Assembly (NCBI RefSeq): GCF_000021325.1
Contig: NC_011365.1
Span: 3,438,001 to 3,502,000, forward strand
DNA: 64,000 nt
Source: Gluconacetobacter diazotrophicus PA1 5
GTDB taxonomy: Bacteria; Pseudomonadota; Alphaproteobacteria; Acetobacterales; Acetobacteraceae
Direction: 5' to 3'
A model generated the notes under the pieces. The model was not told where the DNA came from. It ran no database searches and saw only the letters and a program-made list of their open reading frames with translations. Both the position numbers and the translations under genes were made by a program. Positions 1 to 64,000 of this stretch are shown here, in pieces (the stretch's first letter is position 1; every line of letters starts with the position of its first letter).

Positions 1-883
1 GCCGGTCCGCCAGCATGCCGGACGCCAGGTTGAACAGGATGTTGCTGAGGAACACGATGGACAGCAATTGCAGCCATTGCGACAGCGTGAAGCCCACGAC
101 CTTGGTGAAGAAGCTGGGCATGATCACCAGGAAGGCATATTCCGACGCCGTGTCGATGGTGCGCACGACCATGGCCACGAACGTCTTGGGCTCGCGCCAC
201 AGGATGCTGATCGACCCGAAGAAGATGCCGCGCACCGAAACGTCGCGCGGCGCCAGGCGCGCCGAACCCCGCTTTTCATGCGTCAGCAGCAGCGCCACCA
301 GTCCGCCGGCGACGACCAGCCCCAGCGAGGACCAGAAGGTGGCCATTTCGCCGATCACCGGGATGGTGAAGCTGGCGAACAGCGAACCCAGGGTCGGAAG
401 GCCGCCCGAAAATGCGAACCAGAACCAGCCCGCCGCCGATCCCAGTTGCCGGGGCGGGGTGGCGGCGGCGATCCAGACCAGGAAGCCGTAGGCGAACAGC
501 GGATAGCCCAGGCCGCGCAGCGTATAGGCGATCAGCATCATCCGGTAGGAATTGACCTGCACGCCCAGCAGCAGGAACACCACCTCGAAGACGCTCCAGA
601 TCGCCAGGCCGATCCACATGACCCGCTTGGGGCCCCACAGGTCGGACAGCGGGCCGGACAGCCACGAGGAGAGCGAGACCGCGACGCCATAGACGGTAAA
701 GAGGAACGCGACGTCGCGCGACGACATGCCGTGGTTTTCAAGATAGGGGGCCAGATAGCCGGCCTCGACCCCATCGCCGACCATGAACAGCAGCAATCCC
801 ACGAACCCCCACAGGAGCGGTCGCGGAATGCCGAGCTTCTCGGCAAAGGAGGGGCGGGCGGACAGAACGTCTGTCTGCGTCAA
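1..883 (-). CDS. MFS transporter, polyol permease-like (3' end beyond window)
   Basis: This is an inner-membrane major facilitator protein, probably importing a sugar alcohol. About 294 residues are visible; the C-terminal part lies beyond the window. The early region (GFVGLLLFMVGDGVEAGYL) and the loop motif GPLSDLWGPKRV (MFS motif A) resemble the ribitol/arabitol permeases RbtT and DalT. The start is TTG at 883, chosen because AAGAGGAG lies 8-10 nt upstream and no ATG fits the beginning of the first membrane segment. Seven or so hydrophobic segments can be followed to the window edge. The 730 nt upstream are AT-rich and carry operator-like palindromes. Substrate is inferred from family resemblance only; no polyol dehydrogenase gene is visible beside it. 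Confidence 0.75.
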   Translation of the reverse strand, partial: MTQTDVLSARPSFAEKLGIPRPLLWGFVGLLLFMVGDGVEAGYLAPYLENHGMSSRDVAFLFTVYGVAVSLSSWLSGPLSDLWGPKRVMWIGLAIWSVFEVVFLLLGVQVNSYRMMLIAYTLRGLGYPLFAYGFLVWIAAATPPRQLGSAAGWFWFAFSGGLPTLGSLFASFTIPVIGEMATFWSSLGLVVAGGLVALLLTHEKRGSARLAPRDVSVRGIFFGSISILWREPKTFVAMVVRTIDTASEYAFLVIMPSFFTKVVGFTLSQWLQLLSIVFLSNILFNLASGMLADR

Positions 884-1347
884 GGGGAGATACTCCTCTT
901 TAACAGGCAGCCAACATAACGGTGAGGGGCTTCGCCTCATTACGAAGCATCGATGCAAGCTGCGTTCGATGATGCGGTCTGGCGAGACGTGACATCTCGA
1001 AATCATCATGTAGGGATGCGCGCCGATGGCGCTGAAGCGGGTCCCGTGCCCTGACGACCCCGTCAGAACAGGTATAGGCACAGGAACGGCCATCCATGTA
1101 TCGAACACGAATGGAAATCCGGAATCAGGGACCCCGATCCGGAAGAGAACGCGTCGAGCCACGCGGAATATCGCGTGAATAGACGGAGGTATGGAGCGAA
1201 ACTCCTTTCATTCCTGTGCGGTTGTTGATCACAATATATGAAAATATCGTGATTGGGTAGAAAAAATGCCACGATTTCCGACGAAACTCAGAACGGCTGC
1301 GTGCAATTTTATTTGATGTGCACAAATAAATATCAATTAAAAATCGG

Positions 1348-1355
1348 AAGCGCTT
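1348..1355. promoter_or_regulatory. LacI-type operator-like palindrome
   Basis: AAGCGCTT is a perfect 8-bp palindrome inside an AT-rich tract upstream of the polyol permease-like gene. The central CG flanked by A/T-rich half-sites is the form of many LacI/GalR family operators. No LacI-family gene is in the window, so the regulator would be encoded elsewhere. Confidence 0.25.
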
Positions 1356-1424
1356 TCTTGTATTGATATATTATTTACTGTAAAAATATATTTTCTATCT
1401 TAATCGTGAATTTTGTCGCCATTT

Positions 1425-1463
1425 CTTTCTTTATTTCGCGAAGTATTCACGAAATAAAGAAAG
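1425..1463. repeat. Perfect 14-bp inverted repeat with 11-nt loop
   Basis: CTTTCTTTATTTCG (1425-1438) is the exact reverse complement of 1450-1463, separated by 11 nt. Neither side is followed by a clean T-run, so it is not a textbook terminator. It lies about 150 nt beyond the 3' end of the minus-strand tRNA-Arg and may stop or process that transcript, or be a protein-binding site. Confidence 0.6.
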
Positions 1464-1486
1464 GCGCCCCGGCGCCCCGGCGCCCC
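1463..1486. repeat. Three tandem copies of GGCGCCCC
   Basis: The 8-mer GGCGCCCC is repeated three times without interruption at 1463-1470, 1471-1478 and 1479-1486. It starts on the last base of the neighbouring inverted repeat, so a very AT-rich palindrome abuts a pure GC tandem repeat. It could be a slippage-prone tract; no function can be assigned. Confidence 0.7.
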
Positions 1487-1616
1487 GGTGACGCGTGCGC
1501 GTGGGTCCGCCGGCATGGCCGTGGCGGAACAAGGCGGGGTGACATTGGGGGGAAACCACCGGGGCAGGGGCATTTGCCGCCCGTCGAAGTCTGCCGTTGC
1601 CGCTGGTCGCCGGCTC

Positions 1617-1693
1617 TGGCGCGCCCTGCTGGATTCGAACCAGCGACCCACAGCTTAGAAGGCTGTTGCTCTATCCAACTGAGCTAAGGGCGC
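1617..1693 (-). tRNA. tRNA-Arg (anticodon TCT)
   Basis: This is a 77-nt cloverleaf on the minus strand. The acceptor GCGCCCT pairs with AGGGCGC, the T-loop reads GGTTCGAATCC, and the anticodon loop CTTCTAA gives TCT. The discriminator G and the CCA end are encoded. It lies downstream of the NDUFS4-like gene on the same strand. Confidence 0.97.
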
Positions 1694-1754
1694 GCGAGAC
1701 GGAAGGCAGGTGCCAAAGGGGCCGGTGCCAGGGGGGTCTTGTGCCAGAGCGGAC

Positions 1755-2060
1755 TCAGTGCGTCCAGTTCTGGACCCGGTCGTACCGAAAATTGTCGGCA
1801 TAGAGTTTGGGCTTGCGGACGCGTGCAACCGGCAGTTCCAGGTCGTAGGGCACGGCGTGGCGTTCGGCGTAGGCGACCGCGGTTTCGCGATTCGGAAAAC
1901 GCAGGCGGACCTGCGAGCGCGTGTCGCGGCTGCCGGTCCAGCCCATCAGCGGGTCCTGCTGGCGCGGCTGCGTCTGGCCGTATTCCAGGACCCATTCGTG
2001 GGTGTTCGCCTGACCGGACTGGGTCGCGGTTTTCGGTTCCTTGTAGATTCGGGCCCGCAT
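1755..2060 (-). CDS. NDUFS4-like accessory protein of respiratory complex I
   Basis: This 101-residue protein belongs to the ETC complex I subunit family (NDUFS4/AQDQ type), a small peripheral subunit that stabilises the NADH-binding arm of NADH:ubiquinone oxidoreductase in alphaproteobacteria and mitochondria. The N-terminus (MRARIYKEPKTATQSG) and the central W-x-G-S-x-D-T region followed by F-x-x-x-E-x-A-x-x-YAE match that family. The ATG at 2060 was chosen because AAGGGGAG lies upstream; a longer frame would run back into the tRNA-Pro gene. It sits between two tRNA genes of the same orientation, 26 nt after tRNA-Pro, and is probably co-transcribed with them. No nuo genes are in the window. 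Confidence 0.88.
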   Translation of the reverse strand: MRARIYKEPKTATQSGQANTHEWVLEYGQTQPRQQDPLMGWTGSRDTRSQVRLRFPNRETAVAYAERHAVPYDLELPVARVRKPKLYADNFRYDRVQNWTH

Positions 2061-2086
2061 GGAATGAAGCTCCCCTTTCTTCCGGC

Positions 2087-2163
2087 TGGTCGGGGCGCCC
2101 GGACTCGAACCGGGGGCCTCGTGTACCCAAAACACGCGCGCTACCAGGCTGCGCCACGCCCCG
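2087..2163 (-). tRNA. tRNA-Pro (anticodon TGG)
   Basis: This is a 77-nt tRNA on the minus strand. The acceptor CGGGGCG pairs with CGCCCCG, the anticodon loop TTTGGGT gives TGG, and the T-arm reads GGTTCGAGTCC. Discriminator A and CCA are encoded. It directly precedes the NDUFS4-like gene. Confidence 0.97.
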
Positions 2164-2177
2164 AACCTGCGGGGAAG

Positions 2178-3128
2178 CTATGAGTCCTTGCGCGCGCTGG
2201 CAAGCACCGGGCGGAATTTTTCCGTCACGGAGCCGAGAGCCCCGCGCAGGCGGCCGTCATGGCGGGCCAGAGCGCCCGCGGCCTCGTCCGGCGTCAGGCC
2301 CAGCGCCACCAGGATCGCGGGCTTGACCCGTCCATCGGTGCGGGCCAGCGCGTCGGCGGCCTCCGGTGCCGTGCAGCCGGTCACGTCCTGTACCATGCGC
2401 ACCGCGCGGTGGCGCAGTTTCTCGTTGCGCGCGCGCATGTCCACCATCCGGCCGGCATGCACGCGGCCCAGCCCGATCATCATCGCGGTGGACAGCAGGT
2501 TCAGCACGATCTTCTGCGCCGTGCCGGCCTTCATGCGCGTCGAACCCGCGATGGCCTCGGCCCCGGTCTCGACCAGGACCGGGCAGGTGCTGCGTGCCAG
2601 CAGCGGGGCCTCCGCGCTGTTGGCGATGCCGATCGCAAGCGCGCCGGCCGCCCGCGCCGCATCGACGCAGGCCAGCGTGTAGGGGGTGCGCCCGCTGGCC
2701 GCCAGCGCGATCAGCACGTCATCCGGGCCCAGCCGTGCCGCGTCGACGTCCCGTCGCGCGGCGTCGGTATCGTCCTCGGCGTTTTCCACGGCTTCGGTCA
2801 GGGCGCGGGGGCCGCCGGCAACCAGCAGGATCGTGCGCGCGGCGGGCCAGTCGAAGGTCGGTTCCAGTTCCGCGCCGTCCTGCGCCGCCAGCCGGCCCGA
2901 ACTGCCGGCGCCGGCATAGGCCAGCCGCCCGCCCGCGCGCAGGCGGGGCAGGGCGGCCTCGACCGCCGCCGCGATGGCGGCCAGTGCCGGACGGATGGCC
3001 GCCACCGCGTTCATCTGTCCCTCCCACAACGTCGCGACCTGGACCGGGACCGGCCACGTATCCAGGGCCTCGGTCGCCGGGTTGAAGGCTTCGGTCCCGG
3101 GAACGAACGGCGGCGGGGCGGGGGGCAT
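2178..3128 (-). CDS. murQ: N-acetylmuramic acid 6-phosphate etherase
   Basis: MurQ cleaves the lactyl ether of MurNAc-6-phosphate to give GlcNAc-6-phosphate and D-lactate in cytoplasmic peptidoglycan recycling. The 316 residues have the family's usual length and form an SIS sugar-isomerase fold: YAGAGSSGRLAAQDGAE at about 70-85, VENAEDD near 114, the phosphosugar-binding GSTRMKAGTAQK near 195, and a C-terminal helical UBA-like region. It is the last gene of csaA-gpt-murQ, 8 nt after gpt. The start is the first ATG after gpt and lacks a clear Shine-Dalgarno sequence, so translation may be coupled. No phosphotransferase for MurNAc or anmK is visible here. Confidence 0.95.
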   Translation of the reverse strand: MPPAPPPFVPGTEAFNPATEALDTWPVPVQVATLWEGQMNAVAAIRPALAAIAAAVEAALPRLRAGGRLAYAGAGSSGRLAAQDGAELEPTFDWPAARTILLVAGGPRALTEAVENAEDDTDAARRDVDAARLGPDDVLIALAASGRTPYTLACVDAARAAGALAIGIANSAEAPLLARSTCPVLVETGAEAIAGSTRMKAGTAQKIVLNLLSTAMMIGLGRVHAGRMVDMRARNEKLRHRAVRMVQDVTGCTAPEAADALARTDGRVKPAILVALGLTPDEAAGALARHDGRLRGALGSVTEKFRPVLASARKDS

Positions 3129-3136
3129 CGGGCGGA

Positions 3137-3619
3137 TCAGCCCGGCGTGCCGGACTTGCGGGCCAGGGGCGGGATGAACAGGGGCGCGGTGTCCCAGGGG
3201 AACAGCACCCAGGTGTCCTGCGGGACCTCGACCACGAACAGGTCGGTCAGCGGCCGGCCCGACGGCTTGGCGTACAGGCAGGCTAACAGCGCCTTGGGCA
3301 GGAGCTGGCGCACGATCTGTGCCGTCACGCCGGAATCGACCAGGTCGTCGATGATCAGGAAGCCCTCGCCGTCACCCGCGGCCGCCGGGGCCTTCAGGAC
3401 GGTGGGCTTGCCCTGTTCTTCCTCGTCGTACGTCACGACCGAGATCGTTTCGATCAGGCGGCAGTCGATTTCGCGGGCGATGATGGCGGCCGGGATCAGG
3501 CCCCCGCGCGTGACCGCCACGATGCCCTTGAACGGCCCGCGCGGGATCAGGGTTTCGGCCAGCAGGCGGGCGTCGCGGTGAAGCTGGTCCCAGGTGACGG
3601 TTGCGTAGTTGGTGGCCAT
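3137..3619 (-). CDS. gpt: Xanthine-guanine phosphoribosyltransferase
   Basis: Gpt salvages guanine and xanthine to GMP and XMP with PRPP in the cytoplasm. The 160 residues match the short Gpt family. Visible elements are the TRGGLIPA loop near 37-44, the acidic PRPP-binding motif FLIIDDLVDSGVT at 87-99, and the C-terminal W-VLFPWD segment typical of XGPRT rather than HGPRT. The ATG at 3619 overlaps the csaA stop by 1 nt (TGATG), which indicates translational coupling. Together with guanine deaminase at the other end of the window it shows active guanine/xanthine metabolism. Confidence 0.95.
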   Translation of the reverse strand: MATNYATVTWDQLHRDARLLAETLIPRGPFKGIVAVTRGGLIPAAIIAREIDCRLIETISVVTYDEEEQGKPTVLKAPAAAGDGEGFLIIDDLVDSGVTAQIVRQLLPKALLACLYAKPSGRPLTDLFVVEVPQDTWVLFPWDTAPLFIPPLARKSGTPG

Positions 3620-3984
3620 CAGAACAGCTTTCCTCCGTCAGGCACGGTCAGGTCGGGTTTGATCAGGACGACGTCGCCCCTTGCGTCGGGCATGCCCAGG
3701 GTCAGGACTTCGCTGCGGAAGGGGCCGATCTGGCGCGGCGGAAAATTGACCACGGCGCAGACCTGGCGCCCGACCAGCGTATCGGGCGTGTAATGGACCG
3801 TGATCTGGGCCGACGACTGCTTGATGCCGATCCGGGGGCCGAAATCGATCCAGAGCTGCCAGGCCGGCTTGCGCGCCGCGGGAAAGGGCCTGGCCTCCAC
3901 GATGGTGCCGACGCGGATATCGAGGCGCGAGAACGTCTCGATATCCGTCATGGGCAGCGGCGTGGATGGGGCGATGTCTGTCAT
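3619..3984 (-). CDS. csaA: CsaA-like tRNA-binding-domain chaperone
   Basis: This 121-residue protein is a stand-alone OB-fold of the EMAP/tRNA-binding type. CsaA is reported to act as a dimeric chaperone linked to protein export. The body FSRLDIRVGTIVEARPFPAA, the I-K-Q-S-S-A-Q-I segment and the ending V-L-I-K-P-D-L-x-V-P-x-G-x-x-L are characteristic of CsaA. Two in-frame ATGs (3984 and 3951) are possible, and neither has a good ribosome-binding site; the upstream one is used. The long open frame continuing further upstream is antisense to the MFS gene and is not coding. It heads the operon with gpt and murQ. Confidence 0.88.
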   Translation of the reverse strand: MTDIAPSTPLPMTDIETFSRLDIRVGTIVEARPFPAARKPAWQLWIDFGPRIGIKQSSAQITVHYTPDTLVGRQVCAVVNFPPRQIGPFRSEVLTLGMPDARGDVVLIKPDLTVPDGGKLF

Positions 3985-4101
3985 GGGACGGTTTTGCCCG
4001 CGCGGCGGCGGTTTTGCAAACCGTGCGTGCGGCCGCGCGCGGGGCGGATTCGCGCTCCGATGGCTGGAAAAGGCACAGTACCCCGCTATGGTCTCGGCAC
4101 C

Positions 4102-5382
4102 ATGTCCGATCATTCCGACACACGGGCCCCGCTCGACGAGCCGGCCGAAAGTCTTCCACAGGGTCCGGCCCGGCTGCTCGACCATCCCGGCTTCATGGCC
4201 TTCCTGTCGGCGCGGACCCTGTCCGCGTTCTCGTCGCAGGTGCAGGCCGTGGCGGTGGGGTGGCAGATCTACATGCTGACGCACAGCGCGCGGGCCCTGG
4301 CCTGGGTGGGGCTGGCGCAGTTCCTGCCGATGTTCTGCCTGACGCTGGTGGCGGGGCACGTGGCCGATCATTTCGACCGGCGGCTGGTCGTCACGACCTG
4401 CCAAGCGCTGGAGGCCTGCGGCGCCCTGGTCATGGCGGTGGGATCGTTCAATCATTGGCTGACCCCGCCGATGATCTACGGCATGGTCGCGCTGTTCGGC
4501 ACGGCCCGCACGTTCGAAATGCCCAGCCAGCAGACATTCCTGCCCGCGCTGGTGCCGGCCACGCTGTTTCCGCGTGCCAGCGCCCTGTCGGCGTCCCTGT
4601 TCCAGGTCGCGTCGATCATGGGCCCGTCCCTGGGCGGGTTGCTTTACGGGGTCGGGGCCGGATTTTCCTACAGCGTATGCGCCGTGGGCTTCGGCATGGC
4701 GACCGTGGCCACCTTCAACATGCGTCTGGAGGCGCCCACGCGGGTCCGGCGCCCCATGACGATCGCGACCGTGCTGGGCGGCCTGCATTTCATCCGCGCG
4801 CAGCCCGAGATGCTGGGCGCGATTTCGCTGGACCTGTTCGCGGTGCTGCTGGGCGGCGCGACGGCGATGCTGCCGCTCTATGCCAACGACATCCTGCATG
4901 CCGGGCCGCTCGGCCTGGGCCTGCTGCGGACCGCCCCGGGGCTGGGGGCGCTGCTGTGCGCCACGGCGTTCGCGCGCTGGCCGCTGAACCGCCGGGCGGG
5001 GCATGCGATGTTCGCCGCCGTGGCGGTCTTCGGCCTGGCGACCATCGTGTTCGGCCTGTCGCGGTCGCTGCCGGTGTCGATCCTGGCGCTGGCGGTCCTG
5101 GGGGGTGCGGACGTGATCAGCGTGGTGGTGCGCGGCGCGCTGGTGCAGTTGCGCACGCCCGACGAAATGCGCGGCCGGGTATCGGCGGTGAACATGCTGT
5201 TCATCGGGTCGTCGAACCAGCTTGGCGAGTTCGAAAGCGGCATGCTGGCCAGCCTGATCGGCCCGGTCGAGGCCGTGGTGCTGGGCGGGATCGGGACGAT
5301 CGTCGTCACGCTGCTGTGGATGCGGATGTTCCCTGCCCTGCGCCGGCTGGACCGGCTGGACGATATTCGACCGGCAAAATGA
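4102..5382 (+). CDS. MFS transporter of the EntS/MFS_3 type
   Basis: This 426-residue integral membrane protein is probably a drug/proton-type exporter. Twelve hydrophobic segments are visible from residue ~40, with the N-half loop D-H-F-D-R-R-L between TM2 and TM3 and the conserved E-M-P-S-Q-Q-T-F-L-P region typical of the MFS_3 (enterobactin exporter-like) group. The C-half motif LRTPDEMRGRVSAVNMLFIG is also diagnostic. The ATG at 4102 is preferred; an in-frame ATG at 4060 would add a charged 14-residue stretch. It is divergent from csaA with 117 nt between them. Substrate unknown. Confidence 0.88.
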   Translation: MSDHSDTRAPLDEPAESLPQGPARLLDHPGFMAFLSARTLSAFSSQVQAVAVGWQIYMLTHSARALAWVGLAQFLPMFCLTLVAGHVADHFDRRLVVTTCQALEACGALVMAVGSFNHWLTPPMIYGMVALFGTARTFEMPSQQTFLPALVPATLFPRASALSASLFQVASIMGPSLGGLLYGVGAGFSYSVCAVGFGMATVATFNMRLEAPTRVRRPMTIATVLGGLHFIRAQPEMLGAISLDLFAVLLGGATAMLPLYANDILHAGPLGLGLLRTAPGLGALLCATAFARWPLNRRAGHAMFAAVAVFGLATIVFGLSRSLPVSILALAVLGGADVISVVVRGALVQLRTPDEMRGRVSAVNMLFIGSSNQLGEFESGMLASLIGPVEAVVLGGIGTIVVTLLWMRMFPALRRLDRLDDIRPAK

Positions 5383-5511
5383 AACCGCGCGCCGTCCGGG
5401 TGCCATGTCCCCGTGACCGGTTTGTATCTTTTTGTATCTTTGTGATGAAACCGGGGATCGAGCCTGCGGGTTCAGCGCGTCGGAACACCCTGCTTGTCCC
5501 GAGGTCCAGAC

Positions 5512-6918
5512 ATGTCAGTGTCCGGCGATTCCCTCCTCGACTCCGTGGCCGATCCCGCATTGGCGTACACCGAAGCCATTTCCGTGGGCGGGCGGTCCGA
5601 GCAGTTACTGCGCCGGGCCTGCCTGGCCATCCCGCTCCTGATGGCGGTGATCAGTGCCGTGATCATGCTCGTCCATCGGCACCTGGTCCACACCGGCGTC
5701 CCCTTGCCCCATGACGATGTGTGCTTCGCCAATAATATCAATTTCCTGTGGCACCTCCATGAACTGACCAGGTCCGATTCCTGGGGGCCGATGCTGGTCG
5801 TGCGCGACTGGCTGGCGGCCCATCCCGGCGGCGATGCCTATGATCACTTCTTCTTCGCGCTGGGGATCAAGTTCCAGTACCCCCTGTCGTCGCTGCTGGC
5901 GATCCGCTGGCTACCGTTCGACGGCGACACGGCGATCCAGGTCCTCGACAGTCTCGACATCGCGGCCTGGATCACGGTGGCGGTCGGGATGGTCCTGCTG
6001 AACCGGGAACTCGCCAGGCTTGTCCGGTTGCCGGCCGCCCCGGACGGTGGGGCCAGCCGGTTCTGGCTGGCCGCCGCAACCGTGATCGCCACCTTCTGCT
6101 TCTTTCCCCTGATCCGGGCCGTCTATCTCGGCCAGATCCAGATCTTTCTCGACGCCATCTTCGTCTTCGCCTGCTATGCTTTGGTCAGGGGCCGCTCGGC
6201 GCCGGCCGGCCTGCTGATCGGCCTTTCCGCCCTGGTGAAGCCGCAGATGGCGCTGTTCCTGATCTGGGGCGCCCTGCGCCGAGACAGGCCGTTCGTCGGG
6301 GCAATGGCGGCCTGCCTGGCCGTGGGCTATGCGCTCTCGGCATCGCTGTATGGATGGGCGTGGCCGCTCGCCTATCTGCGGGTCCTGGCGTTTATCGACC
6401 GGCGTGGCGAAAGCCTCTACGCCAACCAGTCGGTCAACGGGCTGCTCAACCATATGCTCGGCAATGGGCCGGACCTCGTCTGGGACCGCTGGCGTTTCGC
6501 CCCCTACGACCCGCCCGTCCATTACCTGACGCTGCTGTCGATGGTGATGCTGGTCGTGGCCGGCCTGTGGGGGGCGCGGACCGCGACCACCCGACTGTCC
6601 GCGGTGGCTTCGCTGATGGTGGCGGCCCTATGCTTTACGGCGTCCTCGCCGGTGGCGTGGGAACATCATTACGGCATCCTGCTGCCGCTGTTCTCGCTGC
6701 TGTTCCTGTCGCTGCTGGCCGATCCGCGCCCTGCCTTCGGGCGATGGAGCCTGCTGTGCGTCACCTTTGCGCTGTCCGCCAATACGTTGTCGCCGGTGAA
6801 TGTGCTGGCGGCGACACCGTTCGCGTTCCTGCAATCCTACATCTTCTTCGCAGCGCTCGGCGCCCTTGCCCTTGTCTTCCTCTGCCGTCGCGACCTGGGC
6901 TGGGCCGCGCGCGTCTGA
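5512..6918 (+). CDS. GT87-family polytopic membrane glycosyltransferase
   Basis: This is a 468-residue inner-membrane protein with about ten hydrophobic segments. It is a GT-C fold enzyme of the GT87 (formerly DUF2029) type that uses a polyprenyl-phosphate sugar donor, as in mannosyltransferases. Evidence is the acidic pair in the first periplasmic loop (PHDD near 69), the conserved Y-L-G-Q-I-Q-I-F-L-D motif and the downstream ALVKPQMALF motif. The ATG at 5512 has GAGG 7 nt upstream; a TTG 18 nt earlier is in frame but has no such site. It stands alone, so the acceptor (cell-envelope glycan or lipid) cannot be inferred. Confidence 0.82.
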   Translation: MSVSGDSLLDSVADPALAYTEAISVGGRSEQLLRRACLAIPLLMAVISAVIMLVHRHLVHTGVPLPHDDVCFANNINFLWHLHELTRSDSWGPMLVVRDWLAAHPGGDAYDHFFFALGIKFQYPLSSLLAIRWLPFDGDTAIQVLDSLDIAAWITVAVGMVLLNRELARLVRLPAAPDGGASRFWLAAATVIATFCFFPLIRAVYLGQIQIFLDAIFVFACYALVRGRSAPAGLLIGLSALVKPQMALFLIWGALRRDRPFVGAMAACLAVGYALSASLYGWAWPLAYLRVLAFIDRRGESLYANQSVNGLLNHMLGNGPDLVWDRWRFAPYDPPVHYLTLLSMVMLVVAGLWGARTATTRLSAVASLMVAALCFTASSPVAWEHHYGILLPLFSLLFLSLLADPRPAFGRWSLLCVTFALSANTLSPVNVLAATPFAFLQSYIFFAALGALALVFLCRRDLGWAARV

Positions 6919-7122
6919 TCGCGCCGCCGTCTCCCCCTCGCGTTGCGGGTCGATCGCGCTGTCGGCCCGGACGTCCGCCTATCGATGTATGGGGAAGATC
7001 GCAGCCTGACGATTGTTCGCAGGCATTCATGCCGACCTGCGCATCTGCGCGGTCTGATCATTGGTCAGGATTGGCGCGCCCAATTCCAACTGATTGATAT
7101 GACTATCAGGCAGTGAGGAAGA

Positions 7123-7198
7123 TGGCTCCCGAAGTAGGACTCGAACCTACGACCCAGCGATTAACAGTCGCTTGCTCTACCGACTGAGCTATTCGGGA
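7123..7198 (-). tRNA. tRNA-Asn (anticodon GTT)
   Basis: This is a 76-nt tRNA on the minus strand. The acceptor TCCCGAA pairs with TTCGGGA, the anticodon loop CTGTTAA gives GTT, and the T-arm reads GGTTCGAGTCC. Discriminator G and CCA are encoded. The ~200 nt between it and the glycosyltransferase contain nothing recognisable. Confidence 0.97.
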
Positions 7199-7331
7199 TC
7201 AGCGCCGGGGCACCGTATAGCGGACCTCCGGTTTGCAGGTAAACCCCCTATCCGATGTTTTTTTTGACGGGTAGGAGAGCAGGTGCCCACCATGGGGCGG
7301 CATCAGGAAACACGGGGGTCGAAGCGCACGC

Positions 7332-8435
7332 ATGGATCAGATGGGCAGTCGATCCGCGTGGGGATTGTCGCGCCGCCGGGTGCTGATCGCAGGGGCGGGC
7401 GCGGGGGGCGCGGCCGCGCTGGCGGGCGGGCTGGCGGTGCGCCACCGGCTGCATCATCAGGCGGTCACTCATCACAAGGTGCTGCCCGACGGGCGTTTCC
7501 GCCGGCTGGCGCTGTCCTGGCCGTCCTCGAACATGCTGGTCTTCGCGGTGGCGCGGCAGCATTTCTTTGCCGCCTACAATCTGGACGTGGCGCTGGTCGG
7601 CGGTGCGCGCAGCGGGCGGGCCGCCATTGCCGACATGGTTGCCGGCCGGGCGGTGGGCGCGGCATCCCCGATCCTGACCTGGCTGGACGTGATGCGGCTG
7701 GGGGGAGTCCAGGCTCGTCTGGTCAGCGGCCTGCAATCCGGCACCTTCCGTTTGCTGGTCCGGCGCAAGCTCAAGGTCGTGCGGCTGGACGGCATCGCGG
7801 GGCTGCGAATCGCGGTAGTGGATCAGGACATGGCCGACCGGCTGTTCTTCTCGGTCATGATGCGGCGCAAGGGAATCGACCCCGAGGCATCGGTGCGCTG
7901 GGTCACCCTGCCACCCGAACAGGCGATGGATGCCGCCCGGGCGGGCGAGATCGACGCCGTGGCCGCGCACGACCCGCTGGCGTGGCAGTTGCTGCACGGG
8001 ACGGATTCGCCGTTCTTCGAACTGGCCAACAGCACGACGGGTCATTACGGCGAGCGTGCCAACCTGGCGCTGGGCCTGTCGGATTCGCTGCTGCAGTCCG
8101 ATCCGGCGGCGGCGGCGGCATTGGTCATGGCCCTGCGCGCGGCGTCGGACTGGATCAAGGCCCATCCCGACCAGGCGGCCAGCCTGATGACGGGGCAGAT
8201 TCCGGGCATGGAGACCGGCGACATCCTGTCCATGCTGCGGCACGAGACATTGGGCATCAGCCCCGTGGGGAACGACCTGCGGGTGCAGGTGGCGCAATAT
8301 GTGGATGAAATGAAGCTGCTGGGCCGCGTGCCCGATACGGTCGGATCGTCGGCCTATGCCAGGCGGGTCTGCGCCAATGCCCTGGTCACCGATACGCCCG
8401 CCGCGCTGTGGCCGCAGGCGGTCGGGCCCACATAG
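7332..8435 (+). CDS. Tat-exported SsuA/NMT1-like substrate-binding protein, orphan
   Basis: This 367-residue periplasmic binding protein resembles the nitrate/sulfonate/taurine/thiamine-precursor class. The N-terminus carries a twin-arginine signal, LSRRRVLIAGAGAGGAAALAGG, at residues 12-33. A two-lobe fold follows, with the class motifs DMVAGRAVGAA near 95, G-L-R-I-A-V near 155 and DAARAGEIDAVAAHDPLAW near 195. No permease or ATPase lies next to it, so it serves a transporter encoded elsewhere or acts as a sensor. It is convergent with the Rieske-less oxygenase gene, with 9 nt between stops. Ligand unknown. Confidence 0.8.
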   Translation: MDQMGSRSAWGLSRRRVLIAGAGAGGAAALAGGLAVRHRLHHQAVTHHKVLPDGRFRRLALSWPSSNMLVFAVARQHFFAAYNLDVALVGGARSGRAAIADMVAGRAVGAASPILTWLDVMRLGGVQARLVSGLQSGTFRLLVRRKLKVVRLDGIAGLRIAVVDQDMADRLFFSVMMRRKGIDPEASVRWVTLPPEQAMDAARAGEIDAVAAHDPLAWQLLHGTDSPFFELANSTTGHYGERANLALGLSDSLLQSDPAAAAALVMALRAASDWIKAHPDQAASLMTGQIPGMETGDILSMLRHETLGISPVGNDLRVQVAQYVDEMKLLGRVPDTVGSSAYARRVCANALVTDTPAALWPQAVGPT

Positions 8436-8444
8436 GGCGGGATA

Positions 8445-9311
8445 TTACAGACTATCCGTGGTGCCGTAGCGGACGCGTTTTTCCTTCAGCCATCTGCGAT
8501 AGGCGACCGAGAGCGAATCCGCCCGGGTCGGGATTTCCGCGCGGGGGTCCAGCGGCAGCAGGCGGGGGCGCTGGTTTTCCAGGATGATCCGGTCCTGCAG
8601 GAAGATCCGCTGCTGGAACTGGATCAGGTCCGCCTGGGGCGAGGTCTCGTCGATCAGGAACATGACCGGGTGCGCGCGGCATCGATCGGGCGCCGTGGGC
8701 TGGACGAACAGGGCGATGACGTCGGGGCGCACCGGATCGTTGGGGCACGTCTTGTACAGCAGCGTCACGAAGGGCGAGGCGACGCGGTAGATATAGCGCG
8801 TCTCCAGCCCCGTCAGGGCGGACAGGGCGGCCCGGGGCTGGTGGAACGCGCAGTCGGTGGCCCAGACCTCGTCCACGTCGCGGCGCCATTCGGTGTGGTA
8901 GCGCGCGACCTCGGTCTGCGGTTCGGCCCCCAGGATGTTGGTGTGGACGAAGGGAAAATGCGCCAGGTCGAGGAAGTTCTCGACCACGCGCAGGCCCGAG
9001 GCCCCGACATCGACCGAGCCGCAGCACACCAGTCGGCGGTCGGATTCCCTGGTCTCGGGGATGGCGACCGGTGCGTCGGGCGGCGTGCCCAGGCTGGTCC
9101 ACAGGCAGCCATGGCGTTCGGCGACCGGCAGGGGCGCGTCCCGACCCTCGGCCCGTACCTGGATCGCGCCGTCGGCCCCGCGATGGATCGCAAGCGCCGT
9201 GCCCAGCAGGGTGGTGCGCGGGGGCGGTGCGTCCAGGAAGCCGATGGCGTACCAGGCGTCCAGCACCGCGCGGTCGTCGGCGTCCACGTCAGGGAACGAG
9301 CGTGACGTCAT
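8445..9311 (-). CDS. Rieske-less non-heme iron oxygenase catalytic subunit, NdmC-like
   Basis: These 288 residues form the catalytic half of a VanA/NdmA-type oxygenase (aromatic ring-hydroxylase alpha subunit or O/N-demethylase). The mononuclear iron site is intact: N112, D115, H118 and H123 in ENFLDLAHFPFVH, and a distal Asp candidate D240 in FLQDRIILENQ. The N-terminal region is the oddity. Strand AIHRGADGA (41-49) jumps within about 15 residues to AERHGCLWTSLG (64-75), so the CxH...CxxH loop of a normal Rieske domain is absent. The caffeine N7-demethylase subunit NdmC is known to lack its Rieske domain in the same way. The ATG at 9311 has GGAGG 5 nt upstream. It is the last gene of the transporter operon. 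The substrate is inferred to be an N-methylated purine or related heterocycle. Confidence 0.8.
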   Translation of the reverse strand: MTSRSFPDVDADDRAVLDAWYAIGFLDAPPPRTTLLGTALAIHRGADGAIQVRAEGRDAPLPVAERHGCLWTSLGTPPDAPVAIPETRESDRRLVCCGSVDVGASGLRVVENFLDLAHFPFVHTNILGAEPQTEVARYHTEWRRDVDEVWATDCAFHQPRAALSALTGLETRYIYRVASPFVTLLYKTCPNDPVRPDVIALFVQPTAPDRCRAHPVMFLIDETSPQADLIQFQQRIFLQDRIILENQRPRLLPLDPRAEIPTRADSLSVAYRRWLKEKRVRYGTTDSL

Positions 9312-9322
9312 CAAGTCCTCCG

Positions 9323-10261
9323 TTATCGCACGTCGCGGTGGTAGGGGACGCCCAGCGCCGCCGGGGCCGCCATGATGCGGCGCATGCGATGCCAGGCCAG
9401 GACCGGGACGATGATGAACGCGATCGTGCCCAGATAGGGCAGCATGTTCAGGAAGGCCGGCGCGACCGGCCAGTTCCGCGCCTGCCCCACATAGGACAGC
9501 GCGGTGATCAGCCCGAACAGCAGGCCGGACAGCGTGGCGCTGAACGGCCGGTAGCCGGCGAAGATGACCAGCGCCAGGGCGATCCAGCCCCGGCCCGCGA
9601 CCAGGCCCTCGGACCAGACGGGAATATAGGTCAGGGTCAGGTAGCCGCCCGCCGCCCCGGCCAGGGCGGCGCCCAGCGTGACGTACCAGAAGCGCATGGC
9701 GGTGACGGGAATGCCCGCCGCGTCCGCCGCCGCCGGGTTTTCGCCCACCGCCCGCATGTTCAGCCCGTGCCGGGTATGGAACATCACCCAGTGCGCCAGC
9801 GCCGGCAGGACCAGATAGATCAGGTAGACCGGCAGGTTCTGCCCGAAGAAGGCCGGCCCGATCACCGGCAGGGACGACAGGCCCGGCACCGGCGCGCGGC
9901 CGAACGTGGCGGGGGACGGAATGCCGGCGTAATCGTGCCCGATGGTCGCGGACAGGCCCAGCCCCAGGAAGGTGACCGCCAGTCCGCACAGCACCTGGTT
10001 GGCGCGGATGACGACGGCGCCGAAGGCGAAGACCATGCCCCCCGCCGCCCCGGCCAGGGTGGCGGCCAGCAGGCCCAGCCAGGGATGCGGCGTGGCCACC
10101 ACCGTGATGATGGCGACGACGGCGCCCAGGGACATCAGCCCCTCGACCCCCAGGTTGGTGACGCCCACCCGTTCGGCCAGGACCTCGCCCAGCGCCGCCA
10201 GGGCCAGGACGCCCCCGGCCAGGACCGCGGTGGTCAGCATGCCGGTCAGCAGCGCGATCAT
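9323..10261 (-). CDS. Nucleoside-type ABC transporter permease (second)
   Basis: This is a 312-residue permease of the BPD_transp_2 family, the shorter of the pair found in BMP/nucleoside importers (NupQ/YufQ type). About nine hydrophobic segments are visible. VTNLGVEGLMSLGA at ~33-46 and MRAVGENPAAADAAGI at ~185 are hallmarks of these permeases. Its ATG overlaps the stop of the preceding permease by 4 nt (ATGA), and the oxygenase gene begins 11 nt after its stop. It should form the heterodimeric membrane channel with the upstream permease. Specificity for nucleosides or purine-like compounds is inferred from family. Confidence 0.92.
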   Translation of the reverse strand: MIALLTGMLTTAVLAGGVLALAALGEVLAERVGVTNLGVEGLMSLGAVVAIITVVATPHPWLGLLAATLAGAAGGMVFAFGAVVIRANQVLCGLAVTFLGLGLSATIGHDYAGIPSPATFGRAPVPGLSSLPVIGPAFFGQNLPVYLIYLVLPALAHWVMFHTRHGLNMRAVGENPAAADAAGIPVTAMRFWYVTLGAALAGAAGGYLTLTYIPVWSEGLVAGRGWIALALVIFAGYRPFSATLSGLLFGLITALSYVGQARNWPVAPAFLNMLPYLGTIAFIIVPVLAWHRMRRIMAAPAALGVPYHRDVR

Positions 10262-11343
10262 GGCGTGGACTCCGCACGGGTGGGGCCGGCAGGAGCGGCG
10301 GCCGGGCGGCTGGAGACGGGGCGGTAATGGGCCAGTTCGTCGCCGATGGCGATGGCGAACAGAACCAGCCCGGTGATGGCCAGCACCGCCGATGCCGTCA
10401 GTTGCTGCGTCTGCAGCACGATGCCGGAATCCAGGATGAAGGCCATCAGCAGCGCCGCCGGCAGCACGTTCAGGCACGATCCCCGTGCCAGCACCGCGAC
10501 CACGATGCCGAAATAGCCGAAATTGTTGGCCAGTCCCCCCTGAAGCCGATGGACGGTGCCCGCGACCTCGAACACCCCCGCCAGGGCGGCCAACCCGCCC
10601 GAGAGCAGCATGACCGCCACGATGCGCGCCCGGACCGGGATGCCGGCATAACGCGCGGCCTGTTCGTTCGCGCCGCTGATCGTGACCTGATAGCCCCAGC
10701 GTGTGCGCGCCATGACCGCCGCCAGCACCAGGACGATGGCCAGCGCCACCGGAAAGCCCCAATGCACGACGCCCCACAATTCGGGGACCTGCACCGGCAG
10801 CCGTCCCGTGGAGGCCAGCGCGCCGGTCACCCGGTCATGCCACGGCCCGACCGCCAGATAGGTGGTCAGCAATCCGGCGACGAAATTCAGCAGCAGGGTG
10901 GTGATGATCTCGTTCACGCCGGCATAGGCCCGGGCCAGGGTCGGGACCAGGATCCACGCCATGCCGCACAGGATGCCGCATACCGTCATCAGCGGCAGGA
11001 TGATGATCGCGGGCCCGGGCACGAAAAGGCCGATTCCCGCCGCCCCGATGGCGCCGGCATAGAACTGGCCCTCGGCCCCGATATTCCAGATGCCGATGCG
11101 CCCGGTGACGGTGACGGCGGCGCCGGTCAGCACCAGCGGGGTCATGAACAGGGCCAGGTCCTCCAGCCCGAAGCGCGACCCCACGGTGGAGCGCACCACC
11201 AGGTCGGCCAGCAGACGCGGGTCGCGCCCCGACAGGGCCAGGAACAGGGTGGTGACCAGCAGCGCGGCGACGACCGCGCCCGCGCGCCAGGCCAGCAGGC
11301 GCCCGGGCGCCACGGTGGGCAGGCGTTGCAGCTTGCCGGCCAT
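10258..11343 (-). CDS. Nucleoside-type ABC transporter permease (first)
   Basis: This is a 361-residue permease of the same BPD_transp_2 family (NupP/YufP type, the longer partner). The conserved cytoplasmic region IGAEGQFYAGAIGAAGIGL (~88-106) and NEIITTLLLNFVA near 143 identify it. About ten membrane segments follow a short basic N-terminus. The start overlaps the ATPase stop by 1 nt (TGATG), and the stop overlaps the next permease start by 4 nt, so these genes are translationally coupled. Confidence 0.92.
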   Translation of the reverse strand: MAGKLQRLPTVAPGRLLAWRAGAVVAALLVTTLFLALSGRDPRLLADLVVRSTVGSRFGLEDLALFMTPLVLTGAAVTVTGRIGIWNIGAEGQFYAGAIGAAGIGLFVPGPAIIILPLMTVCGILCGMAWILVPTLARAYAGVNEIITTLLLNFVAGLLTTYLAVGPWHDRVTGALASTGRLPVQVPELWGVVHWGFPVALAIVLVLAAVMARTRWGYQVTISGANEQAARYAGIPVRARIVAVMLLSGGLAALAGVFEVAGTVHRLQGGLANNFGYFGIVVAVLARGSCLNVLPAALLMAFILDSGIVLQTQQLTASAVLAITGLVLFAIAIGDELAHYRPVSSRPAAAPAGPTRAESTP

Positions 11344-12944
11344 CAGGCGGTTCCTCCCTTTGGTGCGGAATCCGGCCGGCCCGCGCGGCCGCCCATCAGC
11401 AGCCCCAGCGTTTCCATGTCCGCCGTCGCGGCGTCGATGGTCGCCATCAGGCGGCCGTGGAACAGCACGCCGATGCGGTCGGCCACGTTCAGCAGTTCCT
11501 CCAGATCCTCGGACACCAGCACGATGGCCACCCCCTGGTCGCGCAGGTCGGTCAGGTAGCGCAGCACGGTCGCGATCGCCCCGATATCCAGGCCCCGGCT
11601 GGGATAGGCCGCCACCAGCACCCGGCGGGCGATGCGGATTTCCCGCCGGGCCACCAGGCGCTGCTGGTTGCCGCCGGACAGGTTGCGGATCGGCATGGCA
11701 TAATCGGGAATGCGCACCTCCGCCGCCCCGGCCAGGTCCCGCGCCAGGGCTTCGGCGGCGCGCGGGTCGTACAGCCCGCGTCGCCCGATCGGCGGGCGGT
11801 CATATTCGCGCAGCGCCATGTTGTCGGTGATGCCCAGCGACGGTGCCAGGCCGCTGCGCAGCCGGTCCTCGGGGATATGGCCGATGCCCGCGTGGGCGAA
11901 GGCGGCGGCGTCGGCCGCGCGGACCGGTGCGCCGTCCAGCAGGATCTCGCCCGCCGTGGGCGGCAGCATGCCGGTCAGCACCTGGGTCAGTTCGCGCTGG
12001 CCGTTGCCGGCGACGCCGGCAATGCCCAGGATCTCGCCGCCATGCAGGTCCAGCGTCACGTCGCGAAGGGTCTCGATGCCACGCGCGTCGCGGCAGGTGA
12101 CGCCGCGCAGGCGCAGCACCGGGGCAGGGGCGATCGCGGCGCCGCCGGGTGGGCGGGCCCGCATGTCACGGCGTACGATGTCGCGCCCGACCATGGTGGC
12201 GGCCAGTCCCGCCGGGGTGCACTCCGCTGTCGGGTACGTGCCGATCCTGCGCCCGGCGCGCAGGATGCTGATCCGGTCCGAGATGTCCATGACCTCGTCC
12301 AGCTTGTGGCTGATCAGGATGACGGCGTTGCCCTGGGCGCGGAAGGCGCGCAGCGCGCGGAACAGGTCCCGCGCCTCGGCCGGCGTCAGTACGGCGGTCG
12401 GTTCGTCCAGGATCAGCAGCCGGGCCTGGCGGGCCAGCACGCGCAGGATTTCCACCCGCTGCTGCTCGCCCGCCGACAGGTCGCCCACCCGCGCGTCGGG
12501 CCGCACGGGAACGCCGAACCGGTCCGACAGCGCGCGGGTGCGCGATTCCAGGATGGCGGCCGAGGCGCGGGCCGGCGTGTCCCGCCAGCCCAGATGGATG
12601 TTTTCCGCGACCGTGAAGGCCGGGACCAGCTTGAAATGCTGGTGAACCATGCCGATTCCCGCCCGGATCGCATCCTGCGGCGAGGCGAAATGCTGACCGT
12701 AGCCATCCAGCACGATTTCGCCCGCATCGGGTTGGTAGATGCCGGTGACGACGTTCATCAGCGTGGACTTGCCCGCGCCGTTTTCGCCCAGCAGGGCATG
12801 GATTTCGCCGGGCCGGACATCCAGGCTGACATCCTGGTTCGCGATCACGCCGGGAAAATACTTGGAAATGCCCTGCAATTGCAGGATCGGCGGTGTGCCG
12901 GGCGCGACCGGCGGCGGTCCGTCGGCAAGCAGGGAGTCAGTCAA
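11343..12944 (-). CDS. Nucleoside-type ABC transporter ATPase, two nucleotide-binding domains
   Basis: This 533-residue tandem ATPase energises the importer (NupO/RbsA-like). Domain 1 has Walker A GENGAGKST at 53-61, signature LSAGEQQR and Walker B LLILDEPTAV. Domain 2 has a degenerate P-loop region (GIAGVAGNGQREL, no GKS/T), signature LSGGNQQR and AAYPSRGLDIGA, as is normal in this family, where one site is hydrolytically weak. It overlaps the end of the binding-protein gene by 8 nt and the first permease by 1 nt. The transporter set is complete: binding protein, double ATPase and two permeases. Confidence 0.94.
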   Translation of the reverse strand: MTDSLLADGPPPVAPGTPPILQLQGISKYFPGVIANQDVSLDVRPGEIHALLGENGAGKSTLMNVVTGIYQPDAGEIVLDGYGQHFASPQDAIRAGIGMVHQHFKLVPAFTVAENIHLGWRDTPARASAAILESRTRALSDRFGVPVRPDARVGDLSAGEQQRVEILRVLARQARLLILDEPTAVLTPAEARDLFRALRAFRAQGNAVILISHKLDEVMDISDRISILRAGRRIGTYPTAECTPAGLAATMVGRDIVRRDMRARPPGGAAIAPAPVLRLRGVTCRDARGIETLRDVTLDLHGGEILGIAGVAGNGQRELTQVLTGMLPPTAGEILLDGAPVRAADAAAFAHAGIGHIPEDRLRSGLAPSLGITDNMALREYDRPPIGRRGLYDPRAAEALARDLAGAAEVRIPDYAMPIRNLSGGNQQRLVARREIRIARRVLVAAYPSRGLDIGAIATVLRYLTDLRDQGVAIVLVSEDLEELLNVADRIGVLFHGRLMATIDAATADMETLGLLMGGRAGRPDSAPKGGTA

Positions 12945-14079
12945 GGCCGCTGACTCCTTCCACCGACCAGTCCCACTGATAGATCAGCGCATCGTCCATC
13001 ACCGTGCCGGCCGGCACGCGCAGCCGTCCGGCGGCATCGCGGATCGGGCCGCGGAACGGGTTGTACCCCGCCATGATCCGCGCGCGCATCGCATCGGCCT
13101 GGGCGGCGACGGCGGGTGGGACGGTCCGCCCCCAGGCGTCGCGGTCCACGCCCTGGCCCAGCGTCAGGAAATGCCCCTGCGGCTGCCAGGTGCCGGCCAG
13201 GCGCGCGCGGACCTGTTCCACATAATAGGCGCGGAAATCCAGCATCACCGAGCTGATATAGGCATCGGGCCCGTACTGGCGCATGTCGGTGTTCCACATC
13301 GCCGCCTTGATGCCGCGCTGCTGCGCCACGCGCAGATATCCGGGGTCGTCCATGATGCCGCACAGGAAGTCGCAGCCATTTTCGACCAGCGCGGTGCCGG
13401 CCTGGGTGGCGGCCTGCGGGTCGAACCAGGCGTTGATCGAAATCGCCTGCAATGTCGCGGCAGGGTTGACCGAGCGCGCGCCCAGCAGCACGGCGTTGGC
13501 CCCGGCATAGACCGAGGGAATGGGAAACGACCCCACGAAGCCCAGCCGGTTCGTCCTGGTCATCAGCCCGGCGGCGATGCCGATGACGTAGCTGGCATAC
13601 CAGTGGGTCAGGTAATACCAGCCCAGGTTGCCGGTGACGTTGTGCCCGTCGCATTCCATGAAGGCGACGCCGGGCGCGCGGTCCGAGACATCACGGATGA
13701 AATCACCGTAGTCCGAGGTCGCGATGACCATCTGCGCGCCCTCGGCCACGAACTGGCGGAAGATGCGCGTGGCGTCGGCGGAATAGGGAATGCTCTCGAC
13801 ATACACGGTCCGCAGGCGCGGGAAGGCGGCGCGCACGGCCTGCACCCCCTGGTCGTGCGCCGCCGTCCAGCCCCCGTCCGTAACCGGACCGGTATGGCCG
13901 AATGCGACCAGCGCATCGACCTCGGCGATGGGCGGCAGAAGGGGCGGGCGGGATTGCGCCAGCAGGGCCGGCGGGCGCAGCAGCCCTGTGCCCGCCGCGC
14001 CGGCCGCCAGCCCCAGGAAATGTCGTCGCAGATGGTGTCGCGTCGCCGGATGCCGCCCCCGCGGCCCGTGCGTGGTCAT
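12937..14079 (-). CDS. BMP-family (nucleoside-type) periplasmic binding protein
   Basis: This 380-residue exported binding protein of the basic membrane protein/PnrA family normally binds purine nucleosides or related ligands. The N-terminus HHLRRHFLGLAAGAAGTG looks like a Tat or Sec signal. The mature part begins near residue 45 and shows VTDGGWTAAHDQGVQAV, typical of the family (usually D-x-S-F/W-N-x-x-x-x-x-G). G-N-L-G-W-Y-Y-L and FVGSFPIPSVYAGANA follow. The ATG at 14079 is preferred over a further-upstream frame because of the signal sequence. It sits 99 nt downstream of the nicotinamidase stop and overlaps the ATPase gene. Confidence 0.88.
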   Translation of the reverse strand: MTTHGPRGRHPATRHHLRRHFLGLAAGAAGTGLLRPPALLAQSRPPLLPPIAEVDALVAFGHTGPVTDGGWTAAHDQGVQAVRAAFPRLRTVYVESIPYSADATRIFRQFVAEGAQMVIATSDYGDFIRDVSDRAPGVAFMECDGHNVTGNLGWYYLTHWYASYVIGIAAGLMTRTNRLGFVGSFPIPSVYAGANAVLLGARSVNPAATLQAISINAWFDPQAATQAGTALVENGCDFLCGIMDDPGYLRVAQQRGIKAAMWNTDMRQYGPDAYISSVMLDFRAYYVEQVRARLAGTWQPQGHFLTLGQGVDRDAWGRTVPPAVAAQADAMRARIMAGYNPFRGPIRDAAGRLRVPAGTVMDDALIYQWDWSVEGVSGLD

Positions 14080-14178
14080 ACCTGACCTGGAACGGTCATG
14101 TCTTCGTCTTCCCCCACTCGATGCCCGGGCCGGTCCCACCCGGCGCCGGGCGTTCCCCCGGTATGGTCGATCCCCCCC

Positions 14179-14769
14179 TTACTGTCCCGCCAGTTCGGCG
14201 GACCGGACACGCAGGATATCGTGCCGCGCCAGGGCCTGCCATGTGGCGTCGGGGTCGGGATCGATCCCACGGCAGGCATCTTCGACCACGATCGTTTCAA
14301 AACCAAGGGCTTTCGCGTCGATGGCGGTGAAGGCCACGCAATAATCCAGCGCCAGGCCGGCGATGAAGATTCGCGTGATCCCCAGCCCCCTCAGCCAGTC
14401 CTCCAGCCCCGTACGGGTGGTCCGGTCGTTGTCGAGGAAAGCGGAATAGCTGTCGACGTCCTGCGCGCGGCCCTTGCGGATCACCAGGCCGATCCGCGTC
14501 TGGTCCAGCGACGCCGCCAGCTCCGCGCCCGGGGTGCCGGCGACGCAATGCTGCCGCCAGGGGCCGGGCGGCCGGGCGGTGGCGAAGGATGCATGACCGT
14601 GCGGGTGCCAGTCCTGGCTGGCCGCCTGCTGGCCGAAGGGCAGGCGCGTCAGGTGGTTGATGACGGGAATGACGGCGTCCCCCTCGGGCACCGGCAGCGC
14701 GCCGCCGGGCAGGAAATCGTTCTGCAGGTCGATGACCAGAAGGGCATCATGCGCGGTCACGTGGATCAC
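14179..14769 (-). CDS. pncA: Nicotinamidase/pyrazinamidase
   Basis: PncA hydrolyses nicotinamide to nicotinate and ammonia for NAD salvage. The 196 residues have all catalytic elements of the family: Asp in LLVIDLQNDF, metal site DWHPHGHASF, H-C-V-A-G-T-P-G-A-E, catalytic Lys in VIRKG and nucleophilic Cys in GLALDYCVAFTAIDA. The start is GTG at 14769, supported by GAGGAGG 7 nt upstream. It is the first gene on the minus strand of the transporter/oxygenase locus and diverges from the Rieske-GST pair with 90 nt between. Its place here may mean the imported compound is a nicotinamide derivative, or it may simply be a neighbour. Confidence 0.93.
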   Translation of the reverse strand: MIHVTAHDALLVIDLQNDFLPGGALPVPEGDAVIPVINHLTRLPFGQQAASQDWHPHGHASFATARPPGPWRQHCVAGTPGAELAASLDQTRIGLVIRKGRAQDVDSYSAFLDNDRTTRTGLEDWLRGLGITRIFIAGLALDYCVAFTAIDAKALGFETIVVEDACRGIDPDPDATWQALARHDILRVRSAELAGQ

Positions 14770-14804
14770 GGTCGGGCCTCCTCGCGCGGGGCGGTTTCGA
14801 GACA

Positions 14805-14820
14805 GGGATGGCACGATCCC
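14805..14820. promoter_or_regulatory. Possible operator between divergent Rieske and pncA genes
   Basis: GGGAT-N6-ATCCC is a perfect 5-bp inverted repeat in the 90-bp divergent intergenic region that should hold both promoters. It is a plausible binding site for a shared regulator, but the arms are short and GC-rich and no second copy is seen. Confidence 0.2.
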
Positions 14821-14859
14821 GCCCGCCGGGCTATCGGAAGATAAAGGGGATGGAGAGGC

Positions 14860-15531
14860 ATGCGCATGGCGGGGGATCGGGGCGGCGGATGGTATCCGCT
14901 GATGCTGTCGGCGGATCTGGAGCCCGGCACCGTGGCCGGCTGCATCCTGCGGGGCCGTGAACTGGCGGTCTGGCGGGACGGGGCGGGGCAGGCGCATGTC
15001 TGGGACGATCGCTGCCCGCATCGCGGCATGCGGCTGAGCCTGGGATTCGTGCGCGAGGGCACGCTGGCCTGCCTGTATCACGGCTGGCGCTTCGGGGCCG
15101 GGGGGCGCTGCGTGCATATCCCCGCCCATCCCGACCTGACGCCCGCCGCCACGATCCGTGCCGCGCCGTTGCGGGCGGTGGAACGTCACGGCCTGGTCTG
15201 GACGGCGCCGGAGGACGGCGAAAGCAGCGCCCCGCAGGACGATCCGGCGATGGACGCCGTGGAGTGGACGCCCGTGCGTTCGCTGCGCATCGACGCCCCC
15301 TGGGGGAACGTGGCGACGGCGATCGGGATGCCGGACGGATGCCGGGTGGCGGTGCTGGACCGTGACGTCGCTGGGCCCGTGCTGGCCGCGATCCTGCCGG
15401 TGGATGGCACGCGCTGCATGCTGCACCTGCTGGCGGGTGGTCCGGCCGACCGGGGCGGCGACCGGGGCCGGCTGCACGATCTGGCCGACTGGGCGCAGGA
15501 TGTGTGCCGGCGGATGGAGGAAACGGCATGA
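14860..15531 (+). CDS. Stand-alone oxygenase-type Rieske [2Fe-2S] protein
   Basis: This 223-residue protein has an N-terminal Rieske domain of the ring-hydroxylase type, with C52-x-H54 and C71-x2-H74 separated by 16 residues (DRCPHRGMRLSLG ... ACLYHGWRFGAGG). After residue ~120 the sequence continues about 100 residues without the D-x2-H-x4-H mononuclear iron motif or any FMN/NAD reductase domain. It therefore has what the NdmC-like protein lacks and lacks what that protein has. In caffeine N7-demethylation the extra Rieske domain sits on the reductase NdmD; here it is free. The ATG at 14860 (GGAGAGG just upstream) or 14866 may be used. It overlaps the GST-fold gene by 4 nt (ATGA). Confidence 0.85.
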   Translation: MRMAGDRGGGWYPLMLSADLEPGTVAGCILRGRELAVWRDGAGQAHVWDDRCPHRGMRLSLGFVREGTLACLYHGWRFGAGGRCVHIPAHPDLTPAATIRAAPLRAVERHGLVWTAPEDGESSAPQDDPAMDAVEWTPVRSLRIDAPWGNVATAIGMPDGCRVAVLDRDVAGPVLAAILPVDGTRCMLHLLAGGPADRGGDRGRLHDLADWAQDVCRRMEETA

Positions 15532-16151
15532 GTGCGCTGGTGCTGCATGACGATGAACTGGACGAGGAGTGCTATCGGGCCCGGCTGTTCCTCTCGCTGC
15601 TGGGGCTGAAGGCACGCATTGTGGCGGTGGATGTGGTGCCGGGCGGCCTGCAGGATTCCCCGTCCTTTCGTGCCGTCAGTCCGGCGGGGCTGCTGCCTGT
15701 GCTGCGGATCGAGGGGCAGGAAATCTGCGGTGCCGGCGCGGTGCTGCTGGCGCTGGCGCACAAGCGCGGAAACTGGCTGCCGGACGACCCGGCCGCCTTC
15801 GCGCAGGTCGCGCACTGGCTGCATTTCGCGTCGGGCCCGCTGCGCCCCGCGATCGCGGCCCGGCGGGCCAGCCTGTTCGGCGGCGGCGAACCCGATGCCG
15901 CGCTACAGCGGCAGGGCGAGGCCGCGCTGCGGATCATGGAGGACCATATGGCCCATCGACGGCTGGATGGCGGGGCCTGGTTCGTGGGCGACACGCCCAG
16001 CGTGGCCGATATCGCCCTGTTCCCGTCCTTCGCCCTCAGCCGCGACTGGGGCGTGGACCACGCCTTCTACCCCGCGCTGCGGCGCTGGATGCGCGCGGTG
16101 CGGACGGTGCCGGGATTCGTCGGTATGTCCGGCATCCCCGAATATGCCTAA
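15528..16151 (+). CDS. GST-fold protein, NdmE-like, degenerate glutathione site
   Basis: This 207-residue protein has a thioredoxin-like N-domain (1-80) and an all-helical C-domain with VGDTPSVADIALFPSF at ~153-168, the GST capping motif. After the cis-Pro segment LLPVLR the glutathione-binding Glu/Asp-Ser pair (as in ESGAIL) is replaced by ICGAGAVLLALA, and the N-terminal active-site position is DDELDEECY. Glutathione catalysis is therefore doubtful. NdmE, a GST homologue, is a structural partner in the caffeine N7-demethylase complex, and the same role is inferred here. The start ATG at 15528 has GGAGG 7 nt upstream and overlaps the Rieske stop, so the two are made together. Confidence 0.82.
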   Translation: MSALVLHDDELDEECYRARLFLSLLGLKARIVAVDVVPGGLQDSPSFRAVSPAGLLPVLRIEGQEICGAGAVLLALAHKRGNWLPDDPAAFAQVAHWLHFASGPLRPAIAARRASLFGGGEPDAALQRQGEAALRIMEDHMAHRRLDGGAWFVGDTPSVADIALFPSFALSRDWGVDHAFYPALRRWMRAVRTVPGFVGMSGIPEYA

Positions 16152-16245
16152 AAGGCTGTTTCAAAAGCCCCGCTGCCAGCGATCCGCCGTGTGTTTCCTG
16201 CGTTCCACTTCGCGCCTGTGCCCCTCGTAAAAGCAATCTCATCAG

Positions 16246-16260
16246 GACGACAGATTCGTC
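16246..16260. promoter_or_regulatory. Inverted repeat upstream of rrf2-family gene
   Basis: GACGA-N5-TCGTC lies 33 nt upstream of the Rrf2-type regulator start and could be its autoregulatory site. Only 5 bp per arm match, and Rrf2 operators vary, so this is tentative. Confidence 0.2.
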
Positions 16261-16292
16261 ACTCCAGGTCTTGCGAATCATAACGTCCGCGT

Positions 16293-16835
16293 ATGTCACT
16301 TTATGGCGCAAGCACCGAATATGTCCTGCACAGCCTTCTCTGGCTCGTCGGCAATCCCGAGCCTGTCAGCAGCCTCGATCTGGCGGACCTGCAGAACATT
16401 CCCGCGGCGTTTGTCGCCAAGCTTCTTCCCAGGCTCGAAAAGGCCGGCCTTCTTGAAGCTTCCGAAGGGTTGAGGGGTGGATACAGGCTGGCCAGACCCG
16501 CCGAGGACATCAGCGTGCTGGCCGTCGTCGACGCCGTTGAAGGCAGAAAGAGCCTTTTCAACTGTCAGGAAATCCGCGGACGCTGCGCCCTGTTCGACGA
16601 GCGGCCGCCACGATGGGCGACGCAGGGCGTTTGCGGCATTCACGCCGTCATGCTGCGGGCCGAGCAGGCCATGCGGCAGGAAATGGCTCGGACCTCGCTC
16701 GCCGATCTGGCCAGATCCGTTCGGGACAAGGCGCCGCTTCCGTTTCTGGGAGACGCACAATCATGGTTCGACGAACGCGTGCAGACCCGCCGCACCAGCA
16801 AGGTCAGACAACGAAGGCGGCCGGACACGCCCTGA
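16293..16835 (+). CDS. Rrf2-family transcriptional regulator
   Basis: This 180-residue DNA-binding regulator has a winged helix over the first ~85 residues (conserved STEYVLHSLLWL start, IPAAFVAKLLPRLEKAGLL recognition region and RGGYRLARPAEDISVLAVVDAVEG). Three cysteines, C91, C98 and C114, sit at the usual Fe-S cluster positions of IscR/NsrR relatives, so it may sense redox or nitrosative state. The C-terminus is longer and more basic than in IscR. It heads a module with a cupin and an SDR-type gene on the same strand. No clear ribosome-binding site precedes the ATG at 16293. Codon use is less GC-biased than in neighbours. Confidence 0.88.
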   Translation: MSLYGASTEYVLHSLLWLVGNPEPVSSLDLADLQNIPAAFVAKLLPRLEKAGLLEASEGLRGGYRLARPAEDISVLAVVDAVEGRKSLFNCQEIRGRCALFDERPPRWATQGVCGIHAVMLRAEQAMRQEMARTSLADLARSVRDKAPLPFLGDAQSWFDERVQTRRTSKVRQRRRPDTP

Positions 16836-16870
16836 CCCGCGGCCATTCTCCTGCAACAGGACAATCGAAT

Positions 16871-17260
16871 ATGCGCAAGTTCATCGCTCTTGCCGCTATG
16901 GCAGCAAGCCTCTGGGCCTCTCCCCTCCATGCGGCGACGACGGTCACGCCCCTGCTCGTCCATGATCTGCCAGGCATCCCCGGCAAGGAAGGCGCCATGC
17001 TGACGGTCGACTATGCGCCCGGAGGTTCGGACCCGATCCACAGGCATAATGCTTCGGTATTCGTCTACGTGCTGAAGGGAAGCATCACCATGCAGGTCGA
17101 AGGTGGCGCTCCCGTCACCCTGAAGGAAGGGCAGACCTTCTTTGAAGGACCGAACGACGTTCATCTCGTAGGGCGCAATGCCAGCCAGACGGAGCCTGCC
17201 CGTTTCCTTGCGTTTTTTGTCAAGGACAAGACAGCGCCCTTCGTCTTTCCCGTACACTGA
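16871..17260 (+). CDS. Secreted small cupin-domain protein
   Basis: This 129-residue single-domain cupin has a Sec signal peptide (residues 1-22, ending at a probable HAA/T cleavage site). The metal-binding motif is H57-x-H59 in GGSDPIHRHNASVFVYVLKG, and a second-motif His is H98. It is therefore a periplasmic metal-binding beta-barrel of unknown reaction. It lies 35 nt after the Rrf2 gene and 18 nt before the SDR gene. Cupins beside an Rrf2 regulator and a NAD(P)-dependent reductase are a recurring neighbourhood, often linked to oxidative or electrophile stress. Confidence 0.85.
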   Translation: MRKFIALAAMAASLWASPLHAATTVTPLLVHDLPGIPGKEGAMLTVDYAPGGSDPIHRHNASVFVYVLKGSITMQVEGGAPVTLKEGQTFFEGPNDVHLVGRNASQTEPARFLAFFVKDKTAPFVFPVH

Positions 17261-17278
17261 CCCATGGGGAATCAGGCC

Positions 17279-18187
17279 ATGAAAGTTCTTGTCGCCGGTG
17301 CCAGCGGAGCGCTGGGCCGTCCGCTGATGACGCGTCTGCGAAACGCAGGGCACGAGGTCTGGGGGCTGGCTCACCGCCCCGAGAGCCTCAAGGCCGTCGA
17401 GATGCTCGGTGCCCGTCCCGTGAAGGGCGATGCGCTCGACCGGTCCGGCATGTTCACACTTCTTGAGCAGATCCGTCCGGAAGCGGTGATTGACCAGCTC
17501 ACCTCTCTTCCCGCCAGCCCCTTCGATTTGCCCAGGCGCCTTCCCGCCGACCGTAAGCTGCGTCTTGAAGGTGGCGGCAACCTGTTTGATGCCGCTCATG
17601 CATGCCAGGTACGGCGCTACATCCAGCAATCCTGCGGTTTCTATCTGGACGGTGACGGCGGCCTGGCGACGGAAGCATCGCCCCTGAGAATCGGTGCGCC
17701 CGGCAATATCGGAGAGAGCGCCCGTATGTATGCGGCCTTGGAAAATCGGGTCCTGGGTGCGCATTCAATGGAAGGTGTAGGGCTGCGATATGGATTTTTC
17801 TACGGACCCGGAACCTGGTACTGGCCGGATGGTGCATTCAGCACGCACCTTTCCCGGGGCGAAATCTCCCTTGTCGGCGCAGGAAGCAGCACATTTTCGT
17901 TCATTCATGTGGATGATGCCGCACAGGCTACCGTGGCGGCTTTAACGGCGGCAGCCGGGCTCTATAACGTCGTCGATAGCCAGCCAACAAAAATGGCCGA
18001 ATGGTTGCCGGCCTACGCAAACTGGATCGGAGCAGAGGCGCCCTCCGATCTGGGCGAGCAAGAGGCCCTGCGCCTGATGGGCGAGGAAAGCGTCTATTAC
18101 CAGAACAGCCTGACGGGTGCATGCAATCGGAAAGCCCTGGAGGTATTGGGCTTCATGCCGCGGAGACTCCCCTGGCTCGACAGGTAG
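17279..18187 (+). CDS. NAD(P)-dependent epimerase/dehydratase-like SDR protein
   Basis: This 302-residue extended short-chain dehydrogenase begins with the dinucleotide-binding motif VAGASGALG (G7, G10, G13). The C-terminal half has FSFIHVDDAAQATVAAL, typical of NAD-dependent epimerases. The catalytic Y-x3-K is not clear: the expected place reads MYAALENR, with Glu where Lys is usual, so it may be a binding or atypical reductase protein. The ATG at 17279 was chosen over 17264 because GGGGA lies 8-9 nt before it and the Rossmann motif follows at once. It is the last gene of the Rrf2-cupin module and ends 108 nt before the convergent CNNM-type gene. Confidence 0.82.
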   Translation: MKVLVAGASGALGRPLMTRLRNAGHEVWGLAHRPESLKAVEMLGARPVKGDALDRSGMFTLLEQIRPEAVIDQLTSLPASPFDLPRRLPADRKLRLEGGGNLFDAAHACQVRRYIQQSCGFYLDGDGGLATEASPLRIGAPGNIGESARMYAALENRVLGAHSMEGVGLRYGFFYGPGTWYWPDGAFSTHLSRGEISLVGAGSSTFSFIHVDDAAQATVAALTAAAGLYNVVDSQPTKMAEWLPAYANWIGAEAPSDLGEQEALRLMGEESVYYQNSLTGACNRKALEVLGFMPRRLPWLDR

Positions 18188-18295
18188 ATCGAAGGATATT
18201 CCCTGTCACGTCAGCAACGTATTCGACGCGATGGCATTCGACTTGCCGGGATCAATCATATTTTTAGATAGGATAAGCGTCTTTCCGGACAGGAT

Positions 18296-19633
18296 TCAGT
18301 CGGCCTCGGCGCGCCTCGGGCGCCGCGTGACCAGGAGCTGATTGATGCGGAAGCCTTCGACGTCGACCACTTCGAACAGGAAGTTCGCGGCCTCGACGCG
18401 GTCGGCCTTGCGGGCCATGCGGCGCAGGCGGTGCATGATGAAGCCGCCGATCGTATCGAAATTGTGGCTGTCGGGCAGCGTCGCGATCCCGAGTTCGCGG
18501 ATCACGTCGCCGATCGGGGCCGCGCCGTCGATCAGCCACGAATTTTCGTCGCGGCGCACGATGGCCTGTTCCTCGAACGGGTTGGCCAGCCCGTCCATCA
18601 GCGCGCCCATGATGTCCTTGAACGTGATCAGCCCGACCACCAGCCCGTATTCGTTCACGATCAGCGCGAAGCCCGCGCCGTGCGTGTCGAACTGGGCCAG
18701 CGTGTCCCACAGATTCAGCGTATCGGGCAGCGACAGCACGTCGCGCCGCATGCGCGAGATCTGGCGCGCGGCCGGCAGGACCGTGCCGGGGGTGGCGGTC
18801 GGCGCGTCCTCGACCACGGCGGCCAGCACGTCCTCGGCGCGGATCGAGCCGATGACGTTGTCCAGCCCGCCATTGCACAGCGGATAGCGCGAATAGGGCT
18901 TGGCGCGGACCTTGTCGCGCTGGCTCTCGGTGCTTTCCTGCACGTCGAGGAAGACGATTTCGTCGCGCGGGGTCATGGCCGAGGTCACGGACCGGTCCTG
19001 CAACCCCAGGACGTTCTGGATCATCTGGTGTTCCTGCTCCAGCAGGATTCCCGATGCGGTGCCGGCGGCCAGGATCGCGCGCAGGTCCTCGGGCGTGACC
19101 GGTTCCACGGCCGAGGCCGCCGGGATCCTCAGCGCGCGCAGGATGACGTCGGAGATTTTCGAGAAGATCCAGACGGCGGGAAACAGCACCCGCAGGGCGA
19201 TGGCGGGGAACCAGCCGATGGCCAGCGCCACGCGGTCCGGCGCGTTCATCGCGATCCGCTTGGGCAGCAGGTCGGCGAACAGCACGAACAGGCCCGTCAC
19301 CAGCAGGAAGGACGCGGTGGAGGCCACGTCCGCCGCCAGCCCCGCCGCCAGGCCGGCCGAATGCAGGATCAGCGCCAGGGGCGGGGTGATCAGTTCGCTG
19401 CTGATGACGCCGCCCAGCACGCCGACGGCGTTCAGGCAGATCTGCAGCACCGTGATGACCTGCCCGCTGTTGCGGCGCAGGCGCAGGAAATTCACCGCCC
19501 TGGTGTCCCCGGCCTCGGCCCGGGTGCGCAGCCTGACATCACGCGCGGCGGCGAACGAGATTTCCGACAGCGAGATCAGGATGCTGACGGCGATCAGCGC
19601 GATGATGGCGATCAGGCCGGCCAGAAGAATCAC
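18296..19633 (-). CDS. CNNM/CorC-family membrane protein with CBS domains
   Basis: This 445-residue protein has the order DUF21 membrane domain (about residues 1-190, four hydrophobic segments), paired CBS domains (~205-330, beginning near VTSAMTPRDEIVFLD) and a C-terminal CorC_HlyC FAD-binding-like domain (~350-435). Members are often labelled hemolysins but are linked to Mg/Co or polyamine efflux, as YtfL/PaeA in E. coli. ADLLPKRIAMNAPDRVAL at ~122-139 is a family signature. It stands alone between an accessory module and ligA. Transported substrate not inferable. Confidence 0.9.
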   Translation of the reverse strand: MILLAGLIAIIALIAVSILISLSEISFAAARDVRLRTRAEAGDTRAVNFLRLRRNSGQVITVLQICLNAVGVLGGVISSELITPPLALILHSAGLAAGLAADVASTASFLLVTGLFVLFADLLPKRIAMNAPDRVALAIGWFPAIALRVLFPAVWIFSKISDVILRALRIPAASAVEPVTPEDLRAILAAGTASGILLEQEHQMIQNVLGLQDRSVTSAMTPRDEIVFLDVQESTESQRDKVRAKPYSRYPLCNGGLDNVIGSIRAEDVLAAVVEDAPTATPGTVLPAARQISRMRRDVLSLPDTLNLWDTLAQFDTHGAGFALIVNEYGLVVGLITFKDIMGALMDGLANPFEEQAIVRRDENSWLIDGAAPIGDVIRELGIATLPDSHNFDTIGGFIMHRLRRMARKADRVEAANFLFEVVDVEGFRINQLLVTRRPRRAEAD

Positions 19634-19818
19634 GACCGGCCCCCTACGCGCGCGTCACGATGCATCCCGCACGGCGCGGCAGGCCCGGACGGGGGAAGGG
19701 GACGGCTGGCCCCGGCGACAGAATATTTCATGCACCGCGCAGTCTAGCGCAAATCCAGCACCTTAGGCCAGCCGAGGCATGGCGGGAAATCGGGGATGAG
19801 AGGAACGCAGATCCCGCT
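19634..19818. other. Upstream region of CNNM-type gene
   Basis: These 185 nt separate the CNNM-type gene from the repeat element at the ligA 3' end. They must hold the promoter for the minus-strand CNNM gene, but no confident -35/-10 pair is visible and no gene is present. Confidence 0.4.
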
Positions 19819-23811
<3,993 letters not shown>

Positions 23812-23817
23812 AACGTC

Positions 23818-23975
23818 GTCCGCCCGTAAACGCGCGCTGGCGGCGATCCGAGGCGCCTTTCCTGTGCTCCGGTGCTCACGGCCCACACGGCCGCTCCGCT
23901 CCGGTGCTCGGAAACGCACGCCGGGCGCTCCACTGCGTTCCGCTCTCGCTCGTCAGCCCACGTTTCCGGGCGGAC
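23818..23975 (-). repeat. Intergenic palindromic element, copy 2 (recN upstream)
   Basis: This 158-bp element is inverted relative to copies 1 and 3. The terminal arms are GTCCGCCCGTAAACG (23818-23832) and the near-complement CGTTTCCGGGCGGAC (23961-23975), 14 of 15 matching. The inner sequence (CGCGCTGGCGGCGATCCGA) matches the reverse complement of the right end of copy 1. The outermost arm (GTCCGCCCG) differs from copy 1 (GTCGGTCCG) yet remains self-complementary. It ends 7 nt from the recN start codon. Confidence 0.8.
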
Positions 23976-23985
23976 GCCTGGAACA

Positions 23986-24032
23986 CCGTAAACGCGCGCC
24001 GGCGGCAATCCGAGGCGCGTTTCCTGAGTTCC
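23986..24032 (-). repeat. Intergenic element, partial copy
   Basis: These bases begin CCGTAAACGCGCG and continue CGGCGGCAATCCGAGGCGC, closely matching the left end of the adjacent full copy in the same orientation. The match fades after about 47 nt and no second arm is found, so this looks like a truncated or decayed copy downstream of bamD. Confidence 0.7.
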
Positions 24033-24068
24033 GTTCTTGTTCACCGGCCTATGCTTCCGGACAGGCGC

Positions 24069-25028
24069 TTAGAAGACCGAGTGCCACATGCGCGAGAAGA
24101 AGCCGCGTCTGGCCGGCGTGGCGCCGGGCGGCGGCGGGGCATTTTTCGCGTGCGTGTCGTCAACGGGCGTGGCCGGCGTGGTGTCGGGGACCGAGCCGGG
24201 CAGCGGGGCGTGGGGGTCCAGCAGGTTCTTGCTGCGCAGCATGTTGTAGCTGAAGCGGTACCATTTGCTGCCCGGATAGTTATAGGACAGCACCGAGGCC
24301 GTGCGGCGCGCCTGGTCCGTCAGGCCCAGATCCAGATACACCTCGACCAGACGCTCCAGCGCCTCGGGCACGTGGTTGGTGGTCTGGAAATCCTGCACCA
24401 CGCGCTGGTAGCGGTTGACCGCGCCTTCGTAATTCCGCTGTTCCTCGTAGAACCGGCCGACCAGCATTTCCTTGCCGGCCAGATGGTCGCGGCACAGATC
24501 GACCTTCAATTGCGCATCGCGGGCATAGGGCGATTGCGGGAAGCGGGTGATCACCTCTTCCAGCGCGTTCATGGCCTCGACCGTGCCCTGCTGGTCGCGC
24601 TGCACCTCGGCCACCTGCTCGTAATAGCACAGGGCCCGCAGGTAGAAGGCATAGGCCGCGTCGGCGCTGGTCGGGTGCAGTTCCAGGAAGCGGTCCAACT
24701 GCTGCACCGCGTCGGCGTATTTGTCCTGCAGGTAGTTCGCGTAGCCTTCCATGAGCTGCGCGTTCGCGACATAGCCGGAATAGGGATAATTCTGCTGCAG
24801 GACCTCGAATTCCGCGGCGGCCAGGGCATAGCGCTGGTCGCGCAGGGCGTCGATGCCGTTATTGTAGAGCGTTTCGACAGGCGGGACATGGGATTCCATG
24901 TCGTTGATCGCCTTCTTGTCGCCGCCGCAGGCCGCCACCGACAGGATCAGGGCCAGTGATGCGAATCGGGCGGCACGGAGGCCGTTCGAACGGTCAGCGA
25001 AATGATATCGAATTCTGCGCAGGGACAT
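24069..25028 (-). CDS. bamD: Outer membrane assembly lipoprotein BamD
   Basis: BamD is the essential lipoprotein partner of BamA in outer-membrane protein insertion. The 319 residues begin with a basic N-region and a lipobox LSVAAC ending at Cys34, so the mature protein is lipid-anchored to the outer membrane. Residues ~50-260 form five TPR-like repeats (YNNGIDALRDQRYALAAAEF, YPYSGYVANAQLMEGYANY and so on), as in BamD/ComL. A Pro/Thr-rich C-terminal tail of about 50 residues extends beyond the usual length. It is placed between recN and lpxC with repeat elements on both sides. Confidence 0.95.
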   Translation of the reverse strand: MSLRRIRYHFADRSNGLRAARFASLALILSVAACGGDKKAINDMESHVPPVETLYNNGIDALRDQRYALAAAEFEVLQQNYPYSGYVANAQLMEGYANYLQDKYADAVQQLDRFLELHPTSADAAYAFYLRALCYYEQVAEVQRDQQGTVEAMNALEEVITRFPQSPYARDAQLKVDLCRDHLAGKEMLVGRFYEEQRNYEGAVNRYQRVVQDFQTTNHVPEALERLVEVYLDLGLTDQARRTASVLSYNYPGSKWYRFSYNMLRSKNLLDPHAPLPGSVPDTTPATPVDDTHAKNAPPPPGATPARRGFFSRMWHSVF

Positions 25029-25125
25029 GCCGGCTCTTCCAGTTCGGTCTGCCTTATATCATGCGGCGGGCCGTGGTGAAGGCCATGGCGTCGTTTTCAA
25101 TGCAATCCGGGGTGATACGGCCCGG

Positions 25126-25286
25126 TAGAGCCGGCCTGGAAACGTGGTCTGGTGAGCGAGAGTGCCGCGCAGCGGCACGCCCGGCGTGTGTCTGCGAGCA
25201 GCGAAGCGGCCGTGTCGGCCGTGAGCATCGAAGCACAGCGGATGCGCGTCGGGTCGCCACCAGCGCGCGTTTACAGGCCGACTCTA
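25126..25286 (+). repeat. Intergenic palindromic element, copy 3 (lpxC 3' end)
   Basis: This 161-bp element has 19-bp terminal arms TAGAGCCGGCCTGGAAACG (25126-25144) and the near-complement at 25268-25286, 17 of 19 matching. The inside shows the same hairpin as copy 1 (GTGCCGC-GCA-GCGGCAC) and the same GTGTGTCTGCGAGCA block. The outer arm sequence differs from the other copies but pairs with itself. The lpxC stop codon TAG (25286-25284) is the last three bases of the right arm. Confidence 0.85.
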
Positions 25287-26309
25287 GGCCGCCGCACGCA
25301 GTGCGGCCTGGGCACGCTGCGCGCGGGTGTGCATGCGCCAGGCCGCACGGTCGGCGAACAGCGCGCGCAGCAGCCGGTTGTTCAGCGCGTGGCCGGATTT
25401 GTGGCCGGTGAACAGGCCGTTGATCGCGCCGCCGGCCAGGTACAGGTCACCCACCGCGTCGATCATCTTGTGACGGACGAATTCGTCGGGCCGGCGCAGG
25501 CCGGACGGGTTCAGAACGCTGGCGCCGTCCACCACGATCGCATTGTCCAGCGAGCCGCCGCGCGCCAGGCCCGCCCGGTGCAGGGCCTCGATTTCCTGGC
25601 GCAGGGTGAAGGTCCGACAATTGGCGATTTCGGCACGGTAGCCCTGACGGTCCAGACGGGTCGCAAACGTCTGCTCGCCGATCGCGGCGGCGGGGAAGTC
25701 GATGGACAGGGTCAGCGACAACCCGCCCTCGCGGCCCGGGCGCAGTTCGGCGAAGGCGTCACCCTCGGTCACGCGAACGGGGCGCAGGACGTCGATCGCG
25801 GTGCGCGGGGCGGCCTGTTCCGCCAGGCCCGCGCAATCCAGCAGGAAGATGAAATCGGCCGCCGAGCCGTCGAAGACCGGGATTTCCGGCCCGTCGACAT
25901 CGATCAGCACATTGTCGACGCCGCTTCCCGACAGGGCGGACATCAGATGTTCGATGGTGGCGATGCGCAGCGCGGGGTCCGTGGCATCGCCGATGACGGT
26001 GCTCAGCCGCGTATCGACGACATGGTCGAACCGGGCCGGAATGGTGCGGTCGTCCAGGTCGGTGCGCCGGAAGACGATGCCGGTATTTTCCGCCGCCGGA
26101 TGCAGCGTCAGGCGAATGCGCCGCCCGGTATGCAGCCCGACGCCGATGGAGGAAATGGAATTGCCCAGCGTATGCTGCCGCGCCGTGCGTACCGCCGCGC
26201 GCGCGGGGGCGGGGCTGCCGGACGAGGTGGCACCCGAGGGGGCGCTGCCAGAAGATACACCGACAGAGGACACAGTATCATGCCCCGGAATTGCCAGCAT
26301 ACCGTCCAT
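25284..26309 (-). CDS. lpxC: UDP-3-O-acyl-N-acetylglucosamine deacetylase
   Basis: LpxC catalyses the committed, zinc-dependent deacetylation in lipid A synthesis. The 341 residues show zinc ligands H121 (IEHLMSAL), H280 and D284 (VRHKMIDAVGDL) and catalytic H307 (TGHKSGHALNNRLLRAL), each 42 positions later than in E. coli. The protein therefore carries a Ser/Ala-rich N-terminal extension of about 42 residues before TLGNSISSIGVGLHTG. An internal start is possible but no better ATG is present. It follows ftsZ on the same strand but after a strong terminator, so it should have its own promoter in the 197-nt gap. Its stop lies in a repeat arm. Confidence 0.96.
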   Translation of the reverse strand: MDGMLAIPGHDTVSSVGVSSGSAPSGATSSGSPAPARAAVRTARQHTLGNSISSIGVGLHTGRRIRLTLHPAAENTGIVFRRTDLDDRTIPARFDHVVDTRLSTVIGDATDPALRIATIEHLMSALSGSGVDNVLIDVDGPEIPVFDGSAADFIFLLDCAGLAEQAAPRTAIDVLRPVRVTEGDAFAELRPGREGGLSLTLSIDFPAAAIGEQTFATRLDRQGYRAEIANCRTFTLRQEIEALHRAGLARGGSLDNAIVVDGASVLNPSGLRRPDEFVRHKMIDAVGDLYLAGGAINGLFTGHKSGHALNNRLLRALFADRAAWRMHTRAQRAQAALRAAA

Positions 26310-26440
26310 CGCGTGTCCCTCGCGTTGTTCTTTATTCAGTCGCTAAAAGAACGACAGCCTAATTTGTAGCGTCGGGGTGGTGGACAGGCGAGTCAATGTT
26401 TGTTGCCGACTGTTACGGGTTAAGAACCTGAAACAAAATG

Positions 26441-26472
26441 AAAAAAAGCCACGATGCCTGGGGCATCGTGGC
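26441..26472 (-). terminator. Rho-independent terminator after ftsZ
   Basis: On the minus strand GCCACGATGCC and GGCATCGTGGC form a perfect 11-bp stem with a 3-nt loop, followed by seven T. It lies 35 nt beyond the ftsZ stop and ends the division/cell-wall operon before lpxC. Confidence 0.92.
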
Positions 26473-26506
26473 GGATCGCCATCAGGACCGGCGCCGGCTG
26501 CTGCTG

Positions 26507-27946
26507 TCAGGACTGGCGGCGCAGGAAGGCCGGGATGTCCAGACCGACCTCGTCGGCCGTGGCCTGGCGGACGGTGGCGGTGGGCTCCTGTTCCGGCAGC
26601 ACGGGCTCGGCACGCTGGGGGGCCGGCGCGGGGGCGGCCCCGCGGCGCAGCACGCCGGTGACGATGTTGAACAGGCTGTTGCCCCGCTGGCCGGCCGGCG
26701 ATGCGTCCTGCGGGCGCGGCGGTTCCGAGAACAGCGGCGAGCGGGGCGAGGGCCGGGCGCCCGGCGCCACGTGCTGCGGCGTGGAATGGGGCGACGGCGC
26801 GGGCACGGGCCCGGTGTTCATGAAGTTCGGGGTGGGGTGGCGCGGGGCGGGCTGCCCCCCGGCATGGGCCGCTGCCGGATCGGGCGCCACGGCTTCCTGC
26901 ACCGGGGCGCGGTCCGTTGCCGCGTCCGGTTGGGGGGCGGCTTCGGCCTGCACCGGTTCGGCAACGCGGACCGGCGGGGTGTCGATGCCGGTGGCGACGA
27001 CCGACACCCGGATGCGCCCGTTCAGCGATTCGTCGATCGCCGAGCCGAAGATGATGTTCGCGTCGTCGGCCACTTCCTCGCGGATGCGGTTGGCGGCCTG
27101 ATCGACTTCGTACAGCGTCATGTCCTCGCCGCCGGTGATGTTGATCAGCAGGCCGCGCGCGCCGGCCATCGACGTGTCTTCCAGCAGCGGGTTGGAAATC
27201 GCGTCCTCGGCCGCGGAAATGGCGCGGTTGTCGCCATCGGCCTCGCCGGTGCCCATCATCGCCTTGCCCATTTCGGCCATGACGGTGCGGATGTCGGCGA
27301 AATCCAGGTTGACCAGGCCCGGCGCCATCATCAGGTCGGTCACGCCGCGTACGCCCATGTACAGGACGTTGTCGGCCATCTTGAACGCGTCCTTCCAGCT
27401 CGTCCGCTCGGTGGCCAGGCGGAACAGGTTCTGGTTGGGGATGACGATCAGCGTATCGACGTACTGCTGCAGTTCCGCGATGCCGGCATCGGCGGATTTC
27501 GACCGGCGCGCGCCCTCGAAGGTAAACGGCTTGGTGACGACGCCCACGGTCAGGATGCCGCGTTCGCGCGCCATGCGCGCGATCACCGGCGCCGCCCCCG
27601 TGCCCGTGCCGCCGCCCATGCCGGCGGTGATGAACACCATGTGCGCGCCGTCCATGTGGCGGGCCAGCTCATCGGCCGCTTCCTCGGCCGCCGCGCGCCC
27701 GATCTCGGGCTTGGCGCCCGCGCCCAGGCCCTGCGTCAGGTGCGGGCCAAGCTGGACGCGGCGGTCGGCCTTGCTGTGCGACAATTGTTGCGCGTCGGTA
27801 TTCGCGACGACGAATTCCACGCCCTGCAACTGGGACTGGATCATGTTGTCGACCGCGTTCGTGCCGCCCCCGCCCACGCCGATCACGGTGATCCGCGGCG
27901 TGAAGTCGGAATGAAGCTGCTGCGGAATGCTGAGGTTGAGGGTCAT
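26507..27946 (-). CDS. ftsZ: Cell division protein FtsZ
   Basis: FtsZ is the tubulin-like GTPase that forms the division ring. The 479 residues have [17 protein letters not shown] at 19-35, the tubulin signature [13 protein letters not shown] near 111-123, and synergy-loop residues ending the core at about residue 325. A long Pro/Ala-rich linker of ~130 residues follows, then the conserved C-terminal peptide [15 protein letters not shown] that binds FtsA and other partners. Such long linkers are normal in alphaproteobacteria. It is the last gene of the cluster, 80 nt after ftsA and followed by a strong terminator. Confidence 0.97.
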
Positions 27947-28026
27947 GGGCGTCTCCCGGGACGAGTCGTAATGATATGCGTACCGATTCGCGTATGGGTT
28001 TTCAGGGGTTATTCTGAATCAATTCA

Positions 28027-29421
28027 TTACACCCTGTCGCGTATGAATTCCACGAGGCGACGGAGGAATCCGGCCGGTCTGGGCTCGGAAAGATCCAGAT
28101 CGCCCAGCGCGCCGCTGCCCCCGGCCGCCCACGCCAGCAATCCGGCGGACGTGGCGAAGGACGGCCAGGCCGCCGCGTCGTCCGGCAGGCCGCGAATGCC
28201 CGTGGGGCGGCCCAGCCGGACCTGGCGGTTGAGGATGCGCGCGGCCATGTTGCCCACGCCATCCAGCAGCGATGCCCCGCCCGTCAGCACGACCCGCCCG
28301 TCGGCGGCGCGGCCCACCCCGGCCGATTCCAGCCTGTCACGCACCATTTCCAGCGTTTCCTCGATTCGTGGCCGGATGATCGAGACCACCTTGGAGCGGG
28401 AAATATTGACGAATTGATGGTGATCGTCGCCGATCAGCTGCACGGGCAGCAGGTCCATGTCGTCGTCGGCCGACAGTTCCGCCGAGCCGTACATGGTCTT
28501 CAGCCATTCGGCGCTGTCGATCGGCGTGGACAGCACGTGGGCGATGTCGCGCGTGACATGCATGCCGCCCACCGGCAGGCAGGCGGTGTGCAGAAGCTGG
28601 CCCTCGCCGAACACGGCGATCGAGGTCGTGCCGCCGCCCATGTCCACCACGGTGACGCCCAGTTCGCGCTCGTTTTCGTCCAGCACCGACAGGCCCGACG
28701 CCAGCGGGGCCGAGACCAGTTCGCTGATCTTCAGTTCCGCGCGCGTCAGCACGGTTTCCAGGTTGCGCAGCGCGGTGGTCGAGGCATCGATGACATGCAG
28801 GCGCGACGTCAGCTGGTCGCACAGATGCCCGCGCGGATCGGCCACGCCCGCCGTTTCGTCCACCGCGAAATCCAGCGGCAGCGTGTGGATGGTCGACCGG
28901 CCCTCGGACATCGCGCGCATCCGGCCCTCGGTCACCACGCGGCGGACGTCGGAATCCGTGATCTCGCGCCCGCCCACGGGCCAGCGGACGTTGAACAGGC
29001 GGCTTTCGGGGTGGCCGCAGGACAGGTTGACATAGACCGTGTCCAGCCGGCGTTCGGCCGCGTCCTCGGCCTGGCCCACGGCGGCGCGGATCGCGGCCTC
29101 GGCCTCGTGCAGGTTCACGATGCCGCCGGATTTCACGCCATGCGACCGGCGCCAGCCATGGCCCAGCACCCGCAGCGTGCCGTCGGGTTCGCCCCGCCCG
29201 ATCAGGCACATGATCTTGGTCGAGCCGATATCCAGCACGCCGAACGTTCCGGGCCGCCAGGCGCGCGGCGGCGCGGGCGCGTCGGGCGGCGGCAGCGCGA
29301 TGACGCGTCCGCCGGTCACGGACGGGGCGGCGGGCGTGGCGCGCCGCCGGGCGCGGCGGCGGCGGGCCGGCCGGTCGGGGGGCGCGTCTTCGTCCTGTGG
29401 GGTCACGACCAGGTCGTTCAT
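28027..29421 (-). CDS. ftsA: Cell division protein FtsA
   Basis: FtsA is the actin-like protein that tethers FtsZ to the membrane. Of 464 residues, the first ~55 are a basic, Pro/Ala-rich extension before FGVLDIGSTKIMCLIG, the phosphate-1 motif. ATP-binding segments VTVVDMGGGTTSIAVF and VVLTGGASLLDGV follow, and the end RLVEFIRDRV is the amphipathic membrane-targeting helix. The ATG overlaps the ftsQ stop by 4 nt. Confidence 0.96.
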   Translation of the reverse strand: MNDLVVTPQDEDAPPDRPARRRRARRRATPAAPSVTGGRVIALPPPDAPAPPRAWRPGTFGVLDIGSTKIMCLIGRGEPDGTLRVLGHGWRRSHGVKSGGIVNLHEAEAAIRAAVGQAEDAAERRLDTVYVNLSCGHPESRLFNVRWPVGGREITDSDVRRVVTEGRMRAMSEGRSTIHTLPLDFAVDETAGVADPRGHLCDQLTSRLHVIDASTTALRNLETVLTRAELKISELVSAPLASGLSVLDENERELGVTVVDMGGGTTSIAVFGEGQLLHTACLPVGGMHVTRDIAHVLSTPIDSAEWLKTMYGSAELSADDDMDLLPVQLIGDDHHQFVNISRSKVVSIIRPRIEETLEMVRDRLESAGVGRAADGRVVLTGGASLLDGVGNMAARILNRQVRLGRPTGIRGLPDDAAAWPSFATSAGLLAWAAGGSGALGDLDLSEPRPAGFLRRLVEFIRDRV

Positions 29422-30566
29422 GCGCGGTTCCGTTGGGCGGGCTCGCCGCCCATCGGCGGCAGGTTGGGGACGGGGGGCGGAAGCGGTGCGGACGCCGGAA
29501 GCGACGTGCGGGGCCGGACCGGTGCAGGTGCCGGCGCCGGCACGGGGGCGGCCAGGGGCGCGGACATGGCGGACGCCGCCGGCCGGGACTCGCCATGGCT
29601 GGTCGCCGGGCCGGCCGGGTTCGGCCGGTGCGCGGCCGGGTGCGGGGCGGGTGGCGTGCCGGCGTCGGCGCCCGGCGGGCCTGCGTTCGGCGCCTTGCCA
29701 TCCTGTGCCGCCCCGTTCGGCGCGACGGGGTCGGCGGCCGTCGGCGGCGGTTGCTGGACCACCAGCCGGTCGGGCAGGCGCAGGTCGATGCTGATCACGG
29801 GGCGGTCCAGCAGCTTCATGCTGTCCTGCAGTTCGGCCAGCCGCTTCAGTGCCGGAATTTCCTCGCCCTCGGGCAGCAGGACGGTTGTGCCGTCATGCAG
29901 CAGCAGGTTCCACCGCCGCTGGCCCACGCGCACGGCGGCGGCCATGTGGGCCAGCACCACCGGCTGGCCGGCCAGCATGTCCATCAGCGGGGCGGCGGCA
30001 AGGTTGGCGTCCGGCCCAACCACCAGGGGCAGTTGCAGGAAGGCCTGGGCGTCCTTGCCGCTCAGGCCCGCCTGTCCGGGGCCCTGGTCCTGGACCGGGT
30101 TGCCGGCGCGGTCGATCAGCATGAAGCGGCCCTGGTTCTGCCAGACCGCGAAGGGACGGCGTTCGGTCAGGCGCACCACGATGGTGCCCGGCAGGTGGCG
30201 TTCGACCACCGAATGGTCCACGAAGGGCAGCGCGTCGATCCGCTGGCGGGCGGCTTCGACCGAAAAGCCCAGCACCGGGTCGCCGATGCGCACGCCCAGG
30301 GCATCGCGCAGCGCGGCCTCGTCGGTCAGCGTGCGGCCGCTGACCTGGATGTCGGTCACGCGCAGCGGCAGCAGGCTGACCAGGCGGGCGCGGATCGGCG
30401 CGAACCGTTCCTCGGACCGCATGTCGCGCAGCACGGCCGCGCCCCCGGCGATTACAATCAGGAAGACGAGGGCAAGCGCGACCGGCCGCGCCATGCGGCG
30501 TTGCCGCCGCATGAAGATCGACAGCCGTGACGGCCGGTCGCTTCGATTGTCCCGCGTCCGTCGCAT
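29418..30566 (-). CDS. ftsQ: Cell division protein FtsQ
   Basis: FtsQ is a bitopic membrane protein linking early and late divisome components (with FtsB/FtsL). The 382 residues consist of a basic cytoplasmic N-terminus, one membrane segment at ~28-45 (VALALVFLIVIAGGAAVL), a POTRA domain (LPLRVTDIQVSGRTLTDEAA near 69-88), the FtsQ beta domain, and an unusually long Pro/Ala-rich C-terminal tail of about 110 residues. Its ATG abuts the ddl stop with no gap. Confidence 0.94.
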   Translation of the reverse strand: MRRTRDNRSDRPSRLSIFMRRQRRMARPVALALVFLIVIAGGAAVLRDMRSEERFAPIRARLVSLLPLRVTDIQVSGRTLTDEAALRDALGVRIGDPVLGFSVEAARQRIDALPFVDHSVVERHLPGTIVVRLTERRPFAVWQNQGRFMLIDRAGNPVQDQGPGQAGLSGKDAQAFLQLPLVVGPDANLAAAPLMDMLAGQPVVLAHMAAAVRVGQRRWNLLLHDGTTVLLPEGEEIPALKRLAELQDSMKLLDRPVISIDLRLPDRLVVQQPPPTAADPVAPNGAAQDGKAPNAGPPGADAGTPPAPHPAAHRPNPAGPATSHGESRPAASAMSAPLAAPVPAPAPAPVRPRTSLPASAPLPPPVPNLPPMGGEPAQRNRA

Positions 30567-31514
30567 CTAGGTCCGGCACGCCGCGTGTTCGACCATCCAC
30601 CGGCACAGCGCGCCATAGGGGATGCCGCAGGCCCCCGCCTGTTCGGGCAGCAGCGAGGTCGGGGTCATGCCGGGCTGGGTATTGACCTCCAGGATCACCA
30701 GTCGCCCCGGCCCGTCGCCGCACTGCGTGTCGTCGTAACGGAAATCGGTGCGCGACGCGCCGGCGCAGCCCAGCGCGCGGTGGGCGGCCACCGCCAGGTC
30801 CAGCGCCTGGGCGAACGCGTCCGGGTGGATACGCGCGGGCAGGATGTGCCGCGATCCGCCATTCTGGTACTTGGCGGCGTAGTCGTAGAATTCATGCCCG
30901 GCATCGGGATTGGGGGTGATGTCGGTCACGGTCAGGGCGCGGTCGCCCATTACCCCCACCGTCAGTTCGCGCCCGGGGATGAATTCCTCGACCAGCGCCA
31001 GGGGGCCGTAGGTCCATGCGTCGGCGATCGCGGCGCGGCGGTTGGTGCCCGGCCGTACGATCTCGACACCCACCGACGATCCTTCGTTCAGCGGCTTGAT
31101 GACATAGGGGGCGGGCAGCGGGTCGGCGGCGGGAAAGTCGGCGATGGCGATGACCCCGCCCTGCGCCACCGGCAGGCCCGCGGCGCGGAAGGCCGAGCGG
31201 GCCGCCGCCTTGTCCATCGCCATGGCCGACGCGCGGACGCCGGAATGGGTGTAGGGGATGTTCATCCAGTCCAGCACGCCCTGGATTGACCCGTCCTCGC
31301 CGAAGCGGCCGTGCAGGGCGTTGAACACCACGTCGGGCCGGTGCGCCGTCAGGTCCGCGACGATGGCGCCGAGGTCCGGCCCGGCATCCAGCACGCGGAC
31401 GTCGAATCCTTCCTCGCGCAGGGCGGCGCTGATGCCGGCGCCGCTGGACAGGCTGACGGTGCGCTCGGCGGACAGGCCGCCGGTCAGCACCGTGATGGTG
31501 CGCGGACGGGTCAT
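30567..31514 (-). CDS. ddl: D-alanine--D-alanine ligase
   Basis: Ddl joins two D-Ala with ATP for the peptidoglycan stem. The 315 residues have the ATP-grasp order: N-domain VTVLTGGLSAER-type start, HGRFGEDGSIQGVLD near 68-82, PYVIKPLNEGSSVGV near 142, and C-terminal ILEVNTQPGMTPTSLLPEQA with the Mg-binding E and N. The start ATG at 31514 has AGGAGA 7 nt upstream and overlaps the murB stop by 4 nt. The reading frame continues far upstream as an antisense-like shadow of murB and murC that is not real. Confidence 0.96.
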   Translation of the reverse strand: MTRPRTITVLTGGLSAERTVSLSSGAGISAALREEGFDVRVLDAGPDLGAIVADLTAHRPDVVFNALHGRFGEDGSIQGVLDWMNIPYTHSGVRASAMAMDKAAARSAFRAAGLPVAQGGVIAIADFPAADPLPAPYVIKPLNEGSSVGVEIVRPGTNRRAAIADAWTYGPLALVEEFIPGRELTVGVMGDRALTVTDITPNPDAGHEFYDYAAKYQNGGSRHILPARIHPDAFAQALDLAVAAHRALGCAGASRTDFRYDDTQCGDGPGRLVILEVNTQPGMTPTSLLPEQAGACGIPYGALCRWMVEHAACRT

Positions 31515-32499
31515 GACGGTTCTCCTGCCCCAATGGCTGTCTCGGTCGGGGATGGGGTGGCGGGACGGCCGATCCGCTTGATTTCCCACTCCAGCGTGAC
31601 GCCGGTATGGACGCGCACCCGCTTGCGCACGCTCTCGCCCAGGCGTTCCAGGGCGGCGGCGGTGGCGTCGCCGGTGTTCAGGATGAAATTGCAGTGCTTC
31701 GTGCTGACCTGTGCGCCGTCCATGGTCAGGCCCCGGCAGCCGGCGCTGTCGATCAGTTCCCACGCCTTGCGGTCCGTCACCGACGGGTCGGGGTTGCGGA
31801 AGGTCGATCCGCCGGTGCGGGCCCGCGTGGGCTGCGACTCCTCGCGCGACTGGCGGATGGCCGCGATGGCCTGGCGGATGTCGGCGGGGGCCGCGGGCGC
31901 GGCGCGCAGGCGCGCGCGCACCACCACCGCGCCAGCCGGCAGCGCCGACCGGCGATAGCCGAACCCCAGCGCCGGCCCGGACAGGCGCACGCTGTTGCCG
32001 TCGCGGGTGATGATGTCGGCCCAGTCCAGCACCGTCGCGACGTCGGACCCGTGGGCGCCCGCGTTCATGGCGACCGCGCCGCCGATCGAACCGGGAATGC
32101 CGGCCAGGAATTCCAGCCCCTTCAGCCCCGCCTCGGCCGCGCGTTCGGCCACGACCATGTCCAGGCAGGCCGCGCCGACCACCAGCCCGTCCGGTTCCGC
32201 CACGATGTCGGCAAAGCCGCCGCCCAGCCGGATCACCACCCCGTCGATCCCGCCGTCGCGGATGATCACGTTCGAGCACGCGCCCAGCACCGTGACCGGC
32301 ACGTCCGGCGGCAGGCGGTGCAGCGCGTCCGCCAGGTCCTGCGTATCGGCCGGCTGCAGCAGGATTTCCGCCGGGCCGCCGACGCGGAACCAGGTGCGCG
32401 GGCCCAGCGGCGCACCCTGGGTCAGCCGTCCGCGCAGGCCGGCCAGCATTGCGCGTACCTCGGCGGTCCAGGATGCATCCGAAGGGGCGGGGGGCGTGG

Positions 32500-32503
<4 letters not shown>
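31511..32503 (-). CDS. murB: UDP-N-acetylenolpyruvoylglucosamine reductase
   Basis: MurB reduces UDP-GlcNAc-enolpyruvate to UDP-MurNAc with NADPH and FAD. The 330 residues show the FAD-binding entry [15 protein letters not shown] (~36-50), [15 protein letters not shown], the core [24 protein letters not shown], the catalytic Ser in [12 protein letters not shown], and the end [12 protein letters not shown]. It is a type I/II-like MurB of usual length. ATGA overlaps join it to murC and ddl. Confidence 0.96.
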
Positions 32504-33938
<1,435 letters not shown>

Positions 33939-33942
<4 letters not shown>

Positions 33943-35123
33943 GCGTGGGTCTCCGTCTTCGCGGCTGTCGGATAGGCGGGGCGGGGGGGCGGACGCAAGC
34001 GTCCTTCGATCGTATCGGTGATCAGGTCGGCGAACAGGCTTGCGGCGTCGGGTCGGGCCAGGCCCTGGGCGGCGCGCGCAGCCCCGGTCAGGCGTGCCGG
34101 GTCGGATAGCAGGGAGTCCAGCAATCCGGCCAGGGCAGGGGGTGTGAAATCGGGCTGGCGGATCATCCAGGCGGCACCGGATTCGACCAGGGCGGCGGCG
34201 TTGGCCCCCTGTTCGTCGCTGGCCGCGATCGGCAGCGGCACTAGGATCGCGGGCCGGCCGGCATCGGTCAGTTCCGCCACCGACGACCCGCCCGCGCGGC
34301 CGATCACCAGATGGGCACCCCCCAGCAGTTCCGCGACGTTCGAGAAGAAGGGCGAGATCTCGGCGGCAATCCCAAGCGTGGCATAGGCCTGGCGGACGCG
34401 TTCGACATCTTCGGCCCGCGCCTGCTGGGTCACGTGCAGGCGCGCGCGCAGGCTTTCGGGCAGGCGGGCGATGGCGTCGGGCACCACGTCGCTGAACACG
34501 CGCGCGCCCAGCGACCCGCCCCAGACCAGCAGGCGGATGGTGTCCACGGGCGGCTGGTAGGCGGTGCCGTACAGCGCCGCGATCTCGTCGCGCACCGGCA
34601 TGCCGGTCAGCACCGTCCGCGCCCCCGCCGGCAGGCGGGCGACCTGGGCGAACGAGGTGGCGATGCCGTCGGCGAAGCGCGCCAGCATCGCATTGGCCTG
34701 CCCCAGCACGGCATTGCCTTCATGGATGAAGATCAGCGGGCGCTTGTGACCCAGCGACCGGGCCCCCAGCAGCGGCGGGACGGAGGGATAGCCGCCGAAC
34801 CCCACCACCGCCACGGCATCCAGCCGGCGCAGGATGGTGCGCGCCTGCGCCGTGCCGCGCGCCAGCGCCAGGGCGGCGCGGGCGCGGTGCGACAGGCCAT
34901 GCCCGGCGATGCCCGCGCCCGGCAGGACGAATTGCGCGCCATCCGCGAAGACGCCATGCAGGCGCGTACCGGCCCGGCGGTCGGTCATCAGCGCGATGGC
35001 GTGCCCCCGCGCGGCCAGCACGCGGGCCAGCGCCTCGGCGGGGATGAAATGGCCGCCGGTGCCCCCGGCGGCGATGACGATGGGGCGGTTCAGGGTCGTG
35101 GTGGTGTCCTGGTTCGTGCTCAT
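33939..35123 (-). CDS. murG: UDP-GlcNAc:lipid I N-acetylglucosaminyltransferase
   Basis: MurG makes lipid II at the inner face of the membrane (GT28). The 394 residues have [18 protein letters not shown] at 15-32, [30 protein letters not shown], and the C-domain [14 protein letters not shown] and [24 protein letters not shown], where UDP-GlcNAc binds. The ATG at 35123 overlaps the ftsW stop by 4 nt; the open frame further upstream is a shadow of ftsW. Confidence 0.96.
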
Positions 35124-36283
35124 GCCGCGGCCCTCCGCGACCGGAAGGCGGCGTGGCCGCGCGGGATGCGGCTTTCGCCCACCCGGTGGCGCGTCAGGGC
35201 CAGGACCATGCCGATGGTCAGCGCCACCGACATCGCCGACGACCCGCCATAGGAAATGAACGGCAGCGTCATGCCCTTGGTCGGGATCAAATGCAGGGTG
35301 GACCCCATGTTGACGAAGGCCTGCAGGCCGAAGCCGGTGATCAGCCCCGTGCTGGCGACGACGATGAACGGGTCGTCCTCGCGCAGCAGCTTCAGCAAGG
35401 TCCGCACCACGATCACGCAGAACACGCCGATGATGAACAGGCAGACCAGCATGCCGAATTCCTCGCCCGCGACGGCGAAGACGAAATCGGCGTGGGCGTC
35501 GGGCAGCAGGTCCTTGACCCGTCCCTCGCCGGGACCACGGCCCATCAGCCCGCCATTGCCGAAGGCGCGCAGGGCGGTGTCGATCTGGTAATGGTCGCCG
35601 ACATTGGGGTGCAGGAAGCGTTCCACGCGCGAGCGCACGTGCGGGAACGCCACATAGGCGCCCAGGAAGGCCGCGATCATGCAGCCGACCCCGGCGCCGA
35701 CGAAGAAGATGTTCAGCCCGTCGATGAACAGTTGCGTCATGAAGACGGTGGTGATCACGCTGAGCATGCCGATATCCGGCTGCGATTTCAGCAGCACGAG
35801 GATGACCGCGAACAGGCCCAGCGCGATCGGCATGCCCGGGAACAGGCGCCGCGCCCGCCGTTCGGTCAGCAGCCACGCCGTCACGACCGCGAAGCAGGGC
35901 TTGAGGAATTCCGACGGCTGGACCGACATCAGCGGCAGCGCGATCCAGCGCCGCGCGCCCTTGATTTCCACGCCATGGACCAGCGTCAGCGCGGTGGCGC
36001 CCATGGCCAGCACGAACCCCACCGCCGCCAGTCGCTTCACCCCCCGGGGCGAGAGCAGCGAGGCGCCCGTGACGATCAGCCCCGCCAGCGACAGGAAGAT
36101 TACCTGCTTCAGGATGAACATGTCGCGCGATGCGCCGATGCGCGTGGCGACGGCGGGGCTGGCCGCCAGCATCAGCACATAGCCGAAGCCGATCAGTACG
36201 CCGACGCAGGACAGCGTCACCCGGTCGACATTGCGCCACCAGCGCGCAAGGTAGGATGCATCGACGCGTGAGATCCCGGCCAT
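35120..36283 (-). CDS. ftsW: Septal peptidoglycan glycosyltransferase FtsW
   Basis: FtsW is the SEDS-family polymerase of septal peptidoglycan, working with FtsI. The 387 residues have about ten membrane segments and the SEDS signatures GARRWIALPLMSVQPSEFLK (~114-133) and, in the large periplasmic loop, VAGEEFGMLVC with conserved E. The ending INMGS-like stretch VNMGSTLHLIPTKGMTLPF is diagnostic. It is placed between murD and murG with 1- and 4-nt overlaps. Confidence 0.96.
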   Translation of the reverse strand: MAGISRVDASYLARWWRNVDRVTLSCVGVLIGFGYVLMLAASPAVATRIGASRDMFILKQVIFLSLAGLIVTGASLLSPRGVKRLAAVGFVLAMGATALTLVHGVEIKGARRWIALPLMSVQPSEFLKPCFAVVTAWLLTERRARRLFPGMPIALGLFAVILVLLKSQPDIGMLSVITTVFMTQLFIDGLNIFFVGAGVGCMIAAFLGAYVAFPHVRSRVERFLHPNVGDHYQIDTALRAFGNGGLMGRGPGEGRVKDLLPDAHADFVFAVAGEEFGMLVCLFIIGVFCVIVVRTLLKLLREDDPFIVVASTGLITGFGLQAFVNMGSTLHLIPTKGMTLPFISYGGSSAMSVALTIGMVLALTRHRVGESRIPRGHAAFRSRRAAA

Positions 36284-37680
36284 CAGTCCGTCCCCAATGT
36301 GGGCGCCAGCAGGCGGACCAGGTCCGCGAAGTGCCGGCCGCGATGTTCGAAGCTGGCGTACTGATCAAAGCTGGCGCAGGCGGGGGACAGCAGCACCACC
36401 GGCACGCCGTCCCGCCGCGCCAGGGCGAGGGCGGCGGGCACCGCCGCGTCCATCGTGCCCGACAGCGTGAAGGCAACGCCGTGCGCGGCCAGGGTTTCGG
36501 CCAGCGCCGGCGCGTCCTGCCCGATCAGGAAAGCATGGGCCACGCGCGGGAAGAACGGCGCCAGGTCCGCGATTCCGCCGGCCTTGGCCACACCGCCCGC
36601 GATCCACACCAGCCGGTCGTAGCAGCCCAGCGCCCGCGATGCGGCATCGGCGTTCGTCGCCTTGCTGTCGTCGATGAAGCGCACGCCGTCGACGGTGCCG
36701 ACCGGCTTCTGCCGGTGGGCCAGGCCCGGGAAGGTCCGCAGCGCGCCGGCGATCGTGGCGCGCGGCACGCCCAGCGCCAGGGCCATCGCCGCCGCCGCCG
36801 CCGCGTTTTCGGCATTGTGCGCGCCGGGCAGGGATGGGGCATCGGCCAGGGTGGCGATCGGCCCGTCCGCGTCGCGCAGCACACCCCCGGCGCCGGTCAG
36901 GCCGGCGTCGGCACGGGTGCCGGATATGGTGACGACCCGGATGCCGCGCGCCGCCAGGTCGCGGGCCAGCGCCGCGTCGTCCGGGGCGTCGTACTGGCCC
37001 AGCACGGCCAGGTCGCCCGGTCCCTGGCGGTCGAAGACGTGCTGCTTGGCCCGTCGATAGCCTGCCATGTCGCCATGGCGGTCCAGGTGGTCGGGCGTCA
37101 GGTTCAGCAGGCACGCGGCGTCGAAGCGCAGGTCCCGCAGCCGTTCCAGCATGTAGGACGACATTTCCAGCACATAGACGCCCGTGTCGGGCAGCAGCGG
37201 CAGCGCCAGCGCCGCCGGGCCCAGGTTCCCGCCCGCCGCGACCGGCAGGCCGGCGGTGTGGAGCATGTGGGCCAGCAGGGTGGTGGTGGTCGATTTGCCG
37301 TTGGTTCCGGTGATGCCGGCGAAGCGCGCGCGCGACCCGGACCGGCGCACCGCCTGGAACAGCAGGTTGGCATCCGACAGGATGGGAACGCCCGCCGCGT
37401 GCGCCATCCGGGCGACAGGATGCGGGTGGGGCAGGATGTGCGGAATGCCGGGCGAGAGCACCAGCGCGTCGAACCCCGCCAGCGTGTCGAACGGCGCGAT
37501 GGCGACGCCCGGCACGTCCGCGACCGCCGCACGAGCGGCGTCGCCGTCATCCCAGGCCTGCACGTCCGCCCCCATCGCGGCCAGCGCGCGGACGGCGGGG
37601 GCGCCGTTGCGCCCCAGCCCCAGCACCGCGTAGCGGCTGCCGGCCAACAGGCCGGGGGGGAACAGGCCCGGGCCGCTCAT
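36283..37680 (-). CDS. murD: UDP-N-acetylmuramoylalanine--D-glutamate ligase
   Basis: MurD adds D-Glu to UDP-MurNAc-L-Ala. The 465 residues show the N-domain [29 protein letters not shown] loop [49 protein letters not shown] with the conserved His, and the C-domain [18 protein letters not shown] and [19 protein letters not shown]. The ATG overlaps the mraY stop (ATGA), and its own stop overlaps ftsW by 1 nt. Confidence 0.97.
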
Positions 37681-38768
37681 CGCAGCTTCAGCGTGGCCAG
37701 GCCACACAGTCCCAGGACGATGGACACGATCCAGAAGCGGATGACGATCTTGGGCTCCTGCCAGCCTTTCTTTTCGAAATGATGGTGCAGCGGCGCCATC
37801 AGGAACACCCGCCGCCCGGTGCGGCGGAACCAGAAGACCTGGATGATCACGGACAGGGTTTCGACCACGAACAGGCCGCCGACGATGCACAGCACCAGTT
37901 CATGCTTCACCGCGACGGCGATCGCGCCCAGCGCGCCGCCCAGCGACAGCGACCCGGTATCGCCCATGAACACCGCCGCCGGCGGGGCGTTGAACCACAG
38001 GAAGCCCAGCCCCGCGCCGACCAGGGCCGAACAGAATACGCACAGCTCGCCCGTGCCCGGCACCGCGTGCAGTTGCAGGTAGTCGGCGAAGACGTGGTTG
38101 CCGACCAGATACGAGATCAGCCCGAAGACCAGCGCCGCGATGATGACCGGCACGATCGCCAGCCCGTCCAGCCCGTCGGTGAAATTGACGGCGTTGCCGA
38201 AGCCGGTGATCGTGATCATGGCAAACAGCGGGAAGGCGAAGCCCAGCGGCAGCAGCCATTCCTTGAGGAACGGAAAGGCCAGGTGATTGGCCAGGTCCGC
38301 CGGCATCAGGCTCTGCATCCAGTAGCCGCCGACCAGCGACGCCGCGAATTCGCAGCCCAGGCGCATGCGCTTGGACACGCCGGCGGTGTTGCGCCGCGAC
38401 AGCTTCAGGTAATCGTCGGCGAACCCCACCGCGCCGAAGCTCAGCGTGGTCAGCAGCACGGCCCAGACATACCCGTCGGTCAGGTCCGCCCACAGCAGCG
38501 TTGAACCGAACAGGGCCGCCAGGATCAGCACGCCGCCCATGGTGGGAGTGCCGGCCTTTTCCAGGATGTGGCGTTCCGGGCCCAGGGCGCGGATCGGCTG
38601 ACCCTCGCGCTGGATGCGGCGCAGTTGCGCGATCAGCGGGTTGCCCAGCAGCAGCGAGATCGCCAGCGCCGTGAGGCACGCCGCCCCGGCGCGGAAGGTG
38701 ATGTAGCGGAACAGGTTCAGGACGGTGACGTGTGCCGCCCCGTGATGCTGGATCAGGTCGTAGAGCAT
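37677..38768 (-). CDS. mraY: Phospho-N-acetylmuramoyl-pentapeptide transferase
   Basis: MraY transfers phospho-MurNAc-pentapeptide to undecaprenyl phosphate, giving lipid I. The 363 residues have ten membrane segments and the active-site motifs TPTMGG near 75, GFADDYLKL near 114, [10 protein letters not shown] near 190 (catalytic Asp), [12 protein letters not shown], and [12 protein letters not shown] near 320. Its start overlaps the murF stop by 1 nt. Confidence 0.97.
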
Positions 38769-40177
38769 CAGGCCGCACCCGCCTTGGAGGGTGCCGTCGC
38801 GGGCGCGGTCAGCACCGCGACGACATCGCGCATGCGGCTGCCGAAGCTGCCCTTGACCAGGATCACGTCGTCCTGGGCCACGGCATCGCGCACCAGCGGC
38901 GCCAGGCTGGCGGCGTCCGGCGCCCATGCGCCGCGTCGGGAGGGGGGAAGCAGGTCGAACAGATATTTCATATCGGGGCCGGAGCAGAAGACGAGGTCCG
39001 CATGCGCCAGCACGGCGGACAGGAGGGATTCATGTTCGGCGCGCGCGAAGGCGCCGAGTTCGCGGATATCGCCCAGCACGGCCATGCGCCGTGTCGCGGG
39101 CAGCAGCCCCAGCACCGCCAGGGACGAGCGGACGGACAGGACCGAGGCGTTGTAGCTTTCATCCAGCAGGGCGGCGCGGCCGCCCAGGATCGGCTTCAGC
39201 GCGCCGCGCCCGGCGCCGGGCCGGAAATCCGCCAGCGCCGTGGCGGCGGTCGCGATGTCGGCGCCCAGGGCGGCCACCGCCGCCAGCGCCGTGGCGGCGT
39301 TGCGGACCAGGTGGCGGCCCGGGGCGTTCAGGCGTACGGGGACGGACCGTCCGTCGATGGTGACGGTGAAGCTGCTGCCCTCGGCATCCAGCGCCACGTC
39401 CGACACGGCCACCGTGCTGTCGGTCCGTTCGCCGGCCCGCCACAATGTGGCCCGTGCCCGCGCCGCCTGTTCGGCGAAGATCGGCTGGCCCGTGGCGTCA
39501 TCGGGGACAATGGCGATGCCGGCGGGCGGCAGGGTCGCGATCAGGTCGGATTTTTCCCTCGCGATGGCCTCCAGGCTGCCCATATGGCCCAGATGGGCGC
39601 CGGCGATGGTGGTGACGAGGGCGACAAGCGGCCGGACCATCACCGCCAGCGGCGCGATTTCTCCGGGGTGGTTCATGCCCACCTCGCAGACGCAGAAGGC
39701 GGCATCCATCGGCAGGCGGGCCAGCGTCAGCGGTACGCCCCAATGGTTGTTGTAGGACGCGGCGGCGCAATGGGTCGGCCCGATCGCGCCCAGCGCCAGG
39801 CGCAGCATCTCCTTGGTCGTGGTCTTGCCCACGCTGCCGGTGACGGCGACCATCCGGCCGGTGAAGCGGGTGCGGGCATAGCGCCCCAGCGCGTTCAGCG
39901 CCGCCATCGTGTCGGGCACGCGCAGCAGGCGCGGATCGTCGGAATCGGTGCCCAGGACAGTCGGGTCATGGATCATGGCGGCGGCGGCGCCCTGGTCCAG
40001 GGCCGCGCGGACGTGGGCATGGCCATCGCTGTTTTCGCCCGCCAGCGCGATGAACAGGTCGCCCGGGGCCAGCGTGCGGGTGTCGATCGACACCCCGGTG
40101 ACTGCAACCGGCGCCTGCCCCGTGAACGTGCCGCCGGTCGCGTCCTGCAGTGCCGCGCGGGTCCACAGAACCGTCAT
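38768..40177 (-). CDS. murF: UDP-MurNAc-tripeptide--D-alanyl-D-alanine ligase
   Basis: MurF adds D-Ala-D-Ala to the UDP-MurNAc tripeptide. The 469 residues show the N-domain GVSIDTRTLAPGDLFIAL, ATP loop VTGSVGKTTTKEMLRLAL near 114, NNHWGVPLTLARLP, CEVGMNHPGEIAPL, and LLDESYNASVLSVRSSL in the C-terminal domain. It is joined to murE by a 4-nt overlap and to mraY by 1 nt. Confidence 0.97.
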   Translation of the reverse strand: MTVLWTRAALQDATGGTFTGQAPVAVTGVSIDTRTLAPGDLFIALAGENSDGHAHVRAALDQGAAAAMIHDPTVLGTDSDDPRLLRVPDTMAALNALGRYARTRFTGRMVAVTGSVGKTTTKEMLRLALGAIGPTHCAAASYNNHWGVPLTLARLPMDAAFCVCEVGMNHPGEIAPLAVMVRPLVALVTTIAGAHLGHMGSLEAIAREKSDLIATLPPAGIAIVPDDATGQPIFAEQAARARATLWRAGERTDSTVAVSDVALDAEGSSFTVTIDGRSVPVRLNAPGRHLVRNAATALAAVAALGADIATAATALADFRPGAGRGALKPILGGRAALLDESYNASVLSVRSSLAVLGLLPATRRMAVLGDIRELGAFARAEHESLLSAVLAHADLVFCSGPDMKYLFDLLPPSRRGAWAPDAASLAPLVRDAVAQDDVILVKGSFGSRMRDVVAVLTAPATAPSKAGAA

Positions 40178-41637
40178 GCCCGCACCCCGGCCAGGTCGCG
40201 AATGACCGATGCGTCATCGAAGGGCAGCGTCGCGGTGCCGATGGTCTGGCCCTGTTCGTGGCCCTTGCCGGCCACCACCAGCACGTCGCCGGCCCGCAGC
40301 ATCGACAGGCCCTCGGCGATCGCCCGCGCGCGATCGCCGATTTCGATCGCGCCCGGCGCGCCGGCCAGGACCTCGCCCCGGATGAAGGCGGGGTCCTCGG
40401 TGCGGGGGTTGTCGTCGGTGACGATGGCGATGTCGGCGCGGCGGGTCGCTTCCTGCCCCATCAGCGGGCGCTTGCCGCGATCGCGGTCGCCGCCGGCGCC
40501 GAACACGGCGATCAGCCGGCCCGAGGCGTGCGGGCGCAGCGCGTCCAGCAGGCGGGCCAGCGCGTCCGGGGTATGGGCGTAATCGACATAGGCCGCCGCC
40601 CCGTTGGGCAGCAGCGCCGCGCGCTCCATCCGTCCGCGCACGCCGCGCAGCGCAGGCAGCAGGTCGATCGCCCGGGCCAGCCCGTCGGCGCCCGGCGCGG
40701 CCAGCGCCGCCGCCAGCAGCGCATTGTCGGCCTGGAAGCGGCCGGGCAGTGCCAGGACGATGTCGCGCGCAACCCCGCCCGACGCGATCCGCAGATGCTG
40801 GCCCTCGGGCAGCGGGGTGCTGCCCAGCAGGCGGATCGCATCTCCCGCTTCGCCGACCAGGCGCAGGTCCAGTCCCCGCCGCGCGGCAATATCGCGTAGC
40901 GCGTCCAGCGTCGCGGTGTCCATGTCCGCATTCGCCGCCATCAGCCCGTCCGGCGGCAGCAGCGTGTCGAACAGGCGCAGCTTGGCCGCGCGGTAGGCGT
41001 CCAGCGTGCCGTGATAGTCCAGATGGTCTCGGGTCAGGTTGGTAAAGCCGGCCGCCGACAGGCGCAGCCCGTCCAGCCGGTGCTGGTCCAGCCCGTGGGA
41101 CGATGCCTCGATGGCCACGTCGGTGACGCCGCCGCGCGCCATGGCGGCCAGCAGGGTGGCCAGGCCCACGCTGTCCGGCGTGGTCAGGACCGGCCCGCAA
41201 TCGGGAAGGTCGATGTCCGCGATCACCCCCAGCGTGCCGATGCTGGCGGCGCGGCGGTGCTGATGGCCCCATATCTGGCGCAGGAAATCGACGGTGCTGG
41301 TCTTGCCGTTGGTGCCGGTGACGGCGACGACATGGTCCGGCTGCGCCCCGGCGAGGAACGCCGCCAGCAGGGCCAGCGCCCGGCGCGGTTCGTCCACCCC
41401 GATGACCGGGACGCCGGGCGCGGGGGTCCCGCGCGGTGCGACGATCGCGGCGGCGCCGGCGGCGATCGCGGCGGGGATGAAGGCGCTGCCGTCGGCGCGC
41501 GTGCCGGGAATGGCGACGAACAGCATGCCCGGCGTCACCCGCCGGCTGTCGGCGGTCACGCCGGTAATCGCCGGGTCGGCGCCGGGCGGGGCGGACAGGC
41601 CGGCCGCCGCCAGCACCTGGGACAGGGGGTGGGTCAT
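40174..41637 (-). CDS. murE: UDP-MurNAc-L-Ala-D-Glu--2,6-diaminopimelate ligase
   Basis: MurE adds the third stem residue. The 487 residues have SRRVTPGMLFVAIPGTRADG, ATP loop VTGTNGKTSTVDFLRQI, TTPDSVGLATLL, EASSHGLDQHRL, LTRDHLDYHGTLDAY, and the substrate-specificity motif DDNPRTEDP, whose DNPR form indicates meso-diaminopimelate rather than lysine, as expected for a Gram-negative. The ATG at 41637 overlaps the ftsI stop by 4 nt. Confidence 0.97.
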   Translation of the reverse strand: MTHPLSQVLAAAGLSAPPGADPAITGVTADSRRVTPGMLFVAIPGTRADGSAFIPAAIAAGAAAIVAPRGTPAPGVPVIGVDEPRRALALLAAFLAGAQPDHVVAVTGTNGKTSTVDFLRQIWGHQHRRAASIGTLGVIADIDLPDCGPVLTTPDSVGLATLLAAMARGGVTDVAIEASSHGLDQHRLDGLRLSAAGFTNLTRDHLDYHGTLDAYRAAKLRLFDTLLPPDGLMAANADMDTATLDALRDIAARRGLDLRLVGEAGDAIRLLGSTPLPEGQHLRIASGGVARDIVLALPGRFQADNALLAAALAAPGADGLARAIDLLPALRGVRGRMERAALLPNGAAAYVDYAHTPDALARLLDALRPHASGRLIAVFGAGGDRDRGKRPLMGQEATRRADIAIVTDDNPRTEDPAFIRGEVLAGAPGAIEIGDRARAIAEGLSMLRAGDVLVVAGKGHEQGQTIGTATLPFDDASVIRDLAGVRA

Positions 41638-43682
41638 CCGCGGGATTCCATCGGGTCGGAGGACCGCGCGGCCCGTTCTGCCCGGGCGGCGTGCAGGCGC
41701 GGCTGCGTGGACAGGTCGGCCACCGGCATGTCGCCATGCCGCTCGCCCTTCTTCGGCGTCTTCGGCGGCTTCGGTGCGTTGCGGGGATCGCCGGGGTCGT
41801 TGCCCGGGCCCAGCGCGCGATAGCCGCGCGGCACCGCCGGCTCCATCGGGATGGCCAGCGCCTCGTCGATGGCCTGGGCGTTGGCGGTGTTGGGGAACAG
41901 CCCCAGCATCGGGCCGATGCGGGTCACGATCTTGGACACCGTGGGGGCGGCGTTCCACGCCGCCGTGGTCCAGCCATGGGTCTGCGGCGTCGCCTTGGGA
42001 CTGTCGAGCATGACGTAGACGGCGTAGCGCGGTGCGTTCATCGGAAAGATGCTGGTGAAGGCCGCGACGTTGACATGTTTCAGATAGCCGCCATGCGGCC
42101 CGATCTTCTCGGCGGTGCCTGTCTTGCCGCCGACGAAATAGCCCGGTGATTCCGCCGATTTTCCGGTCCCCTGTGTCACGTCCAGGCGCAGGATGCGGCG
42201 CAGCAGTGCCGAGATTTCGGGCGAGATGACGCGCGTGCCGGCGGCGGCGGGCGCTCCGGGTTCGGTGGGCGACGGGTCGGACGACGGGGCGGCGGGCGCG
42301 TCGGTGCCGGCATCGTCGCGGGCCAGCAGGGTGGGGTGCAGAAGCAGCCCGCCATTCACGGTGGCGGCGGTGCCCCGGACGATGGCCAGCGGCGGTTCGG
42401 CGACGCCATGGCCGAAGCCCACCGTCATGACAGTGGAAATCCCCCAGTTGCGCGTCTGGGGCACGATGGGACGTCCGGCTTCCGGCAGTTCGATCGGCGC
42501 CGGGGAGAAGAAGCCCATCTTCCGCAGCCAGTCCTGCTGGCGCTGGGCACCGACATCCAGCGCGATATGGGCGGCGGCGGGGTTGGAGGAGAACGCCATG
42601 ACCCCGGGCAGCGACAGCCAGGGGGCGAAATGGTCCGTCTTCATGTCCGAAATGGTAAAGCGGCCGATATGGATCGGAATGGTGGAAAACCGGTCCCAGA
42701 TATGCGCCACACCCATTTGCAGCGCCATGGCGGCCGTCTGCAGCTTGAAGGTCGAGCCCGGTTCGTACATGCCCGTCACGGCGCGGTTGAAGCGGGCATC
42801 GGGGTCCGCGCGGCCGAAATCGTTGGCATCGTAATCGGGCAGGCTGACCATGGCGATGATCTCGCCGGTATTGACGTCCATCACGATGGCGCACGCGCCG
42901 ATGGCCTGGAACATGTCCTTGGCCGCCGCCAGTTCGTCGCGCACCACCGCCTGGATGCGCACGTCCAGCGACAGGCGCAGGGGCGTGCGGTCGGAATCCA
43001 GCCGCTTGTCCAGGAAGCGTTCGACGCCGGCCACGCCGTGATCGTCGATGTCGACCGCGCCCATGATGTGGGCGGCGACGCGGCCCAGCGGGTAATGGCG
43101 CCGCTCGCCCGGTTCGAAATAGATGCCCGGAATGCCCAGGTTGTTGATCGCGACTTCCTGCATCGGCGAGATATCGCGCGCCAGATAGACGAACTGCTTC
43201 TTCGTGGACAGGCGGCGGATCGTCTCGTCCGTATCCAGCGCGGGCAGCACGCTCTTCAGCTTCTGCGCGGCGTCCTGCGGGTCGATCATTTCCTGCGGAT
43301 TGGCATAGACCTGCGCGACGGGCAGCGAAATCGCCAGCACCTGCCCGTTGCGGTCGGTGATCGAGGCGCGATGGACCTGCGGCAGGGCGAAATCGCCGGC
43401 CATCATGCCCTTGGGATCGCTCTTGGGGATCGTGGGCACCTGGGGGGCGACCTGCCGGCGTTCCGGTTCCATCGGCATGATGACGGTGGCGGCGGCCAGT
43501 TTCAGCGCCACCGCGCCGAACAGGGCGCAGAACCCGACCGAGACGCCCAGCAGGCGGGACTGGGTGCGTTCGCGCGCCGTCCGGCTGCGCAGGTCGTCGC
43601 CCGTGATCCGTACATCCATCCGCTGGGGGCGGGAGGGCCCGCTCCGCATGCTGTCTGGTGTGTCGGTCGGGCCGTTGGTCAT
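41634..43682 (-). CDS. ftsI: Septal transpeptidase FtsI (PBP3)
   Basis: FtsI is the class B penicillin-binding protein that crosslinks septal peptidoglycan. Of 682 residues, a ~43-residue cytoplasmic tail precedes one membrane segment (VGFCALFGAVALKLAAATVI at ~49-68). A dimerisation domain (RASITDRNGQVLAISLPVAQVYANP) follows, then the transpeptidase with SxxK in YEPGSTFKLQTA, SxN in FSSNPAAAHIAL and KTG in FVGGKTGTAEKIG. The C-terminus has a ~90-residue Pro-rich extension. It is longer than the E. coli protein because of this tail. ftsL ends 33 nt upstream. Confidence 0.96.
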   Translation of the reverse strand: MTNGPTDTPDSMRSGPSRPQRMDVRITGDDLRSRTARERTQSRLLGVSVGFCALFGAVALKLAAATVIMPMEPERRQVAPQVPTIPKSDPKGMMAGDFALPQVHRASITDRNGQVLAISLPVAQVYANPQEMIDPQDAAQKLKSVLPALDTDETIRRLSTKKQFVYLARDISPMQEVAINNLGIPGIYFEPGERRHYPLGRVAAHIMGAVDIDDHGVAGVERFLDKRLDSDRTPLRLSLDVRIQAVVRDELAAAKDMFQAIGACAIVMDVNTGEIIAMVSLPDYDANDFGRADPDARFNRAVTGMYEPGSTFKLQTAAMALQMGVAHIWDRFSTIPIHIGRFTISDMKTDHFAPWLSLPGVMAFSSNPAAAHIALDVGAQRQQDWLRKMGFFSPAPIELPEAGRPIVPQTRNWGISTVMTVGFGHGVAEPPLAIVRGTAATVNGGLLLHPTLLARDDAGTDAPAAPSSDPSPTEPGAPAAAGTRVISPEISALLRRILRLDVTQGTGKSAESPGYFVGGKTGTAEKIGPHGGYLKHVNVAAFTSIFPMNAPRYAVYVMLDSPKATPQTHGWTTAAWNAAPTVSKIVTRIGPMLGLFPNTANAQAIDEALAIPMEPAVPRGYRALGPGNDPGDPRNAPKPPKTPKKGERHGDMPVADLSTQPRLHAARAERAARSSDPMESRG

Positions 43683-43715
43683 GGTACCTGCGCTAGGTCA
43701 TCGGGGGCTGGGTCG

Positions 43716-44570
43716 TCAGTTGCTGACGGGGACGGGGGGCGGAAGAGAAGCGGAATGCGTGAAACCCAGCGAGGACCCCCTGCCATAGCCCCGGGCCTCC
43801 TGATACGGGACCGGAGCCGCCGGCCGCCAGGCGGCCACGGCCATGGGCACCGGCCGCACCGGGCGATAGGCGGCCATGCGGACGGCGGGAGCGGCGGCAG
43901 GCGGTAGCACGGGGCGCGCGGCAGGGGCAACGGGGAGTACGGCACGACGCGCGGAGTTATGCGTCAAATCGGGCGAAACCGGGGCGGCGTGGCTGGAATG
44001 CTGGACCGGGGTGACCGCGGCCGGGACGATCGGGGCGGCATGGAACGCCACCGGCGCGGCCTCGGCCACCATGACCGGTCGATCCGGGTGCGCGGCCGGG
44101 GCCGATTCGCCGGTCGCCGGCCGGTACGCGGCCAGACGGACAGGCTGTTCGACCGCCGGCGCCTGCGGACGGCGCGCCGCCGCCAGGGTCGCGGTCGCGG
44201 AAGGCTGGGCCGCCGCCAGGGTCGCGCCGATCGTGGCGCTGATGGTGGCGCGCGGATTGGCCACCGGCAGCGGCCGTGCGCCCGGGGCCGGCAGCCGGTC
44301 GGCCAGAGCCGTCATCTGGATGAACTGGGTCGGCGCCATCGGCTTCATGTCGGGCAGGAAGCGCGCCGACAGGCTGGCCAGCCGGTCCGGCTGGTTCAGC
44401 AGCGCCCATTCCGCGCGCATCATCGCGGTCTGTTCGCGGACATGCTGCGTATCCGCAACGATCTGCGAGATCTGCTGGTCCAGAAGCGTGGTCTGGTGCT
44501 TCGTGGAATACAGGTACAGCCCGGACAGGCCGGCCATCATGGCGCAGAGGATTGTGAAGGATCGCATCAT
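43716..44570 (-). CDS. ftsL: FtsL-like cell division protein with long Ala/Pro-rich tail
   Basis: FtsL is a bitopic divisome protein that activates FtsWI. Its position between rsmH and ftsI, a membrane segment at residues 4-21 ([18 protein letters not shown]) and a heptad-like segment [25 protein letters not shown] identify it. FtsL is usually about 100-120 residues, whereas this protein has 284. Residues ~95-284 are a low-complexity Ala/Pro/Val-rich periplasmic tail with four AAYRP or similar repeats. The start overlaps the rsmH stop by 4 nt. Confidence 0.85.
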
Positions 44571-45583
44571 GGGCGGCGTTCCTGGGGGCTGGTATTATTA
44601 TGGGTGCTGTTCTGGGTGTCCGGGACCGCAAGGCGCTCCGCCGCGCGCAGACGCGCGCTGCGGGCGCGGGGGTTGGCGCGGCATTCCGTCTCGCCGGGGC
44701 GCAGGGCGCGGCTGGTCAGCAGCCGGAAGTCCGGCGCCGCCTGCTCGGCCCGCATGGAGCGGGGATCGTGGCGCGAGGGGCCGGGCATGCGGCCGGCGGC
44801 GCGGTTCAGCGCCTGCTTGACCAGCCGGTCTTCCAATGAGTGGAACGACACCACGACCAGCCGGCCGCCGGGGGCCAGCAGCGCCAGCGCCTGTTCCAGT
44901 CCCGTTACGATCTGCCCCAGCTCGTCATTGACGTGGATGCGGATGCCTTGGAACGAACGCGTGGCCGGGTCGATGCCCGAACGGTCGCCCGGCACGACCG
45001 AGCGGATGATGTCGGCCAGTTGAAATGTGGTCGTGATCGGCGCCTGCGCGCGGGCGGCGACGATGGCGCGCGCGACCCGGCGGGACATCCGTTCCTCGCC
45101 ATATTCATAGATGATGTCGGCCAGGTCGGATTCGCCCATCGTATTCACGATGTCGGCCGCCGTGGGGCCGGTATCGCCCATGCGCATGTCCAGCGGGCCG
45201 TCGGTGCGGAAGGAAAAGCCGCGTTCGACCTCGTCGAGCTGGAAGGACGACACGCCCAGATCCAGCACCACGCCGTCCAGGCTGTGCACCCCGCTTTCGG
45301 CCAGCAGGCCCTGCATGTCGCCGAACCCGCCCTGGAGCATGTGCAGGCGCATCCCGCCCTCGGCGTCGCGCAATTCGGCCTGCAGCGCCTGGCCGCGCCG
45401 GATGGCGGCAGGGTCGCGGTCGATCGCCCACAGGGTGCAGCGCGCGGCCCCCAGGATGGCGCGGGCATAGCCGCCACCGCCGAACGTGCCGTCCAGATAG
45501 GTCGCGCCGTCGCGCGGGCACAGCATCTCCAGCACTTCGGCCAGCATGACCGGGATGTGGCCCGAGGTAGGGATGGTGCTCAT
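44567..45583 (-). CDS. rsmH: 16S rRNA m4C1402 methyltransferase
   Basis: RsmH (MraW) methylates N4 of C1402 in 16S rRNA using SAM. The 338 residues have [13 protein letters not shown] at the start, the SAM loop [16 protein letters not shown] near 29-44, [22 protein letters not shown] near 103-124, MRMGDTG, and the end motif [17 protein letters not shown] near 250. It overlaps mraZ and ftsL by 4 nt each. Confidence 0.97.
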
Positions 45584-46056
45584 GCGTCCGCGCCCCCCTG
45601 GCGGCGGCCCTGGGCGGGCAGGGCGAGCTGGCGCGAGCGGGTGCGGGCCTCCGCCCTGCGGCGCTCGGCGGCGGCGGGTTCCCAGATCTGGAAGGTCCGG
45701 CCCAGCCCCATGAAGGCGACGCTGTCGGTCAGGGCCGCGTGTTCCTTCAGGGTGTCGGGCAGGATGATCCGGCCCTCGCGGTCGGCATCGACGGGGTAGG
45801 CGTCGGCGTACAGCGCGGCGGCCATGTCGTCATGCTCGTCGGAAAACATGTCCAGCCGGTCCAGCGGCTGGCTGAGTGCTGCGAAGGCGGCGGTCGGCCA
45901 GGCCTCGATGCACGGATACTGGTGCGAGGGGCGCAGGATGACCAGCGCCTCGCCCGCCGCCGCCTGGGCGCGCAATGCCGTGCGGAAGCCGGCCGGAATC
46001 GAAACGCGGCCCTTGGCATCGAGACGGTTCTGATGGGTGCCAAGGAACACACTCAC
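45580..46056 (-). CDS. mraZ: Transcriptional regulator MraZ
   Basis: MraZ is a ring-forming DNA-binding protein that represses the dcw operon, including its own gene. The 158 residues hold two SpoVT/AbrB-like domains: [22 protein letters not shown] (4-25) and [20 protein letters not shown] (~87-106), each with the conserved D-x-K/E-G-R core. It is the first gene of the operon, and its predicted operator boxes lie 78-103 nt upstream of its start. Confidence 0.96.
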
Positions 46057-46362
46057 GCTATGCGATGCCCCCTGGCTGGAATGACGTGCGATGCGCGCAC
46101 ACGGGCCCGGCAGCCCCTTCGGCCCGGGTTTTTATGGGATATCATGGGATTTTATGGGACGTCAAATTAAACGCGCTGAAATTCTGGCGGAAAACCGCTG
46201 TTTTTTGAGGATTGGCCAAGTCGCGGATCGGGCGGAGGCCAATTGTCTGCGGACCTGTGGAACAAAGCGGAATAAATATGAATGTTTATGTTATGTTCTT
46301 CTGGGTTTTGGATCAAAACGAGAACATTTTGGTGCATAATTAGGGCAAGGCATGGGGAGAAC
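46057..46362. promoter_or_regulatory. Promoter region of the mra/dcw operon
   Basis: This AT-rich stretch separates rnpB from mraZ, both read on the minus strand. A possible -35 TTGACG (46165-46160) is followed by the ATGGGA box array, where the -10 should fall, so MraZ binding would block RNA polymerase. No convincing consensus -10 is seen. The distal half (46240-46345) is A/T-rich with no gene and may also hold the end of rnpB processing signals. Confidence 0.5.
46134..46159. promoter_or_regulatory. mraZ: Three MraZ boxes (ATGGGA every 10 bp)
   Basis: ATGGGA occurs exactly at 46134-46139, 46144-46149 and 46154-46159, in the same orientation with 4-nt spacers. MraZ of E. coli and Mycoplasma is known to bind tandem TGGG(A/N) repeats with this 10-bp period upstream of its own operon. 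The array is 78-103 nt before the mraZ start codon. Confidence 0.85.
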
Positions 46363-46777
<415 letters not shown>

Positions 46778-46859
46778 TGCGGAAACTGACGACCTGTCCG
46801 GGTTGCGTCAAGGGGGAATGCGCCGCATCAAAAAGAGGCAGATGGGGGGAGGCGCGGAC

Positions 46860-47834
46860 ATGGATGTCGGACCGGCGGGGCGGACCACGCCCGGATTGGC
46901 GGCGCGGCTGCTGCTGCGGCACATGACCAGCCGGGCGAGGCAGCGGGCGCAGGTGCCGCATACGCTCGAATCCCTGCGACAGGCGCTGGACCGCCCCTGC
47001 TTCCCGCAGGCGCTGTCCAGCCTGCCGCTGCGCCGGGTCCTGGCGGTACGGGTTCCCGGGGCGACGGAACTGCGCCCCGCGCGGCTGTATGTTCCCCGTG
47101 GCCGCGTCCGGGGTGTGGTCCTGTTCCTGCATGGCGGCGGGTTCGTGCATTGCGGCCTGAACTCGCATCATGGAATCTGCTGCCGCCTGGCACGGGCATC
47201 AGGCGCCGCCGTGCTGTCCTACGACTATCGCCTGTCGCCGGAACACCGTTTTCCGGGCGCGGTCGAGGACTGCCTGGCCGCGCTGGACTGGCTGGCGGGC
47301 GAGGCCTGGCGCTGGGGCGGCCCGATCGCGGTGGCCGGGGACAGCGCGGGCGGCAACCTGGCGGCGGTCCTGGCCCTGCTGGCGCGCGATCGCGGCGGGC
47401 CGGACCTGGCGCTGCAACTGCTGTACTACCCCTCGCTCTATGGCGAGCGGGACGTGCCGTCGCGCCATCGCTATGCGGAGGGCTACATGCTGACGACGCG
47501 ACTGATGGAATGGTACGCGCAGCAATATATCCGCACGCCCGACGACCTGCGTCATCCGCTGATGGCCCCGATCCATGCCGACTCGCTGGCGGGACTGCCG
47601 CCGGCGGTCATCGTGCCCGCGCAGTGCGACCCGCTGCATGACGAGGCCACGGGCTATGCCGCCGCCCTGCGCGAAGCGGGCGGCCAGGCGGAGGTGCGCT
47701 GCTATCCCGGCACGATCCACGGCTACCTGAACCTGTATTCGTTCATGCCGTGGGGGAAGGCGGCCATCCGTTTCGGCGGCAAACGCCTGCGCGCGGCGTT
47801 TGCCGGGCAGGACCCGGTCAGATCTGCTGGATAG
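46860..47834 (+). CDS. HSL-family alpha/beta hydrolase (esterase)
   Basis: This 324-residue serine esterase belongs to the hormone-sensitive-lipase (bacterial family IV) group. The oxyanion motif HGGGFVHCG is near residue 91, the nucleophile elbow [14 protein letters not shown] is near 163, and the catalytic Asp ([10 protein letters not shown]) and His ([19 protein letters not shown]) follow in order. The ATG at 46860 is chosen because GGGAGG lies about 8 nt upstream; earlier in-frame ATGs sit in the rnpB leader. Its 3' end overlaps the convergent bc1-Rieske gene by 17 nt. Substrate is likely a short acyl ester, not definable further. Confidence 0.9.
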
Positions 47835-48501
47835 AGGAAAAGTCGAAATCGGACCCCGCCGGGTTCTGCCCCAGGCGGATCGTCGTCGGGCCGGGCATCG
47901 AATAGGGCGGGACGGGCAGGTTGTACGGCGCCGGCGCGCCGGTGAAGACCCGGCCCGCCAGGTCGAATTTGGACCCGTGGCACGGGCAGGCATAGCCGCC
48001 GGGCCAGTTGGCGATCGGCGTTGCCGGATCGGGGGCGGGGGAATAGGTCGGTACGCAGCCCAGATGGGTGCAGATCCCGACCACCACGCCAAATTCCGGT
48101 TTGATGGAACGGTGCCAGTTGGCGGCATAGGGCGGCTGCTGCAGCGCGCCCGATGACGGGTCGCGCAGCCGGGCGGCCAGCGCGGCCTCCTGCAGCCGGG
48201 CCAGGGATTCCGGCGTGCGGTGGGTGATGAAGACCGGGCTGCCGTGCCACACCACCGTGATCTGCTGGCCGGGCGGCAGTTTCGACACGTCCACGTCGAC
48301 CGGCGCACGCGCCGATTTCGTGTCGCCGGGGCGCAGGCTGTCCAGGAACGGCCATGCGAACGCGGCCGCCCCCGCGCCGCCGGCGGCCAGGGTGACCAGC
48401 GTCAGGAAATCGCGGCGCCCCGTGCCGGGAAGGGCGGTTCCGGTCGGGTGGGGGCCTGTCTCGGGCGTTCCGGTCGTCGTCATCGTGGTCCTGTCGGCCA
48501 A
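47818..48501 (-). CDS. petA: Ubiquinol-cytochrome c reductase Rieske iron-sulfur subunit
   Basis: This is the Rieske subunit of complex III, passing electrons from ubiquinol to cytochrome c1. The 227 residues have a twin-arginine anchor ([20 protein letters not shown] at 27-46) and the cluster motifs C144-T-H-L-G-C149 and C172-P-C-H-G-S. The extra disulfide cysteines of bc1-type Rieske proteins are in these boxes. The cytochrome b and c1 genes that normally follow are absent; the gene instead ends a group with zwf and a small hypothetical gene. It overlaps the convergent esterase by 17 nt. Confidence 0.92.
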
Positions 48502-48527
48502 GCGTTCGGGGTGGGATGGAAGGGGCG

Positions 48528-48980
48528 TCAGCGCGGCATGGGGTGGAACGTTCCGGGTGATCCCCAGTCGGTCTGCACCGTCTTGTCCACCCGGTCGACC
48601 TTCAGCGTGAACAGCTTCGGCAGCGGGTCCTTGGCGTCCTTGGCAGGGGGGCAGGAGCCGGAATGTTTTTCCATGACGTCGAACCGCGCGGCATCCGGCG
48701 GATCGTTGCCGTTGACGATGAACAGCAGGCAGCGGCCGGGCGCGTCGGTCATGCCGTTATGCGTTACCACGGTGCGGAAATGTTCCACCAGCGCGGTGTC
48801 ATCGAACCAACTGGCATGGTCGAACGTGATCCGGTCCGCTGCCTGGTCCAGCCAGCCCATGCGCGCGGCCAGGACCGCCAGCAGGGCCAGAGGCACCACC
48901 ATCAACAGGCGCCTGACAATGCGCTGGCGCATCGTCAGGCGCGGGCGGCGCATCGCCGGCTTGGGGTTCAGGGAAGCCAT
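48528..48980 (-). CDS. Hypothetical membrane-anchored protein
   Basis: This 150-residue protein of unknown function has a basic N-terminus ([17 protein letters not shown]) and one membrane segment (~25-40), followed by about 110 residues that should face the periplasm. Two cysteines in the soluble part, in [10 protein letters not shown] and SGSCPPAKD, could form a disulfide. It starts 15 nt after zwf and ends 26 nt before petA on the same strand, so it is probably co-transcribed. Not recognised as a known family. Confidence 0.75.
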
Positions 48981-48995
48981 CAGGTTCGTGCTCTT

Positions 48996-50474
48996 TTACG
49001 CCATGTCCTCGTGCCACTGGTGGCCGCTGCGTGCCAGCAGGGCGCGGGCCGCCTCGGGGCCCCAGCTTCCGGCCGGGTAGGGCTCCAGCTTCACCTTGTC
49101 CTCGGCCCAGCCCTGCAGGATCGGGTCGGCCCAGCGCCACGCGGCCTCGACCTCGTCGCGGCGGATGAACAGCACCGGGTCGCCGCGCACGACGTCCAGC
49201 AGCAGGCGCTCGTACGAATCCGGATAGCGGGTACCGAAGGCTTTTTCGAAGGCGATGTCGATATCCGCCTGCCGCAGGGCCAGGCTGTCGGTGGGCGTCG
49301 GGTCCTTGGTGGATACCGACAGCGTCACGCCTTCATCGGGCTGGATGCGGATGACCAGGCGGTTCGCCGGAGGCTTGGTGGCGAAGATCGACCAGGGCGC
49401 GGCCTTGAACTGGATGACGATCTCGCTGCATTTCTCGGCCATGCGCTTGCCCGAGCGCAGATAGAACGGCACGGCGCCCCAGCGCCAGGAATGCACCTCG
49501 GCCCGGATGGCGACGAAGGTCTCGGTGCTGCTGGTCGCATCTTCGCCCAGGTCCTCCAGATAGCCCGCCAGCGTCTTGTCGCCTTCCTTGCCGCGCGTGT
49601 ACTGGCCGCGCACGGTGTAGGTCGCGACATCGTCGGGCGTGATGGGGCGCAGCGCGTGCAGCACCTTCAGCTTCTCGTTGCGCAGGCTGTCGGCTTCCAG
49701 CGAGCCGGGCGGGTCCATTGCCACCAGGCACAGCACCTGCAGCAGATGGTTCTGGATCATGTCGCGCAGGGCACCGGACTTGTCATAATACGGGCCGCGG
49801 CCCTCGACGCCCACGGTCTCGGCCGCCGTGATCTGGACGTATTCGATCGCGTCGCTGGACCACAGCCGCTCGAACACCGGATTGGCGAAGCGCAGCGCGA
49901 TCAGGTTCTGGACGGTTTCCTTGCCCAGGTAGTGGTCGATGCGGAAGATGTGGTTTTCCGGGAAGTGCCGGCCCACCCCGTCATTGATGGCATTGGCGCT
50001 CTGCAGATCCGTGCCGATCGGCTTTTCCAGCACGACGCGCGACTGCTCGGTCACCAGGCCCTGGTTGCTCAGGTTCTCGCAGATCTGGCCATACAGGCCC
50101 GGCGCCGTCGCCAGGTAGTAGACGCGGATGCGGTCGGCGGGGGCTTCGGCCAGCAGGCTCTTCAGCGCCGGCCAGGTGCTGTCGGCCTCGGCGCCGTTCA
50201 GGCTGACGTAATGGACCAGGTCCAGGAAGCGGCGCGCGGTGTCCGGGTCCAGGTCGGCGGGCTTGACGAAGTTATGCAGCGCCTTTTCGGCACGGCCCTG
50301 GAAATCCGCCCGCGACAGCGGCGAACGCGCGGTGCCGATGATCCGGGCCTCGTCGGGGATCTGCCCGTCGCGATAGCGGTAATACAGCGCCGGCAGCAGC
50401 TTGCGCATCGTCAGGTCGCCGGTGGCTCCGAAAACGATGTAGTCGAAGATATCCACGGGGGGGAGCTGAGCCAT
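48996..50474 (-). CDS. zwf: Glucose-6-phosphate 1-dehydrogenase
   Basis: Zwf oxidises glucose-6-phosphate to 6-phosphogluconolactone, the entry to the pentose phosphate and Entner-Doudoroff routes that dominate in acetic acid bacteria. The 492 residues have the coenzyme motif FGATGDLTMRKLLPAL (15-30), KPIGTDLQSA near 151, and the active-site signature RIDHYLGKE at 178-186. Length is standard. The gene stands apart from pgl, gnd or edd/eda, and heads a group with a hypothetical gene and petA. Confidence 0.97.
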   Translation of the reverse strand: MAQLPPVDIFDYIVFGATGDLTMRKLLPALYYRYRDGQIPDEARIIGTARSPLSRADFQGRAEKALHNFVKPADLDPDTARRFLDLVHYVSLNGAEADSTWPALKSLLAEAPADRIRVYYLATAPGLYGQICENLSNQGLVTEQSRVVLEKPIGTDLQSANAINDGVGRHFPENHIFRIDHYLGKETVQNLIALRFANPVFERLWSSDAIEYVQITAAETVGVEGRGPYYDKSGALRDMIQNHLLQVLCLVAMDPPGSLEADSLRNEKLKVLHALRPITPDDVATYTVRGQYTRGKEGDKTLAGYLEDLGEDATSSTETFVAIRAEVHSWRWGAVPFYLRSGKRMAEKCSEIVIQFKAAPWSIFATKPPANRLVIRIQPDEGVTLSVSTKDPTPTDSLALRQADIDIAFEKAFGTRYPDSYERLLLDVVRGDPVLFIRRDEVEAAWRWADPILQGWAEDKVKLEPYPAGSWGPEAARALLARSGHQWHEDMA

Positions 50475-50750
50475 CGGGTGCGGCCTCCTGCAAGTGTTTG
50501 ATTGTTGTACTTGTTGTCGCGCTTGGTATCGGGGGTATCACACGGACGTGCAGAAGCCGGCCCCGTTGCCGTGGGGACGACCTGCCTTGTCCACGGTTTG
50601 GGCCGAGGTCCCCGGGCCTGTCAAGTTGCCATTGACCGGCCGCCACCGTCACGATAAGCCCGCCGTTCCCTTCGGGTTCGGGCGGTTTTCCTCTTCCCCC
50701 TGTCCCGGACGGGCGAGGTTCCAACCACGATGCTGGAGGCATGCCGTTCC

Positions 50751-51023
50751 ATGGATGCGGAAAATTTTGCTGCTGACGACAAGGCGGCGGTCGGCGGAAT
50801 CGCGGCGGACCGGCTGCGCAGCATCATCGAGCGCGTCGAGCGCCTGGAAGAAGAGCGCAAGGCGCTGGCCGGCGACATCAAGGACATCTTCACCGAGGCG
50901 AAATCCGCCGGTTTCGACGTGAAGGTCATCCGCCAGATCATCCGCCTGCGCAAGCAGGAGCCCGCCGAGGTGGAGGAGCAGGAGACCCTGCTGGACATCT
51001 ACCGGCGCGCTTTGGGAATGTAG
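50751..51023 (+). CDS. gapR: GapR-family (DUF2312) nucleoid protein
   Basis: GapR is a small alphaproteobacterial DNA-binding protein that recognises overtwisted DNA and supports replication and topoisomerase action in Caulobacter. The 90 residues have the family core VGGIAADRLRSIIERVERLE followed by coiled-coil helices and the segment AKSAGFDVKVIRQIIRLRK, ending in ETLLDIYRRALG. The ATG at 50751 gives the usual length; an ATG at 50730 would add seven residues. It is divergent from zwf. Confidence 0.93.
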   Translation: MDAENFAADDKAAVGGIAADRLRSIIERVERLEEERKALAGDIKDIFTEAKSAGFDVKVIRQIIRLRKQEPAEVEEQETLLDIYRRALGM

Positions 51024-51104
51024 CCTTCACCGTGATCCTTGCGCCGGGCGGGACCGATCCGGTCCCGTCGGCGCGGGGACATCCTTCATTCTGGTCGTAC
51101 GCCG

Positions 51105-51773
51105 ATGCCGTTCCCGTTTTCCGACTGGATGCCCTGGTGGCTGCAACTGACGCTGCTGATCCTGGGGACGCTGTTTGCCTTCGTCTGGCTGCTGATGCCC
51201 TTCGCCGTCTTCGGCGTCAAAGGGCGGCTGGACGCGCTGGCATTGCAGATCGAGGATCTGCAGGCCGAACTGCGCGTCCTGGCGGTGCCGCCCGAGGAAC
51301 GGCGCCCGGCAATGCCAGCCGCGCCCCGCGCCGCTGCTCCGGTGGCCGAACCCGCGCCCATGGCGGCGCGGCCGGCCGACCCGCCGCCCATGGTGGCCCG
51401 AGCGGCCGATCTTCCCGCCGCCAGTGATGCCTACGCGCCGCGTCCCGAGCGCCCGGCGGCGTCCCGCCCCACCCGCTTCGATCCGCCGCCGCCCGGACCA
51501 GCCCCCGCGCGCGCCGCGCCGCCCGTCGAGCCCCCGCCCGCCGCCGCACCGCGCCCCAGCGTGCGCGCGCCGCTGGACGAGGGCCGGCCGATGCCGTGGC
51601 ACGACCGACCGGCAGCACCCGCTGCCTCGGCGTCCCCGCTGCGCGAGCCGCCTTTCTTCCCCCCGCCCGAACAGCCTGTCCCGCCGCGGGCGGACCGTGA
51701 GAGGCCGGACGACGAATGGGGCAACCGCCGTCCCCGGTCGGAACCCACCTTGCGCTGGCCGCCCCGGAACTAG
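51105..51773 (+). CDS. Hypothetical single-pass membrane protein with Pro/Ala-rich tail
   Basis: This 222-residue protein has one strong membrane segment (MPWWLQLTLLILGTLFAFVW at about 9-28), a short helix with heptad character (GRLDALALQIEDLQAELRVL), then about 150 residues rich in Pro, Ala and Arg with no fold expected. The order (membrane anchor, short coiled coil, disordered tail) is typical of envelope scaffold proteins, but no family is recognised. It lies 81 nt after gapR and converges on proB with 34 nt between stops. Confidence 0.6.
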   Translation: MPFPFSDWMPWWLQLTLLILGTLFAFVWLLMPFAVFGVKGRLDALALQIEDLQAELRVLAVPPEERRPAMPAAPRAAAPVAEPAPMAARPADPPPMVARAADLPAASDAYAPRPERPAASRPTRFDPPPPGPAPARAAPPVEPPPAAAPRPSVRAPLDEGRPMPWHDRPAAPAASASPLREPPFFPPPEQPVPPRADRERPDDEWGNRRPRSEPTLRWPPRN

Positions 51774-51807
51774 AGACGACTCTAATGCCTGTCTTTCAGC
51801 TTGGTAA

Positions 51808-54447
<2,640 letters not shown>

Positions 54448-54515
54448 TGCCTGAACTCCTGAATCTGATCTGACCTGATAAGCCTGTCCGGGGCGTCATG
54501 GCCCCGGGGCAGGGT

Positions 54516-54830
54516 TCAGGCGGCGTTGATCGCGGCGATGCGCAGCACGGTGACGGGCTGGCGATGGCCGTTCTTGCGGCGGCTGTTCTGCCGGCGGCGC
54601 TTCTTGAAGATGATGACCGTATCCAGGCGATCCTGGGCGATGACCGTGGCGGTCACGGTGGCACCCGCGACGAGCGGGGCGCCGATGGTCGTGCCGCTCT
54701 CGCCGCCGACGGCGAGGACGTCGGTGAAGGTCACGGTGGCGCCGGCCTCGGCATCGAGCTTCTCGACCTTGAGCACGGTGTCCGGGGAAACGCGATACTG
54801 CTTTCCGCCGGTGCGAATGACTGCAAACAT
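54516..54830 (-). CDS. rplU: Ribosomal protein bL21
   Basis: This 104-residue large-subunit protein starts [20 protein letters not shown] and has [18 protein letters not shown] near the end, the 23S rRNA-binding basic stretch of L21. It is the first gene of the rplU-rpmA pair, preceded by AGGTTAG at a suitable distance. Confidence 0.98.
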
Positions 54831-55137
54831 GTTCTAACCTGTCTTTCCGATCTCTTGGCGCGTGCGGCCCCTTGCGGAACAGGCGACGCGGCCCAGTCGC
54901 TTTTTGTCATTGGCCATGGCCTGCCGTGGGGCGGGCATGGCAATCCCCCGTCTGCGCGAGGGCGAGGTCGGGCTTTTACTGCCCCGTCCCGCCCCACGTC
55001 AACCGCCAATCTCGGCCCCGGCCATTCCAGGGCCGCGGAGGAGGGGGGACGAAACATTATGACGGAAAAACGCATGAAGGTCTCTTGCGTGGGACTCATC
55101 CCCACCCTATAAGGCCGACCCATCGCCGCTAGCGAAT
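54831..55137. other. Intergenic region between rplU and tRNA-Ser
   Basis: These 307 nt carry no convincing gene. They must contain the promoter of rplU-rpmA on the minus strand and of tRNA-Ser on the plus strand. A minus-strand CATAAT box at about 55063-55068 is the only -10-like element noticed, without a clear -35 partner. Confidence 0.35.
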
Positions 55138-55227
<90 letters not shown>

Positions 55228-55481
55228 CGTTGAAACGCCTTTGGCGTGTGGCCAGTTTAGCAACAATCGTTCTTGCCGGCTTCGATCCCATGACGCCGGC
55301 GGCCTCAATCGCCCGCCACGTTGGCATGAATGCGCCGGAACGTTCCGGCCCGCGTTTGCCCCTCCTCGACAGCGAAACCCGCCAAAATCTCCGCGTCGCC
55401 CCGCCGCAGCCGCTCGGGATCGGGCCGCAGCCATTCCGTTCTTCGGGGAGGCAATGCACGACGCAGGGGGCGTGTCATGGC

Positions 55482-56027
55482 AACCCGCCGGATTACGACC
55501 TCTATTACATCCACTGGCCCAATCCGTCGCAGGATCGCTATGTCGAGGCATGGCGCGCCCTGATCGAGGCGAAGAAGCGCGGGATGATCCGCTCGATCGC
55601 GGTCTGCAACTTCCTGCCGGACTACATCCAGCGCCTGATCGACGAAACCGGCGTCGCGCCCAGCATCAACCAGGTCGAGCTGTCGCCCTATTTCCCGCAG
55701 GACGACCTGCGCGCGTGGCACGCCGCGCATGGCATCGCCACCCAGGCCTGGAGCCCGCTGGGACGCGCCAACAGGCTGACTTCCGACCCGCTGCTGGGAA
55801 AAATCGCCGCTCGCCTGGACAGGTCGATCCCGCAAGTGGTGCTGCGCTGGCATCATCAGGTCGGTGCGGTCCCGATCCCCAAGTTGGCGTCGCGCGCGCG
55901 GCAGATCGAGAACATGTCGATCTTTGATTTCGCGCTGACCGACGAAGACATGGCATCCATCGCGACCCTGGCCCGTCCCGACGGGCGGACCTTCGACCAG
56001 GACCCGGCCCGGCACGAGGAATTCTGA
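55482..56027 (+). pseudogene. Aldo/keto reductase, N-terminal half missing
   Basis: Homology to aldo/keto reductases starts abruptly at PPDYDLYYIHWPNPSQDRY, which in a normal ~275-residue enzyme lies after the first hundred residues. It then runs intact to the C-terminus: INQVELSPYFPQ, WSPLGR, VVLRWHHQVGAVPIPKLA, DFALTDEDMASI. The upstream part with the catalytic Asp, Tyr and Lys is absent, and the sequence between 55228 and 55481 is unrelated. A long open frame exists from 55200, but its first ~95 residues look random. This is probably a gene remnant left by a deletion or rearrangement next to tRNA-Ser. Confidence 0.75.
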
Positions 56028-56152
56028 CCCCGCAAGGGACTCGGATCTGCGGTCATTTCGGAAACGTCGACGTTGTGTTAATTGGTCGGAACCACCTGCA
56101 GTCGCATTTCAGCCCATGACATAACTCGTACGTGGTACCCGGAGGGGTTTGC

Positions 56153-57652
56153 ATGCGTTGGCGGCCCTGTAGACGAGCCGAGCCCAATCGAAGCATCAGG
56201 CACGCAATCGTCCTGGTACTGATTTTTGGCGCCATTACCGTGGTGACGCGTTTCCTGTGCTCCGACGACGAGGGTTATACGTCGTTCTGGCCGCCCAACG
56301 CCGTGATGCTCGCGGCATTGCTTACGCTTCGCATGCGTCTCGCGGCATGCGTTCTCGTTGCGTGCTTCCTGCTTAACCTGCTGGTCAACCGACAGAGCGC
56401 CCTTTCTCCGCCCGAATCCCTGCTGGCCTGCGTCCTCAACGTTTTCCTGGTCGTGTTGGCCGCGCCCTTCACCCGGCGATTCTGCGGGGCCATGACGAAC
56501 CTGACGCGCCCACGGCGTTTCGTGGCCTTCACGATCATCGCCGTGCTGGCGGCGGCCGTCGAGGCCGGGGCAGGGACGACCTTCGAACGCGTCGTGCTGG
56601 ACGACCCCAGCGAGCAGCTCGGGGAATGGCTGCAATGGGTCTTCTGCGACGCTTTGGGGCTTCTGCTTGCCACCCCGGCGATGCTGTCCGTCGTGCGGTA
56701 CTGGGAAGGACGGAAGCCCCACCGGAATGGTCCGGCCGGGCCCGTCATCCTGTCGGTCGTTTCGGTCGTCCTGGCGATCTTTCTGTTTTCGTTCTCGCGA
56801 TCGTCCTTTTTCCTGTTTACCTACCCCGTTCTTGTGCTGCTGGCTTTCCGCGCCTCGGCCGGACAGGTGCTCACGTCGATCTTCTTCGTCTCGGTTTTCA
56901 CCTCGGCACTGACCGCCCACGGGCTGGGACCGATCGCACGCCTCTCGCCCGACGGGCATCTGATGCGCGCGGCGATGCTCCAGCCCTATCTTTTCTCGCT
57001 CTTCCTGACGGCGGTCCTCGTCAGCAACGCCAGCGGGGAAAATCGCCGGCATACGAACCGCCTTTCCCTCATGAAGCAGCATCTGGAATATGCGGCCACG
57101 CATGATTCCCTGACATCCCTGATCAACCGGCGACGTTTGAGACATATTCTTGTCTCTCTGCTCGTCGAGGGCTCTCCGGGGGCCGTGTTCCTGATCGACA
57201 TCGACCATTTCAAGCAGATCAACGACAGCCTGGGCCACCATATCGGGGACGAGGTCCTGAAGGCGTTCAGCAAACGCATGGTCGATCTTCTCGCGTGCCG
57301 CAACGCGCATATCGCGCGCCTGGGCGGCGATGAATTCGCAGCCATCGTGCCCGGACACTTCACGCACGAGATGCTCGATGTCCTGTGCTCGTCGTTCGCC
57401 GACGGCCTGCTTCTGCAGCCCTATATCCTGTCGTGCGGCGAACGGTCCGTGACCGCCAGCATCGGCGCGGCGTTCTTTCATGCGACGGACGCGCATCTGC
57501 AGCCGGGCGAGATCATCCGCCGCGCGGATGTCGCGCTCTATCAGGCAAAACGGGCCGGTCGAAACGGCTATTGTCTTTTTTCAGCTGCTTCCGGTCCGCC
57601 GTCGCATGGACAGGCGGACCCGGCGGACCATCACGCCACGACCGGTCCCTGA
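56153..57652 (+). CDS. Membrane diguanylate cyclase (MASE1-GGDEF)
   Basis: This 499-residue protein has an N-terminal MASE1-type sensor with about eight membrane segments (residues ~17-300; note SFWPPNAVMLAALL typical of MASE1), a short linker, and a GGDEF domain with LTSLINRRRL, IDIDHFKQINDSLGHHIGDEVL and RLGGDEF (GGDEF at 391-395). The signature is intact, so c-di-GMP synthesis is expected. The inhibitory I-site RxxD is not in its usual place, which reads RNAH. The ATG at 56153 has GGAGG 7 nt upstream. In acetic acid bacteria c-di-GMP activates cellulose synthase, but no bcs genes are here. Confidence 0.92.
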   Translation: MRWRPCRRAEPNRSIRHAIVLVLIFGAITVVTRFLCSDDEGYTSFWPPNAVMLAALLTLRMRLAACVLVACFLLNLLVNRQSALSPPESLLACVLNVFLVVLAAPFTRRFCGAMTNLTRPRRFVAFTIIAVLAAAVEAGAGTTFERVVLDDPSEQLGEWLQWVFCDALGLLLATPAMLSVVRYWEGRKPHRNGPAGPVILSVVSVVLAIFLFSFSRSSFFLFTYPVLVLLAFRASAGQVLTSIFFVSVFTSALTAHGLGPIARLSPDGHLMRAAMLQPYLFSLFLTAVLVSNASGENRRHTNRLSLMKQHLEYAATHDSLTSLINRRRLRHILVSLLVEGSPGAVFLIDIDHFKQINDSLGHHIGDEVLKAFSKRMVDLLACRNAHIARLGGDEFAAIVPGHFTHEMLDVLCSSFADGLLLQPYILSCGERSVTASIGAAFFHATDAHLQPGEIIRRADVALYQAKRAGRNGYCLFSAASGPPSHGQADPADHHATTGP

Positions 57653-57674
57653 CGGCGCGGGGCGCAGGTCCGGC

Positions 57675-59024
57675 CTACGCCGCCTGCGGGGCCGCGTCGC
57701 GGTCGTGCAGCAGTTCGCCGGCCACGTAGGTTGCGCGGACGCTGCGGTCGTCGCCCAGCATCATCAGGACGAACAGCAGGTCCTCGATCGTCTCGCACCG
57801 TTCGGCGCGCTGGGCCATCAGCGGGGTGGCGCGGGGGTCCAGTACGCACAGGTCTGCCTCCATGCCCGGGGCGATCGTGCCGATCCGGTCGTCCAGGTAC
57901 AGTGATCGCGCGCCGCCGGCGGTGGCCAGCCAGAAGGCCTGCGCCGGGTGCAGCCGCCGGCCGGTCGATTGCGCGACCTTGTAAGCCTCGTTCAGCGTCT
58001 GGAGCTGCGACAGGCTGGTTCCGGCACCGATATCGGTGCCCAGCCCGACGCGGACCGGACGGCGCGGGTCCACCGCGTCGAACAGGCGGAACGCGCCGCT
58101 GCCCAGGAACAGGTTCGATGTCGGGCAGTGCGCCAGCGCGCAGCCGGCGGCGTGGCAGGTGCAGAAATTCTCCTCGTCCACATGGATGCCGTGGCCCAGC
58201 ACGCTGCGCGGCCCGACCAGCCCCGCATGGGCATAGACATCCAGATAGGACCGGCGCCGGGGGAAGAGCTGGCGGATCCAGTCGACCTCCGCCTGGTTTT
58301 CCGACAGGTGGGTCTGCATGAACAGCCCGTCGCGCTGGCGCAGCAGGCTGCCGGCCAGGTCGAGCTGTTCCTCGGTGCTGGTGGCGGCGAAGCGCGGGGT
58401 CACGGCGTACAACTGGCGTCCGCGCCCGTGCCAGCGGTCGATCAGGGCCAGCGATTCGTCATATCCGCCCTGGGGGGTGTCGCGCAGGCCGTCGGGGGCG
58501 TTGCGGTCCATCAGGACCTTGCCCGCCACCATGCGGGTGTTCAGCCGGGCCGATTCGGCGAAGAACGCCTCGACCGACTGCGGATGGACGGTGCAGTACA
58601 CGGCGGCGCTGGTGGTGCCGGCCCGCAGCAGTTCGCGCAGGAAGCGCCGGGCGACCTGGCCGGCATGGACGGGATCGGCGAAGCGGGCCTCGGTCGGGAA
58701 GGTGTAGCGTTCCAGCCATTCCAGCAACTGCTCGCCATAGGCCGCGATCATCGGCAGTTGCGGGTAATGGACATGCGTGTCCACGAACCCGGCCGACAGG
58801 ATGCAGTCGGGATAGGACGTGACCGGCGTGCCTTCGGGAATGGCATCGCGCAGCGCGTCGAAGGCGCCGAAACGGGTGATGTGCCCGTCCTCGACCAGGA
58901 TCAGCGCGTCGGGCTCATGGACCAGGGCCCGGGACGGATCGTCCAGGAACGGATCGGCACGGAAGGTGACGGCCGGTCCGCGCAGGGCGCGGCGGCGGGG
59001 TGGGGCGGACGGGGGCGATGTCAT
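57675..59024 (-). CDS. guaD: Guanine deaminase
   Basis: GuaD converts guanine to xanthine and ammonia. The 449-residue amidohydrolase has the zinc motif FVDTHVHYPQLPMIAAYGEQ near 79-98, the guanine deaminase-specific WLERYTFPTE, MQTHLSENQAEVDW, HGIHVDEENF, HCPTSNLFLGSG and VGLGTDIGAGTSLS with the final zinc Asp. Full length. It is convergent with the cyclase gene. It could feed xanthine from guanine made by the putative purine N-demethylase locus, but there is no linkage in position. Confidence 0.95.
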   Translation of the reverse strand: MTSPPSAPPRRRALRGPAVTFRADPFLDDPSRALVHEPDALILVEDGHITRFGAFDALRDAIPEGTPVTSYPDCILSAGFVDTHVHYPQLPMIAAYGEQLLEWLERYTFPTEARFADPVHAGQVARRFLRELLRAGTTSAAVYCTVHPQSVEAFFAESARLNTRMVAGKVLMDRNAPDGLRDTPQGGYDESLALIDRWHGRGRQLYAVTPRFAATSTEEQLDLAGSLLRQRDGLFMQTHLSENQAEVDWIRQLFPRRRSYLDVYAHAGLVGPRSVLGHGIHVDEENFCTCHAAGCALAHCPTSNLFLGSGAFRLFDAVDPRRPVRVGLGTDIGAGTSLSQLQTLNEAYKVAQSTGRRLHPAQAFWLATAGGARSLYLDDRIGTIAPGMEADLCVLDPRATPLMAQRAERCETIEDLLFVLMMLGDDRSVRATYVAGELLHDRDAAPQAA

Positions 59025-59091
59025 GATCGGGGCTCGGCACTCGGGAATTGCCGGTCAGTCTTGCCTGTTTCGTCCGGCCATTGGAAGCCGG

Positions 59092-61191
59092 TCAGGACTG
59101 GGCGATTCGATAGGGTTTCGACGCGTCCAGGAAGGCGGCGTTGGCATCCAGTTCGTATGAGATGACCAGCAGGTACGCGATGGCGCGGGTCATTTCGATG
59201 CGCGCGCCGATATTGGCCTCGCGGGCCTCGATCCGGCGCAGGCTGGCGGTGGCGACCCGGGCCGAGCGTGCGGTGCGGCCGTAGCGTCCGGTCAGTTGCG
59301 CCATGCGGCCCAGCACCACGGTAATCGGCCGCCGGGCGGACAGCGGCAACTGGTCCCGGGCCAGCACGGTGCGCAGGCGGATGACGTTCAGGCCGATCGT
59401 CATCACCGACAGCGTGCCTTGCAGATAGGCCTCGATGGTCGGGGTGGGGGTAGGGCCGGCGTGGCGGATCAGGCGCGAGAAGCGGTCGGTGTTGCGCCCG
59501 ATCCAGTCGCGGGTCTGCGGCACCGGAAGGGCGGATGCCAGGTGGCGCAGGTCGTGCAGGTTGCGGTTGCGCATCCGCCAGCGTTCGCGGGCGCTGCTGA
59601 AGGGCAGGATCGTGCGGAAGATCAGGACCGAGAAGCCGATGCTGCACAGCAGCGAGAACGCGGAATTGAAATACGCGATCTCGTTCAGGCGTCCCTGGTT
59701 GGACGGCCCGACCAGGTGGGGCAGGAAGAGCGTATAGGCGGCGGCCGCCCCCGCCGTGGCCAGGTTGCGGGTGGCGAGCCCCCCCGCGATCATCGGCAGC
59801 GCCAGGCAGGCCGCCAGCATTTCCGGGTCGGCCGGGCGGGGCAGCAGCAGCATGACCAGTATGAAGGACGCGGCCACCGACCACATCGCCCCGCGCAGGA
59901 AGTTCATCGTGCCCAGCACCGGGTTTTCGCGCGTGGCGAACAGGCCGCAGGTCAGGGCGACCATGGTGATGAAGGGCAGGCCGTTGGACCACGCGGTGAC
60001 TTCCCATATCAGGCCGGCGCAGGTGATGGCCACCGCGGCGCGGATGCCGTTATGGGCCGCTTCCTTCAGGTCGCGATGGGATTGCAGGCGGAAATGGAAA
60101 TGGTCGCCGCGAATGACATGCTGGCTGGCGTCGAATTCCCGGATCGCCTGCTGCAGTTCCGCCAGCAGTTCCTCCAGCGCGCTGTGCAGGATGCGCAGGT
60201 CCAGCAGGGCCTGGATTTCCGGGCCGTCGGCAGGATACCGGCCGTTGCTTTCCTCGGTCAGGGCATTGACCACCTGCTGGCGGCACACGCCGCGCAGGGC
60301 GCGCAGATCGTCGATCGCGGCCAGGACGTCCTCGTCGCGCTTCAGGCGCTGCGGCAGCCCCTGCAGATAGGTGCGCACCAGCAGCGATGTCTCGGTGAAC
60401 GTCTGGTGCGGCACGCCCAGCGCACGCATGCGCGCGGTCATGCCCAGGCCGCGCGACAGCAGCACGGACACGGCCGCCAGGGCGGCGCGGGCATGGTCGC
60501 CCTCGTGCCCGTGGGGGCCCATCTCGACCTCGCTGAACTCGATCTGGTCGTTGATGGTCAGGATGGTGCCGAACAGGGCGCGCGACCGGATGAAGGCCTG
60601 CTGGTCGCCGGCCAGCAGGTCAGCGATGGCGGACGAACTGCTGGACAGCGCCGTCTGCAGCTTTTCACGGATGTTGCGGCGCGCGGTTTCCGCCAGGTTA
60701 TGGGAAAACAGCCCGGCGACCAGGCTTTCGCAGACGATGCCCAGCACGATGTAGGTCGAGCGCGACATCGCGATCATGAACACGTCGTCGGGGCTGCGGA
60801 TGGCGTCCAGTGCGACGATGGCGCAGGAATAGCCCGACAGCACCAGTGCGTAGGACCGGAAGTTCCGCACCAGCGTCGCCAGCCCGCAGCACAGGCCGAT
60901 CCATATGCCGATCGCGGGAAAAAACAGCCATGGCGCCTGGGGAAAGGCCGCGATCAGGACCACGGCGGAGGTGGCGCCGATGGCGGTGCCGACCAGGCGC
61001 CAGCGGGCCTTCGACAGGCTTTCGCCGCGCGACCCCTGGGCCACGATCCATACCGTCATCGGCGCCCATTGCGGGCTGTCCAGTTCCATCCACATCGCCA
61101 GCAGCAGGGACAGCAGTGCCGCGATCGTGGTGCGTACCGCGAAACCGATCGCCTCGCCCTTCGGGGCGTAGAGCCACTTGAGGCCGCTCAT
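59092..61191 (-). CDS. FUSC-family membrane protein (aromatic acid exporter-like)
   Basis: This ~699-residue membrane protein of the fusaric-acid-resistance family (YccS/AaeB-like) has two halves. Each has a cluster of about five to six membrane segments (about 18-170 and 390-510) followed by a soluble helical region, as in these putative efflux pumps. WAPMTVWIVAQGSRGESLSKARWRLVGTA in the first half is the family signature region. The start is uncertain: MSGLKWLYAP at 61191 matches the family beginning, while an ATG at 61251 or GTG at 61281 would add 20-30 residues; none has a good ribosome-binding site. No HlyD-type partner gene is adjacent. Confidence 0.85.
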   Translation of the reverse strand: MSGLKWLYAPKGEAIGFAVRTTIAALLSLLLAMWMELDSPQWAPMTVWIVAQGSRGESLSKARWRLVGTAIGATSAVVLIAAFPQAPWLFFPAIGIWIGLCCGLATLVRNFRSYALVLSGYSCAIVALDAIRSPDDVFMIAMSRSTYIVLGIVCESLVAGLFSHNLAETARRNIREKLQTALSSSSSAIADLLAGDQQAFIRSRALFGTILTINDQIEFSEVEMGPHGHEGDHARAALAAVSVLLSRGLGMTARMRALGVPHQTFTETSLLVRTYLQGLPQRLKRDEDVLAAIDDLRALRGVCRQQVVNALTEESNGRYPADGPEIQALLDLRILHSALEELLAELQQAIREFDASQHVIRGDHFHFRLQSHRDLKEAAHNGIRAAVAITCAGLIWEVTAWSNGLPFITMVALTCGLFATRENPVLGTMNFLRGAMWSVAASFILVMLLLPRPADPEMLAACLALPMIAGGLATRNLATAGAAAAYTLFLPHLVGPSNQGRLNEIAYFNSAFSLLCSIGFSVLIFRTILPFSSARERWRMRNRNLHDLRHLASALPVPQTRDWIGRNTDRFSRLIRHAGPTPTPTIEAYLQGTLSVMTIGLNVIRLRTVLARDQLPLSARRPITVVLGRMAQLTGRYGRTARSARVATASLRRIEAREANIGARIEMTRAIAYLLVISYELDANAAFLDASKPYRIAQS

Positions 61192-61389
61192 CCGCGCATA
61201 GCCGGGCGGCCGGATGCTCGGTGGCCGCCAGCACGCCAGACGCGTCAGCATGGGGGTCAAAGACGAGGGAAAAACAGGCACGATGCACGGCTTCCGGCAG
61301 CGACGGGGGGGGGTTGTGATAGAACAGAACCACGCCCAGGGTAACGATGGTGAGACTGCATATCAGTCATCAGCCATGGACCGGCGGGG

Positions 61390-62676
61390 TCAGGACGGGA
61401 GCGTAGCCGCCGGCAGAAGGTCCCGCGCCAGGCGCAGATCGGCCACGAAGCGGGCATATTCCCGGGTGCGTGCATCCTCGTCCGGCTGGCGCAGCAGGAA
61501 GGACGGATGAACGGTGACCAGCCCGGTCGACCCGTCGGCCAGTGGGATCGGGCGCGACCGCTCGCGCCCGATCGTGACGCTGCGGCCCAGGACGGCACCG
61601 GCGGCGGTGGCGCCCAGCATCACCAGCACGCGCGGCGCCACGATGCGCCGTTCCGCCGCCAGCCAGGGCGCGCAGGCCGTAACGTTTTCCACGGTCGGCT
61701 TTTCATGCAGGCGCCGGGTGCCGCGCCTCTGGAAGCGGAAATGCTTGACCGCGTTGGTGACGTAGACGGCATCGCGGGTAATTCTGGCCTCGTGCAGGGC
61801 GCGGTCCAGCAATTGCCCGGCAGGCCCGACGAAAGGCCGGCCGACGCGGTCCTCCTGGTCGCCCGGCTGTTCGCCCACCAGCATCAGCGCGGCCCCCGGG
61901 CGCCCATCGCTGAAGACCGTCTGCGTCGTCTGGCGTGCCATCGCGCAGATCAGGCAGTCGCGCGCCGCCGCGATCAGGGCCGGCAGGCTGTCGATCCGTG
62001 CGATATCCAGTCCCTCGGTCAGGCGCAGGGCCGGACGCGGCAGATCGGCGGGGCGCAGCGTCAGGCCCGTCCCCTCCCAGGACTCCCTGTCCGTGGGCAG
62101 GGCGGACGGGGCGGTGCCCGGCGGCAGCAGATGCAGGCTGCGGCCCGTCCACAGAAGGGTTTCGTCCGGCGTCGAGACCGCCCAGGGGCGCAGCGAACGC
62201 TGAACGGTCAGGAATCGCGCATTGGGGACGAGGACGTGGGACTCCGAAGTCCACTGCCCGATGGCCACGTCCTCGGCGGGCAGCTCCAGATGCGCGCGCA
62301 GGCGGGCGGTATCGTCCCGCACCGCCTGGGCCAGGACCAGCGCGCGGGCGATGTCGGTGTCGTCGGTGCGGGTCGGCAGGTCGCGTTCGCCGGCCGCGTT
62401 GCGCTGGACCAGCCGGTAGAGCAGCGCGAAACGGTCGGGATCGCGCGCCTGGATGACGGTCTCGGCAAGGTCCAGCAGGGCGCGGGATACGTGAAAAGGG
62501 TCGCCCTCCGGTGCTTCGGCGCCCTGGTCCTCGATCGGGTCGGCCATGCGTGCGTCGATTCGCCACGCAATCCGCCCGGCGGGCTGGCCGGCCATGACCA
62601 GGCGGCGCGTCGCGGTTCGCCAGCCCGCGAAATCGACCTCATGGGCCAGCGTCACTCTGGCGTGCGCGTGCGGCAT
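61390..62676 (-). CDS. DUF4130-UdgX fusion, uracil-DNA binding protein
   Basis: This is a 428-residue two-domain protein. Residues 1-~205 match DUF4130 (FAGWRTATRRLVMAG, RFALLYRLVQR, HVLVPNARFLTVQR, W-AVSTPDETLLWTG). Residues ~225-428 are a family-4-like uracil-DNA glycosylase of the UdgX type, with motif GEQPGDQED (268-276), PFVGPAGQLLD, and the R-loop KHFRFQRRGTRRLHEKP containing His324, then TVHPSFLLR. UdgX forms a covalent bond to uracil-DNA through this His; here the loop reads TRRLH rather than KRRIH. Three Fe-S cysteine candidates are C241, C244 and C335. The start follows the GST stop by 11 nt. Its role is likely DNA-damage tolerance or repair. Confidence 0.88.
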   Translation of the reverse strand: MPHAHARVTLAHEVDFAGWRTATRRLVMAGQPAGRIAWRIDARMADPIEDQGAEAPEGDPFHVSRALLDLAETVIQARDPDRFALLYRLVQRNAAGERDLPTRTDDTDIARALVLAQAVRDDTARLRAHLELPAEDVAIGQWTSESHVLVPNARFLTVQRSLRPWAVSTPDETLLWTGRSLHLLPPGTAPSALPTDRESWEGTGLTLRPADLPRPALRLTEGLDIARIDSLPALIAAARDCLICAMARQTTQTVFSDGRPGAALMLVGEQPGDQEDRVGRPFVGPAGQLLDRALHEARITRDAVYVTNAVKHFRFQRRGTRRLHEKPTVENVTACAPWLAAERRIVAPRVLVMLGATAAGAVLGRSVTIGRERSRPIPLADGSTGLVTVHPSFLLRQPDEDARTREYARFVADLRLARDLLPAATLPS

Positions 62677-62687
62677 GATGCAGACGT

Positions 62688-63389
62688 TCAATCGGCGGTT
62701 GTGTCGAGCGTGGCATAGAGCGCCGCGCGTTCGGCCGGTTCGCGCACCGGCGGCTGCCCGGCGCGGACGGGGTCGGTCAGGCTGTAGGCCCGTCGGGTCG
62801 CCGGTCGTGCGGCGATCCGGGCATGCCATTGCGCCAGGTTGGGGAAGGCGGCCATGTCCTGTCCCTGGTTTTCGGGGATGATCCAGGGGTGGCAGGCCAT
62901 GTCGGCGATGCTGTATCCGCCGCCCGCGATGAAGTCCCGGCCCGCCAGGTGGCGGTCCAGCACGCCGTACAGGCGCTCGGTTTCCTGGGTATAGCGCGTG
63001 GTTGCATAGGGCAGGCGTTCGGGGGCGTAGAGGCGGAAATGATGGTTCTGCCCGGCCATGGGGCCCAGGCCGCCCATCTGCCAGAACAGCCATGTCATGA
63101 CCTCGGTTTCCTCCCGCAGCGTGGCGGGCAGGAAACGGCCTGTCTTGCGGGCCAGGTAATAGAGGATCGCCCCGGATTCGAAGAGCGGGATCGGCGGCCC
63201 GCCCACGACCGGGTCCTGATCGACGATGGCGGGGATGCGGTTGTTCGGCGCGATCTTCAGGAAGTCGGGGGCGAATTGTTCGCCCTTGCCGATATTGATC
63301 GGGATCAGGCGATAGGGCAGCCCGGTTTCTTCCAGGAACAGCGTGATCTTGTGGCCGTTCGGCGTCGTCCAGTAATACAGGTCGATCAT
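62688..63389 (-). CDS. Glutathione S-transferase, Nu-class/YghU-YfcG-like
   Basis: This 233-residue GST is similar to the disulfide-bond oxidoreductases YfcG/YghU. The N-domain reads MIDLYYWTTPNGHKITLFLEE, with the Thr/Asn-Gly active-site region typical of that class, then NNRIPAIVD and an intact glutathione-binding ESGAILYYLA. The C-domain has FIAGGGYSIADMACHPWI. The ATG at 63389 has GGGAGG just upstream. It precedes the UdgX gene by 11 nt, so the two may form a stress-response pair. Unlike the GST-fold protein near 15.5 kb, this one keeps its glutathione site. Confidence 0.92.
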   Translation of the reverse strand: MIDLYYWTTPNGHKITLFLEETGLPYRLIPINIGKGEQFAPDFLKIAPNNRIPAIVDQDPVVGGPPIPLFESGAILYYLARKTGRFLPATLREETEVMTWLFWQMGGLGPMAGQNHHFRLYAPERLPYATTRYTQETERLYGVLDRHLAGRDFIAGGGYSIADMACHPWIIPENQGQDMAAFPNLAQWHARIAARPATRRAYSLTDPVRAGQPPVREPAERAALYATLDTTAD

Positions 63390-63475
63390 GGTGCCTCCCG
63401 ATCGCCGGCCGATGGGACGGCCGGCAGGGTGATCATACCGCACGCAACGCGGGGTCGCGCCAAAAGGTCGGATAC

Positions 63476-64000
63476 TTATCGCGGCTGTGCCGAAAGCAGG
63501 CCCTCCACTTCCTCGCGGGTCGGGGCGGCGTCCGCCGCGCCCTTGCGCGTGGTGGCCAGCGCGCCGCAGGCGGCGGCGAAGCGCGTGGCCCGGGCCAGGT
63601 CCAGGCCCTGCGACAACGCTACGGCCAGCCCGCCATTGAAACAATCGCCCGCCGCCACGCTGTCGATGGCGGTGACGTGGAAAGGGGGAATGAATCCGTG
63701 GCCCGACTCGTCGGAATACAGCACGCCCCGCGCGCCCAGCTTGATGATGGCCCGGCGCAGCCCCTTTTGGTGCAGCCGGCCCGCGGCCTGGCGCGCGCTG
63801 TCGGGGTCGTGGGGGCGCAGTCCGGTCAGGCGTTCGGTCTCGGTTTCGTTGGGGGTCATCAGCGTGGCCAGACGGAACAATTCGTCGGGCAGGCCGGCAT
63901 CGGGGACCGGGGCGGGGTCCAGGATCAGGGTCGCGCCGGCGGCGTCGACCCGGCGGGCGGCGGCCAGGATGGTGTCCATCGGGATCTCGCACTGCATCAG
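63476..64000 (-). CDS. PfkB/ribokinase-family sugar kinase (5' part beyond window)
   Basis: These are the C-terminal ~174 residues of a ribokinase-like kinase. Visible elements are QCEIP-M-DTIL, ATLILDPAPVP, LMTPNETETERLTG (the conserved N-E-x-E), AIIKLGARGVLY, and the catalytic signature DSVAAGDCFNGGLAVAL, with the AxGD base and anion hole. It transfers phosphate from ATP to a sugar, most likely ribose. The N-terminus continues past the right edge. A 86-nt gap separates it from the GST gene. Confidence 0.9.
   Translation of the reverse strand: MMQCEIPMDTILAAARRVDAAGATLILDPAPVPDAGLPDELFRLATLMTPNETETERLTGLRPHDPDSARQAAGRLHQKGLRRAIIKLGARGVLYSDESGHGFIPPFHVTAIDSVAAGDCFNGGLAVALSQGLDLARATRFAAACGALATTRKGAADAAPTREEVEGLLSAQPR

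Follow-up and report, generated by a model that had tools for sequence, protein, structure and literature searches.

Complementary halves of a putative Rieske-type oxygenase encoded by separate genes in Gluconacetobacter diazotrophicus and other Alphaproteobacteria

An ordinary alpha subunit of a Rieske oxygenase is recognized by a cluster motif and an iron motif in one chain. In the window, the whole 64,000-nucleotide stretch of the Gluconacetobacter diazotrophicus PA1 5 genome analyzed here, neither P0001 nor P0002 has both. Judging from the sequences, P0001, P0002, and the GST-fold protein P0003 are very probably subunits of one Rieske-type oxygenase built from complementary halves. The coordinates, lengths, and motif residues given for P0001 and P0002 in the original prediction were reproduced on renumbering (Table 1), as was the ATGA overlap that places the start of P0003 within the stop codon of P0002. 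An overlap of the same form, found by inspecting the frame, links the permease B and permease A genes. The genes for P0001 and P0002 lie on opposite strands with about 5.5 kb between them.

Table 1. Genes and motifs of the locus, numbered from the first base of the window.
Feature	Position	Strand	Description
Catalytic half P0001	8445..9311	minus	288 aa; Rieske-oxygenase alpha-subunit relative, both cluster loops deleted
D240, third iron ligand of P0001	8592-8594	minus	
Iron motif N112-x2-D115-x2-H118-x4-H123 of P0001	8943..8978	minus	
ABC permease B	9323..10261	minus	directly upstream of the P0001 gene, 11-base gap; ORF listing
ABC permease A, BPD_transp_2	10258..11343	minus	Pfam
ABC transporter ATP-binding protein	11343..12944	minus	Pfam
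BMP/PnrA-like substrate-binding protein of the ABC transporter	12937..14139	minus	Pfam Bmp 3.1e-28
Rieske half P0002	14860..15531	plus	223 aa; alpha-subunit relative, Rieske domain intact, catalytic domain reduced and lacking the iron ligands
Rieske cluster motif C52-x-H54 ... C71-x2-H74 of P0002	15013..15081	plus	
GST-fold protein P0003, proposed third subunit	15528..16151	plus	207 aa; Pfam GST N and C domains

The complementarity of the two proteins, the central claim of the original prediction, is borne out by Pfam and by the motifs. P0001 matches VanA_C (1.7e-19) and no Rieske domain; it retains the flanking strands of such a domain, the cluster loops being gone, and carries N112, D115, H118, H123, and D240, all invariant in 20 of 20 aligned orthologs. 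In known Rieske oxygenases, the counterpart of D115 bridges the cluster and the iron between subunits, and this residue is among those kept throughout the alignment even though P0001 itself has no cluster. The structure prediction for P0001 is of low quality at residues 122-129, adjoining H123. At the related loci, the 80 best among 572 confirmed places, the iron motif is present in 82/82 catalytic proteins, all of which passed the length filter, and the CxH...CxYH motif in 0/82; catalytic relatives with the iron motif span at least four orders of Alphaproteobacteria. A normal Rieske domain, sought in homologs of the P0001 gene, is absent from a second strain as well as from the 82 relatives. 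Given that both halves recur at 99-100% identity in this second genome of the species, an assembly error or frameshift is ruled out.

P0002 presents the opposite picture, with a Rieske match (2.4e-22) and no catalytic-domain match in Pfam. Its cluster ligands are invariant in 21 of 21 aligned orthologs, and among the Rieske relatives at the 80 best of the 572 places the cluster motif occurs in 78/78 (73 distinct) and the iron motif in none. Among the Rieske matches, that of family genome G145 lies inside a 380-codon frame and measures 218 aa from its ATG, those of class genomes G423 and G447 sit in open frames 466 and 600 codons long, and that of locus L161, retained in the set of 80, has 321 aa with the chosen start. 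The original prediction had taken the Rieske partner for a bare domain, and in this it was mistaken. A reduced catalytic domain of about 90 residues persists in P0002, and the models of P0001 and P0002 both align with complete alpha subunits over nearly their whole length, so that P0002 is better described as a degenerate whole alpha subunit with the two-domain fold. The same match of predicted folds makes it unlikely that P0002 is a bare ferredoxin.

The two halves share a single ancestry. In both the catalytic tree and the Rieske tree, each half forms one clade beside HpxD-type intact enzymes, with NdmC-type and NdmD-type proteins nested inside the respective clades. The catalytic tree was hand-picked from 30 of the 82 catalytic proteins, the 20 rows of alignment A1, and 20 further rows of reference or intact proteins, and its catalytic clade holds 58 rows, NdmC-type references included; these references are named from gene order, the CBB5 sequence itself being outside the comparison. 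The Rieske tree with the AU test was hand-picked from 14 of the 80 loci, and the group for the test was chosen after inspection of a quick tree. Pairwise matches agree, in that P0001 shares 46-48% identity with the catalytic proteins from three NdmC/NdmD/NdmE-type clusters, P0002 has its match in the N-terminal portion of the Rieske-reductase fusions encoded there, and P0003 is 33-38% identical to their NdmE-type proteins (E 4e-30 to 2e-37), which shows the comparison drawn in the original prediction to be one of homology. It appears that both halves arose, apparently once, by reciprocal loss after duplication of an HpxD-like alpha subunit: one copy would have lost the cluster-holding loops and kept the iron site, becoming P0001, and the other, losing its iron ligands and some of its catalytic domain but keeping the cluster, would have become P0002. 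The original prediction knew of no description of a free Rieske protein without an attached reductase; the free form is in fact widespread. Since the Rieske-reductase fusion of NdmD looks derived, the free subunit is probably the older of the two. No description of the free form was found in the searched, partly viewed open-licence literature.

P0003, the proposed third subunit, belongs to a fold in which the catalytic glutathione S-transferases bind the gamma-glutamyl group of glutathione through an E/D-S dipeptide. In the alignment, P0003 has GA at this place, and E/D-S appears in 3 of 23 GST rows, namely the proteins of P. putida, K. pneumoniae, and R. johnstonii. A GST homolog is found by tblastn in 78 of the 80 best of the 572 related places (73 genes distinct).

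The halves also travel together. At the limits used and with the genome of the window counted, both occur in 18 of 249 family genomes and one alone in none of the other 231, and both occur in 8 of 385 class genomes and either alone in none of the other 377; the co-occurrence check suggested at the outset thus singled out the same 18 and 8 genomes, with none carrying one half. Membership of the 18 was taken by eye from match tables, in one of the two family searches among the stronger matches listed and with up to 11 candidates per genome scored; the class searches scored up to 6 and 8 per genome. In the 7 other class genomes with both halves, the two genes are neighbors on the same contig. Likewise, both halves and the GST gene lie together in 78/80 related loci (best 80 of 572); ten of the 80 pair up on five contigs, leaving 73 distinct Rieske and 73 distinct GST genes. 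In the remaining two loci, L158 and L165, the Rieske protein is found on another contig of the same genome. Rhizobium johnstonii 3841 has a single operon in the order Rieske, catalytic, GST, amidohydrolase, ABC. The putative split oxygenase is carried by many soil and vinegar bacteria.

The surroundings point to purines. Among the 80 best of the 572 places, homologs are found of permease A in 49, of permease B in 49, of the ABC ATPase in 56 (in 6 of which the match is below 45% identity and perhaps represents other ABC ATPases), and of the BMP protein in 58, with a best match of at least 54% identity in each. A guanine deaminase gene is present in 33 of these 80 loci and 8-oxoguanine-deaminase-like genes in 40, 22 of the latter with at least 38% identity to the query; the ATPase, GST, and amidohydrolase counts come from tblastn at E 1e-7 and may include paralogs. 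An 8-oxoguanine deaminase above the NCBIfam cut-off occurs in 18/18 family genomes with the cassette versus 46/231 others, and in 15 of the 18 it belongs to a subtype that scores low (546-563 bits against a cut-off of 532, with most values in other genomes at 625-743) and may in truth act on another substrate. In the genome of the window, this gene is about 396 kb from the locus, and among the ten frames around it an SDR, SecD/SecF, PurK, and a GAF/HTH_8 protein were recognized, nothing telling. A scan for the xanthine (NMT1) riboswitch found nothing that reached the Rfam gathering score, either in the window or in loci L113, L114, and L119, 3 of the 80. Xanthine dehydrogenase scores above cut-off in 15/18 cassette genomes, so urate can form there without the cassette; replacement of this enzyme by the cassette is unsupported, and cassette-free G002 has it too. 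The likeness to the caffeine enzyme noted earlier stands as homology, and the neighborhood is one of purine or guanine metabolism, with deaminases and a transporter.

On these grounds, a heteromeric purine oxygenase is the best reading, perhaps a C8 hydroxylase. A purine base such as guanine, the most likely substrate, would be imported by the adjacent BMP-type ABC transporter and oxidized at its imidazole edge, at C8 or N7. In ordinary Rieske trimers, the electron passes from cluster to iron between identical subunits; here it would pass from the P0002 cluster to the P0001 iron across the subunit interface. A more specific proposal, tentative as a whole, joins four elements: a guanine C8-hydroxylase making 8-oxoguanine on purpose, a modular oxygenase, a general ferredoxin, and an NdmD fusion that arose later in caffeine degraders. 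If the first were true, 8-oxoguanine would be a catabolic intermediate turned to urate by 8-oxoguanine deaminase, which would then be a pathway enzyme and not just a cleaner of oxidative damage. If the oxygenase were modular, one free Rieske/GST pair might power several interchangeable catalytic subunits, with electrons from the general cell ferredoxin and no dedicated reductase.

The nesting of NdmC-type proteins in the clade of P0001 suggests another chemistry, in which a natural methylpurine (7-methylguanine or 7-methylxanthine) would lose its N7 methyl group and guanine deaminase would take the released guanine; that gene lies within 300 bases on the same strand in 24/80 loci (best 80 of 572). 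Such an N7-demethylase is nevertheless rather unlikely, given that the closest intact relatives are HpxD-type (annotated xanthine hydroxylases) and not NdmA/NdmB-type, that it leaves the 8-oxoguanine deaminase association unexplained, and that formaldehyde genes, present in the Paraburkholderia caffeinilytica cluster, are not annotated in two Rhizobium stretches. It is far less probable that the halves serve separate partners, P0002 carrying electrons to some other oxygenase in the manner of a ferredoxin and P0001 drawing its own from elsewhere. The distance and opposite strands of the two genes in the window would fit, as would a catalytic relative (62%) in Roseicitreum on a plasmid lacking the Rieske partner (the plasmid being the part searched), but the exceptionless co-occurrence in family and class samples, the shared contigs and adjacent genes, the similar trees of the two halves, their homology with NdmC- and NdmD-type proteins, and the persistence in P0002 of an alpha-subunit fold, superfluous for a ferredoxin, all argue against it. 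That the pattern reflects genome decay, with P0001 degenerating as a pseudo-enzyme and P0002 a Rieske protein that has nothing to do with it, accords with the loops deleted from P0001 and is scarcely credible in view of the invariant iron ligands, an iron motif kept in every relative across at least four orders, and a single clade per half.

The purine oxygenase proposed here is a variant of a kind already known from NdmCDE and from the two-chain oxygenase of Micromonas. NdmCDE is the N7-demethylase of methylxanthines of Pseudomonas putida CBB5, compared here via clusters that gene order assigns to this type in P. putida KF715, Klebsiella pneumoniae SKGH01, and Sinorhizobium meliloti. It is a characterized complex with subunit counts given and a non-catalytic NdmE (PMC10380055), and another review notes ndmCDE homologs of unknown function in Sinorhizobium and Mesorhizobium (PMC4408171). 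Both systems have a homologous cluster-less catalytic protein, a Rieske module, and a GST-like protein. NdmC by itself is reported to be insoluble. They differ in that the Rieske module of NdmD is fused to a reductase whereas P0002 is free with no such reductase nearby, in the missing E/D-S dipeptide of P0003, and in the linkage of this family to ABC transporter, guanine deaminase, and 8-oxoguanine-deaminase-like genes; among NdmD-type fusions, the shrunken catalytic remnant of P0002 is matched only in that of S. meliloti.

The chlorophyllide a oxygenase of Micromonas pusilla has its cluster on one chain and its iron on the other, and no GST is known in this system. The likeness, drawn from description, lies in the two polypeptide chains (CAO1/CAO2; PMC9615114), whereas the enzyme is eukaryotic with a different substrate. 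HpxD/HpxE, a molybdenum-independent xanthine hydroxylase acting on a purine (PMC7373994), provides the closest intact relative of both halves in the trees, its purine substrate being by annotation. In contrast to the split system, HpxD holds both metal sites in a single complete chain, has a separate, adjacent VanB-type reductase, HpxE, and adjoins no GST gene in the stretch inspected; it forms a separate sister group in both trees. Of the solved structures, SxtT/GxtA (SxtDIOX) come closest to both halves, in sequence (E 1.9e-15 and 9.6e-29) as well as in fold, but they are single complete chains with saxitoxin-type substrates.

The locus appears to exemplify an enzyme whose two cofactors were shared out, apparently once and through duplication followed by reciprocal loss, between obligate partners kept in several alphaproteobacterial orders. 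The substrate of a large unassigned family becomes testable, and the carriage of 8-oxoguanine deaminase by many genomes could find an explanation. With the cluster and the iron site open to mutation in different genes, the locus also offers a system in bacteria for testing how electrons pass from one Rieske oxygenase subunit to another.

A separate electron donor would have to stand in for the reductase carried by NdmD. P0002 (223 aa) has no reductase domain in Pfam. A VanB/NdmD-type reductase gene is absent from 99 of 100 fetched stretches and present in one, the stretches overlapping partly (L107 and L109 are one contig). Elsewhere in the genome of the window, a dedicated reductase of this type was sought and no full-length match appeared, the best being partial (E 1.5e-11); this genome has two NAD_binding_1 proteins. 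In two of the eight cassette genomes searched, G083 and G251, regions away from the cassette do contain reductases that match strongly (E 4e-58 to 2e-60).

The two parts of a putative Rieske oxygenase are encoded by separate genes in the window. As the original prediction held, the catalytic half (P0001) carries all five residues of the iron motif, the Rieske half (P0002) possesses both cysteine-histidine pairs, and the gene for the GST-fold protein (P0003) is joined to that of P0002. P0001 has no Pfam match to a Rieske domain. It is the last gene of a tightly spaced minus-strand run that otherwise encodes an ABC transporter: a BMP-type binding protein, an ATPase and two permeases. A nicotinamidase gene also lies between the halves; such a gene adjoins the cassette (catalytic, Rieske and GST genes) in 6 of 80 related loci, those of Gluconacetobacter and Acetobacter. 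Directly downstream of the GST gene lies a gene for a regulator of the Rrf2 family, whose members frequently sense Fe-S clusters.

The split oxygenase genes and other features of the window
Feature	Position	Strand	Characteristics
P0001, catalytic half	8445-9311	minus	288 aa; N112, D115, H118, H123, D240; Pfam VanA_C 1.7e-19
P0002, Rieske half	14860-15531	plus	223 aa; C52/H54, C71/H74; Pfam Rieske 2.4e-22
P0003, GST-fold protein	15528-16151	plus	Pfam GST domains; ATGA overlap with P0002
Nicotinamidase (PncA) gene	14179-14838		
Rrf2-family regulator	16293-16835	plus	
NMT1/SsuA-like binding protein gene	7332-8435		convergent with P0001
Second Rieske protein	47818-48501		227 aa; weak match, 25.7 bits

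The halves also occur together in relatives, as the original prediction had proposed to check. Of 249 family genomes, 18 have a P0001 orthologue (identity ≥46%), and exactly these 18 also have a short protein resembling P0002; they include the window's own genome and that of another strain of the same species. Class-wide, profiles at strict limits place both halves in the same 8 of 385 genomes, the window's counted, and one half alone in none; in all seven others the halves are neighbours on a single contig. Fisher p values are 9e-28 (family) and 9e-17 (class), which overstate independence, the genomes being related, and both searches capped how many candidates were scored in each genome. For either half, the matches listed next in the family lie in open frames at least about 343 codons long, several of which, such as one on G165:C12, are matched by both queries and represent ordinary Rieske oxygenases. 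A scan of genome contigs confirmed at least 572 relatives, the best 80 of which were used for locus counts. Among these, 78 have a Rieske and a GST homologue within the fetched stretch, and for the two exceptions (L158 and L165) the Rieske protein is encoded elsewhere in the genome, on a different contig (E 1.3e-60 and 9.7e-63); the 79 with a placed organism belong to Hyphomicrobiales (60), Acetobacterales (13), Rhodobacterales (5) and Rhodospirillales (1). In Rhizobium johnstonii 3841, a single operon runs Rieske-catalytic-GST-amidohydrolase-BMP transporter, its first three genes overlapping by 4 bases. Against strict pairing counts a Roseicitreum antarcticum plasmid, where a catalytic relative (L191:11959-12825, 62% identity) has neither a Rieske nor a GST gene beside it in the 24.8 kb read and no Rieske partner on the whole plasmid, a case whose scope is the plasmid alone.

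In trees, all 58 split catalytic rows group in a single clade (SH-aLRT 96), separate from NdmA/NdmB-type proteins, and the 49 split Rieske rows another (SH-aLRT 99), both adjoining HpxD-type intact enzymes, with NdmC- and NdmD-type proteins nested within the split clades. The simplest reading would be one duplication with reciprocal loss, followed by fusion to a reductase. Grouping all free Rieske proteins against NdmD makes the tree 42 log units worse (AU p 0.0012), for a group defined only after the first tree was seen. Secondary fission or two fusions still have room, because branches are long and one free Rieske protein (L104) is placed next to the Sinorhizobium meliloti fusion. Variovorax paradoxus VAI-C (L197:6268-9415) has the catalytic half fused to a reductase, a free Rieske protein and a GST; a BMP protein adjoins this permuted set. 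The predicted likeness to NdmC, NdmD and NdmE is borne out as homology and the window system would work in a similar way, but it lacks the Rieske-reductase fusion, one of the features that define NdmCDE. The two-chain CAO of Micromonas (PMC9615114) is a precedent for the split principle.

Two catalytic genes accompany a single Rieske gene on five contigs (L119/L174, L128/L182, L136/L172, L139/L186 and L166/L169, with identical Rieske sequences), and likewise at L167, in Rhizobium tumorigenes (L189) and in G579; in S. meliloti two adjoin one Rieske fusion. This gene order suggests that one electron-supplying Rieske/GST pair is common to several catalytic subunits. The catalytic pairs on the five contigs, L167 and L189 are divergent paralogues. 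The second catalytic gene of R. tumorigenes (L189:1-6047) neighbours genes for an amidohydrolase, a GMC oxidoreductase, a two-part TPP decarboxylase and a molybdopterin-binding protein, the scanned part of which resembles xanthine dehydrogenase FAD subunits; together these genes make a candidate pathway.

In known Rieske oxygenases, electrons pass from the cluster of one subunit to the iron of the adjacent subunit by way of a bridging aspartate. Aligned catalytic proteins, all without a cluster, keep D115 in 20 of 20 cases, which fits electron supply from a partner; the partner would deliver electrons to the iron of P0001, with D115 as the bridge. A VanB/NdmD-kind reductase occurs in 1 of 100 fetched stretches, and no full-length match exists across the window's genome, where five Fer2 matches are found, one in a 121-codon frame. 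A distant reductase may serve some members, since two of eight cassette genomes searched (G083 and G251) have strong matches elsewhere. The glutathione-binding E/D-S dipeptide, kept in 3 of 23 aligned GST rows, is missing in P0003, which fits a structural role. The C-terminus reads MPGIPDY[HA] in most rows and MSGI in the NdmE type; seemingly much better conserved than the remaining GST, it is a possible docking tail. According to PMC10380055 and PMC4408171, NdmCDE contains three of each subunit, NdmE is non-catalytic and NdmC alone forms inclusion bodies.

Purine genes recur near the cassette. Among the best 80 of at least 572 relatives, a BMP protein is nearby in 58 loci, guanine deaminase in 33 and 8-oxoguanine-deaminase-like genes in 40, 22 of them at ≥38% identity to the query; counting only genes on the same strand as the catalytic gene and no more than 300 bases from it, 17 loci have this closer type and 24 have guanine deaminase. 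Amidohydrolases at 26-30% identity are of another kind, the one scanned falling under every cut-off. The 8-oxoguanine deaminase cut-off (NF006055, 532 bits) is passed by a Bradyrhizobium neighbour (613 bits) and an Acetobacteraceae one (555), the R. johnstonii amidohydrolase (372) falling below. Matches over it occur in 18/18 cassette genomes versus 46/231 others (p 3e-12, relatedness ignored). Cassette and deaminase coincide within genera g1, g73 and g78, and two genomes of g84 have the deaminase but no cassette. The window's genome carries both, about 396 kb apart. Of the 18 cassette genomes, 15 have xanthine dehydrogenase.

Kinship to HpxD and the 8-oxo link favour purine C8 oxidation, and kinship to NdmC favours N7 chemistry. 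C8 and N7 share one edge of the purine ring, so a single binding mode could serve both. In 15 of 18 cassette genomes (G000, the window's own, G248 and 13 others), the cassette-linked deaminase scores 546-563 bits, other genomes mostly giving 625-743; judged by these scores, it is perhaps a distinct subfamily with its own substrate. 8-Oxoguanine is therefore not assured as that substrate, which makes the guanine C8 reading slightly less likely.

PMC7373994 links the xanthine riboswitch to NMT1-like genes. Near the NMT1/SsuA-like gene and cassette of the window, no riboswitch reaches Rfam's score. The second Rieske protein of the window presumably resembles, by its sequence, that of the cytochrome bc1 complex.
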